This document shows positions 1-38,236 of a stretch of 38,236 bases of DNA, piece after piece. This DNA is from Nitrospinota bacterium. GTDB taxonomy: Bacteria; Nitrospinota; Nitrospinia; Nitrospinales; JACRGP01. Made by a program: the position numbers and the translations under genes. The stretch lies in NCBI GenBank assembly GCA_016207065.1, contig JACQQK010000016.1, positions 1 to 38,236 on the forward strand. Direction: 5' to 3'. The notes below the pieces were generated by a model that saw only the letters and a program-made list of their open reading frames with translations, made no database searches and was not told the DNA's origin. How positions within the stretch are numbered: position 1 is the first letter of the stretch; each line of letters starts with the position of its first letter.

Positions 1-2
1 CG

Positions 3-458
3 CTGGCGGGCGTTGGCCCGGCGGTCGAGGCGTTCAAGAGACATTATGGCGTCCGCTATTTGGACCAAACCCGGTTTTACCCCCATTGCCGCGAAACCAT
101 CGATTCTTTTTCCGACAAAAAACACGCCATTTTTTCCAACAAGCCCCTCCAGTTCATAGAGAAGATCCTTGCCGGACTGAATTATCCTCACCCCTTCGCT
201 TCGATCCTGGGCGGGGACGGTCTGGAGGCCAGAAAGCCGGACCCGCGGGGCTTGATCCGGATCATGGATACCTTGCGAATACCCGCCGGAGAAACGGTCA
301 TGGTCGGGGACGCCCCGCTGGACGTGGAAACCGGGCGGCGGGCCGGGGTTTTGACCTGCGCGGTCGCCTACGGCCTTGGGGACCGCTCCGCCCTCGAACT
401 AGCCCGGCCCGGCTGGATCATCGACGACTTTTCCCAACTGCGCGAAATATTTTGCTGA
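3..458 (+). CDS. HAD-family phosphatase, phosphoglycolate phosphatase-like (5' partial)
   Basis: This is the C-terminal part of a haloacid-dehalogenase-type hydrolase; the reading frame is open from base 3 and enters from outside the window, so the nucleophile motif (DxD) is not visible. Motif III is seen as RKPDP and motif IV as VMVGDAPLDVETGRRAG, with the GD...D magnesium-binding acids. The order, spacing and the phrase 'FSNKPLQFIEKIL' (motif II region) fit phosphoglycolate phosphatase/pyrophosphatase PpaX/Gph-type proteins, which dephosphorylate small phosphate esters in the cytoplasm. The precise substrate cannot be decided. It ends 88 bp before mpl on the same strand. Confidence 0.85.
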   Translation: MAGVGPAVEAFKRHYGVRYLDQTRFYPHCRETIDSFSDKKHAIFSNKPLQFIEKILAGLNYPHPFASILGGDGLEARKPDPRGLIRIMDTLRIPAGETVMVGDAPLDVETGRRAGVLTCAVAYGLGDRSALELARPGWIIDDFSQLREIFC

Positions 459-546
459 CTTCCAGGACCCCGCGCCGCATGCTTGTCCGCTCCAGATCGA
501 GGAAAGCTTGACAACGCCTTAGGCGCCTCCTACAATTTGCCCACGC

Positions 547-1950
547 ATGAACTCCAATAACGTCAAATCCATTTACATGGTCGCCATCTGCGGCACGGGG
601 ATGGCCTCCCTCGCCGGCCTGTTGAACGAAGCCGGTTACCGCGTCACGGGCTCCGACGTCAACGTCTATCCCCCGATGAGCGACTTGCTGGCCCATTGCG
701 GCATCCCCGTCAAGCCGGGCTTCAAAAAGGAAAACATCACGGAGGACATCGACCTCGCCGTCATCGGCAACGCGGTCTCCAAAACCAACGAGGAGGCCCA
801 GGCCATCCTCGAAAAGGGGATCCCCTACGTTTCGTTTCCCCAGGCGCTGTCGCGGTTTTTTCTCGACGGGCGGAAGTCCCTCGTCGTCGCGGGGACCCAC
901 GGGAAAACCACCACCACGTCCCTGTTGAGCTGGATACTGCATTCCGCCGGGAGAAACCCCGGGTTCATGGTGGGCGGATGGCTGAAAAACTTCGATTGCA
1001 ACTACCGGCTCCCTCAAGGCGACTTTTTCGTGACCGAGGGGGACGAATATGACACGGCCTTTTTCGACAAGGGGCCGAAGTTCCTGCACTACCGGCCTTA
1101 CGCCGCCATCCTCACCGGCATCGAGTTCGACCACGCCGACATCTACCGCGACCTGGACCACATCAAGTCCGCGTTTGCCCAATTCGCGCGGATCGTCGAC
1201 CCGTCCGGATTTCTCGTCGTCGAGCATTCCGACCCGAACGCGCGGGACATCCTGGACAAGGCGCCCTGCAAAGTGGAGACCTACGGGTTCGACCCCGCCG
1301 CCGACTGGAGCGTGGCGTCCTACCGCTTCGGCGAGGGCCAGGGACAATTCGCGCTTGTCCGCCGGGGACAGGCCCTGGGCGAGTTTGCCCTGCCGATGAT
1401 GGGCCGGCACAACGCCCTGAACGCCGCCGCCGCGACCGCCGTCGCCCTCAACCTCGGCCTTTCGGTCGAGGAGGTCCGCGCCGCGTTGCGGACGTTTCGC
1501 GGCGTCAAACGCCGGCAGGAAATCGTGGGCGAGAAGAACGGCATGGTCGTCCTCGACGATTTCGCGCACCATCCGACCGCCATCCACCTGACGCTGGAAG
1601 CGGTGAAGGAGGCGTTTCCCGGACGCAGGATTTGGGCCGTCTTCGAACCCCGGTCGGCCACCTCCCGCCGGAACGTGTTCCAGGACAGTTTCCCGCCGAG
1701 TTTCCGCCTGGCGGACAAAATCATCGTCGCCGGGCTGTTCGCCCCGGAGAAGATCAAACCGGAAGAGCGCCTCGACCCGGAAAAAATGACGCAGGACCTG
1801 CGGCGGATGGGCAAGGAAGCTTACTTTATTCCCGAGGCCGGCCAGATCGTCGAGTTCATGGTCTCCCACAATGAGAAACGGGACGTGGCCCTGATCATGT
1901 CGTCGGGAGGCTTTTCCGGAATCCATCGAACCTTGCTGGCGCGGTTGTGA
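547..1950 (+). CDS. mpl: UDP-N-acetylmuramate:L-alanyl-gamma-D-glutamyl-meso-diaminopimelate ligase
   Basis: Cytoplasmic murein-recycling ligase, which attaches the recovered tripeptide L-Ala-gamma-D-Glu-mDAP to UDP-MurNAc. The 467 residues match the family's usual length. The N-terminal Rossmann part (about 8-30) has GTGMASLAGLL, the P-loop is GTHGKTTTTSLL near residue 115, and the central ligase domain has VTEGDEYDTAFFDKGPKF and DDFAHHPTA, which are typical of Mpl rather than MurC (Mpl replaces the MurC C-terminal pattern and carries the EGDEYD signature). The start ATG at 547 gives the expected short N-terminus. The gene's stop overlaps a GTG of the next gene (GTGA), suggesting coupling. 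Mpl is a marker of Gram-negative type envelopes. Confidence 0.95.
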   Translation: MNSNNVKSIYMVAICGTGMASLAGLLNEAGYRVTGSDVNVYPPMSDLLAHCGIPVKPGFKKENITEDIDLAVIGNAVSKTNEEAQAILEKGIPYVSFPQALSRFFLDGRKSLVVAGTHGKTTTTSLLSWILHSAGRNPGFMVGGWLKNFDCNYRLPQGDFFVTEGDEYDTAFFDKGPKFLHYRPYAAILTGIEFDHADIYRDLDHIKSAFAQFARIVDPSGFLVVEHSDPNARDILDKAPCKVETYGFDPAADWSVASYRFGEGQGQFALVRRGQALGEFALPMMGRHNALNAAAATAVALNLGLSVEEVRAALRTFRGVKRRQEIVGEKNGMVVLDDFAHHPTAIHLTLEAVKEAFPGRRIWAVFEPRSATSRRNVFQDSFPPSFRLADKIIVAGLFAPEKIKPEERLDPEKMTQDLRRMGKEAYFIPEAGQIVEFMVSHNEKRDVALIMSSGGFSGIHRTLLARL

Positions 1951-1976
1951 CGCGTGGCGGCCCGGATCATCTGGCG

Positions 1977-3095
1977 ATGAACACATTGGGGCAACTGAAA
2001 CTCTCCTTGATGCGGGACGGGATTTATGTCCCGCCGGACCTCCGCCAGCGCCCGGAGATCGCGCGCGGCTGTTACCTCCACGGCAACGAGGAGGAAATCG
2101 TCATCGCCCTGGGAGAGGATTTCTTTGTCAAAACGCATACCAAATCCTCCAGCCTGGGAAACCCGAAAATCCAGTTGAAGGACGACGGCGTCTGGATCGA
2201 CACCGGCCAGAAGCAGACGGAAGCGGCGGTCGTGCCGCTTCCCGAATTCATCCGCAAACGGCAGGACGGCAAAGGCCCCGCCTCCCGGAACGTACTGCTC
2301 GACGGATACTGTCTGAACGTTTTTTTGCGGAAGGTGCGGAAAGTCAAGCTCAACATGGTTGCCGAGGACATCCTCTCCGTCATCCGGGCGGCGTTCGAGG
2401 AGGCGGCCGCCGACCTCGTGCAGATCAACATGGATTACTGCCCCGAGGACGACCGGGGGTTCGGCAGTCTCGCCCCGCTGATCGGACTAATCAAGAAACA
2501 TTTCAGCTCGTTCATTTCGTTCCGGGGGTTTCCGCCAAGGAACCGCCGCGATATCGACAAGATCTACGCCGCCGGCGTGGACCTGCTGAACTACCCGCTG
2601 GAAGGGTTCGGCCACCCGAAACAAATGGAGAAGATCCTGCCCGCCAAGGAGATCCTGGAGGGATTGAAATACGCCGTGGACATTTTTCCGCAGGGGGCGG
2701 TCTCGACCGAGTTGGTTTTCGGGTCCGGCTCCATGGACCTGGCGAAAGAAAAGATCGATTTGCTTTCGGGCAAGGGCATCCTGCCGCTGTTGAAGCTTCC
2801 CGGGCGGACCGGACGGGCCGAATTCGACTTCGGCAAGATCGCCGAAACGGCGCGGCACCTGGCCCAGGCGGCGCAACGCGAAAGATTGAACCTGAAATGG
2901 CTGTATCCCGCCTGCCAGTACGTCACCCCGCTCGACGCCGCGTTTTTCACGGAAGGCCCCGTGTCGGCGCGGTTGGCGGTAAAGCCCGTCTACCAGTCGA
3001 AGATCGGCAAACGGGCCTTCGAAGGCTTCGCCGCCCTCCGCAGACGATTGCGCGTCAAGAACATCAGCGACTCCTACGAATCCGCCGGGCTTTAA
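1977..3095 (+). CDS. Unrecognised 372-residue protein, possibly a degenerate radical-SAM-like barrel
   Basis: I do not recognise this family with confidence. Two starts are possible: a GTG at 1947 that overlaps the mpl stop, or the ATG at 1977, whose product begins MNTLGQLKLSLMRDGIYV and which I prefer because the ten residues before it look unconserved. The second half has alternating helix/strand character, with phrases such as LNYPLEGFGHPKQMEKILPA and FPQGAVSTELVFGSG that resemble the middle strands of BioB/LipA-type radical SAM barrels. The position where a CxxxCxxC cluster motif would be expected (DGYCLNVFLRKV) has only one cysteine, so no [4Fe-4S]-SAM site is visible. No signal peptide or membrane segment is seen. 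Tight packing behind mpl suggests co-transcription, not necessarily shared function. Confidence 0.8.
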   Translation: MNTLGQLKLSLMRDGIYVPPDLRQRPEIARGCYLHGNEEEIVIALGEDFFVKTHTKSSSLGNPKIQLKDDGVWIDTGQKQTEAAVVPLPEFIRKRQDGKGPASRNVLLDGYCLNVFLRKVRKVKLNMVAEDILSVIRAAFEEAAADLVQINMDYCPEDDRGFGSLAPLIGLIKKHFSSFISFRGFPPRNRRDIDKIYAAGVDLLNYPLEGFGHPKQMEKILPAKEILEGLKYAVDIFPQGAVSTELVFGSGSMDLAKEKIDLLSGKGILPLLKLPGRTGRAEFDFGKIAETARHLAQAAQRERLNLKWLYPACQYVTPLDAAFFTEGPVSARLAVKPVYQSKIGKRAFEGFAALRRRLRVKNISDSYESAGL

Positions 3096-3144
3096 CCCGC
3101 ATATTGCATGAGTCGAAAATTTTACTCGAATCGAAAGCCGGGAA

Positions 3145-3254
3145 ATCCCCCTCGGTCCCCCTTTATAAAATCCCCCCCACCCTCTTTGACAAAGGGGGAG
3201 TAAGGGGGAAGGGAAGGTCGCCCTCTTTAACAAAGGGGGGCTGGGGGGATTTCA
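3145..3254. repeat. Element B: inverted CCCCCTTT...AAAGGGGG repeat
   Basis: A left arm (GAAATCCCCCTCGGTCCCCC) and a right arm (its near inverse, ending GGGGGGATTTC) flank a second small inverted repeat with CTCTTTGACAAAGGGGG. This is a nested palindromic element of about 105 bp. Related units, sharing the CCCCCTTGyAAAGGGGG core and a trailing GGGGGGATT, occur at 4630-4703 and 8615-8668. Similar repeats are widespread in deltaproteobacterial and Nitrospirota-type genomes. It fills most of the 346-bp gap before dnaN. Confidence 0.8.
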
Positions 3255-3372
3255 AAACCCCGGCACAAACTGTCCCATCCCCTATTTCGACCCGGCAGGC
3301 GTTGTCTCCCGGTTCCAAGCGGTCTCCCGCCAATAACCCCCTTTTGTTCATGCAATATCCGGGTTAATTGCT

Positions 3373-3400
3373 TTGACAGGGGGGGGTATTTGTGTTAATT
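3373..3400 (+). promoter_or_regulatory. Possible sigma70-type promoter for dnaN
   Basis: A perfect -35 hexamer TTGACA (3373-3378) is followed 16 bp later by TTAATT (3395-3400), a weak -10. It lies about 40 bp before the dnaN start codon and downstream of the element B repeat, in an AT-rich stretch. The -10 match is poor, so this is tentative. Confidence 0.4.
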
Positions 3401-3441
3401 AATTTTCTCAACAGACAGCGTTTTAAAGGGGGGAAAATACG

Positions 3442-4551
3442 ATGGAGTTCAGGATCAGCCGGGAAAATTTCCTGACCGGGGTGCAAAAGGTCCAGGGGAT
3501 TGTCGAAACCAAGGGCGCCATGCCCATTCTGTCCCATTTGCTTGTCTCCACCGACAATGAGGGGATTTACATTCAGGCCACCGATTTGGAGATCGGAATA
3601 AAGGGTTTCTATCCGGCCAACGTCATAACGCAAGGCGCGCTGGCGCTGAACGCCAGGAAACTTTTCGACATCGTGCGCGAATTGCCGGAACAGGAAATCC
3701 ATGTCAGCGGGGAAGAGAACAACTGGATCACGTTGCGGTGCGGCAACTCGAAGTTCCGTCTGCCCGGCCTTCCGGCGGAGGATTTCCCGGCCCTGCCGGA
3801 GTATAGCGAGGAAGGCATCATGGAATTCCGCGCGCCCCTCCTGCGGGAGATGATCCGCAAAACCATTTTCGCCATCTCCCCGGACGAGTCCCGGCCCGCC
3901 CTCAACGGCCTTCTGCTTGAAAGAGAGGAAAACCAGGCCACCCTGGTGGGCACCGACGGACACCGCCTGGCCCTGATCCAACGCCCCCTGCCGGCGTCCG
4001 GCGCGCCGGGCGCGGAAAAATTGAGCCTGATCCTGCCGAAAAAGGCCCTCGCCGAACTGCTCAAGATGATGGAAAACGACGAGGCGGTCTTTTCGTTCTC
4101 GGTCAAGAACAACCATCTCGCCTTCATCCAGGGCAAGCAGGTGATCGTTTCCCGGAAGATCGAGGGCAAATTCCCCAACTACCGCCAGGTCGTGCCCAAG
4201 GACCACGACCTCAAAATCCAACTCGCGAAAGACGACTTCTCCCACGCCCTGAAACGCGTTTCCCTTCTCGCCGACGAAAAATCCAAAATGGTCCGGTTCG
4301 AGGCGCGGCAGGGGGCGCTCACGCTCATAGCGGACAATAGCGACTATGGCGCGGCCCGGGAGGAGATCCCCGTTTCGTTCAAGGGGGACGAGATGTTCAT
4401 CGGGCTCAATGCGAAATACCTCCTGGACGTCCTGGCGGCGGTCGATCAGGAAAAAATCACGCTCAACCTCAAGGACCAGAACCATCCCTGCCTCATCACG
4501 GTGGACGACGACAAGGATTACCTGAGCATCGTCATGCCCATGCGCTTGTAA
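3442..4551 (+). CDS. dnaN: DNA polymerase III subunit beta (sliding clamp)
   Basis: Ring-shaped processivity clamp of the replicative polymerase, acting as a head-to-tail dimer around DNA. The 369 residues match the family. The N-terminus MEFRISRENFLTGVQKVQGI, the segment RPALNGLLLE with GTDGHRLAL in the second domain, and the C-terminus ending VMPMRL are characteristic. The start ATG at 3442 has a purine-rich AAAGGGGGGAAAA ribosome site 5-10 bp upstream. It is not beside dnaA, recF or gyrB here, so the classical dnaA-dnaN origin order is absent in the visible region. It is followed by a composite of repeat elements A and B. Confidence 0.97.
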   Translation: MEFRISRENFLTGVQKVQGIVETKGAMPILSHLLVSTDNEGIYIQATDLEIGIKGFYPANVITQGALALNARKLFDIVRELPEQEIHVSGEENNWITLRCGNSKFRLPGLPAEDFPALPEYSEEGIMEFRAPLLREMIRKTIFAISPDESRPALNGLLLEREENQATLVGTDGHRLALIQRPLPASGAPGAEKLSLILPKKALAELLKMMENDEAVFSFSVKNNHLAFIQGKQVIVSRKIEGKFPNYRQVVPKDHDLKIQLAKDDFSHALKRVSLLADEKSKMVRFEARQGALTLIADNSDYGAAREEIPVSFKGDEMFIGLNAKYLLDVLAAVDQEKITLNLKDQNHPCLITVDDDKDYLSIVMPMRL

Positions 4552-4588
4552 AGGGCCGCCCGCTCGCCGTCATTCCGGCGACCGCCGG

Positions 4589-4636
4589 CCAGCGTGCCGC
4601 CGGACCCAACGCCGCCTCCCGCTAACGCGGAGGCGG
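4589..4636 (+). repeat. Element A, partial copy after dnaN
   Basis: Begins with the terminal palindrome-like CCAGCGTGCCGCCGG and continues ACCCAACGCCGCCTCC. That closely matches the reverse complement of the 22766-22888 copy (CCAACGTGCCGCTGG, then ACCCAACGCCGCTCC). The copy is truncated by, or fused to, the element B unit that follows immediately. Confidence 0.65.
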
Positions 4637-4703
4637 AAAATTCTCCCCCTTGCAAAGGGGGCCGGGCTTGCCACGGCGTCGCCCGGGCAAGCCGGGGGGA
4701 TTC
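4630..4703. repeat. Element B copy joined to element A
   Basis: Contains GCGGAGGCGG, then TTCTCCCCCTTGCAAAGGGGG, an inserted hairpin GGCTTGCC...GGCAAGCC, and the trailing GGGGGGATTC. The same A-then-B arrangement, with the same GCGGAGGCGG joint, is seen inside the coding region at 8515-8668. That implies A and B can move or be copied as one composite. Confidence 0.7.
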
Positions 4704-4723
4704 GCTTCTGGGCGCCTGCCCGG

Positions 4724-5497
4724 TCAGCGGTCCGCGAAGTCCGCGGCCATTCGGCGCATGCGCGCGTCCGCGGGAAAGATGACGTTTCTGGGGATGCCGA
4801 TTTCGTCGAGCAAGTCCACCATGTAAAAATAGTTTATCGTGTCTTTCAGGGCGCTCAGGGCGTCGGAGACGGCCTGTTCGTCGTAACCCACCGGCACGAG
4901 GTCCTGGCACAGTTCGGGGACCGTAAAGGAATGGTTTTCGGGGCGGTCGAGAAGGACCGCGGAGCGCGGCAGGTTGGCGGGATTTTTCCGGCGGTGACCG
5001 GTTTTTCTTTCGAGCTCAAGGTACTTGACGCATTTCTCCCGCAAAATGAGGACCCTTTGCCAGGGCGGGGCGACTGCCCAACGGATCATGAGCCCCTTTT
5101 CCTCGTATTGTTCGGGGAGCGCCTCCAACCCCTCGATGAAATCCTCATATTGCCGGCGTTTGTCTTCCTTGATTTTCGTCATCGATTCCTCGCGGTCTTT
5201 CAATTCCGTTTCCCGGAATTTGGAGTCGTCCCGCCATTTTTTCCTCAGCTTGTTGTACCGGAGCACGAGCGCGTCATATTGGGTCATCGCCTTGAGGTCG
5301 TTGTAGAGTTGTTGCGTTTCCTGGATGGAGAAGGACTTGGCCGTCTTTATCATCAAGGCATACCGCTCCGGATCTTTTTTTTGCAACTCGTCCAGTTCGG
5401 GCTTTATCTTTTTCCAGGCAAGGAATCCCCAAACAAGGCCTGACACGACGCTCAGGAGGAGCAACGTCTTGAGTAGTCTGGAAATGAACCGCATCAT
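4724..5497 (-). CDS. Membrane-anchored coiled-coil protein of unknown function
   Basis: Not a family I recognise. From the ATG at 5497 the protein (257 residues) begins MMRFISRLLKTLLLLSVVSG, giving one N-terminal membrane segment of about 22 residues after a short basic lead, so it is probably anchored in the inner membrane with the rest in the periplasm. Residues about 35-140 are highly charged and helical (repeated K/E/R/D, e.g. RKKWRDDSKFRETELKDREE), suggesting a coiled coil. The C-terminal 100 residues look globular, with an acidic helix containing SALKDTINYFYMVDLLDEIG. An upstream TTG at 5515 would add six residues (MGPRCP) and is less likely. It lies 47 bp downstream of the response regulator gene on the same strand. 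Confidence 0.75.
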   Translation of the reverse strand: MMRFISRLLKTLLLLSVVSGLVWGFLAWKKIKPELDELQKKDPERYALMIKTAKSFSIQETQQLYNDLKAMTQYDALVLRYNKLRKKWRDDSKFRETELKDREESMTKIKEDKRRQYEDFIEGLEALPEQYEEKGLMIRWAVAPPWQRVLILREKCVKYLELERKTGHRRKNPANLPRSAVLLDRPENHSFTVPELCQDLVPVGYDEQAVSDALSALKDTINYFYMVDLLDEIGIPRNVIFPADARMRRMAADFADR

Positions 5498-5544
5498 GGG
5501 GCATCTCGGCCCCAAGGCGCGATTTCCAGCGTATTTTCAGGAAA

Positions 5545-5994
5545 TCATTCCTCTTGGGGCAGTTTTACGAAGTGAAACCAGTATTTATTCATCACCGAGA
5601 AGAACTCGACCATCTGCTCAAATCTTAACGGTTTTTGAACAAAAGAGTTTACCCCTAAATCGTACGAGCGGGAAATGTCCTCCCTGGCGTTGGAGGTGGT
5701 GAGTATGAGGACGGGGATACTGCGGAGTTCGGGGTTGGACTTGATCTCGCTCAGCGCTTCGCGGCCGCTTTTTTTGGGAAGGTTGAGGTCCAGGATGATC
5801 AGGCTGGGGTTTGTCCCATCCTTACCGTCCTTTTTAAGACGATGGAGGTGGTCCATTAATTCCTCGCCATCCTTGACCCAGGAATGACGGTAATTCATCT
5901 GGGCCATTTCCATGGCCTCCTTGATCAGGAAATAATCGTCCTCGTCGTCCTCGACGATCAAAATGTTGTTCGGGGAGTTTCTTTTAGACTTCAA
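5545..5994 (-). CDS. Single-domain response regulator, Rcp1/CheY type
   Basis: A stand-alone receiver domain of 149 residues. The acidic pocket is IVEDDEDD (residues 13-20), the phospho-acceptor is D69 in IILDLNLPKKSG, the conserved T/S is in LTTSN (99-101), and the lysine is K121 in VQKPL. The extended insertion before the acceptor (DGKDGTNPS) and the EDDEDDYFLIKEA start are typical of Rcp1-like regulators that pair with phytochrome-type or hybrid kinases. The reading frame is open far upstream over purH. I place the start at TTG 5994 because an AAGAGG ribosome site lies 5-6 bp before it and the conserved domain begins at once. No output domain is present, so it must act by protein contact or phosphorelay. 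Confidence 0.88.
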   Translation of the reverse strand: MKSKRNSPNNILIVEDDEDDYFLIKEAMEMAQMNYRHSWVKDGEELMDHLHRLKKDGKDGTNPSLIILDLNLPKKSGREALSEIKSNPELRSIPVLILTTSNAREDISRSYDLGVNSFVQKPLRFEQMVEFFSVMNKYWFHFVKLPQEE

Positions 5995-6098
5995 AATAGC
6001 CTCTTTCTGGCCAACGTGTCCCCATTGACTATAGCACAACCATTTGATGAATCGGTTTTTTAAACCGACGGCAACGGTTCGGGACTTGCGGGCATGGA

Positions 6099-7655
6099 TC
6101 AATGTTTGAAGTGCCGGATGCCGGTGAAGACCATGGCGATATCGAATTCGTCGGCGGCCTCGATCACCTCGGAATCGCGGATCGACCCGCCCGGCTGGAT
6201 GATGGCGGCGACCCCGGATTTTGCCGCTGTATCCACGGAGTCCCGGAAAGGGAAAAACGCGTCCGAGGCCATGACACAGCCCGGGACGGGTTTCCGCGCC
6301 TTGTCGATGGCGAGCCGCGCGGAATCCACCCGGCTCATCTGCCCGGCCCCGATCCCGACGGTCTCGGTGTCGCGCGCGTAAACGATGGCGTTGGACTTGA
6401 CGTGTTTGGCGACCCGCCAGGCAAATTGGAGCGCCCGCATCTCCTTTTCGCCGGGGCGCCTGCGCGTGACCGTTTTCAATTGTCCGGGGTCGTAAGCGAC
6501 CGCGTCGGCGTCCTGGACCAGAAGGCCGCCGCCGACGCGTTTGAAATCGAGTCCCTTGCCGGAGCCCGGCGGGGGCGTTGCGGGCATTTCCAAAACCCGG
6601 ACGTTTTTCCTGGCGGCGAACAGTTCCAGCGCCTTCGGCTCGTAGCCGGGGGCGACGACGGCCTCGACGAAATTCTTCAGGATTTCCTCCGCGACCGCGG
6701 CGGTGACCGGGCGGTTGAAGCCGATGACCCCCCCGAAGGCCGAAACGGGGTCCGTCTCCCGCGCCCGGACGAAGATATCGCATGGGTCCTCCCCTACGGC
6801 GACGCCGCAGGGATTGTTATGCTTGATGATGACGGCGGAACCTTGTTCGAACTCCGTCGCCAGTTCCCAGGCCGAGTTCAGGTCGAGAAGATTGTTATAG
6901 GAAAGTTCCTTGCCCTGGAGTTGCCTTGCCGAAACGATGTCCCAGGGCCGGACCTGGCTCTCGCGGTAAAACGCCGCCGATTGATGCGGGTTCTCGCCAT
7001 AGCGAAGCTCCTGGACTTTCTCGAAGGACGGTTGAAAGAAGGGGGCAAATCGCGACTCCGCGCCTTGGTTTTCCGAAAAGTATTTCGCGATCGACGCGTC
7101 GTAGCGCGCGGTCATGGAGAAGGCGTCGCGGCTCAACCGGAAGCGGGTTTGCCGGGTCAGGGCGCCGCCGTTCTCCCGCATCTCCCGGAGGACCGGCTCA
7201 TAGTCCTGGGGACGGACCACCACGGCCACGTCGTTGAAGTTCTTGGCCGCCGAGCGGACCATGGCGGGGCCGCCGATATCGATATTTTCCACGGCGTCCT
7301 CCCGGGTACAGCCGGGTTTCGCGATAGTCGCCTCGAAGGGATATAAATTGATCGCCACGAGGTCGATCGGCCGGATGCCATGTTCGCGCATGGCCGCCAT
7401 GTGAGATTCCAGGTCGCGCCGGCCTAATATGCCGCCGTGGACTTTCGGATGCAGGGTCTTGATCCGCCCGTCCATCATTTCGGGGAACCCCGTGTAATCG
7501 GAAATCGAAACCGCGGGGATACCCTGATTTTTCAACAAGTCGGCGGTCCCGCCCGTGGACAGGATTTCCACGCCCATGGACGCCAATTGCCGGGCAAACT
7601 CAACGACCTGGGTCTTGTCGGAGACGCTGATTAACGCTCTCTGGATTTTTCTCAT
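6099..7655 (-). CDS. purH: Bifunctional AICAR formyltransferase / IMP cyclohydrolase
   Basis: Catalyses the last two steps of IMP synthesis. It is 518 residues long, as usual for PurH. The N-terminal cyclohydrolase domain starts [18 protein letters not shown] and has [28 protein letters not shown] and the [10 protein letters not shown] segment. The transformylase domain has [24 protein letters not shown] (the catalytic K-H pair) and the C-terminal [20 protein letters not shown]. The gene's ATG at 7655 is 7 bp from the stop of the small upstream protein, so these are likely co-transcribed. Confidence 0.97.
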
Positions 7656-7662
7656 TCGCCGA

Positions 7663-7851
7663 TCAAGACTGGGGATTTTTCTTTTGCGGGGGCGGGGGCG
7701 GGGGCGGCCTCTTGATCAAAAAGGCGGGCGTGAAGAAGTCGATGATCCTCAACAGCCAGACGGGAAAAGAACCGATGGTGTCAAACAATCCGGGTTCTTC
7801 CCTGGGTTGGGGGATTTTTCCCATTTTCCCTGGTTTTAATGATTCCGTCAT
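7663..7851 (-). CDS. Small proline-rich hypothetical protein
   Basis: A 62-residue protein of unknown function. A strong ribosome site (TTGAGGT, about 7 bp before the ATG) and close spacing to purH (7 bp) support that it is translated. Residues about 22-46 hold a short hydrophobic patch ([18 protein letters not shown]) that could be a membrane-associated helix. The C-terminus has eight prolines in a row followed by lysines, which could need EF-P for translation. No family is recognised. Confidence 0.55.
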
Positions 7852-7959
7852 GTGATTACCTCAACGGTATGCTTGATATTTCAAAAGTTTCGCGATTGTC
7901 CATGGGGACCGAGAAAAACGGATTGAATACTACTATTATTTTGATTTTTTGAAAATAGA

Positions 7960-7993
7960 AAAATAAAGGTTTTTCCCGAAACCGGGAAATTTA
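7960..7993 (-). terminator. Possible weak terminator after the DUF6178-like gene
   Basis: On the minus strand the stop codon is followed directly by the hairpin TTTCCCG-GTTT-CGGGAAA and then an A/T-rich run with TTTATTTTT. The U-tract is separated from the stem by several bases, so termination is plausible but unproven. The rest of the 139-bp gap (7852-7990) is AT-rich with no other visible signal. Confidence 0.4.
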
Positions 7994-10027
7994 TCGCGGA
8001 TCGGGTTTGGCGACCGGCAAACCGCGGGTGAATTGCCAATCGATCGGTTTCCGAATATCGATGCCGCCAAACTGGGTTTGCAAGTTCAAGGCGACATGCT
8101 GAATCAGGCGTTCCAAATTCGCCTTGTCCTCGTCGCTCCAGGACAGGGGCGTTTGCAGGAGTCTGTCCTGGAACGCGCGCAGGAGCTCCGGGTTGCAGGT
8201 TTTTTCTTCTCCCGGAAAGATGTTGGGGAGGAAAACGATCTCCAGGAAAGTCTTGGCCGCCGCGTCGGGCAACGGTTCGCAGGAAATTTCCTTGAACAGC
8301 GTGTAGCGGGCCAGGGCGGCGCTCGTAAACGCGGCGTAGTCCAAGTCGTCCTTGTTTTCCGGATAGAGCCGCTTCGCGGAAACGCGTTCGAGGGCGTTCT
8401 CGTTCAAGCCCAGGCAAATCTTGAGGAACCGGGTCAGGAAATGGGCCCGTTGCAGGAAATTCTCCGCCCGGCGGATGTCCGCGAGCGATCCCGGGTCGCG
8501 CCACTCGCCTCCCGCCAACGTGAACGTTGGATCCAACGGGCTCGGCTCGGATAGCGAACGCGCGTTATTGAGGGCGGTTGGGGCATGGCCTGTTACCTCC
8601 GGGCGTTTGCCCGGCGCGGAGGCGGGGGGGTTCTCCCCCTTGTAAAGGGGGCCGGGGGGATTCCCGCCATCGCGCCGGCGAGTATCTCCTTTATCGTCCC
8701 AAGAGGCGGAAACTTGCGGAAAACGGTCCGCCAGGGCGGCCAGTTCCTCTTTTTCCCGTCCGGTCAATACCCGCTGTAAAAACGGACCGTGGTTCTTGAG
8801 GAGGGTTTCGGCCTGCCATTTCAAATGCAGAAGTTGTCCGTAGCCCGCTTGGAACAGGGACTGGATCCAGGCCCGCTCCAGAAGTTTTTCGCCCTTGTGG
8901 ATATCGCCCTCGGCCCCCGCCTCCAGCCCGATATTGACGTATCCCAGAACCTTGCGCATGACCGCCGTTTGCGTTTCCAAAGTGGAGGGGTCGCGGCGGT
9001 CCGCCACGATGACCTTGTTGGCCAGATAGACGAGTTCCCAGCGGATGGCCTCGGTCCGCGCGGCGTCGGCGATCAGGCCCAGGCATTGGCCGAAAAACGC
9101 GGAGCCGTCGGCGTCGGCCAGGGGATAGCGGGGCGCGGCGGCATATTTCCCTCCCTCGGAAAAGTCTTCCGGAGAGGGCGTCCCGGTTTTTAAAGCCTCG
9201 GGATCCAGTCGGCTGTAAATGGCGATGGCTTCCTCGAATTCGGGTATGCCCCTCTCCGCCGCGCGGAAAACCCGCCACCGGTAGGCCGACTCGACCGTGG
9301 GCGTGACGGGGTACCAGATGGCCGCTTCCATGAGGGAAAGGTAGACTTTTTCGCAATCGGTCCGCAACAGCTTGAGGGTTTTTTCGAGCGCCGGACGGGC
9401 TTCCGGGACTTTGAAGTAAATATCGTAAACGCCGTCCAGGGTGATATGGGGCAGGTCCTCCGTGCCCTCGTAACGGTCGGTCATTTCGTCCCTTTTGCAG
9501 ACCTTGATCAGCGATTGCAGGACCATGACCTTCGGCTCGAACTCTTCCGTCAGAAACCAGTTGAGCGCCTGCGGGTCGGAACACTGGTCGAGGAGGGCCA
9601 GCCAGTGTAGCGCGCGTTGCGGCAGGAACTTGTCCTCCAGCCACCATTCCACGTCGAAGATATATTGAAGCTGGTCCTCGGAAATGACGGACAAGATCGG
9701 GAGCGTCTCCTGCTCGCCCATCTCCTTGACCATATAGTAAATTTCCTCCGGAGGCAGGGCCCGGACCGTCTCGATCCCCCTGGGCGACAAGAACAGCATG
9801 TCCAGGCGTTCCCGGCCCCGCAGGCCCAGCGCATGGCGCGCCTGATCGGCGACCGGCAATTGCCCCAGGATTTCCTCGACTTGCCGCGGGTTGGAATGGA
9901 TCCACTCCGCGGGGAACGGAAGGTCGTCTATAGGTTTGCCGGAAACGGCTTTATTGGGAATTTTCATGGTCGAAACTTGAATATCTCGCTGAAAAACGAC
10001 GCTGATTGGGTTGGAAGGATTTTTCAA
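7991..10027 (-). CDS. Large DUF6178-like protein carrying repeat-derived insertions
   Basis: A 678-residue soluble protein without membrane segments. It resembles what I remember of the DUF6178 family in deltaproteobacteria (segments such as GLRGRERLDMLFLS, LPPEEIYYMVKEMGEQETLP, DVEWWLEDKFLP); the family has no established function. It has two plausible starts, ATG at 10027 and an internal ATG at 9967 (MKIPNKAVSG); the second may be the true one. Residues about 453-506 are encoded by repeat DNA: element B (8615-8668) and element A (8515-8614) lie in the coding region, yet the frame stays open and conserved-looking sequence resumes (LADIRRAENFLQRAHFL). The inserted segment is rich in G, P, S, T and A and has no hydrophobic core, so it is probably a disordered loop. 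Confidence 0.85.
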   Translation of the reverse strand: MKNPSNPISVVFQRDIQVSTMKIPNKAVSGKPIDDLPFPAEWIHSNPRQVEEILGQLPVADQARHALGLRGRERLDMLFLSPRGIETVRALPPEEIYYMVKEMGEQETLPILSVISEDQLQYIFDVEWWLEDKFLPQRALHWLALLDQCSDPQALNWFLTEEFEPKVMVLQSLIKVCKRDEMTDRYEGTEDLPHITLDGVYDIYFKVPEARPALEKTLKLLRTDCEKVYLSLMEAAIWYPVTPTVESAYRWRVFRAAERGIPEFEEAIAIYSRLDPEALKTGTPSPEDFSEGGKYAAAPRYPLADADGSAFFGQCLGLIADAARTEAIRWELVYLANKVIVADRRDPSTLETQTAVMRKVLGYVNIGLEAGAEGDIHKGEKLLERAWIQSLFQAGYGQLLHLKWQAETLLKNHGPFLQRVLTGREKEELAALADRFPQVSASWDDKGDTRRRDGGNPPGPLYKGENPPASAPGKRPEVTGHAPTALNNARSLSEPSPLDPTFTLAGGEWRDPGSLADIRRAENFLQRAHFLTRFLKICLGLNENALERVSAKRLYPENKDDLDYAAFTSAALARYTLFKEISCEPLPDAAAKTFLEIVFLPNIFPGEEKTCNPELLRAFQDRLLQTPLSWSDEDKANLERLIQHVALNLQTQFGGIDIRKPIDWQFTRGLPVAKPDPR
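8515..8614 (+). repeat. Element A copy inside the DUF6178-like coding region
   Basis: A 100-bp unit opening with the palindrome CCAACGTGAACGTTGG, then ATCCAACGGGCTCGGCTCGG and ATAGCGAACG, and closing ACCTCCGGGCGTTTGCCCGG. It aligns along its length with the 99-bp yyaL units (CCAGCGTGACGCTGG, ACCCAAACGGCTCGATTCGG, ATGGCGAACG ... CTCCGGGGCGTTCCCCGG). Relative to the gene it sits in the opposite orientation to the yyaL case. Confidence 0.85.
8615..8668. repeat. Element B copy inside the DUF6178-like coding region
   Basis: Continues directly from element A with CGCGGAGGCGG, then TTCTCCCCCTTGTAAAGGGGG and GGGGGGATTCCCGCC. It is the same composite as at 4589-4703 but lacks the extra hairpin. It encodes the G/P-rich GGNPPGPLYKGENPP segment of the host protein. 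Confidence 0.8.
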
Positions 10028-10070
10028 ATCATTCTACCATGAAATCACGGTAAAAAAATCTCCCTTGTCT

Positions 10071-10110
10071 TCCGGGCCGGGCCCGTTGGATCCAACGTTC
10101 ACGCCGGCCG
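10071..10110 (-). repeat. Element A fragment between genes
   Basis: On the minus strand this reads CGTGAACGTTGGATCCAACG followed by GGCCCGGCCCGG, matching the first half of the 8515-8614 copy, including the 14-bp perfect palindrome CGTTGGATCCAACG. Only about 40 bp is recognisable. It lies between the DUF2461 gene and the DUF6178-like gene start. Confidence 0.6.
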
Positions 10111-10117
10111 GCTTGTT

Positions 10118-10822
10118 TCAAAGGGACCGCAACCAATCGTAGAGAGGTTTGCCCGCCGCAAATTGCCGCAAACAGAAATCCACGAATCCCGGACCGTACA
10201 GGTCCTCCGGCGATGACCGGTCCGTTTCGACGTACAGCCCCTTGCGCTTGAGAAGCTCCGCCCTTTTATGATTTTCGTCATGACCGCGCGGAACATTTTG
10301 GTATTGTTCTCCCTGGAGCGCCAGGCCCGCCTTTTCAAGCCGCCCGGTTATTTTCTCAAGCTCTCCGCCCCTGGCCGCGTCGAGGACGGAACTCCGGAAA
10401 CGCTCGAGCGCGTCCTTTTCGAATTCTTTCTGGCCCGTGACCAGCCACAACCTGTCCGCCTCTATCTGGACGTAAAAAAAGGGCGCGGCGCAACCCTTGG
10501 TTTCGTCCTCGCCAAAGCGAATCCCGATATGCGTTTTGTAAGGCGACTTGTCCTTGCTGAACCGGGTATCGCGATAAATCCTGAATATTTTTCCGGCGAC
10601 GCGTTCCATGTCGGGAAAAGCCGACCGCAGGCGTTCGCAAAAGGCGGACGCGAAATCGCTCGCGGGCCGTTCCACGCAGGACCTGAAACGGTCCTTGTTT
10701 TTATCAAACCAGGGTTTGTTGTTGTTTCTGGACAACTCCGAGAGAAACTGGGACATCTCGCGCGCAAATCCCTGAAATCCTCCATGGGGCGCGCCTTTCG
10801 TCCGTTTTACGGTCTTGTTCAT
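10118..10822 (-). CDS. DUF2461 (TIGR02453) family protein
   Basis: A 234-residue protein of the DUF2461 family, widespread in bacteria and fungi but without an established biochemical role. The family signature is seen as LSELSRNNNKPWFDKNKDR near the N-terminus, then KIFRIYRDTRFSKDKSPYKTH and FFYVQIEADRLWL. The ATG at 10822 has a GGAGGG ribosome site about 9 bp upstream. No signal peptide or membrane segment is seen. It stands 61 bp downstream of the AhpD-type gene, so could be part of the same transcript. Confidence 0.9.
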   Translation of the reverse strand: MNKTVKRTKGAPHGGFQGFAREMSQFLSELSRNNNKPWFDKNKDRFRSCVERPASDFASAFCERLRSAFPDMERVAGKIFRIYRDTRFSKDKSPYKTHIGIRFGEDETKGCAAPFFYVQIEADRLWLVTGQKEFEKDALERFRSSVLDAARGGELEKITGRLEKAGLALQGEQYQNVPRGHDENHKRAELLKRKGLYVETDRSSPEDLYGPGFVDFCLRQFAAGKPLYDWLRSL

Positions 10823-10883
10823 GACGATACGCCCTCCGGGTTTAAGCGTTGAAATCGGTAGCCGCCCGCAAGGGCGGCCACCG

Positions 10884-11453
10884 TTAGATCGTTTTATACC
10901 GCTTGCTTGTTGCCCGCGCCAGCGCGACGAATTCGGGGTTGGGCCGCGCTCCGGCCAGGTGGTTGCAGTAGTTGGTCAGCGTTTTCAAGGCGACGCCCAG
11001 CGCCGCCTCGAATACCTGTGCCTTCGAATAGCCCGCGGCAAGGAATTCGCGGACCTTGTCGTCGCCAACCCAGCCTTTTTGCTCGACCAGGGCCTTGGCG
11101 AAATCCCGCAGGGCGTTGAGTTTCGCGTCGGGCAACTTCTCAAGCGCCAATGCGGCCTCAAGCGTCCGGTCGTCGATCTCCGCCAGACGGCAGAGGGCCG
11201 TATGCGCGGTTTTGCAATAGTCGCAACGGTTCAACATGCTGACGGTCAACAAGACAATCTGCCGCTCTATCTCGGTGAACGAGGTTTTGTCGAAAGTTTC
11301 CGACAGGTTCAGGACCGCCCCCAGGACCAGCGGCGATTCGGCCACATAGGAGGCCAGGTTGGGAACAAAACCGTAGCGCTCCTTGATTTTGATCAGGACC
11401 CCATTGGCGCCTTCGGGCGCGGTCGCTTCCGTGTGTTGCGTGAATAGTTCCAT
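10884..11453 (-). CDS. AhpD-like carboxymuconolactone decarboxylase-family protein
   Basis: A 189-residue protein of the CMD/AhpD fold, probably a thiol-based peroxidase or disulfide reductase. The active-site motif is NRCDYCKTAH, with C77, C80 and H84 in the family pattern ExxxxxxxCxYCxxxH. The flanking FVPNLASYVAESP and LRDFAKALVEQKGWVGD segments are typical of uncharacterised peroxidase-related proteins. The start at ATG 11453 is preferred over upstream options because GGAGG lies 6 bp before it and the upstream residues are not conserved-looking. The gene directly follows a TetR-family regulator, with a promoter and palindrome between them, so it is the likely regulated target. Such pairs often respond to electrophiles or oxidants; the inducer is unknown. 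Confidence 0.9.
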   Translation of the reverse strand: MELFTQHTEATAPEGANGVLIKIKERYGFVPNLASYVAESPLVLGAVLNLSETFDKTSFTEIERQIVLLTVSMLNRCDYCKTAHTALCRLAEIDDRTLEAALALEKLPDAKLNALRDFAKALVEQKGWVGDDKVREFLAAGYSKAQVFEAALGVALKTLTNYCNHLAGARPNPEFVALARATSKRYKTI

Positions 11454-11498
11454 ATTGGTCCTCCTTTCAAGGTTTGCGAACGAACGCTTCCGCCCATT

Positions 11499-11525
11499 AT
11501 TATAAAATGGTCGTTTTATTTGCAA
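11499..11525 (-). promoter_or_regulatory. Promoter with overlapping palindromic operator for the ahpD-like gene
   Basis: On the minus strand a -35-like TTGCAA (11520-11525) and a perfect -10 TATAAT (11499-11504) are 15 bp apart. The palindrome ATAAAATGGTCGTTTTAT (11502-11519, six-base arms) fills the spacer and overlaps the -10, a usual position for TetR-family repression. Its likely ligand is the regulator encoded just upstream. The short spacer is suboptimal. Confidence 0.5.
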
Positions 11526-11536
11526 GTAAAAAATTT

Positions 11537-12115
11537 TTACTTTTGCAGGGCGGCCTTCACCGTATCGAGGATGAGCGCGACATAGGGTTTATGGTCGTCG
11601 ACGCGTCCGTAAAGGACCAAACCCTGGATGAAACAGACGATGTAATTCGCCAGTACGGCGGGGTCCTTTTTAGGCGGGACGCTTCCCTCTCTCTGCGCCC
11701 CGCGGATGGCGTTCTCGAGGACCGCCTCCAGTTTGACGCAAAACTTCTCCGCGCGCTGGACCGCCCCGGAGCTTACCGAGCCCTTCTCGGACAGCGTGTT
11801 CATCATCAGGCAACCGGTGAAATCGGCGCTTTCGGCATGGTTTGCGGCGGTCGCGAGAAACTTCTCGATGCCCTTCATATTGGGCTCGTCCGTCAGGGGT
11901 TTAATGAAGGGCTCCAACCATTTTTTCCGGTAATCCTCAAGAGCGCTTTCGAACAGGCCGTCCTTGTTGCCGAATTCCTTGTACATGCTGGCGCTGTTCA
12001 GGCCCGTGGCCTCGACCAGTTCGCTCATCGAGGTGGCGTCGAAACCCTTCCGCCAAAACAGCGCCGCGGCCTTGCTCAGCACCTGCTCCCGTTCGTACTC
12101 CCTTGTCCTCGCCAT
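11537..12115 (-). CDS. TetR/AcrR-family transcriptional regulator
   Basis: A 192-residue repressor. The N-terminal helix-turn-helix domain is seen as LSKAAALFWRKGFDATSMSE, then LVEATGLNSASMYKEFGNKD and GLFESAL, the standard TetR pattern. The C-terminal ligand-binding domain has GCLMMNTLSEKG, as in the subfamily containing AcnR/ComR-like regulators of electrophile response. ATG 12115 is preferred to the TTG at 12133, since MARTREYE is a typical start. Its own upstream region has an AT-rich inverted repeat (CTATTA...TAATAG, about 12124-12149) overlapping a TATAAT, consistent with autoregulation. Confidence 0.92.
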   Translation of the reverse strand: MARTREYEREQVLSKAAALFWRKGFDATSMSELVEATGLNSASMYKEFGNKDGLFESALEDYRKKWLEPFIKPLTDEPNMKGIEKFLATAANHAESADFTGCLMMNTLSEKGSVSSGAVQRAEKFCVKLEAVLENAIRGAQREGSVPPKKDPAVLANYIVCFIQGLVLYGRVDDHKPYVALILDTVKAALQK

Positions 12116-12169
12116 GGGTCTATTATAAATCAAATATTTTAATAGGGCGGCAATTTCTTTTCCGCCCGT

Positions 12170-13831
12170 TCAGTCCAGGTCGTCGAACACGCCGGTCGCC
12201 AGGCTTTTGCGCGCGGTCCGGGCCTCCTGCTCGGCGCGCGCGATGCCTTGGTCGTAATCGTTTTCGTCGACAAACCGCAAAACCGCCTTCATGCCGGGAT
12301 ACCGCTTGAGGTACAACCTCGCCATGGTCTGGGCGATGCGCCGGTATTTGGGATGGCCGGCCTTCTGCGACCGCAACTCGGTCAAATGCCCCAACTCGCG
12401 GAGGTTCATGCCGAAGTTCCAGCGTATGAAGTGGTTGAACAGGGTGGCATACTGGGCCTCGCGCTCCAGGCCGTTGCGTTTCAAATCGTCATGGAGGTCC
12501 TCGGCCCGGCCGAAACATTCCTGGACGACCCGTCCCCTGCCGATTTCCTCCACCTCCTCGGGGATGGAATGACCCAGCAACGTGGCGAGGTCCTGTCTCT
12601 GCTGGGTCAACATGCGGTGCCGTTGCAGGTCGCGGTATTCGGCGAACCCCGCGACAATGTCGAAGTTGATTGGGTAACCGCATTCGAACGCCCGGCCTGG
12701 CCGGTCGCGCTTGCTTTTGCGGTCCCCCACGTAGGTCCGGAAGATCTCGTCGCGTTTCTCTTTCGGGAGCGCGCGCGCGATGCCCCGGATCTGTTGCGTG
12801 GAATGTTGCGCGTAAGGGAAGAGCATGCCGGCCAGAAGGTTAGTCTCGTAGTCCTCCTCCCGGTTTTCCAGGAGCACGACTTCCGCCGCCTTTTCCACTT
12901 TCACCCCCTTGAGGAGATCGCTGGAGAGTCGGGCCATGTTACGGTTGTTCTCGCACAGGTAGGGGTCCCTGGCCGCGCGTTTGATGAAGGTCGGGATCTG
13001 GCGGCCAAGAGTCTCCCGGATCGCCTCGCCCAGGGCGTTGGCCTCTTTTAAGTCCTGCGACAGCAGTTTGGAGATCAGGCCGGAAAAAAAACGCCCGTTC
13101 CCGACCAGGCCCATGTTGGCCTTGGTGGAGGCGGGCAGGATGCAACGGAGGACGTCGCAGGCGGCGCTCCGGACCGTGAAGTTGTAGGCCAGCCGATGGG
13201 CCTTGCGTTCGTCGTCGCCGCTCAGTTCGTCCAGGCCGGCCTTCACGACCGTCCCCCGCCGCTCCACCTCGATCTTGAACTCGTCCTGGGGGAGACGCTT
13301 GCGGAACAGGTCCTGCATCGGCTCCACCATCGCGGAGTAGGTTTCGAACAGGAAGTCCATGGTCTGGACGTATTTTTGTCCCAAGCCGGACTCCATGACG
13401 TTCGCGGGCCGGACATACCGCCACTCGCCGTCCTTCCTGGCGTCGTACAACACGTAGCGGGTGGATTCCTCGATGGGCGAGCCGCCGATCCGGCAATCCT
13501 CGACGATCTTGGTCATCAGGTTCGAGACGTCCTCGATGCACAAGGGGGCCACCGCCAGTTCGGCCACCGACTCGTCGCCGAACTTGTTCACCACGCGGTC
13601 GATCAGTTCCGTCCCCTTAACGTCGTTGGGGGAGCCGTCGGAGTTGAGGAACTCGCGGACGATGGTTTCCTTGATGCCGGTGGGGGCCCGGCTGTAGCGG
13701 GCGAGGGCGGCGCCGACGATTTCCGGGTTGAGTTCCCTTAGCGAGAACACCTTGGCCTCCACGTCGGTGACATAGGGGCGGAGGATTTCTTTTTCGCGTT
13801 CGGTCAGTTCATCGCTTCTCTTGGGCTTCAT
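12170..13831 (-). CDS. Double-length ThyX-like (FAD-dependent thymidylate synthase family) protein
   Basis: A 553-residue protein made of two ThyX-related halves. Canonical ThyX has about 220-250 residues with the RHRxxSxNExSxRY motif. Here the first half has FGDESVAELA (residues 84-93) where ThyX has GHxSxxEH, plus EESTRYVLYD (121-130). The second half has QRHRMLTQQRQDLATL with R404-H405-R406, followed by RELGHLTELRSQKAGHPKYR. Neither half carries the full motif; the RHR and the ESTRY signatures are split between the two. Canonical ThyX makes dTMP with FAD and methylene-tetrahydrofolate; whether this variant does so is not shown. Similar long forms exist in some bacteria. No signal peptide is seen. 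Confidence 0.85.
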   Translation of the reverse strand: MKPKRSDELTEREKEILRPYVTDVEAKVFSLRELNPEIVGAALARYSRAPTGIKETIVREFLNSDGSPNDVKGTELIDRVVNKFGDESVAELAVAPLCIEDVSNLMTKIVEDCRIGGSPIEESTRYVLYDARKDGEWRYVRPANVMESGLGQKYVQTMDFLFETYSAMVEPMQDLFRKRLPQDEFKIEVERRGTVVKAGLDELSGDDERKAHRLAYNFTVRSAACDVLRCILPASTKANMGLVGNGRFFSGLISKLLSQDLKEANALGEAIRETLGRQIPTFIKRAARDPYLCENNRNMARLSSDLLKGVKVEKAAEVVLLENREEDYETNLLAGMLFPYAQHSTQQIRGIARALPKEKRDEIFRTYVGDRKSKRDRPGRAFECGYPINFDIVAGFAEYRDLQRHRMLTQQRQDLATLLGHSIPEEVEEIGRGRVVQECFGRAEDLHDDLKRNGLEREAQYATLFNHFIRWNFGMNLRELGHLTELRSQKAGHPKYRRIAQTMARLYLKRYPGMKAVLRFVDENDYDQGIARAEQEARTARKSLATGVFDDLD

Positions 13832-14122
13832 TTGCGGGACCTTGGGGAAGGGGGCGCCGTGAAACGATCATGGCAAACCGGCGGGGGCTATTCAGGATTG
13901 ATATCCTGGGAAAAGGACGCCTGGCAACCGGATCATATCAAAATCGCCAATGTCAGACAAGCAGTTCGAAAATTCGGTAGTGTGTCAGTTTGATCACCTG
14001 CAACAACTCATGAAACCGCTTCTAGTCAATTGACCAGATTGTTTTTGTTGATTTCTTCTTTGTCGATGTAGTTTAATCACCCTAAGTTTGTTTTTCCTGC
14101 CTGAACATGGAGTGTGTGCTTA
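13832..14122. other. Intergenic region at the left edge of the R-M island
   Basis: This 291-bp gap separates the divergently transcribed thyX-like and methyltransferase genes. Composition changes from GC-rich to AT-rich around 13980, which I take as the left edge of the island. It holds a perfect 10-bp palindrome GTCAATTGAC (14025-14034), about 90 bp before the methyltransferase start, that could be an operator. A 44-codon GTG-started frame (13859-13993) is present but has no recognisable product. No clear direct repeat matching the right junction was found. Confidence 0.5.
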
Positions 14123-15334
14123 ATGGCTCGAAATAAATTATCAAAACCCACCGTGCCTAAGACCGCTAAAAAGTCCACAGTACAGCACAAACATAAAGAT
14201 AAGAAGCGGGAGAGAATTCCCCCTCTCGGCTTTGTCGCCTCAGCCACTAATAGGCTGTCGGGGAAGAAGGCATATCAAAACAAATCCTATCTCGATCAGA
14301 TGTCGAATTGGCCAGACAAGGCCGAGTACGCAAGTTTCGATGCGTCCACGGTTTCTTGTGTCCACGAGGAAATTGAGCCGAAAACCATTATAAAAACCAG
14401 CAAACAACAAAATGATAACAGTCCGGCGCAATTACCGTTGTTCGAAATGCCTGTGGAAAACCCGAAGTTTGGCGAAGCTGTAGATTTCCACCGACATTCC
14501 CGGAACTGGCCCGCCCGCCAAATCTCAGGCGATAAACAGAAGGCTTTCGAGTTCGCGAACACCGTGTTTCAAGGCGATTGTCTTGACATTATGGGCATTA
14601 TTCCAGACCATTCTATCAATATGGTTCTCTGTGATTTGCCCTATGGCACAACGCAGAACAAATGGGATTCCGTCATAAATCTTGATAAGTTATGGATTCA
14701 GTATAAAAGAATACTTAAACCTAATGGACTGGTTGTTCTCACGGCTCAGGGTGTCTTCACGGCCAAGCTCATCCTATCGAATGAAAGCTGGTTTAAATAT
14801 AAGATTGTTTGGGAAAAGTCGAAACCCACAAACTTCTTGAATGTAAAACACCAACCCCTCAGAAAGCATGAAGATATTTGTGTTTTCTACCGTAAACAAC
14901 CGCCTTACAATCCACAAATGCAACCCGGCGAGCCGTATGACAAGGGTGTCAGGAAAGACCAATTCTCTGGTAGCTACGGAGATTTTCAACCCTGCCGCGT
15001 CAAGAGTAATGGCGGACGATATCCTACAGATGTGCTTTATTTCAAAACCGCTGAAAGCGAGCCCGGCGGGACGGTTTGGCATCCCACACAGAAGCCTGTT
15101 GATTTAGGGCGGTATCTTATTAGAACTTTCACCAAGCCGGGCGATATTGTATTGGACAATGCTTGCGGTAGTGGAAGTTTTCTGGTTGCCGCGTATTTGG
15201 AGGGGAGACGCTTCTGCGGAATCGAGAAGAACAAGGAAGTCCATCTTTTCAAGAAAGAGAAGACAGATTACATCAAAGTCATAGTGGACCGTTTATGTGC
15301 ATATGGCGCAAAGCCCAATGTGGTACGCCGATGA
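14123..15334 (+). CDS. Site-specific DNA methyltransferase, beta-type (N4-cytosine or N6-adenine)
   Basis: A 403-residue DNA methylase of the N6_N4_Mtase family. The order is catalytic motif IV first (DLPYG, D171-G175), a recognition region, then the SAM-binding motif (DNACGSGSF, from D345) near the C-terminus: the beta arrangement. TVWHPTQKPVDLGRYLIRTF before motif I is typical. The first 130 residues are basic and low-complexity (KKSTVQHKHKDKKRER), an unusual N-terminal extension. Start ATG 14123 is preferred over GTG 14114; GGAG lies about 10 bp before it. The DNA is clearly AT-richer than the flanking housekeeping genes. The stop overlaps the next gene by ATGA, so the two form an R-M operon. 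Confidence 0.93.
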   Translation: MARNKLSKPTVPKTAKKSTVQHKHKDKKRERIPPLGFVASATNRLSGKKAYQNKSYLDQMSNWPDKAEYASFDASTVSCVHEEIEPKTIIKTSKQQNDNSPAQLPLFEMPVENPKFGEAVDFHRHSRNWPARQISGDKQKAFEFANTVFQGDCLDIMGIIPDHSINMVLCDLPYGTTQNKWDSVINLDKLWIQYKRILKPNGLVVLTAQGVFTAKLILSNESWFKYKIVWEKSKPTNFLNVKHQPLRKHEDICVFYRKQPPYNPQMQPGEPYDKGVRKDQFSGSYGDFQPCRVKSNGGRYPTDVLYFKTAESEPGGTVWHPTQKPVDLGRYLIRTFTKPGDIVLDNACGSGSFLVAAYLEGRRFCGIEKNKEVHLFKKEKTDYIKVIVDRLCAYGAKPNVVRR

Positions 15335-18300
15335 GCACTCTTTCTTATAACGAAAGAGCGTGGGCAATCGATCTGATTGGCCGCATTAACAGCTATTGCA
15401 AAAACAGAACTCGCCCCATAGTTAGAGCAGGAGGCGAAAGCGCCCTTAAGGTCCAGAAAAGCGATAAAAGCCTTTACCCGGACGTGTTGCTTTACGGTGA
15501 CGAGCAGGGCGTTCGTGTGAGACAAGGCTGGGAATTGAAGCTACCAGATACTCCGATCGACGATTCAGACCTTAAGAAAAATGCCATCGAGAAGGCCAAT
15601 CGGCTTCGCGTTAACAGCTTCCTTCTTTGGAATGTCAATGAAGCGATTCTATACGCGCGCGAACGGGATGGCGAGGATTTTTCCATCATTAAAAAATGGG
15701 GGCCTCTAGGTATTCGCGCTCGATCGGGCGTAAAGTCCATGGAAAGCAAATGGACTAGTCTTCTTGAGGAAATCATCGATACGCTGAATGACTTTTTCGA
15801 GAAGGGACGCCTCAAATCTTCTGTGCCGCAAGACATTTTAGACGATGGTTTTATTGCCGGATTTATCAACGAATATTGGGGCGTGGCGGCTACGGCCATT
15901 CAGAAGGCCGGACAAAAGTCGGGAACTGTAGACGCATCTATCCTGGATTGGTGGCGCCAGAACGCAGGAGAGTACGGTAAAAAGCTTGGTGAAGGGGTCG
16001 ATTTTCAGATTTTCGCGAAAGTGGCATTGACCAACTGGCTCAACCGATTTCTCTTCTGCCACTATCTCAAGAAGTTCCACACAGCCGCTCGCAAGGTTGA
16101 GAGGATCGACCGGCAACGCTCGATTGAGGAGGCAACCGAGATTTTTAATGAGATCTCAGACAAATGCGATTTCATGCAGGTCTTCGAGCCTGAGATTGCC
16201 GCCGATAGGATCGGCAGAGAAGCATGGATTGGCCTATGTCAGCTTAATCGCTTCCTGACCGAGCTTAAGCTCGACGAGCTCCCGCAGGAAGCCTTACGCA
16301 AGGTCATGGAAAGCGCTCTAGATAGCGCGAGACGAAAAGTGGCCGGGCAATATGCCACGCCCATGGAACTCGCAAGGTTGCTGGTCAACCTTGCGATCGA
16401 GGATCGGGAAGATCATGCGATTGATCCCTGTTGCGGTACTGGAACGATCGCCCGCGCCGCCTATGAGTTGAAAACCAGTCGCGGCGGTATGAACAAAGCA
16501 CAAGCCCTTTCTACTGTGTGGGCCTCGGATAGGTTTCAATTTCCCCTCCAGCTCGGCGCCATTGCCCTGGCCGACCCCGAAGCGATGGGTGAAATTATTC
16601 GGATATTCAAACAGGATGTGTTTGCTATTCATCCGGGGCAACAGATTTCCTTCACCGACCCGAACACAGGAAAGAAGATCGCCACACAACTTCCACGCAT
16701 GGGTAGCATCGTTTCAAATCTTCCATTCGTCCGGTTTGAAGATGTGAAAACCGTAAACAAAGATGTCGCGGCAAAGTTGAAGACCGTAACAGATGGGGAA
16801 AGCATATCAGGGAAATCAGACTTCTTTGCGTATATTGTCTTGTATCTAAAAACGCTCCTAAAAGATCGAGGTCGAATAGGCATCATTGTCTCAAATGCTT
16901 GGCTCAGTACGGATTGGGGAGTAGGCCTCAGGAAGGCGATGGAAAAGCATTTCCACATTCGTATCGTAGTATCTTCCGGGGCCGGTAGATGGTTTGATCA
17001 AACCAAAGTCGTTACGAACATCGTAGTTCTTGAAAAAAAGGACGGATCAGAGCAACCCGGCGATGTAAAATTCGTTACAACTTTGAAACCTATCGCCGAA
17101 TGGGATCCACCGAAAACAAATGAAATGACAGCAACAATTATATCCGCGCCGTCGGCGGAAACTACGGATACCGTGCAAGTGAATGTTTATTCCTCGAACG
17201 AACGCGCTTTGATCGAGAAGATATGCGTGGGATGGTCTTGTTTCTTCACTGATGTCCATTGGGTAAAACAGTTTCAGTCCAAATTGATCAAGGTTTCAAG
17301 CCTATTTGATATCGGGCGCGGCGAACGGCGAGGCTGGGACGATATGTTTTATCCGGCCAAGGGACATGGGATAGAGCGCGACTATATCCGTCCCGTGTTG
17401 AAAAACACAAGAAGCGTGCAGGGCTACATTGCCGAGCCAGACGCCAAGGCTTTCTGTTGTTCCGAAGATATAAAGGCGCTAAAAACCAAAGGTCATAAAG
17501 GAGCCATAGCTTGGATCGAGCGATTTAAAAACCTGCCAAACGAAAAAGGCGAACCCTTGCCCAGCGCATTGGCGCGGGCAAATCACCAATGGTACGAAAT
17601 GAAACCAGACACGTTGGCTGATTTCGTGATGGGGCTGAATCCAGAAGATCGCCTATTTGTCGCTAAAATGAAGAATCGCGGCTTTGTGAATCAGCGGTTA
17701 ATTCGCTTCACTAAAAAAGACCATCAACTTAACATGCTACTGGTTCACGCGCTTCTGAACTCTACCTTCGGCCTGTTCATGATAGAAGCCGCTGGCTTCG
17801 GTCGAGGACTCGGGGCATTGGATATTCAACCCTCCAAACTCAAGAAGGGATTCCATATGCTCGACCCATCACAACTAAATGGGAAATCCCGCGATCGGAT
17901 CATCGAAACTTTCGAGGCTGTGAAGAAAAGGAACGTCTGGCCGCTTGCCCAAGAACTTGAGCAATTAGACCGGCTAAAGCTGGACACGGAAATTCTAACG
18001 GCTTACGGGATGGAAAAACACGTTGCTAGCATCAGAGAATCCTTGTCGGCGCTTTATCGCATTAGAAAATCAGTTAAAACCTCACATCCGCCCCTTTCAC
18101 GCCGCATGTCCAATCAACTCGAACTACGTTCCAATATTTCCTGTAAGACTCCCTTGATCGAAATCCAACCCGCAACTCGAACTCGCGCGACGGTCGAGGC
18201 GCCGCCGTCGAAGAGCTACACCAACCGCGCCCTGATTATCGCCGGGCTGGCGGACGGCGAAAGCCGGCTGGACCACCCGCTGTTCAGCGACGACACCCGC

Positions 18301-19416
18301 TACATGCGGGAGGCGATCGTCCGTTACGGCGTCCCGGTCAAGCGGGAGGCGGACGCATTGATCGTTTCCGGGAAAGGCGGCGTTTTACAGGCGCCGCAAG
18401 AAGAGATTTATGTCGGCAACGCCGGGACGGCCATGCGGTTCCTGGCCACGTTCGCGGCCCTGGCGCCGGGGACCAGCCGCCTGACGGGCGACGAGCGCAT
18501 GCGCGAACGCCCCATCGAGGACCTGCTGGCCGGTCTGCGCGCCATGGGCGTGCCCGCCGAATCGGTCTTGAACAACCAATGCCCGCCGCTGGTCGTCCAA
18601 GGCGGAAACGTCCCCGGCGGCGAAATCCGCCTGGCCGCCGACAAGAGCAGTCAATACCTGACTTCTCTCCTGCTCTCCGCCCCGTATTTTCAAAAAGATT
18701 CCGTCATCCGCGTCGCCGGGGAGCTGACCTCTAAATCCTACGTGGACATCACGCTGGACATCATGAAGACCTTCGGGGTCCGTGTGGAAAATGAGGGATA
18801 TTCCGTTTTCCGGGTATCGGCCGGGCAGAAGTACGCGCCCCGGGAGTACGCCATCGAGGGCGACGCGTCCAGCGCGTCGTATTTCTTCGCGTCCGCCGCG
18901 GTCTCCGGCGGCGAAGTGACGGTGACCCGCCTCAACCCGGACAGCGTGCAGGGCGACATGCGGTTTCTGGACGCCCTCGAGCAAATGGGGTGCCGGGTGG
19001 AAAAATCCTCCGGAAAAATCGCGGTCAAGGGAAATCCTTTGCGGGGGATTTCCATCAATATGAATACCATGCCGGACGTCGTCCAGACCCTGGCGGTCGT
19101 GGCGTTGTTCGCGGACGGCCCGACCGCCGTCGCGGGGATCGGCAATTTGCGGATCAAGGAGACCGACCGGATCGCCGCCCTGGAGCGCGAATTGACGCGG
19201 CTGGGCGCGCGGGTCGAATCCGGGCCCGATTACCTGACGGTCCATCCCGCCGCCCGTTACAACCCGGCGGAGATCGAAACGTACAACGACCACCGCATGG
19301 CCATGAGTTTCGCGGTCGCCGGGTTGAAGATTCCCGGCGTCAAAATCAAAAACCCCGAGTGCGTGAGCAAGTCGTTTCCCGACTTTTTCGAACGGTTTAA
19401 AAAATTACATGGATGA
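15331..19416 (+). CDS. Restriction-methylase protein fused in frame to EPSP synthase
   Basis: One uninterrupted frame of 1361 codons. Residues 1-about 130 form a PD-(D/E)XK nuclease-like domain: E36 in GGESA, P50-D51 in LYPDVLLYG, and E68-L-K70 in GWELKLP. Residues about 340-580 form an N6-adenine methylase: [12 protein letters not shown], the SAM site [10 protein letters not shown] from D365, and catalytic SNLPF at 462-466, where L replaces the first P of the usual NPP[YF]. Residues about 620-920 resemble a target-recognition/C-terminal region of type IIG enzymes ([25 protein letters not shown]). From about residue 942 the frame becomes AroA. The methylase part is AT-rich like the preceding gene; the AroA part returns to local GC-rich composition. 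The ATG at 15331 forms an ATGA overlap with the upstream methyltransferase. Whether a single fused protein is made or aroA restarts internally is unknown. Confidence 0.85.
18154..19416 (+). CDS. aroA: 3-phosphoshikimate 1-carboxyvinyltransferase (EPSP synthase) portion
   Basis: The shikimate-pathway enzyme that joins PEP to shikimate-3-phosphate. All signature sites are present: [71 protein letters not shown] and [14 protein letters not shown]. The domain begins at the TTG at 18154 (LIEIQPAT), exactly where a normal AroA would start with M-x-IxIxPA, giving 420 residues. The upstream in-frame ATG at 18106 ([10 protein letters not shown]) is an alternative; neither has an evident ribosome site. 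The frame upstream is open into the methylase, so this may instead be a C-terminal domain. The next gene starts 8 bp inside its end. An essential function is probably preserved. Confidence 0.75.
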
Positions 19417-21688
19417 ACATCGCTTTACCAACCTCCTGGTCCACGAAAAAAGCCCCTATCTCCTCCAACATGCCCACAACCCCGTCGACTGGCGCCCCTG
19501 GGGCGAGGAAGCGTTTAAAATCGCCAGGGAACTGAACAAGCCTTTGCTGGTGAGCATCGGCTATGCGACGTGCCACTGGTGCCACGTCATGGAACGGGAA
19601 TCGTTCGAGGACCCGCAACTGGCGGAACTGCTCAACGCCGGATTTGTCTGTATCAAGGTGGACCGCGAGGAACGCCCCGACGTGGACAGCGTCTACATGC
19701 AGGCGTTGCAATCCATGGGCCAGCAGGGCGGCTGGCCGCTGAACGTTTTCGTGACCCCGGAAGGCCTGCCGTTTTACGGCGGCACTTATTTCCCTCCCCA
19801 GCCCCGGTTCCACCTGCCGTCCTTCGCCAACGTGCTGGAGTTCCTGAGCGGATTATGGAAAAACGACCCCGGCAAGATCCAGCGTCAAAGCCAGGCCATC
19901 GTCGCCCACCTCAAGCAATCGGCGGTCAGAACGGAAACCGGGGCGTTGGACACCTTGGATTTCGAGGGCGAGGACCGCGCCGTAAAGCTCTACGAAAGCC
20001 ATTACGACACCTTGAACCACGGTTTCCGCTTTCAGCCCCAGAACAAGTTTCCGCCGTCCATGGGGTTGGGCCTGCTCCTGCGCCATTACCGGCGGACGGG
20101 TCACAAACCCAGCCTGGACATGGCCGTCAACACGCTCCGGGCCATGAAAAACGGCGGCATCTACGACCAGATCGGCGGCGGCCTGTCGCGCTACAGCACG
20201 GACTACCGCTGGCTCGTCCCGCATTTCGAAAAAATGCTTTACGACAACGCCCTGTTCGTGACCGCGCTCGTCGAAGCGTGCCAGGCCGGGGGCGCCCCGG
20301 AGTTCGCGGACTTCGCCAACGACGTCCTGGCGTACATCGACCGCGACATGACCTCCCCCGACGGGGCGTTTTACAGCGCCGAGGACGCCGACAGCGAAGG
20401 GGTGGAGGGGAAATTCTACGTCTGGACGCAGGAGGAAATCGAAAAGGTTCTGGGCCGCCAGACGGCCAGCGTGACGCTGGACCCAAACGGCTCGATTCGG
20501 ATGGCGAACGAAGATCGTCGAGGGCAATCCGAGCCCGGCCATCCCGCTCCGGGGCGTTCCCCGGCCAGCGTGACGCTGGACCCAAATGGCTCGATTCGGA
20601 TGGCGAACGAAGATCGTCGAGGGCAATCCGAGCCCGGCCATCCCGCTCCGGGGCGTTCCCCGGCCAGCGTGGCGGGTCCCTACTACAACGTCACGCCGCG
20701 CGGGAACTTCGAGCATAAGAACATCCTACACGTCACCCGCGCGCCCGCGGAACTGGCGAAGGAACTCGGCCTGCCGGAGGCGGCGGTCGTCGAGGAACTC
20801 GGCAAGGCCCGTTCCCTCCTCCTGGAAGAGCGGAGCAAACGCATACGGCCGTTGCTGGACGACAAGGTCCTCGTCTCCTGGAACGGACTGATGATCTCCG
20901 CGATGGCCCGGGCCGGGCGCGTCCTCGACGACCCGGAGCGGATACGCCGCGCGGAGCGGGCGGCGGACTTCATCCTGACCCGCATGCGCGCCCCGGACGG
21001 CGGTCTGTTCCGCCGGTTCCGGCAGGGCGACGCCCGCCATAACGGCTATCTTTTCGACTACACGTCCCTGGCGGTAGCCTGCCTGGAACTCTATGAAGCG
21101 ACTTACAAGCCCACATACGTCAAGCTCGCCGCCGAACTGATGCGGTTGACGGACGAGAAATTCGCGTCCGGCGACGGCGCGTACCATGAGACCCCGGCGG
21201 ACGGGGAAAACCTGATTGTTCGGCAGATTTCCGGATACGACGGCGTCGAGCCCTCCGGCAACAGCAACGCCGCGTTGGCCCTCCTCAAGCTGTCCGCGTA
21301 CCTGGGCGACCCGGCCTACGAACGCAAAGCGGAAAAAATCTTCCTCGTCTTCCACGAGGACCTGATGGATTACGGGCTCAACTCCTCCTTCATGATGCAG
21401 GCCCTGCACCTCTACCTCGGCGGGCTGAAGGAAGTGGCCGCGGTGGGACGGCGCGACGACCCGTCCACCCAGGCCATGCTGAAGACCGTCCGCCAGGGAT
21501 TCTTCCCCAACGCCGTCTTCGCCTTCGCCTACGAGGACGAGGCGGAGACCGCCGCCCGCGACGTCCCCCTGCTCGCCAACCGCAAAACCATCGACGGCAA
21601 GGCTGCGGCCTACGTATGCCGGCGCGGCGCCTGCCTGCCGCCCACGACCTCCCCGGACGAACTGGTCAGCCTGCTGGGCTACGAATAA
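19409..21688 (+). CDS. Thioredoxin-domain protein, SPATA20/YyaL (DUF255) type, with in-frame tandem repeat insertion
   Basis: A 759-residue member of the DUF255 family: an N-terminal thioredoxin-like domain followed by an (alpha/alpha)6-barrel glycosidase-like domain. The redox site is C55-H-W-C58-H in [17 protein letters not shown], then [14 protein letters not shown] and [11 protein letters not shown]. The barrel has PKFPPS-like [15 protein letters not shown] and [21 protein letters not shown]. Normally a conserved stretch of the type EEIxxVLG...YYxVTxxGNFExKNIL is continuous; here about 66 residues (352-418), two copies of a 33-residue unit beginning [20 protein letters not shown], are inserted in the middle of it. 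The enzyme activity of the family is not established. Removing the insertion gives the usual family length of about 690. The start overlaps aroA by 8 bp. Confidence 0.93.
20464..20670 (+). repeat. Element A tandem pair within the yyaL-type gene
   Basis: Two direct copies of a 99-bp unit (starts at 20464 and 20563), with a third partial terminus, GGCCAGCGT, at 20662. The copies differ at only one base seen by eye (AAC/AAT, silent). Each starts with the palindrome CCAGCGTGACGCTGG, and the shared terminal motif between copies suggests tandem duplication by recombination between terminal palindromes. The period is a multiple of three and has no stop in the frame used. Confidence 0.95.
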
Positions 21689-21772
21689 TCCGCCGTTTGA
21701 TTTCCCCAACCGCTCCGGGTTGTGGTACTATTTTTATTCTATTTTCAACCGCGGATGCGGGCAATCAACGCT

Positions 21773-22765
21773 ATGCGTAAAGAACTCATCGACTCCATCA
21801 TCGAAACGGCCATGGGCGGGGAAGGCATCGACCGCGAGCAGGCCCTGCTGGTCGGGACCCTGGACCGCGAGGAACTCCTGTACCTGTTCCAGGGCACGGA
21901 CCGGATCCGCGACAAGTTCAAGGGCCCGGACGTCAAGATTTGCTCCATCGTCAACGCCAAATCGGGGAAATGTCCCGAGGATTGCGGGTTCTGCGCGCAA
22001 TCGTCCAGGTTCAAGACCGATTCGCCGGAATACGGGCTCCTGGACGTCGATAAAATCGTGGCCGCGGCGAAAGAGGCGGAGGCTTTCGGCTCCAACGAGT
22101 TTTCCATCGTCACGTCGGGCACGGCGGTGGACGACCGGAAGGAACTGGACGTTCTCAAGGAGGCCATCCGGCGGATCAAGGCGGAAACCAGCCTGGAGGT
22201 TTGCTGTTCCCTGGGCCTGATGAGCCTGGAAAACCTGAAAGAGTTGAAAGCCGCTGGACTGGACCGCTTCCACCACAACCTGGAAACCGCCGCCAGCCAT
22301 TTCGACAAAATCGTGACCACCCACTCCTACCGCGACGAAATGCAGGCGGTCAGGAACGCCGGCGAGGCGGGACTCAAGGTCTGCGTCGGCGGCATCTTCG
22401 GGATGGGCGAAACCTACGCGCAGAGGGTGGAACTGGCCTTCGACATCCGCGACATGAAAACCGATTCGTTCCCCATCAACTTCCTGAAACCGCTCCCCGG
22501 CACGGCCTTGGAACATCTGGACTACCTCGATTACCACGAGGCCCTGCGGACGATCTCGCTTCTCCGCCTCGTCCTGCCCGCCATCGACCTGTTCGTATGC
22601 GGGGGACGGGAGGAAATCCTGGGCCAGGGCCAGGACCTGCTCTTCGCGGCGGGCGCCAACGGCATCCTCGGCGGCAATTACCTGACCACCAAAGGCCAGG
22701 ACCCCAAAAAAGACATCGAAATGATTGAAAACCTCGGCCTCCGGCCCGTCTTCCAATCCGCCTGA
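21773..22765 (+). CDS. bioB: Biotin synthase
   Basis: Radical SAM enzyme that inserts sulfur into dethiobiotin. The [4Fe-4S]-SAM motif is C67-PED-C71-GF-C74, followed by AQSSRFKTDSPEYGLL. Residues for the second [2Fe-2S] cluster and substrate are in VCCSLGLMS, HHNLETAASHF, GGIFGMGET and the C-terminal FLKPLPGTALE, FVCGGREEILG and GANGILGGNYLTT. Start ATG 21773 gives 330 residues, typical length; in-frame starts at 21722 and 21755 would add unconserved residues. An AT-rich stretch just upstream (21727-21752) could contain the promoter. It is followed by an element A copy that begins directly at its stop codon. No other bio genes are visible. Confidence 0.95.
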   Translation: MRKELIDSIIETAMGGEGIDREQALLVGTLDREELLYLFQGTDRIRDKFKGPDVKICSIVNAKSGKCPEDCGFCAQSSRFKTDSPEYGLLDVDKIVAAAKEAEAFGSNEFSIVTSGTAVDDRKELDVLKEAIRRIKAETSLEVCCSLGLMSLENLKELKAAGLDRFHHNLETAASHFDKIVTTHSYRDEMQAVRNAGEAGLKVCVGGIFGMGETYAQRVELAFDIRDMKTDSFPINFLKPLPGTALEHLDYLDYHEALRTISLLRLVLPAIDLFVCGGREEILGQGQDLLFAAGANGILGGNYLTTKGQDPKKDIEMIENLGLRPVFQSA

Positions 22766-22888
22766 CCAGCGTGCCGCTGGCCGGGCTACGCCCGGAGGCA
22801 ACGCGGCGATGACGCTGGCGCGATCGCCGAAACGCCATTCCCGCCCCGGCGTAAGCGCGGAGCGGCGTTGGGTCCAGCGGCACGTTGG
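22766..22888 (-). repeat. Element A, full-length copy abutting bioB
   Basis: A 123-bp unit. On the minus strand it begins CCAACGTGCCGCTGGACCCA and ends CTCCGGGCGTAGCCCGG followed by CCAGCGGCACGCTGG, so both terminal palindromes are present. This copy defines the element boundaries best. It starts on the base after the bioB stop codon. Confidence 0.85.
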
Positions 22889-22903
22889 AAAAAACATTAA
22901 AGA

Positions 22904-23021
22904 GCATCTCTAAAAATCGCCTTTTTCTTGAGTCCAACCGGCGCTGAAAAAGTGTAGTTGCCCAATTTATTGGGCTCTTGGAGCGCCTGATGAATCAGGC
23001 AACTACAATTTTTAGAGATGC
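22904..23021. mobile_element. MITE-like nested inverted-repeat element
   Basis: A 118-bp element with 14-bp perfect terminal inverted repeats (GCATCTCTAAAAAT at 22904-22917, its inverse at 23008-23021). Inside are CTTTTTC/GAAAAAG (22921-22927 with 22946-22952) and GTAGTTGCC/GGCAACTAC (22954-22962 with 22998-23006). The latter encloses two small hairpins, CCCAA-TTTA-TTGGG and CCTGAT-GA-ATCAGG. It has no coding capacity. The terminal repeats suggest a non-autonomous element moved by a transposase elsewhere; a folded RNA is the alternative. Confidence 0.7.
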
Positions 23022-23028
23022 CCTTATG

Positions 23029-23108
23029 GTCATTGCGAGCGGAGCGAAGCAATCCAGAGGTCTGGATCGCCACGCCGTCTACGACGGCTCGCGATGACGA
23101 ACGGAAGA
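23029..23108. repeat. GTCATTGCGAGC-type dispersed palindromic repeat
   Basis: An 80-bp imperfect hairpin with GTCATTGCGAGC at the left end and its near inverse GCTCGCGATGAC at the right end, with GAAGCAATCCAG...CTGGATCGCCAC between. Very similar repeats are common in many environmental bacterial genomes. It lies downstream of both bioB and the convergent GIDE-like gene. Confidence 0.75.
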
Positions 23109-23143
23109 TCGCCAGGCAAAATGAGAGTTATGCAACGCTCTCC

Positions 23144-24118
23144 TTAAAAAGCGCCGCGCAGGAACCACGCGATATACGCCATGCCGGCAATGGCCAGCGC
23201 CGGGCCGCCAAATATTTTCAAGGACGAACTCCATCCCAGACTCGCGACCACCTGCTCTTCCTTCATATTGCTGACGATGAACGTCCGCGCGTCCTGCTTT
23301 CTGAAAATCATTTTGGTTTTGGGCAGGGGTTTCTCGACCCGTCCGTCGCGCGGCTGTAATTGTTCCCCGACCGTTTTGGCCGCCCGCTCCAATTCCTCCG
23401 GGTCCAACACGCCGTCCCGGTTGGCGTCGAACTTTTTGCGTAACGCGGGATCGGTTTCCGCCATTTTTCTCGCGGCCAGAAAATTTTTAAACGACAGTTT
23501 TCTTCTCTTCTCGACCTTGATCCCCGAATCGGCGTTGCCGAGGATGTAGAGGGTTTCGCCCCTGTAGAAACACCGCTCCAGAAAGCGGTACTCCTCCGAC
23601 CTCCACCAGGAGGACCCGGAGAGCTTGAAAGACCTCAGCTTATTCGCGTTGAGGGTGAGGACCAGCAACAGCCCCTGGGGCATGGAGGACAGATCGCGCG
23701 AGTTTACGCGGTACTCCGCGGGGTCCCCCTGCCGCTTGATTTCCGCCCCCTCGGCGTAGACCAGGGCGTCGGCCCCGCTTCCGTCGTCCACGCGAAAACC
23801 TTTATCGGAATAGATCCAGTCGATCGTTTTCCAGTAGGAGGAGTTCTTCGTCCGGACCAATTTCTGAATTTCGAGGGAATAGAAAACGCAGGGAAAACCG
23901 CTGACCGGGGCCGGGACCAATTGATCGGGCTCGCAGACGATGGCCCCCTTGATTTCCACGAGCGACCCGACGGCCCCCGTGGCTATCCTCGACGTGGGGA
24001 TGTCCTGGATGGTCCTTTTGACCTTGAGTTCCCTGAAACCCTTGAAGAACCAGTAGACGCCCATCCCGGCGCCCATCAGCGCCCAGACGGCAAGGTCGCC
24101 TTCGCGGTTGGAGGTCAT
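23144..24118 (-). CDS. GIDE/MULAN-like membrane protein with an EF-hand
   Basis: A 324-residue protein with two likely membrane segments, one near the N-terminus (AVWALMGAGMGVYWFFKG) and one at the extreme C-terminus (FGGPALAIAGMAYIAWFL). Between them is a GIDE-type domain: the IQDIPTSRIATGAVGSLVEI segment, then KGAIVCEPDQLVPAPVSGFP and CVFYSLEIQ, known from bacterial relatives of the mitochondrial E3 ligase MUL1, though without a RING finger. Residues near 230-245 contain a canonical calcium-binding loop, DANRDGVLDPEE. It stands 32 bp downstream of lemA on the same strand; LemA-GIDE neighbours are known from other genomes. Function is likely in the envelope. Confidence 0.82.
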   Translation of the reverse strand: MTSNREGDLAVWALMGAGMGVYWFFKGFRELKVKRTIQDIPTSRIATGAVGSLVEIKGAIVCEPDQLVPAPVSGFPCVFYSLEIQKLVRTKNSSYWKTIDWIYSDKGFRVDDGSGADALVYAEGAEIKRQGDPAEYRVNSRDLSSMPQGLLLVLTLNANKLRSFKLSGSSWWRSEEYRFLERCFYRGETLYILGNADSGIKVEKRRKLSFKNFLAARKMAETDPALRKKFDANRDGVLDPEELERAAKTVGEQLQPRDGRVEKPLPKTKMIFRKQDARTFIVSNMKEEQVVASLGWSSSLKIFGGPALAIAGMAYIAWFLRGAF

Positions 24119-24150
24119 GGGAGCGCCTTTTCAACGCCGCTTTTCGCGGC

Positions 24151-24735
24151 TCATTCGAACCGGGGGAGGCGGATTTTAATGTCCACGTCCCGGCGGTCCT
24201 CCGCGGCGACGGAGAACATCGTCTCCAGCTTCAGGCCCATGAAGTTCGCCACGATCGCGTCGGGCAGTTGCTGGATGCGGATATTGTAGTTGTTGACGCT
24301 GTCGTTATAGAACTCGCGCCGGTCGGCGAGGCTCTCCTCCAGATGCGAAATGCGCGCCTGCAACTGCATGAAGTTTTCGTTGGCCTTCAATTGCGGATAA
24401 TTCTCGGCCAGCGCGAAGATGCTCTTGATCGCCCCGCTGACCTCGGCGCTGGCCTCGGCTTTTTTCGCGACGGTGTCGGCGGAGAAATACCGCTCCCGCG
24501 CTTTCATGGCCCGTTCCAGTATCCCCTTCTCGAACTCGGCGTAGCTTTCGCAAACGGAGACGAGCTTGGGAAGCTCGTCGTGCCTTTGCTTCAAGATCAC
24601 GTCGATGTTGGCCCAGGCTTTTTTGATGTTCTCCTTCAACGCGATCAGGCCGTTATAGATCGTGAGCAGATATCCGATGACGGCGGCCGATCCAAACAAC
24701 AAAACCCCCAAAACTGCCAGCGTCGTTACGCTCAC
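24151..24735 (-). CDS. lemA: LemA family protein
   Basis: A LemA-family membrane protein: a short N-terminal membrane segment (VTTLAVLGVLLFGSAAVIGY), then the alpha-helical bundle typical of the family, with YNGLIALKENIKKAWANIDVIL and KQRHDELPKLVSVCESYAEFEK. Later come ENYPQLKANENFMQLQARIS and DRREFYNDSVNNYNIRIQQ. I place the start at GTG 24735, which has GGGGG about 7 bp upstream and begins right before the membrane helix, giving 194 residues. The longer version, from 24801, would overlap the kinase gene. LemA proteins are linked to envelope organisation and often pair with GIDE or TPM-domain proteins; the direct role is unclear. Confidence 0.92.
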   Translation of the reverse strand: MSVTTLAVLGVLLFGSAAVIGYLLTIYNGLIALKENIKKAWANIDVILKQRHDELPKLVSVCESYAEFEKGILERAMKARERYFSADTVAKKAEASAEVSGAIKSIFALAENYPQLKANENFMQLQARISHLEESLADRREFYNDSVNNYNIRIQQLPDAIVANFMGLKLETMFSVAAEDRRDVDIKIRLPRFE

Positions 24736-24769
24736 GCGCTTCCCCCTTTTCCCCGCTCTCGCGGTCCGG

Positions 24770-27262
24770 TTAAAGGCTCCTTGCGGGATTGTCCTTCGCA
24801 AGCCGCAGGACGTCGTCGATCGTCCGCAGAAAATCCGCGACCTTGAAGGGCTTGGTGATATAGCGGATGAATCCGGCCTCCAGGCCCTTCTTGATGTCCG
24901 CCTCCATGGCGTAGGCGCTGAACGCGACGACCGGGATGCCCCGCGTTTCCTCGTAGGTCCGCAGGAGTTCCAACGCCTCGAAACCGTCCATGTGCGGCAG
25001 TTGGAGGTCCAACAGGATCAAATCCGGCCGGTGCGCCCGCGCCAGGTCGATCCCCATCATCGCCTGGGGCGTCGATATCAACCTGAGGTCCGGGCGGCGG
25101 CGGAGGATATGCTCGATCAGGACGCGGTTGGCCTCGTCGTCGTCGACGTAAAGCAGGGTCGCTCGTCTTTCCGGCTCCATCTCGTCCTTTTTCGCCGTCG
25201 AAAAGACTTTGTCCGTCTCCTTCCCGGGGCCGGTTTTTTCCGCCAAGGACAGGTCGATGAAGAACTCCGTCCCTTTCCCGACCGCGCTTTTCAGGCCGAT
25301 GCTCCCGCCCATCAACTCGACAAGCCGTTTGGAGATGGTGAGGCCGATGCCCGTCCCCTCCACGCCGGAGGATTCGGCGTTGAGGCGGCTGAACGGCTCG
25401 AACAATTTCCCCATCTGGTCCTCGGGGATGCCCGGGCCCGTGTCGATCACGCACAAACGATAGCTCTTCGCTGAGGTTTGTTTTCCCTCCAGGGTCGCCG
25501 TTCCCCTGGGCTTGTTGTACTTGACGGCGTTGGACAGCAGGTTGAGCAGAATTTGTCTCAGGCGCACGCGGTCGGCGCGCACGGAGCGGTCGGCTATCCT
25601 GGCGAAATCGACGTCCATGCGGACCCCCATCTTTTGGGCCAGCGGTTCGATCAGGACCATGGTCTCCATAAGGACCTCGTGGATGGGGACGCTTTCCAGG
25701 GACAAAACAAGCTTCCCGGATTCGATCCGCGACAAATCCAGGACTTCGTTGATGAGTTCGAGCAAATGGTCCCCGGCCTTGAGGATTTCGCCCAGCCTCT
25801 CCGTCTGGGCCGTCGTCAGCGGGTGGTCCGGGTCCGACTGCAAAAGCTGGGAAAAACCCAGGATGGCGTTCATCGGCGTCCGCAGTTCATGGCTCATGTT
25901 GGCCAGAAAGACGCTTTTGGCCTGGTTGGCGGATTCGGCGGATTCCTTCGCCTTCTTGATCTCCGATTCGATTTCCTTGCGTTGCGAAATATCGCTCCCC
26001 ACCCCCAGGTATCCGATGTCCTTTCCGGCCGCATCGCGCAATGAGGAAACCGACAGCAATACGGGAAAGCGGGAGCCGTCTTTTCTCATATAGGTCCATT
26101 CCCTGGTTTCGGGTTCGCCGAGACTCGCCTTCAACACGAAAACCCCAAATCCCGGTTCCATCGTTCTCCCATATTCCCTGCTCAATTCCTCCGCCCGCAG
26201 TTCGACTTCCCGGCGGTCGTGAATGATCTCCGGCGTCGCCTTCCCCACCATTTCCTCCGCCGCGTAGCCCAGCATCTTTTCGGAGGTCTTGTTGAACAGG
26301 GTGATGGTCCCCTTGAGGTCCGTGGCGATGATCGTGTTATGGGCGTCGTTGAGGATCGCGTTTTGAAACGCGGAAAGCGCGCTCAAACGCTCCTCGCTTT
26401 GGCGGACCGCGTCCTGCGACCGTTTGCTCTCGGTGATATCGCGGACGATGCCTATGAAACACGGCGAGTCTTCCTCCCACATCACGCTGACGGCAAGGTC
26501 GATGGGAAAGGTTGCCCCGCCCTTTCTCACGCCCACCGTCTCCCGCCCGATGCCGATGATTTTGGCCACGCCGGTATTGAGGTAATTCTCAATGTACCGG
26601 TCGTGCTCGCTTCGATAAGGCTCCGGCATGAGCAGGCTCACGTTCTTTCCGATCGCTTCCCAGGCCTTGTATCCGAAAATGCGCTCCGCCGCCGGATTGA
26701 ACGACAGGATCCGCCCCCGCGCGTCGATGGTGACGATGCCGTCCACCACGTTTTCCACGAGCGCGCGATAGCGGAAGTCGCTTTTTCTCCGCACCGCCTC
26801 GGCCTTGGAAAAAGCCTTTTCCAGTTCGATCTTTTCGAAACAACGATCGATCCGGGTCAACAAGTCCTGCAACTCGACGGGCCGGAAAAGGTAATCGTAA
26901 GCGCCCGCCTCCATGGCCCGGACGGCCATTTCCGCGAACGAGAGAGGGACGATCGCAATGGGGAAAATGACGGGACAGATGGATTTGGCCTGCGCGATGA
27001 AATCGATCTCGCTGTCCAGGCCGGACCGGATGTTCAGCAGGACCACGTGGGGAAACGCCGATTGACGCTTGGGTCCCAGAAAGTCCTTCAAGTCGGAGCG
27101 GATGACCTCCAACGCCTCGGCCTGGGTTTCGGCCGCGCGGACCGCGTACCGGTTGGACTCCAGAAAAATCCTCAGTTCCGCGGCGAAATATTCGTCCATG
27201 GCGACGGTCAAGACCCGCCCCTTGCGGCGTCTCGCGGCTATTAAAGTCTGCTCATTTTCCAT
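24770..27262 (-). CDS. Hybrid histidine kinase (pseudo-receiver-PAS-PAS-HisKA-HATPase-REC)
   Basis: An 830-residue cytoplasmic kinase with no membrane segment. Residues about 15-135 form a receiver-like domain in which the phospho-acceptor position is N77 (VVLLNIRSG) and the conserved lysine is arginine (FRPVE), so it is probably not phosphorylated. Two PAS domains follow (about 155-280 and 290-425), both with DITE/DISQR ends; no heme or flavin motif is evident. The phospho-accepting histidine is H458 in MSHELRTPMNAILGFSQLL; the ATPase has NLLSNAVKYN, DTGPGIP and EGTGIGLTISKRL. The C-terminal receiver is intact (YVDDDEANR, LILLDLQLPHMDG, ITKPF). The signal is unknown. The Rcp1-type regulator at 5545 is a possible distant partner, by inference only. 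Confidence 0.93.
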   Translation of the reverse strand: MENEQTLIAARRRKGRVLTVAMDEYFAAELRIFLESNRYAVRAAETQAEALEVIRSDLKDFLGPKRQSAFPHVVLLNIRSGLDSEIDFIAQAKSICPVIFPIAIVPLSFAEMAVRAMEAGAYDYLFRPVELQDLLTRIDRCFEKIELEKAFSKAEAVRRKSDFRYRALVENVVDGIVTIDARGRILSFNPAAERIFGYKAWEAIGKNVSLLMPEPYRSEHDRYIENYLNTGVAKIIGIGRETVGVRKGGATFPIDLAVSVMWEEDSPCFIGIVRDITESKRSQDAVRQSEERLSALSAFQNAILNDAHNTIIATDLKGTITLFNKTSEKMLGYAAEEMVGKATPEIIHDRREVELRAEELSREYGRTMEPGFGVFVLKASLGEPETREWTYMRKDGSRFPVLLSVSSLRDAAGKDIGYLGVGSDISQRKEIESEIKKAKESAESANQAKSVFLANMSHELRTPMNAILGFSQLLQSDPDHPLTTAQTERLGEILKAGDHLLELINEVLDLSRIESGKLVLSLESVPIHEVLMETMVLIEPLAQKMGVRMDVDFARIADRSVRADRVRLRQILLNLLSNAVKYNKPRGTATLEGKQTSAKSYRLCVIDTGPGIPEDQMGKLFEPFSRLNAESSGVEGTGIGLTISKRLVELMGGSIGLKSAVGKGTEFFIDLSLAEKTGPGKETDKVFSTAKKDEMEPERRATLLYVDDDEANRVLIEHILRRRPDLRLISTPQAMMGIDLARAHRPDLILLDLQLPHMDGFEALELLRTYEETRGIPVVAFSAYAMEADIKKGLEAGFIRYITKPFKVADFLRTIDDVLRLAKDNPARSL

Positions 27263-27330
27263 TTGCGAACTCGCGCCGGGTAAAGATTTTACATCGTATT
27301 AAAATATTGTGTCCAATCGGGGATTCGTTT

Positions 27331-28398
27331 TCAACAAATTCTCGGCATTTGTTCCCCGCTCAGGGAATCGACGACGCGGTCCGAGCCGATCCGGCTTTTC
27401 ATGACCACGAGACCCGTCCGCGACTCCCGGACGCGCCCGATGACGCCGGCCTCGGCGCACGGTGGGAACGCGCGCAGGACCTCCTCCGCCCGCCCGGCGT
27501 CCTTCCCGGCGACAAAAGCCGCGAACCGCCCTTCGTTGGCGACGTATAGCGGATCGAACCCCAGTATTTCGCACGCCCCCCGGACGTCTTCGCGGACGGG
27601 TATGGCGCTTTCGTCGATATCGACCCGGGCTCCCGCGGCGCGGGCGATTTCCGCCAGCGCCCCGGCCAGGCCGCCCCGCGTCAGGTCGCGGAGACAGTGT
27701 ATTTCGATCCCCTCCTCGATCAAGCGCAGGACCGGACCGGCCAGCGGGGCGCAGTCGCTTTCGATCATGCTTTCAAACTCCAGCCCCTCGCGCGCCGAAA
27801 GGATCGCCATCCCGTGCCGTCCGACGTCGCCGCTCAGAACGACGGCGTCCCCCGGGCGGACGCTCCCCGGCCCGATCGCGCAACCGCGTTCGACGGCGCC
27901 CACCCCGGCGGTGTTGATGAAAATGCCGTCGCCATGCCCCTTGTCCACCACCTTCGTGTCGCCGGTGACGATGACGACGCCCGCCGATGCCGCCGCCCGC
28001 GCCATGGACCGCGTAATGGTCCACAGCGTTTCCATGGAAAATCCCTCCTCGATGATGAACCCCGCGCTGAGATAAGCGGGGCGCGCGCCGCACATGGCCA
28101 GGTCGTTTATCGTGCCGTTGACCGCCAGCGTCCCGATGTCCCCGCCGGGAAAGAACAGCGGGCGGACGACGTAGGAATCGGTCGTGAACGCCAGTTTCAT
28201 AGGGCCCATGTCCAGGACCGCCCCGTCGTGGCGCTTGTTTAAAAACGGGTTGTCGAAAGCCGGCAGGAACAGCTTCTCGATGAGTTGTTCCGTCAGCTTC
28301 CCGCCGCCGCCGTGGCCCAAGACGACGCGCGGATAGTCCGAAAGGGGCAGGGGGCAATGGGCCCCGGCGCCAAGGCCGTCCGGCCGTTCAGGGCTCAT
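27331..28398 (-). CDS. hypE: Hydrogenase maturation protein HypE
   Basis: Converts the carbamoyl group delivered by HypF into a cyano ligand for the [NiFe] active site, with ATP. From ATG 28398 the protein has 355 residues. It has [20 protein letters not shown] at the N-terminus, [42 protein letters not shown] and the essential C-terminal P-R-I-C, whose cysteine carries the thiocyanate group. The start overlaps hypD by 11 bp; the frame upstream of 28398 is open but unrelated. It is the last gene of the hydrogenase cluster. Confidence 0.97.
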
Positions 28399-29485
28399 GC
28401 CGCGCTCCCCGGTAGCGGTAATACGCGGAGCACGCCCCCTCCGACGAGACCATGGTCGCTCCCAGCGGGCGTTCTGGCGTGCACCGGACGCCAAACGCCG
28501 GACACTCGCCGGGTTTTTTCAGTCCCTGGAGGATCTCGCCGCTGACGCATTCCGACGGCCCTTCCCGGACTTGCGGGACGACCGCGAAACGTCGCAACGC
28601 GTCGAACGCCTCGTATTCCTCCGTCAGGCCGAGCCCGCTTTCCGGAATTTCGCCGACGCCGCGCCAATTCCTGCGGATGGGCCGGAATACCGCGCGGACT
28701 AATTTTTGCGCCTCGGCGTTGCCTTCGCGGCGCACCGACCGGGAATACTGGTTTTCCACCTCGTGCCGGCCTTCCTCCAGTTGTTTGACGCACATGTAAA
28801 TCCCCTGCAAAATGTCCGTCGGCTCGAAACCCGTCACCACGACGGGGACCCGGTACTTGCGGGCGACGGGCTCGTACTCCGTATATCCCATGACGGTGCA
28901 CACGTGGCCGGCGGCGAGAAACCCCTGTACGCGGTTCGCCGGGGAGGACAGGATCGACTCCATGGCCGGCGGGACCAGCGCGTGCGACACCAGCATGGAA
29001 AAATTTTTCAGCCCCTCGCGTTTGGCCTGATATACGGCCATGGCGTTGGCCGGCGCCGTCGTCTCGAACCCGACGGCGAAAAACACCGTCTGTTTTTCCG
29101 GGTTCGCCCGCGCCGCTTGCAGGGCGTCCATGGGCGAATACACCACCCGGATGTCCCCGCCCCCGGCCTTCGCGGAAAACAAGTCCCCGCGGGCGCCGGG
29201 CACGCGCAACATGTCGCCGAACGTGCAAAAGATTACGTCCCTCAGCGACGCGATCTCGACCGCCGCGTCGATCCACTCGATGGGCGTCACGCACACCGGG
29301 CAACCGGGACCGTGCACGAGTTCGATCTCCCCGGGCAACAGCTTGTCCACGCCGTACTTGACGATGGCGTGGGTCTGCCCGCCGCACACTTCCATGACGG
29401 TCCACGGCCGGGTGACCGCGCGGGCCAGGGCGCGGGCGTAGCCCCGCGCAAGTTTGGCGTCGCGGTATTCGTCGACGTATTTCAT
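28388..29485 (-). CDS. hypD: Hydrogenase maturation protein HypD
   Basis: Iron-sulfur protein forming the scaffold, with HypC, on which the Fe(CN)2CO unit is built. It has 365 residues from ATG 29485. Signature sites are [49 protein letters not shown] and the C-terminal cysteine region [16 protein letters not shown] with [12 protein letters not shown]. The start overlaps the hypC stop (ATGA), supporting translational coupling of the partners. A longer upstream frame over hypC is a shadow. Confidence 0.97.
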
Positions 29486-29739
29486 GACGCTTCCTCTCCC
29501 TGGAGGAAATCCCCCTCCTCGATTTCCGCGAGGTAGCGGAAAATGCGGTCGGCCTCTTCCGGGACCAGAACGCTGATGGCGAAACCCACGTGCACCAGGA
29601 CGTAATCCCCCACTCGCGCTTCGGGGACGTAAGCGAGGAAGACGTTTTTGAGGGTCCCGCCGAAACTCACTTTGCCGGAGCGCAAGAGCGGGTCCTGGCC
29701 CTCGATGGACAGGATCTTTCCCGGGACGGCCAGGCACAT
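29482..29739 (-). CDS. hypC: Hydrogenase assembly chaperone HypC
   Basis: A small chaperone (85 residues) that binds iron with HypD and then the large-subunit precursor. It begins [10 protein letters not shown], and Cys2 is the functional residue exposed after removal of methionine. [20 protein letters not shown] is the usual central strand pair, and the [15 protein letters not shown] helix ends the protein. It follows hypF by 2 bp and overlaps hypD. Confidence 0.97.
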
Positions 29740-29741
29740 GG

Positions 29742-32165
29742 TCAGACTCCCCCCGGCCGCGCGCCTACGGCGACGGCCTGCCCGAGCGAAATTCCGCCGT
29801 CGTTGGGCGGGATGCGCTGGTGCCAGTAAGGCCGGAAACCCTCCTCCCGCAGGCGGAGGACCGTCCGTTCAGTCAGGTATTTGTTCTGGAAACAGCCGCC
29901 GCTAAGGACCACGCGCGGCTCCCCCGCGCGGCGGACGACGGCGACGACCGTCTCCGCGAGCGCGTTATGGAACCGGCGGGAGATTCCGGACAACGGCTCG
30001 CCGTTCCGGACGTCCCCTAATATTTCCTCGATCATGGGCGACCAGTCCGCCGACAGCAAGCCGTCCTGTTCGGAAATCGCGAACGCGTACCGGCCGTCCG
30101 CGCGGACGTCCCCCAACGCGTATTCCAGCTCCATGGCCGCCTGCCCCTCGAACCCGGAGCGGTGGCGGACGTCCAGCAGAGAGGAAACCGCGTCGAACAG
30201 GCGCCCGGCGCTGGAAGTTGCCGGAGAGTTGACTTTATTCCTCAGCATGGTTTTCAAGAGCCCCAGTTCTCCGGGAGAAAAATCGCGGACGGACGGGACG
30301 TCCGTCATCGAGAAGACCGCGTCGCCGTATATTTCGTAAAGCAGGCCGAGCGCGGCCCGGCGCGGTTCCCGCACCGCTTTTTCCCCGCCGGGCAGACGGA
30401 ACGTCCGCAGGCGTCCAACCCGCCGGAACCCGCCGTCGAACACGCTCAGGAATTCGCCGCCCCAGACGGTCCCGTCGAGACCGTAACCGGAGCCGTCCCA
30501 AACCGTTGCCAACGCGGGCCCGGCAAGATCGTTCTCCGCCATGCACGACAGGGCGTGGGCGTGGTGGTGTTGCACGGTAACAAGGGAAACGCCGTTCGCG
30601 CCCGGACCGGTTTTTACGATCTCCGACGCGAACCGCGTCGAGACGTAATCGGGATGCGCGTCGCACGCCACGACGAGCGGCGAAATCCCCCCGCCGTCTC
30701 CTTCCGCCCGCCCGGCCCGGCGGCCCTCCCCGTTCCCGTTCCCGGACATCCATAGGGTATCGTATCCGAATAGCTTCGGGAAGTTCGCCGCCGCCGACTT
30801 GAACGTATCATACCCCTGCGCGCTCTCCAAGTCGCCGATGTGTTGGCTCACGAACGCCTGGCTCCCGGCGGAAACGGCGATCGTGTTTTTCAGATGGCCG
30901 CCCAGGGCGATCAGCGGGGGAAGGGGACCGCGCATGGAAACCGGCAACGGCGCGTACCCGCGCGCGCGTCTCAATACCAGTTCGCGGTCCAGGACCACGC
31001 GGACCACGGAGTCGTCGACGGGGCGCGCGATGGGCCGGTCGTGCGCGAGGAACAAATCGGCGATCCCGCCCAGGCGGACCAGGGCCTCGCGCTCGTCCAC
31101 GCAAATCGTCTCGTCGGAGAGATTGCCGCTCGTCGCCACGACGGGAAAACCCAACTCGCCCAGCAACAGACAATGCACGGGGGCGTATGGGAGCATGACT
31201 CCCAGACACGGGTTGCCCGGCGCCGCGGCGTCCGCAATCTCGACGGCATCCGCGTCCCCGGCGGCGGAGCCCGTAACCGTTTTTTTTCTACGCAGTAAGA
31301 CGATGGGCGCCTCGGGCGAGCGCAAAAGCCGTTCTTCCAGGGGCGAAACCTCGCAGACGGACTTCGCGGAATCCAGGGAGGGAAACATGACCGCCAGCGG
31401 TTTCTCTTCCCGGCGTTTCCGCAGGCGAAGCTCGCGGACGGATTCGCCGTTGCGCGCGTCCGCCATCAGGTGAAACCCGCCGATCCCCTTGACGGCCAGG
31501 ATGGCCCCGCCGCGCAACGCCCCGGCGGCGTCCATGAGAGCGCGTTCGCGTCGCGCGAGGACGTTCCCCCGCCGGTCCCACAATTCCAGATGCGGACCGC
31601 ATTCGGGGCAGGCGTTCGGTTGCGCGTGGAACCGGCGGTCCAGCGGGTCGTCGTATTCGGCCTGGCACCGGCAACACATCGCAAACCCCTTCATCGCGGT
31701 GTTGGCGCGGTCGTACGGCAGGGACTCGACGATGCTGAACCGCGGCCCGCAGTTGGTGCAGTTGGTAAACGGATAACGGTAACGGCGGTCCGCCGGGTCC
31801 AGGATCTCTCGCAGGCAATCGGCGCAGACGGCGATGTCCGGCAGGACGACGGCGGTCTTCCCGCCCGAGGCGTCGCTGGGAAGGATCGCGAAATCGCCGT
31901 AGCCCGCCGGGTCCAGATACGCGGGCTCCAGGCCCTGGATGAAACACCTCGGCGGCTTCTCCAGATCGATCCGCAACAGGAAATCCCGCACGGTTTCGCC
32001 CGGTCCCTCGACCTCGACGACCGCGCCCTGGGACGAGTTCCTGACCCATCCCTTCAACCCCAGCCCGGTCGCCAGGCGGAAAATAAAGGGGCGGAACCCC
32101 ACCCCCTGCACGGCCCCGCGGACCGCCACTCGTAACCGGATAATGCCGTCAGCGGGGTGTTCCAT
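29742..32165 (-). CDS. hypF: Carbamoyltransferase HypF
   Basis: Makes the carbamoyl-adenylate used for the cyanide ligands. The 807 residues cover the complete domain order: acylphosphatase-like ([18 protein letters not shown], near 12-30), two zinc fingers (CADCLREIL with [18 protein letters not shown] with CPECGP), a YrdC/Sua5-like domain ([26 protein letters not shown]), and a Kae1/carbamoyltransferase domain ([43 protein letters not shown]). The ATG at 32165 gives a normal short lead. It lies 23 bp behind the short hypA and 2 bp before hypC. Confidence 0.97.
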
Positions 32166-32188
32166 GGTCCATGCGGAGGAAGCCGGGA

Positions 32189-32452
32189 TTATTCCTCCAC
32201 CTCCACGCTTTCCAACAGGACTTCCCGCGCATGGGGATGCGCCGCGTCTTCCAGCATATCGATATCCAGCGCGGCGCCTTCGGCGGGGGTGCCCTCGGCC
32301 GCATGGACAAAGTGTTCGATAAAATGCGGCCGCGAAAAATGGCTCAGCGCCCCGACCGCCACCTTGACGCGCGTCACCTTGCGGGCGTTCTGCTTTTGAG
32401 CGACGTCCAGTATTTTGCGAAGCAGGTCGTTCATCAACGAATGTTCATGCAT
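32189..32452 (-). CDS. hypA: Short HypA-like nickel chaperone without the zinc finger
   Basis: From ATG 32452 the protein starts MHEHSLMNDLLRKILDVA, with the HypA nickel ligand pattern M1-H2-E3, and has VKVAVGALSHFSRPHFIEHF and EGTPAEGAALDIDM as in HypA. At only 87 residues it ends DAAHPHAREVLLESVEVEE instead of continuing to the two CxxC pairs that bind zinc in standard HypA of about 113 residues. I remember similar short forms beside group 3 hydrogenases of other bacteria. Nickel delivery is therefore inferred. Its start overlaps the maturation protease gene by 8 bp. Confidence 0.88.
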   Translation of the reverse strand: MHEHSLMNDLLRKILDVAQKQNARKVTRVKVAVGALSHFSRPHFIEHFVHAAEGTPAEGAALDIDMLEDAAHPHAREVLLESVEVEE

Positions 32453-32945
32453 TCCGGTTTCCTTTCCCGCGCGACCCCGACAGCAGGGTCTGAATTTCCC
32501 GCGCCACGAGCCGGACCGTCCCCTCGACGGCGCGGGCCACTTCCGGCGACAATTCGCCGCCGGGGGCGAACCGTCCGCCTTCGATCCCGTAGACCACGAC
32601 CTCGGCGGGAAGTTTCCCCAGGGCGCGGGCCAGTTCGACGGCTTCGGCCACGCCCATGCCATGGGTCGAGCAGGGGAACCGACGCGCGGGAAGAGGGCGG
32701 TCTCCTGCCGCGAACCGGCGCACTTTTCCCGGCTCGTCCCCGGACTGCATCGCGTCGACCAATATCGCCGCGTCCGCCTGGGCGACCGCCTCCAAAAACG
32801 CCGACGCTTCTCCCGATTGTTCGAGGACGGTGACGGAGTCCATGTTCCTCGCTTTCAAGCGCCGGGCCACGAGAAGACCGGCGGCGTCGTCGCCCCGGCG
32901 TTCGTTGCCAATCCCGATCACGCAAATCCTGACTGCCAAAATCAC
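32445..32945 (-). CDS. Hydrogenase maturation protease (HycI/HyaD/HoxW type)
   Basis: Endopeptidase that trims the C-terminus of the large subunit after nickel insertion. The 166 residues have VIGIGNERRGDDAAGLLVAR, with the G-N-x-x-R-G-D-D signature whose E/D residues bind nickel, then AILVDAMQSGDEPG and STHGMGVAEAVELARAL with the H used in metal sensing. The target is presumably the large subunit encoded upstream in the same cluster, which ends shortly after its DPCxxCxxH motif. It lies 10 bp after the acyl-CoA synthetase gene. Confidence 0.94.
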   Translation of the reverse strand: MILAVRICVIGIGNERRGDDAAGLLVARRLKARNMDSVTVLEQSGEASAFLEAVAQADAAILVDAMQSGDEPGKVRRFAAGDRPLPARRFPCSTHGMGVAEAVELARALGKLPAEVVVYGIEGGRFAPGGELSPEVARAVEGTVRLVAREIQTLLSGSRGKGNRNA

Positions 32946-32955
32946 GGTCTCCGCC

Positions 32956-35694
32956 TCATAAATCGATGCAAGCCTTGATCATCGGGTCGTCGGCCGAGCG
33001 CCGCAACCGGAACCCCAGTTTTTCGCAGACGCGTTGCATGGGGCGGTTGTCGGGCAGAATATCGGCGATGATACGGGCCAGCTTTTCCTCGCGGCCGATC
33101 GCTATCAGCCGGCGCAGAAGTTCCGTCCCCAAGCCCTGGCGCTGATGATCGTCCCCGACGATCAAGGCGAACTCCGCCTCGTTGCGGGCGCGTAACCGGA
33201 TCAATCTCCCGACGCCCAGGATCCGGCGCTCCCCGTCGCGGGGGTCGGTATGGACGGCCACCAGGGAAATCTGCCGATCGTAATCCAGGAAGCATATCCG
33301 GGCAAGGCGCTCGTGCGCGGTGCGCTGGCTCAGCTTCATGGGATGGAAAAAATAGAAATACACGCTCCGCTCCGAAAGCGGCTCGTGGAACTTGACGATC
33401 AGCGGTTCGTCGTCGGGACGGATGGGACGGATGGATACGGGAATGCCGTCGCGCGTCGTCCACGAGGATTGGTACTGGCTCGGATAGGGCCGGACGGCCA
33501 GGCGCGGCAACAGGTCCTCCGTAACGCTCGCGTCGTGTAACGCCACCCGGGCGTCGAGAGCCACGATGCGGTCCGCGGAGACCAGCAGGGGGTTGATGTC
33601 GATTTCCTTGACCCACCGTTGCTCCGCCACGAGCTGGCTAAACTTGACCAGGAGCCGTTCGAGCCCCGGCAGGTCCGCGGCTTTTTGCCCCCGCGTTCCC
33701 TTGAGGGCCTTGTAGATCTGCGTCCGCTCCATCATCCGCCGGGCCAGGGTCGTGTTGAGGGGCGGCAACCCCAGGGCGCGGTCGCGGAAAATCTCCACCA
33801 GCTTGCCGCCCGCCCCGAAGAGCAGTATCGGCCCCAGTTGCGGGTCCACGCTACTGCCGAGGATGACTTCGTAACCGGGGGTCTTCGCCATGGGTTGCAC
33901 GGTTGCGCCCTGGAAATGTTCGCTCCCGGCCTTGTTGCGCACGGAGTTCTCCATGAGGTAATACGCCTTGCGCACGGCGGCGGCGTCCCATAAATCCAAC
34001 TGCACGCCGCCCACGTCGGACTTGTGCGTCAACGTCTCGGAGTTGAGTTTGAGGACCACCGGGTATCCCAGCTCCCCGGCGGCTTCCGCGGCTTCCGCTT
34101 CGTCGTGGACGAGGCGGGTCTCGACGCAGGGGATGCCGTAACAGGCGAGGAACTGTTTGGACTCGAATTCGGTGAGCAGGGTGCGGCCCGCCTTCCGGGC
34201 GTTCTCGGCGACGTTTTCCACGCACACGGCCTCCTGTTCGGAATCGGCGGGAAACATCGGCGTTTCGTACAACGCGCTCAGGTTGAAACTGTACCGCCAC
34301 ATGTAGTTGAACGCCCGCGCCGCCAGATCGGGGTACGGGAACGTCGGGATGTTGGCTGAATGCAGTATGGACAATCCGGGAAGCACGTCGGCGCCCCCCA
34401 TCCAACTGGCGAGGACCGGCTTGCCCTCCGTCGCGCCGAACGGTTTCAAATACTCCGCGGTCTGCGTGGGGTCGGTCACCGCCTGGGGGGTGAGGATGAC
34501 CAGCAGGCCGTCGGCGTTGGGTTCTTTCGCGACCGCCCGCAGGGCCTGCGCGTACCGCTGGGGCGAGGCGTCGCCCAGGATATCGACGGGATTTCCCCGG
34601 CTCCACGAGGGGGGCAGTATCCCGTCCAGTTCCTTGAGGGTCTGCTCGGACAACCGCGCCAGTTCGCCGCCGGCGTGGATGAGGGCGTCGGCGGCGATCA
34701 CGCCCGGCCCGCCCGCGTTGGTGAGCACGGCCAGGCGCGGCCCCTTGGGCCGGGGTTGCTTGGAAAGGGCCTGGGCCATGTAAAACAGCTCGTCGATGGA
34801 CTCGACGCGGAGGACCCCGCAACGCCGGAAGGCGGCGTCGAGCGCCTCGTCGCTCCCGGCGAGCGACCCGGTATGCGACGCCGCCGCCTTGGCGGCCTTC
34901 TCGGTGCGCCCGGCCTTGATGACGATGATCGGCTTCGACAGCGCCACCTCGCGGGCCGCCGAAAGGAAGGCGCGGGCGTCGCCGATGGTTTCCATGTAAA
35001 TCACGATGCTCTCGGTGCGGCGGTCGTCGCCCAGAAAGTCGATGAGGTCGCCCCAGCCGACGTCGAGCATGGAGCCGATGGACACGAACGCGCTGAAGCC
35101 GACGTTGGCCCGGAAACTCCAATCGAGGATCGCGGTGCACAACGCGCCGCTCTGGCTGAGGAAGCCGACGTTCCCCGGCAGGGCCATCCGGCGCGCGAAC
35201 GTGGCGTTCAGGCCCGTGAGCGGGCTCATGACCCCAAGGCAGTTGGGGCCGATGATCCGCATGCGGGCGCTACGCGCCCGTTCGAGGACCTTCTTCTCCA
35301 ACTCGGCCCCCTGGGCCCCCGTCTCCTTGAACCCCGCCGAGATGACGATCGCGCCCTTGACCCCGGCGGCGGCGCATTCCCCGACGACGCCGGGGACAGT
35401 CTCCGCGGGCGTCGCCACCACCGCCAGGTCGATGGGCTCCGGGGCGGCGGCTATGTTGGGATAGGCCTTGATCCCCATCACGTTGGGACGCGACGGATTG
35501 ATGGGGAAGACCGTGCCCCCGAACGAACTGCTGATCAGATTCCAAAGGACCGTCCTGCCGATGCTGTTGGGCCGCTCCGTCGCCCCGATCACCGCCACCG
35601 TCCTGGGGGCGAACATGGGATACAACGGTTGATTGTAAAATTCCAACGGGCCGGGGGAAAAGTTGGCCCCCGGGGAATCGGGTATGATGTTCAT
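32956..35694 (-). CDS. ADP-forming acyl-CoA synthetase fused to GNAT acetyltransferase
   Basis: A 912-residue fusion. Residues about 25-480 are the CoA-binding and ligase domains of NDP-forming acetate-CoA ligase ([43 protein letters not shown], and the phospho-histidine loop [13 protein letters not shown]). Residues about 495-715 are the ATP-grasp part ([45 protein letters not shown]). Residues about 740-912 are a GNAT domain ([38 protein letters not shown]). The layout matches Pat-type protein lysine acetyltransferases, in which the synthetase part is often regulatory; here the loop histidine and ATP-grasp motifs look intact. A GAGG ribosome site precedes ATG 35694. Its place inside the hydrogenase operon is unusual. 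Confidence 0.93.
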
Positions 35695-35782
35695 AGTCCT
35701 CGCGTCGTCGATGCGTCCCGGACCGCTCCCGTTTCAGGGAGTTCGTCCCAAACAAACAAATTCCGCGCGTCGATCAAAAGTG

Positions 35783-36019
35783 TCAATTTGTCGTCCTTGG
35801 CGGACCGGGCGGTTTTGTTCGGATCAAATCGTTCCTCAGCTTCATTATGCCGCGCAAATAGTCCGGCGAGCCGGGCAGTTCCGTGACGTGTTTGAGCGCC
35901 GCCATCTCGATGACCAGCGAGCCGTGCACCCCGAACGAGCGGTCGCCGATGCGCGCGATCGCCCAGGGAATTTCCTCTTCCAGGTCCATATCGTCATCAT
36001 CGTCATTGTCGTCGCTCAT
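35783..36019 (-). CDS. Truncated CheW-like protein
   Basis: From ATG 36019 the product has only 78 residues. An acidic lead (MSDDNDDDDDMDLEEE) is followed by a segment like the first half of a CheW domain: IARIGDRSFGVHGSLVIEMA, then VTELPGSPDYLRGIMKLRNDLI, matching the pattern in which CheW has 'vP..p.yv.GvinlRG.vipv'. The frame then ends RTKPPGPPRTTN, so the second beta-barrel half of CheW is missing. The upstream ATG at 36046 is less likely. It sits between the hydrogenase large subunit and the synthetase-GNAT gene on the same strand. It might be a degenerate adaptor or a small partner protein; the assignment is tentative. Confidence 0.65.
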   Translation of the reverse strand: MSDDNDDDDDMDLEEEIPWAIARIGDRSFGVHGSLVIEMAALKHVTELPGSPDYLRGIMKLRNDLIRTKPPGPPRTTN

Positions 36020-36092
36020 GGAGTTCCTGGCCTTCGCTCCCAACAAGAAAGTTGCCGCCGGGGCCGGGGCGTACCGGTCCGGACGGGCGGCA

Positions 36093-37394
36093 TCACTCGC
36101 GCTCCACGTTCAATTTCAGGAAATGCGTCGCGCAGGAGATGCACGGATCGTAGTTGCGGATCGCCTGCTCGCACTGCCAGGTCAGCTTCTCGTCCGTCAA
36201 ATCCAAACGCGGGGGGATGAACTCCCGCAAGTCGTCCTCGATGATCTTCTGGTTCTGCGACGTCGGCGGGACGATCTTGGCGTCGAGGATCGTCCCCGAC
36301 TCGTCCAGCTTGTAACGGTGATAGAGGATGCCCCGCGGGGCTTCGGTGATCGCGCAGGCGGCGCCGGCGCGCGGCCGGACGTCCTCCGCGGGTTTTTCCG
36401 GCGGTTCGTACCGGTCGATCAGGCGCAAGGCCTCCTCGACGGCGTGCACGGTCTCCACGCCGCGGACGAGGATGCTTTTGAACGGGTTCCGGCAGACCGG
36501 CCCCAGTCCCGCCGAACGCGCCGACTCTTGCGCCAGGGGGCCCAGCTTGTCGAAATTCAAACTGTACCTGGCCATCGGCCCCACGAAATACGCGCCCCTC
36601 GCCTTGAGTACGGAATGGAGGGCGTTGGACCGTTCCACGTGGATTTCCTGGAAATGGTTTTCGTATTCGCCCGCGTCGATGTCCAGGCCCTTGCTGGACA
36701 CGAGCCTTCCCTCGTTGAACGGGTACTCGCCGGGGTGGCGCAAGGCGACGAACTCGTAATCGCGCTCGAACTCGGGGAAGGCGAATCCCGCCGTGAACTG
36801 GACGGCCGCGCGGGCGAACTCCAGCCCCCATTTCAGCCGCTCCTTCAGTGGCGCCAGGTCTTTTTTGGCGGGGACCTTGTAGAACCCGCCGACGCGCGCG
36901 TTGATGGGGTGGATCTCGCGCCCGCCCAACAGCGCGACGATGTCGTTTCCCAGTTTCTTCAGTTTCAGGACGTTCTCCACGAGGTCCTTATGGTCCCGGG
37001 CGATCTGGATCGCGTCCTCGTATCCCAGGAAATCGGGGGCGTGGAGCATGAAGACGTGGAGGACGTGGCTTTCGATCCACTCTCCGCAATAGATCAGCCG
37101 GCGCAGGGCGCGGACTTGCGGGTCGATCTCGACCCCCAGGGCGCGCTCCATCGCGTGGACCGCGCTCATCTGGTAGGCGATGGGGCAGATGCCGCAGATG
37201 CGGGCGGTGATGTCGGGGGCCTCGGAGAACTTTCGGCCGCGCAGGAACGCCTCGAAAAAGCGCGGCGGCTCGAAGATCCTCAGTTGCACGTCGGCCAGCG
37301 CGCCGTCCTTGATCTTGACGTACAAGGCGCCCTCGCCCTCGACGCGGGCCAGATAATCGACCTTGAGGGTCCTGGTCTTTTTACCGTTTTTCAT
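36093..37394 (-). CDS. hydA: [NiFe] hydrogenase large (catalytic) subunit, group 3b
   Basis: The subunit that carries the nickel-iron active site. The 433 residues are the usual size for group 3b/3 enzymes. The L1 motif is R-I-C67-GI-C70 in [21 protein letters not shown]; the L2 motif is D416-P-C418-IS-C421-ATH424 near the C-terminus, followed by a ten-residue tail (FLKLNVERE-like) expected to be cut by the maturation protease. [15 protein letters not shown] at the start and [14 protein letters not shown] are typical. No signal peptide or Tat motif is present, so it is cytoplasmic, as expected for the NADP-linked group. It overlaps the small-subunit gene by 14 bp. Confidence 0.96.
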
Positions 37395-38163
37395 GGGCCT
37401 CGCTCTCCTTGCGGAATTCGTTCGCGTAGGCGTTGAACCCGCGGAACGCCCGGAGGATGTCCGGATCGTTCAAACCCATTTGCGCGAACTGCCGCGCGAG
37501 GGACTCCGTATTGGGGGTCTCCTTCGGCCCGAAACAGGCGTAGCACCCGCGGTGATACGCCGGGCAGATCGCCCCGCATCCGGAGTGGGTGACCGGCCCC
37601 ATGCACGGCTCGCCGCGGGCCACCATGACGCACACGTTGCCCGCGCGTTTGCATTCGACGCACACGCTATGGGGCGGGACATTGGGTTTCCGCCCGTTCA
37701 GGAAAGCGTTGACGGTCTCCACCAGCTGGACCTTGCTGATGGGGCACCCGCGCAACTCGAAGTCCACGCGCACGTGGTCCTGGATGGGCGTCGATTTGTT
37801 GAGCGTCTCGATATAAGCCGGCGTCGCGTACACGATGGAAACGAATTCCCTCGCGTCCTTGAAGTTGCGCAACGACTGGATGCCGCCCGCCGTGGCGCAG
37901 GCGCCGATCGTGACCAGGAACCTCGACGCGCGGCGCACCTCGTGGATGCGCTCGGCGTCGCGCTGGGTGGTGATCGACCCCTCGACCAGCGACAGGTCGT
38001 AGGGCCCTTTCACGACGGCGCGGGACGCCTCGGGGAAATTGGCGATGTCCACTTTCCCCACGACCGCCAGGAATTCCTCCTCGCAATCCAGAAGACTCAA
38101 CTGGCACCCGTCGCACGAGGCGAATTTCCAGACGGCCAGTTTCGGTTTTCGCCGGTCACTCAC
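37381..38163 (-). CDS. hydD: [NiFe] hydrogenase small subunit, group 3b
   Basis: Iron-sulfur subunit of 260 residues that passes electrons from the large subunit. It has [20 protein letters not shown] (proximal cluster cysteines), [28 protein letters not shown] and [14 protein letters not shown]. The cysteine-rich C-terminus ([13 protein letters not shown], then [20 protein letters not shown] and [10 protein letters not shown]) fits the remaining clusters. It has no Tat signal peptide. Its start is a GTG at 38163, one base after the stop of the preceding gene. Confidence 0.95.
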
Positions 38164-38164
38164 G

Positions 38165-38236
38165 TCAGATCTCCCGTTTCGAAAAAATGGGCCGGATGCG
38201 GTCGAACCGGAACACCGGCCCGTCCTTGCAGACGAA
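38165..38236 (-). CDS. hydG: Hydrogenase diaphorase (FAD/NAD(P)-binding) subunit, C-terminal fragment
   Basis: Only the last 23 codons are in the window: [22 protein letters not shown] and a stop. The cysteine followed by GPVF is the usual end of ferredoxin-NADP-reductase-like gamma subunits of group 3b hydrogenases, which oxidise or reduce NAD(P)H. The position directly before the small subunit agrees with the hydBGDA gene order known from Pyrococcus furiosus. The rest is beyond the window edge. Confidence 0.75.

Follow-up and report, generated by a model that had tools for sequence, protein, structure and literature searches.

A GC-rich palindromic repeat found in frame within protein-coding genes of a groundwater Nitrospinota bacterium

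The Rickettsia palindromic elements (RPEs; Ogata et al. 2000/2002) are palindromes of ~100-150 bp carried in frame by functional genes, with nearly half of them inside open reading frames (PMC2229807, PMC10969869). Smaller hairpin repeats, the REPs, which measure 20-40 bp and end in a GTAG or CGTC tag, are likewise found within genes, including replication genes, and are described from Opitutus terrae and Rickettsia conorii; the CGTC class is defined by its terminal CGTC tag, a stem of 8-9 bp and a CCA tail, and has no dedicated transposase (PMC3733652). The Correia, ERIC and YAPL sequences are short palindromic repeats similar to MITEs, some of which form in-frame fusions (PMC2229807, PMC10969869).

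The repeat described here, element A, lies in a window of 38,236 nucleotides. This is the whole of contig C104 from a groundwater Nitrospinota bacterium, whose metagenome-assembled genome measures 2.96 Mb (G000; 190 contigs, 79.6% complete). The nearest genome belongs to the same genus (G001; JACRGP01 'Nitrospinota bacterium NC_groundwater_1754_Pr3_B-0.1um_58_23', 71% complete) and is ~96% identical to it in nucleotide sequence over 190 kb of alignments.

Comparison with the described systems provides the place of element A among them. It resembles the RPEs as a palindrome of similar length (~99 bp against 105-150 bp) that is found inside and between genes and in frame in conserved genes. It differs in being GC-rich, in belonging to another phylum and in being nested in other palindromes, and no sequence relation was seen in the literature searched, where its core sequence is absent, PMC2229807, PMC10969869 and PMC3733652 included. 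Because element A uses both orientations and three frames, it encodes no single conserved peptide, unlike each RPE. With the REPs it shares the presence of hairpins inside genes, replication genes among them, and, as with CGTC REPs, no dedicated transposase was found for it; however, it spans ~99 bp with three hairpins and has no terminal GTAG or CGTC tag. Neither its consensus nor its alignment ends in GTAG, and no RAYT gene flanked by element A, as in a REPtron, was found in the two genomes (79.6% and 71% complete). Its stem of 6 bp (CCAGCG/CGCTGG) and the missing terminal tag separate it from the CGTC class. Like the Correia, ERIC and YAPL repeats, element A is short, palindromic and non-autonomous, and some copies are in frame, but no terminal inverted repeat surrounds its in-gene copies. 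As for classical MITE features, one clean insertion (L200/L048) lacks a duplication, and the yyaL insertion has a native 10-bp match on both sides.

An earlier note on this DNA had compared the repeat with RPEs and called its sequence unlike any known. Both statements are supported: a palindrome of ~100 bp is dispersed over genes and spacers, is read in frame in functional genes and is missing from homologues outside the genus, while an Rfam search of the window and comparison with phage and plasmid sequences gave no match. We regard element A as an RPE-like protein-coding palindromic repeat of different sequence and phylum, not to be filed as an RPE; its identity and location are well supported, which does not extend to its movement.

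Element A and its two host genes in the window

Element A consists of a 5' hairpin (CCAGCG-TGA-CGCTGG), a central imperfect palindrome and a 3' hairpin (CCGGGG-CGTT-CCCCGG). A profile derived from its copies detects most of them on either strand at one and the same position, hence the body itself is an imperfect palindrome. Folding energies of single copies are only modestly better than those of shuffled sequences (z -0.4 to -2.7). As RNAalifold returned only a weak partial fold for 107 copies, the pairs of the 5' hairpin were counted directly; its stem shows a compensatory change from G-C to A-T (93 GC, 11 AT and 3 AC). The features of the window are collected in Table 1.

Table 1. Element A, associated repeats and host genes in the window
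Feature	Position	Strand	Basis or remark
Composite between genes: element A 5' hairpin, GCCTCC hairpin, element B	4577..4719	.	Sequence comparison
Host gene, DUF6178 protein, 678 aa	7991..10027	-	Intact frame; PF19676, E=1.3e-107
Outer palindrome, left arm CGCCTCCCGCC, element A nested within	8506..8516	.	RNA fold pairs arm with 8615-8626
In-frame insert of ~58 aa at residues ~448-505	8513..8686	-	Protein alignment
Element A copy, antisense to DUF6178 gene	8515..8614	+	5' hairpin CCAACGTGAACGTTGG 8515-8530, central imperfect palindrome, 3' hairpin CCGGGCGTTTGCCCGG 8599-8614
Outer palindrome, right arm CGCGGAGGCGGG	8615..8626	.	Sequence; RNA fold
Element B core CTCCCCCTTGTAAAGGGGGCCGGGGGGATT, independent palindromic repeat	8633..8663	+	49 copies in 708 kb sample
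Intergenic partial element A, 5' half	10068..10106	-	Sequence comparison
Second host gene, yyaL-like (Thioredox_DsbH/DUF255)	19409..21688	+	Intact frame; dN/dS 0.13-0.14
GGCCAGCGTG at yyaL insertion point	20464..20473	+	Recurs at far side of insert; native in G002 as ACGGCCAGCGTGGCG
Element A copy 1 in yyaL, sense	20466..20564	+	Sequence comparison, profile
Element A copy 2 in yyaL, tandem, 99 bp, 99% identical	20565..20663	+	Sequence comparison
Composite of A-type hairpins, between genes	22764..22888	.	Sequence comparison

In agreement with the earlier note, elements A and B both lie inside the open DUF6178 frame, whose 678 codons contain no stop, and element A is reversed there relative to its orientation in yyaL, with both host frames intact; yyaL has two tandem copies in sense. 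The profile matches the DUF6178 copy at 8515-8602 of the + strand with 66 bits, and this copy shares 62% identity with the yyaL copies over 99 nt without gaps. Homologues of the DUF6178 protein are found in 36 of 40 relatives. Alignment with 15 outgroup homologues reveals ~58 extra residues between two conserved blocks; this segment is G/P/S/T-rich, as had been noted, with its borders at the residues given in Table 1 instead of 453-506. Family-level and order-level matches stop near residue 445 and restart near 508. The insert is missing in the aligned family and order relatives and present in the sole same-genus genome, G001, where 5 and 10 additional residues accompany it. In the AlphaFold model pLDDT falls below 50 at residues 444-506 and elsewhere only in the N-terminal 33 residues; the insert has a value of about 30, the core is near 90 and the rest of the model is mostly high. 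The insert is thus predicted to be a disordered loop.

At the DNA level, the insert presents element A in antisense between the two outer arms, followed by element B. The nested arrangement of arms and element A recurs at loci L002 and L005, and as the composite with element B is present on other contigs, it may travel as one unit. The core of element B has 96% identity over 26 nt with positions 4641-4666; 10 of its 49 copies in the G000 sample lie inside genes, and a single histidine kinase gene (L105:15070-18396) accounts for three of these.

The yyaL insert is missing in outgroups, and the congener has a single copy of element A where G000 has two, a difference of 33 codons that can be due to slippage or recombination. 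The uninterrupted yyaL of G002 already has the native form of the 10-bp sequence, which suggests that the 99-bp unit was inserted where 10 bp of the host sequence match its own end. The AlphaFold model of the yyaL-like protein (mean 70.6) has low confidence at residues 351-444 and in several other places; being poorer overall, it is less informative than the DUF6178 model.

Copies in genes and spacers

Element A is found in unrelated hosts, which by Pfam are DnaX, NifU, Ppx/GppA, Dus, SNase, histidine kinases and O-antigen ligase, and also heptosyltransferase-like, LON-type and trypsin-like proteins. Most inserts lie beyond the matched domain or at its border, but those of the LON-type and SBP_bac_5 proteins interrupt it; in NifU the insert sits between the N and C domains. 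In G001 the sole dnaX found carries an insert, at a position where outgroup linkers are shorter and variable; dnaX was not found in the 79.6% complete G000. In the TMEM260-like/TPR gene L171:3839-6892 of G001 there are three copies of element A, two of which are missing from the G000 orthologue. Where an orthologue was available, the dN/dS of hosts was 0.13-0.41, compared with a median of 0.20 for 126 orthologues, and on these values the host genes look functional. The possibility raised earlier, that the two host genes of the window are pseudogenes, is contradicted by values of 0.27 for DUF6178 outside the element and 0.13-0.14 for yyaL.

Copies were counted in a 708 kb sample of G000, of which 85% is coding. 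Genes were called with our own gene finder, by which a frame-breaking insertion would escape being counted as inside. The sample contains 37 copies: 16 inside genes, 18 between genes and 3 at gene ends. Contigs sampled by number alone give 5, 5 and 1, respectively. Because contigs with the element were over-represented in the G001 sample, its inside/between ratio was left out. By extrapolation, the genome has about 150 dispersed copies, with about two in five inside genes. Random placement would put 85% inside; genes are therefore depleted of element A (p=2e-7), and the in-gene excess for which a count had been proposed is reversed. A crude filter in which only frame-neutral in-gene insertions survive expects 54% inside, against the observed 16 of 34 (47%); this model is rough, as it ignores loss from spacers.

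In-gene copies occur in both orientations. Frame 0 is used by 9 of the 10 antisense copies, frame 2 by 8 and frame 1 by 4 of the 13 sense copies. These three frames hold 21 of 23 copies, where 67% would be expected from their openness (p=0.007, with copies that are not all independent), and the peptides they encode have no motif common across frames. The frames of element A are uneven, some mostly open (74-84%) and others mostly closed (26-35% open). The earlier description of an element translated in either direction without stops does not extend to six frames: intergenic copies have 3.61 of six frames open, compared with 3.74 +/- 0.17 in dinucleotide shuffles, and the proposed depletion of stop codons beyond chance did not materialize. 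Since the stop content of intergenic copies matches base composition, composition and purifying selection suffice to account for openness. None of 96 intergenic copies in two samples was spanned by a protein, a search with power only where an uninterrupted orthologue is present.

Distribution and sites of insertion

Among the candidates scored in each genome (at most 11), the full 99-bp element A was found in the genus and in one copy in G042, a genome from a different family of the class. This copy (L244, G042:C217) has both terminal inverted repeats and sits on a contig of 3.3 kb; it reflects either bin contamination or transfer. The 21-bp 5' hairpin is common in several other genera of the order (274 in G044, 101 in G002, 90 in G024 and 83 in G004), almost always outside long ORFs in the loci read; it is absent in G003 and G031, and reversed-pattern controls gave zero. 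Viral contigs in IMG/VR contain the hairpin CCAGCGTGNCGCTGGACYCAA in 26 stretches of varied G+C (L304-L329), in several cases directly between stop and start codon, and without the body of element A. Carriage of element A by phages or plasmids was considered and found no match, the viral contigs having only the 21-bp 5' hairpin.

A separate element has the terminal inverted repeat AGAGCGTCTAACAAAATG at both ends with ~200-360 bp between them (for example, L094:19086-19171 and L226:5794-5880). This terminal repeat has 129 matches in G000 and 203 in G001, and none in G002, G004 and G024. Of 96 intergenic copies of element A, 38 have this repeat on one or both sides, compared with none of the in-gene copies, and some intergenic copies of the AGAGCGTCTAACAAAATG element carry element A.

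Aligned open frames of the two congeners differ by 34 codons in L143/L211, by 66 in L158/L170 and by 32 and 28 in L108/L171, in addition to the yyaL and DUF6178 differences above; divisibility by three is partly built into such a reading. Comparison with relatives, as the earlier note had proposed, yielded DUF6178 genes free of the insert outside the genus, and no target duplication at the one clean site: at L200/L048, an intergenic insertion, the flanks are clean and unrelated, and the empty site is devoid of element A. L143/L211 resembles the yyaL site, with an end match of 11/12 read by eye, so that a target rule based on the end junction has one clear site and one looser one behind it. Y1 transposase (PF01797) was not found in the 80% complete G000. 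A weak RAYT-like Y1 transposase frame in G001 (L259, G001:C60) has another repeat on either side, of the TTTTTATGGAGC...GCAACGCGAGGACGCG type; this repeat is present near L046 as well. On these two results, RAYT is not supported as the cognate transposase.

Origin and maintenance of the inserts

We favor, with a probability of roughly 80%, the reading that element A is a non-autonomous selfish palindromic repeat dispersed in one Nitrospinota genus and tolerated where frame and fold survive. Element A would copy itself around the genome, often nested in or joined to palindromes such as element B. Insertions would hit genes and spacers alike, and selection would purge those that break frame or fold; because element A is GC-rich, several of its six frames would be open and approximately one insertion in five would be frame-neutral. 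Least certain is how it moves. It might do so in single-stranded form, either as a hairpin or as a circle, with an enzyme acting in trans, joining at sites that match its end junction (CCCCGG/CCAGCGTG) instead of making a fixed-length target duplication. The whole of this scheme, with integration into genes and palindromes and with a genus-specific body added to a short hairpin of order-wide and viral occurrence, is tentative and rather unlikely to be right in full.

Spread could also have occurred with no transposition, by replication slippage, template switching and recombination between copies. The 99-bp yyaL tandem and one L171 insertion do extend or reuse repeat sequence in place, and copies lie between complementary arms in excess (stem score >=8 in 22.5%, compared with 7.0% with shuffled flanks). 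The clean L200/L048 insertion and the dispersal of copies over the genome nevertheless make this improbable as the general account. Less probable again is co-option, by which the repeat would supply useful linkers or loops and be kept by positive selection. Congeners do share inserts in several genes, such as DUF6178, yyaL (one copy), L101/L213 and L161/L229, but the hosts are unrelated, three frames without a seen common motif are used, other genera do without the inserts, disorder is predicted, and constraint is low in those copies that could be aligned between the genomes (about 10 nonsynonymous against 8 synonymous changes, one misaligned case excluded). That the genome is metagenome-assembled, in 190 contigs and 80% complete, could suggest an artefact of assembly or binning, or pseudogenes; identical insertion points in a separately assembled congener, intact frames with low dN/dS and an insert in the only dnaX copy found leave this hardly credible.

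Most known examples of palindromic repeats that code for protein come from Rickettsia and Wolbachia, whose reduced, AT-rich intracellular genomes make weak selection a natural explanation. The selfish repeat favored here belongs to a GC-rich groundwater bacterium of another phylum, in which it reaches similar scale and enters dnaX, nifU and other housekeeping genes, in either orientation and in more than one frame. The process is testable through the polymorphic filled and empty sites of the two congeners. These results suggest that base composition and the tolerance of loops admit such repeats into proteins, and that neither an intracellular lifestyle nor a special coding peptide is what does so.

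Follow-up and report, generated by a model that had tools for sequence, protein, structure and literature searches.

A complete Type IIG restriction-methylation enzyme and a full-length AroA (EPSP synthase) are encoded by one uninterrupted reading frame in the window, that is, the whole stretch of 38,236 nucleotides of Nitrospinota DNA analysed here. At the level of sequence this restriction enzyme-AroA fusion is confirmed, the weight being carried by the completeness of the IIG enzyme, the lack of a stop codon at the join and the conservation in two species. The frame runs from ATG 15331 (or 15295) to the stop codon at 19414-19416 and specifies 1361 aa. The preliminary description had claimed that the restriction-modification (R-M) frame enters EPSP synthase without a stop and passes from an AT-rich foreign part into a GC-rich native part. 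Both claims hold: 15331-19416 is open with the profiles PDLC03606 and TIGR01356 each matched in full length, and the GC content is 44-51% across the island at 14-18 kb and 60-66% in the native part beyond.

The IIG part (15331-18078, plus strand) is supported by its match to PDLC03606 (PADLOC, Type IIG REase-MTase; 15337-18078, residues 4-916 against profile positions 4-932 of 935, E = 2.7e-277), by alignment with homologues and by a dN/dS of about 0.3. It contains the nuclease motif PD..GWELK and the methylase motifs DPCCGTGT and SNLPF; PD..GWELK and SNLPF are kept in all IIG homologues aligned, and DPCCG[T/S]GT in the nearest ones. By its profile match and motifs it is a Type IIG enzyme, with a PD-(D/E)xK nuclease and a gamma-type N6-methylase in one chain and with cleavage and methylation as predicted activities. 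A linker of 26 codons follows (18079-18156, plus strand; 6 codons in the sister species described below), which includes an ATG at 18106 without a Shine-Dalgarno sequence, and AroA begins with IEIQPAT directly after it. The AroA domain (18157-19416, plus strand; dN/dS 0.29) is full length, as the TIGR01356 aroA equivalog covers residues 954-1360 (E = 4.4e-138; 460.6 bits against a curated cut-off of 287) and residues 5-422 of Escherichia coli EPSP synthase align with residues 944-1358 of the fusion. The expected product is a IIG-AroA protein of ~150 kDa. A predicted structure of residues 640-1361 (three sequences) was discarded at a mean pLDDT of 33.

The IIG part extends to its natural C-terminus (...LYRIRKSVK), recognition region included, and can be aligned over its whole length with the Poribacteria and plasmid homologues. 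The nearest homologue outside the genus, from Poribacteria, is 51% identical and ends with a stop directly after ...LYNIRKSVGIRS (...SLLELYNIRKSVGIRS-stop); its locus (L023) has the same gene order, with a companion methyltransferase (MTase) that is 72% identical. The plasmid homologues (Rhizorhabdus, Lactobacillus and others) are separate genes that end at the same point and have the MTase upstream. These alignments, together with the conserved aroA start described below, place the fusion join at the natural ends of both proteins. No other near-complete member of the IIG family besides the starting genomes was found among 77 genomes of the phylum or among 85 genomes from the phylum to which the Poribacteria genome belongs, which left no further candidates for a fusion there, and no IIG relative was found in the viral contigs searched.

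The island begins with the companion of the IIG enzyme, a DNA methyltransferase (N6_N4_Mtase; 14123-15334, plus strand; PF01555, E = 3.4e-28; PADLOC MTase_II, E = 2.5e-61), whose stop overlaps the IIG start (ATGA). Its start, ATG 14123, is preceded by a Shine-Dalgarno sequence GGAG (dG -9.3) that lies in the intergenic region at 13832-14122, the presumed place of the island promoter, which is conserved in the sister species. On the left stands a native neighbour on the minus strand, a Thy1/ThyX-domain protein (12170-13831; Pfam Thy1; synteny in 48 loci). On the right, the next native gene encodes a DUF255/Thioredox_DsbH protein (19409-21688, plus strand) and overlaps the end of aroA (ATGGATGA); it is followed by bioB (21722-22765), and both genes also lie 3' of aroA in relatives. 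No convincing repeats were found at the island ends. The thyX-like gene has also been deprived of its upstream neighbours, and before it, on the minus strand, lies a promoter-like sequence that includes a TG (TTGTCT-17-TATGAT, 13960-13932).

The same island and the same fusion, at ~94% identity, are found in a second Nitrospinota metagenome-assembled genome (MAG) of JACRGP01 (the sister species, G001; the window genome is G000). Both carriers are related groundwater bacteria, and both genomes are incomplete drafts (71-80% completeness, the window genome 80%). The linker of the sister species is 60 nt shorter and retains the frame. The fusion is thus no accident of one assembly, since it recurs with another linker length and the frame kept. 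In the sister species one extra T right after the native TTG start of aroA puts this codon out of frame, and no in-frame ATG, GTG or TTG occurs from the IIG C-terminus to AroA; AroA should therefore be readable only through the IIG frame, barring a non-standard start. The fusion in this genome rests on one base: minus the extra T, the IIG gene would be closed by a TGA that overlaps the TTG (TTGA), making a coupled pair and not a fused one, and for this reason read support for the T matters.

The comparison of the locus with island-free relatives bears out the preliminary description in part and enlarges it, as the island has also replaced three genes. Elsewhere in the order, 46 of 48 loci have aroA in its own unit, aroA-dsbH-bioB, divergent from minus-strand genes for a small protein (~100 aa), a DUF4149 protein and usually an FGE-sulfatase-like protein (FGE), followed by the thyX-like gene; three of the counted contigs break off before thyX or FGE is reached. 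From the locus in the window genome and the sister species, the three genes nearest aroA (small protein, DUF4149 and FGE) are missing and the MTase-IIG island is in their place. The DUF4149 gene was sought elsewhere in both MAGs and not found, and the FGE-type relatives elsewhere in them are distant only (best 50%). An extended -10 element (pattern TGnTA[TA][AT]nT, searched within 120 nt of aroA) lies upstream of aroA in 42 of 47 relatives, mostly at -40 to -80, against 2.4 expected from mononucleotide shuffling. The pattern occurs neither in the 2.8-kb IIG gene of the window nor in the part of the sister IIG gene on contig C3; it is also missing from the island's own upstream region, so its lack does not prove the lack of a promoter. 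Most likely, the native aroA promoter has been displaced by the island. The preliminary description had both the native promoter and the native start replaced: the promoter half is supported, and the start half fails for the window, where the TTG is in frame and is displaced only in the sister species. Across the order, a conserved extended -10 promoter of the TGTGGTATATT / TATGCTATAGT type is seen together with a TTG start of aroA.

The position of the native start was correctly anticipated. A TTG, GTG or ATG occupies exactly the codon of TTG 18154 (18154-18156, plus strand), just before a conserved AT[C/T/A]GAAAT, in 44 of 47 relatives, which identifies TTG 18154 as the correct native start. 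Its Shine-Dalgarno sequence is weak (dG -0.4). Both this codon and ATG 18106 are in frame with aroA in the window genome, where separate synthesis of AroA from one or the other is possible. Another candidate internal start is the in-frame ATG at 17857-17859 (plus strand; Shine-Dalgarno dG -5.4), from which AroA with an N-terminal tail of roughly 100 residues might be made in the window. The same codon in the sister species (L034:1441, in the IIG C-terminus) has the Shine-Dalgarno sequence GGAGGG with a dG of -11.7; a value of -11 is reached by none of the 151 internal ATGs of the window genes, with the qualification that this signal was noticed post hoc.

Comparison of the two species shows purifying selection on IIG and AroA, and both halves of the fusion look functional. 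When both parts of the IIG gene are pooled, 51 synonymous and 60 non-synonymous changes separate the species (Fisher p = 2e-8). The dN/dS is 0.29 for the IIG C-part, 0.29 for aroA and 0.14 for the MTase; for the less diverged 5' N-part of IIG alone it is 0.52 (p = 0.2), so that constraint is not significant there. The openness of the linker alone is weak evidence and was rejected as a sign of selection, because an open 26-codon frame is found upstream of aroA in 16 of 47 relatives. The retention of the frame through two or three indels, which by estimate would happen by chance in about one case in nine, is modest evidence. The linker itself is hypervariable and, save for its frame, free to vary.

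The region directly upstream of aroA holds other addiction-type modules in two relatives. In G002, a member of the same family, an independent BglII-type R-M system (restriction endonuclease PF09195 and MT-A70 methyltransferase; L025, G002:C46, 3637-7371) and an IS1-like transposase lie between the divergent genes and aroA; the R-M system is on the aroA strand, 69 nt before aroA, and the native extended -10 element is gone. In G044 (L068, G044:C404), a ParDE-type toxin-antitoxin pair occupies -641 to -57 of aroA on the same strand; the TATATT hexamer remains and its TG is lost. All three module-bearing lineages have lost the extended -10 element, compared with 3 among the 44 other loci (p = 0.001 by a post hoc Fisher test on small numbers).

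The best explanation as a whole, which we consider probable, combines island insertion and gene replacement, loss of a stop, synthesis of AroA at the C-terminal end of the IIG chain and island-dependent aroA expression. In the ancestor of the genus, an AT-rich MTase-IIG island would have entered the stretch between the thyX-like gene and aroA, removing the three native genes and the aroA promoter, and the IIG stop would have been lost, so that the frame continued into aroA. A single transcript from the island's upstream region would then carry the MTase, IIG-AroA and, via overlaps, the native genes that follow. AroA would be synthesized as the last domain of the ~150-kDa IIG protein, and initiation within the IIG mRNA might add further AroA. 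Without the island transcript there would be no aroA expression, and in the sister species an intact IIG reading frame would be needed too. Deletion of the R-M system and, in the sister species, also most upstream frameshift or nonsense mutations would then cost AroA, which would stabilize the R-M system. Of all this, the sequences themselves show the insertion with gene replacement, the loss of the native promoter motif, the fusion in two species, the displaced start in one of them and the purifying selection on both parts; production of the fusion protein, reliance on island transcription and the stabilizing effect are inferred. The aroA gene is the only copy found in the window genome (80% complete), and aroB and aroC are present, so AroA should be needed. 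A cell whose defence gene is damaged would probably lose an essential enzyme with it, and addiction by entanglement is a reasonable hypothesis for the arrangement. The stronger claim is that of a natural entanglement in which the R-M system is hard to lose because it supplies the promoter and the N-terminal half of an essential enzyme, the frame has been kept by selection through indels and the aroA upstream region is a repeated landing place of addiction-type modules in the order; taken together, this seems unlikely.

An assembly error that created the fusion through an overlooked base or an incorrect join is highly improbable. It could draw on the draft state of the MAGs, on the split of the sister IIG gene over two contigs that have exactly 141 nt in common (like a k-mer overlap) and on the one-base dependence there. 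However, two separate assemblies with different linkers agree, and the junction lies inside contigs with native synteny on both flanks. A more serious alternative, although a doubtful one, is translational coupling, in which ribosomes passing through IIG would initiate AroA separately, at TTG 18154 or at an internal ATG, and the covalent fusion would be a minor product. The status of TTG 18154 as the native start of the family agrees with such coupling, as do the strong Shine-Dalgarno sequence at the internal ATG of the sister species, the weaker one at the same ATG (17857) in the window and the TTGA stop/start overlap that one base fewer would create in the sister species. The near absence of a Shine-Dalgarno sequence at TTG 18154, and its displacement from the frame in the sister species, argue against it; moreover, without a stop codon each ribosome that completes IIG yields the fusion.

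A neutral origin, with the island landing beside aroA, the IIG stop lost by chance and no selection for the linkage, has a chance only somewhat below even. It concerns the persistence of the fusion and not its existence, and it overlaps with the anatomy of the preferred explanation. The loss of a stop in the right frame would suffice, the open 26-codon frame is seen in 16 of 47 relatives, and the hypervariable linker fits as well. The fusion would be tolerated because AroA accepts N-terminal partners, as the AROM enzyme shows. Against neutrality, the frame has survived ~60 nt of insertions or deletions after the two species separated (dS ~0.1) and IIG has stayed under purifying selection, a constraint that may also reflect phage defence. 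Returning to the preferred explanation of island insertion and island-dependent AroA, its parts can be compared with known systems.

Inteins with homing endonucleases are selfish, nuclease-bearing elements that reside inside the reading frame of a gene the cell needs, where imprecise loss is harmful; here, in contrast, nuclease and host protein follow one another in the chain, and no splicing element is found among the domain matches. Natural fusions of restriction endonucleases with methylases are also known. In NsoJS138I, a natural fusion of a C protein and a restriction endonuclease, both activities have been shown in one chain (PMC3850674); both cases are natural in-frame fusions of a restriction endonuclease, but NsoJS138I has the regulator of its own R-M system as partner, and the fusion here a host biosynthetic enzyme. 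Eco57I-like Type IIG/IIC enzymes combine endonuclease and methylase in one chain, with C-terminal recognition and one companion MTase (PMC4081073). The R-M part here is ordinary and has the same organization, with a separate MTase just upstream and all motifs present; however, the known enzymes end at the recognition region, whereas the chain here continues into EPSP synthase. AroA also stands behind an N-terminal partner in TyrA-AroA (NCBIfam PRK14806) and in the pentafunctional AROM enzyme, a precedent of solved structure (6hqv) in which such an AroA is known to work; in these fusions AroA is joined to other enzymes that make aromatic amino acids and not to a foreign defence enzyme. In function, the nearest parallel comes from synthetic biology. 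The entanglement of the toxin gene relE with ilvA stabilized toxin production for >130 generations (PMC10359631), and this system and other gene overlaps (PMC8528312) follow the same logic, in that mutations inactivating a costly or toxic gene also hit a needed biosynthetic gene; they were engineered via overlapping frames, whereas the arrangement here is natural, end to end and in one frame. The literature searched yielded no account of an R-M/aroA fusion, nor of a restriction enzyme joined in one chain to a housekeeping enzyme.

Part of the persistence of R-M systems is attributed to the killing of cells that have lost them, yet point mutations easily inactivate these systems. If the proposed dependence is true, being fused to an essential enzyme would give R-M systems a second way to persist, effective against inactivating mutations and not only against loss, and would be a natural counterpart of synthetic-biology designs that stabilize toxic genes.

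Divergence along the IIG gene is uneven: dS is about 0.3 at 17380-17619 of the window (IIG residues about 684-763), against 0.02-0.03 in some other blocks, and recombination of the recognition region is a possible cause.
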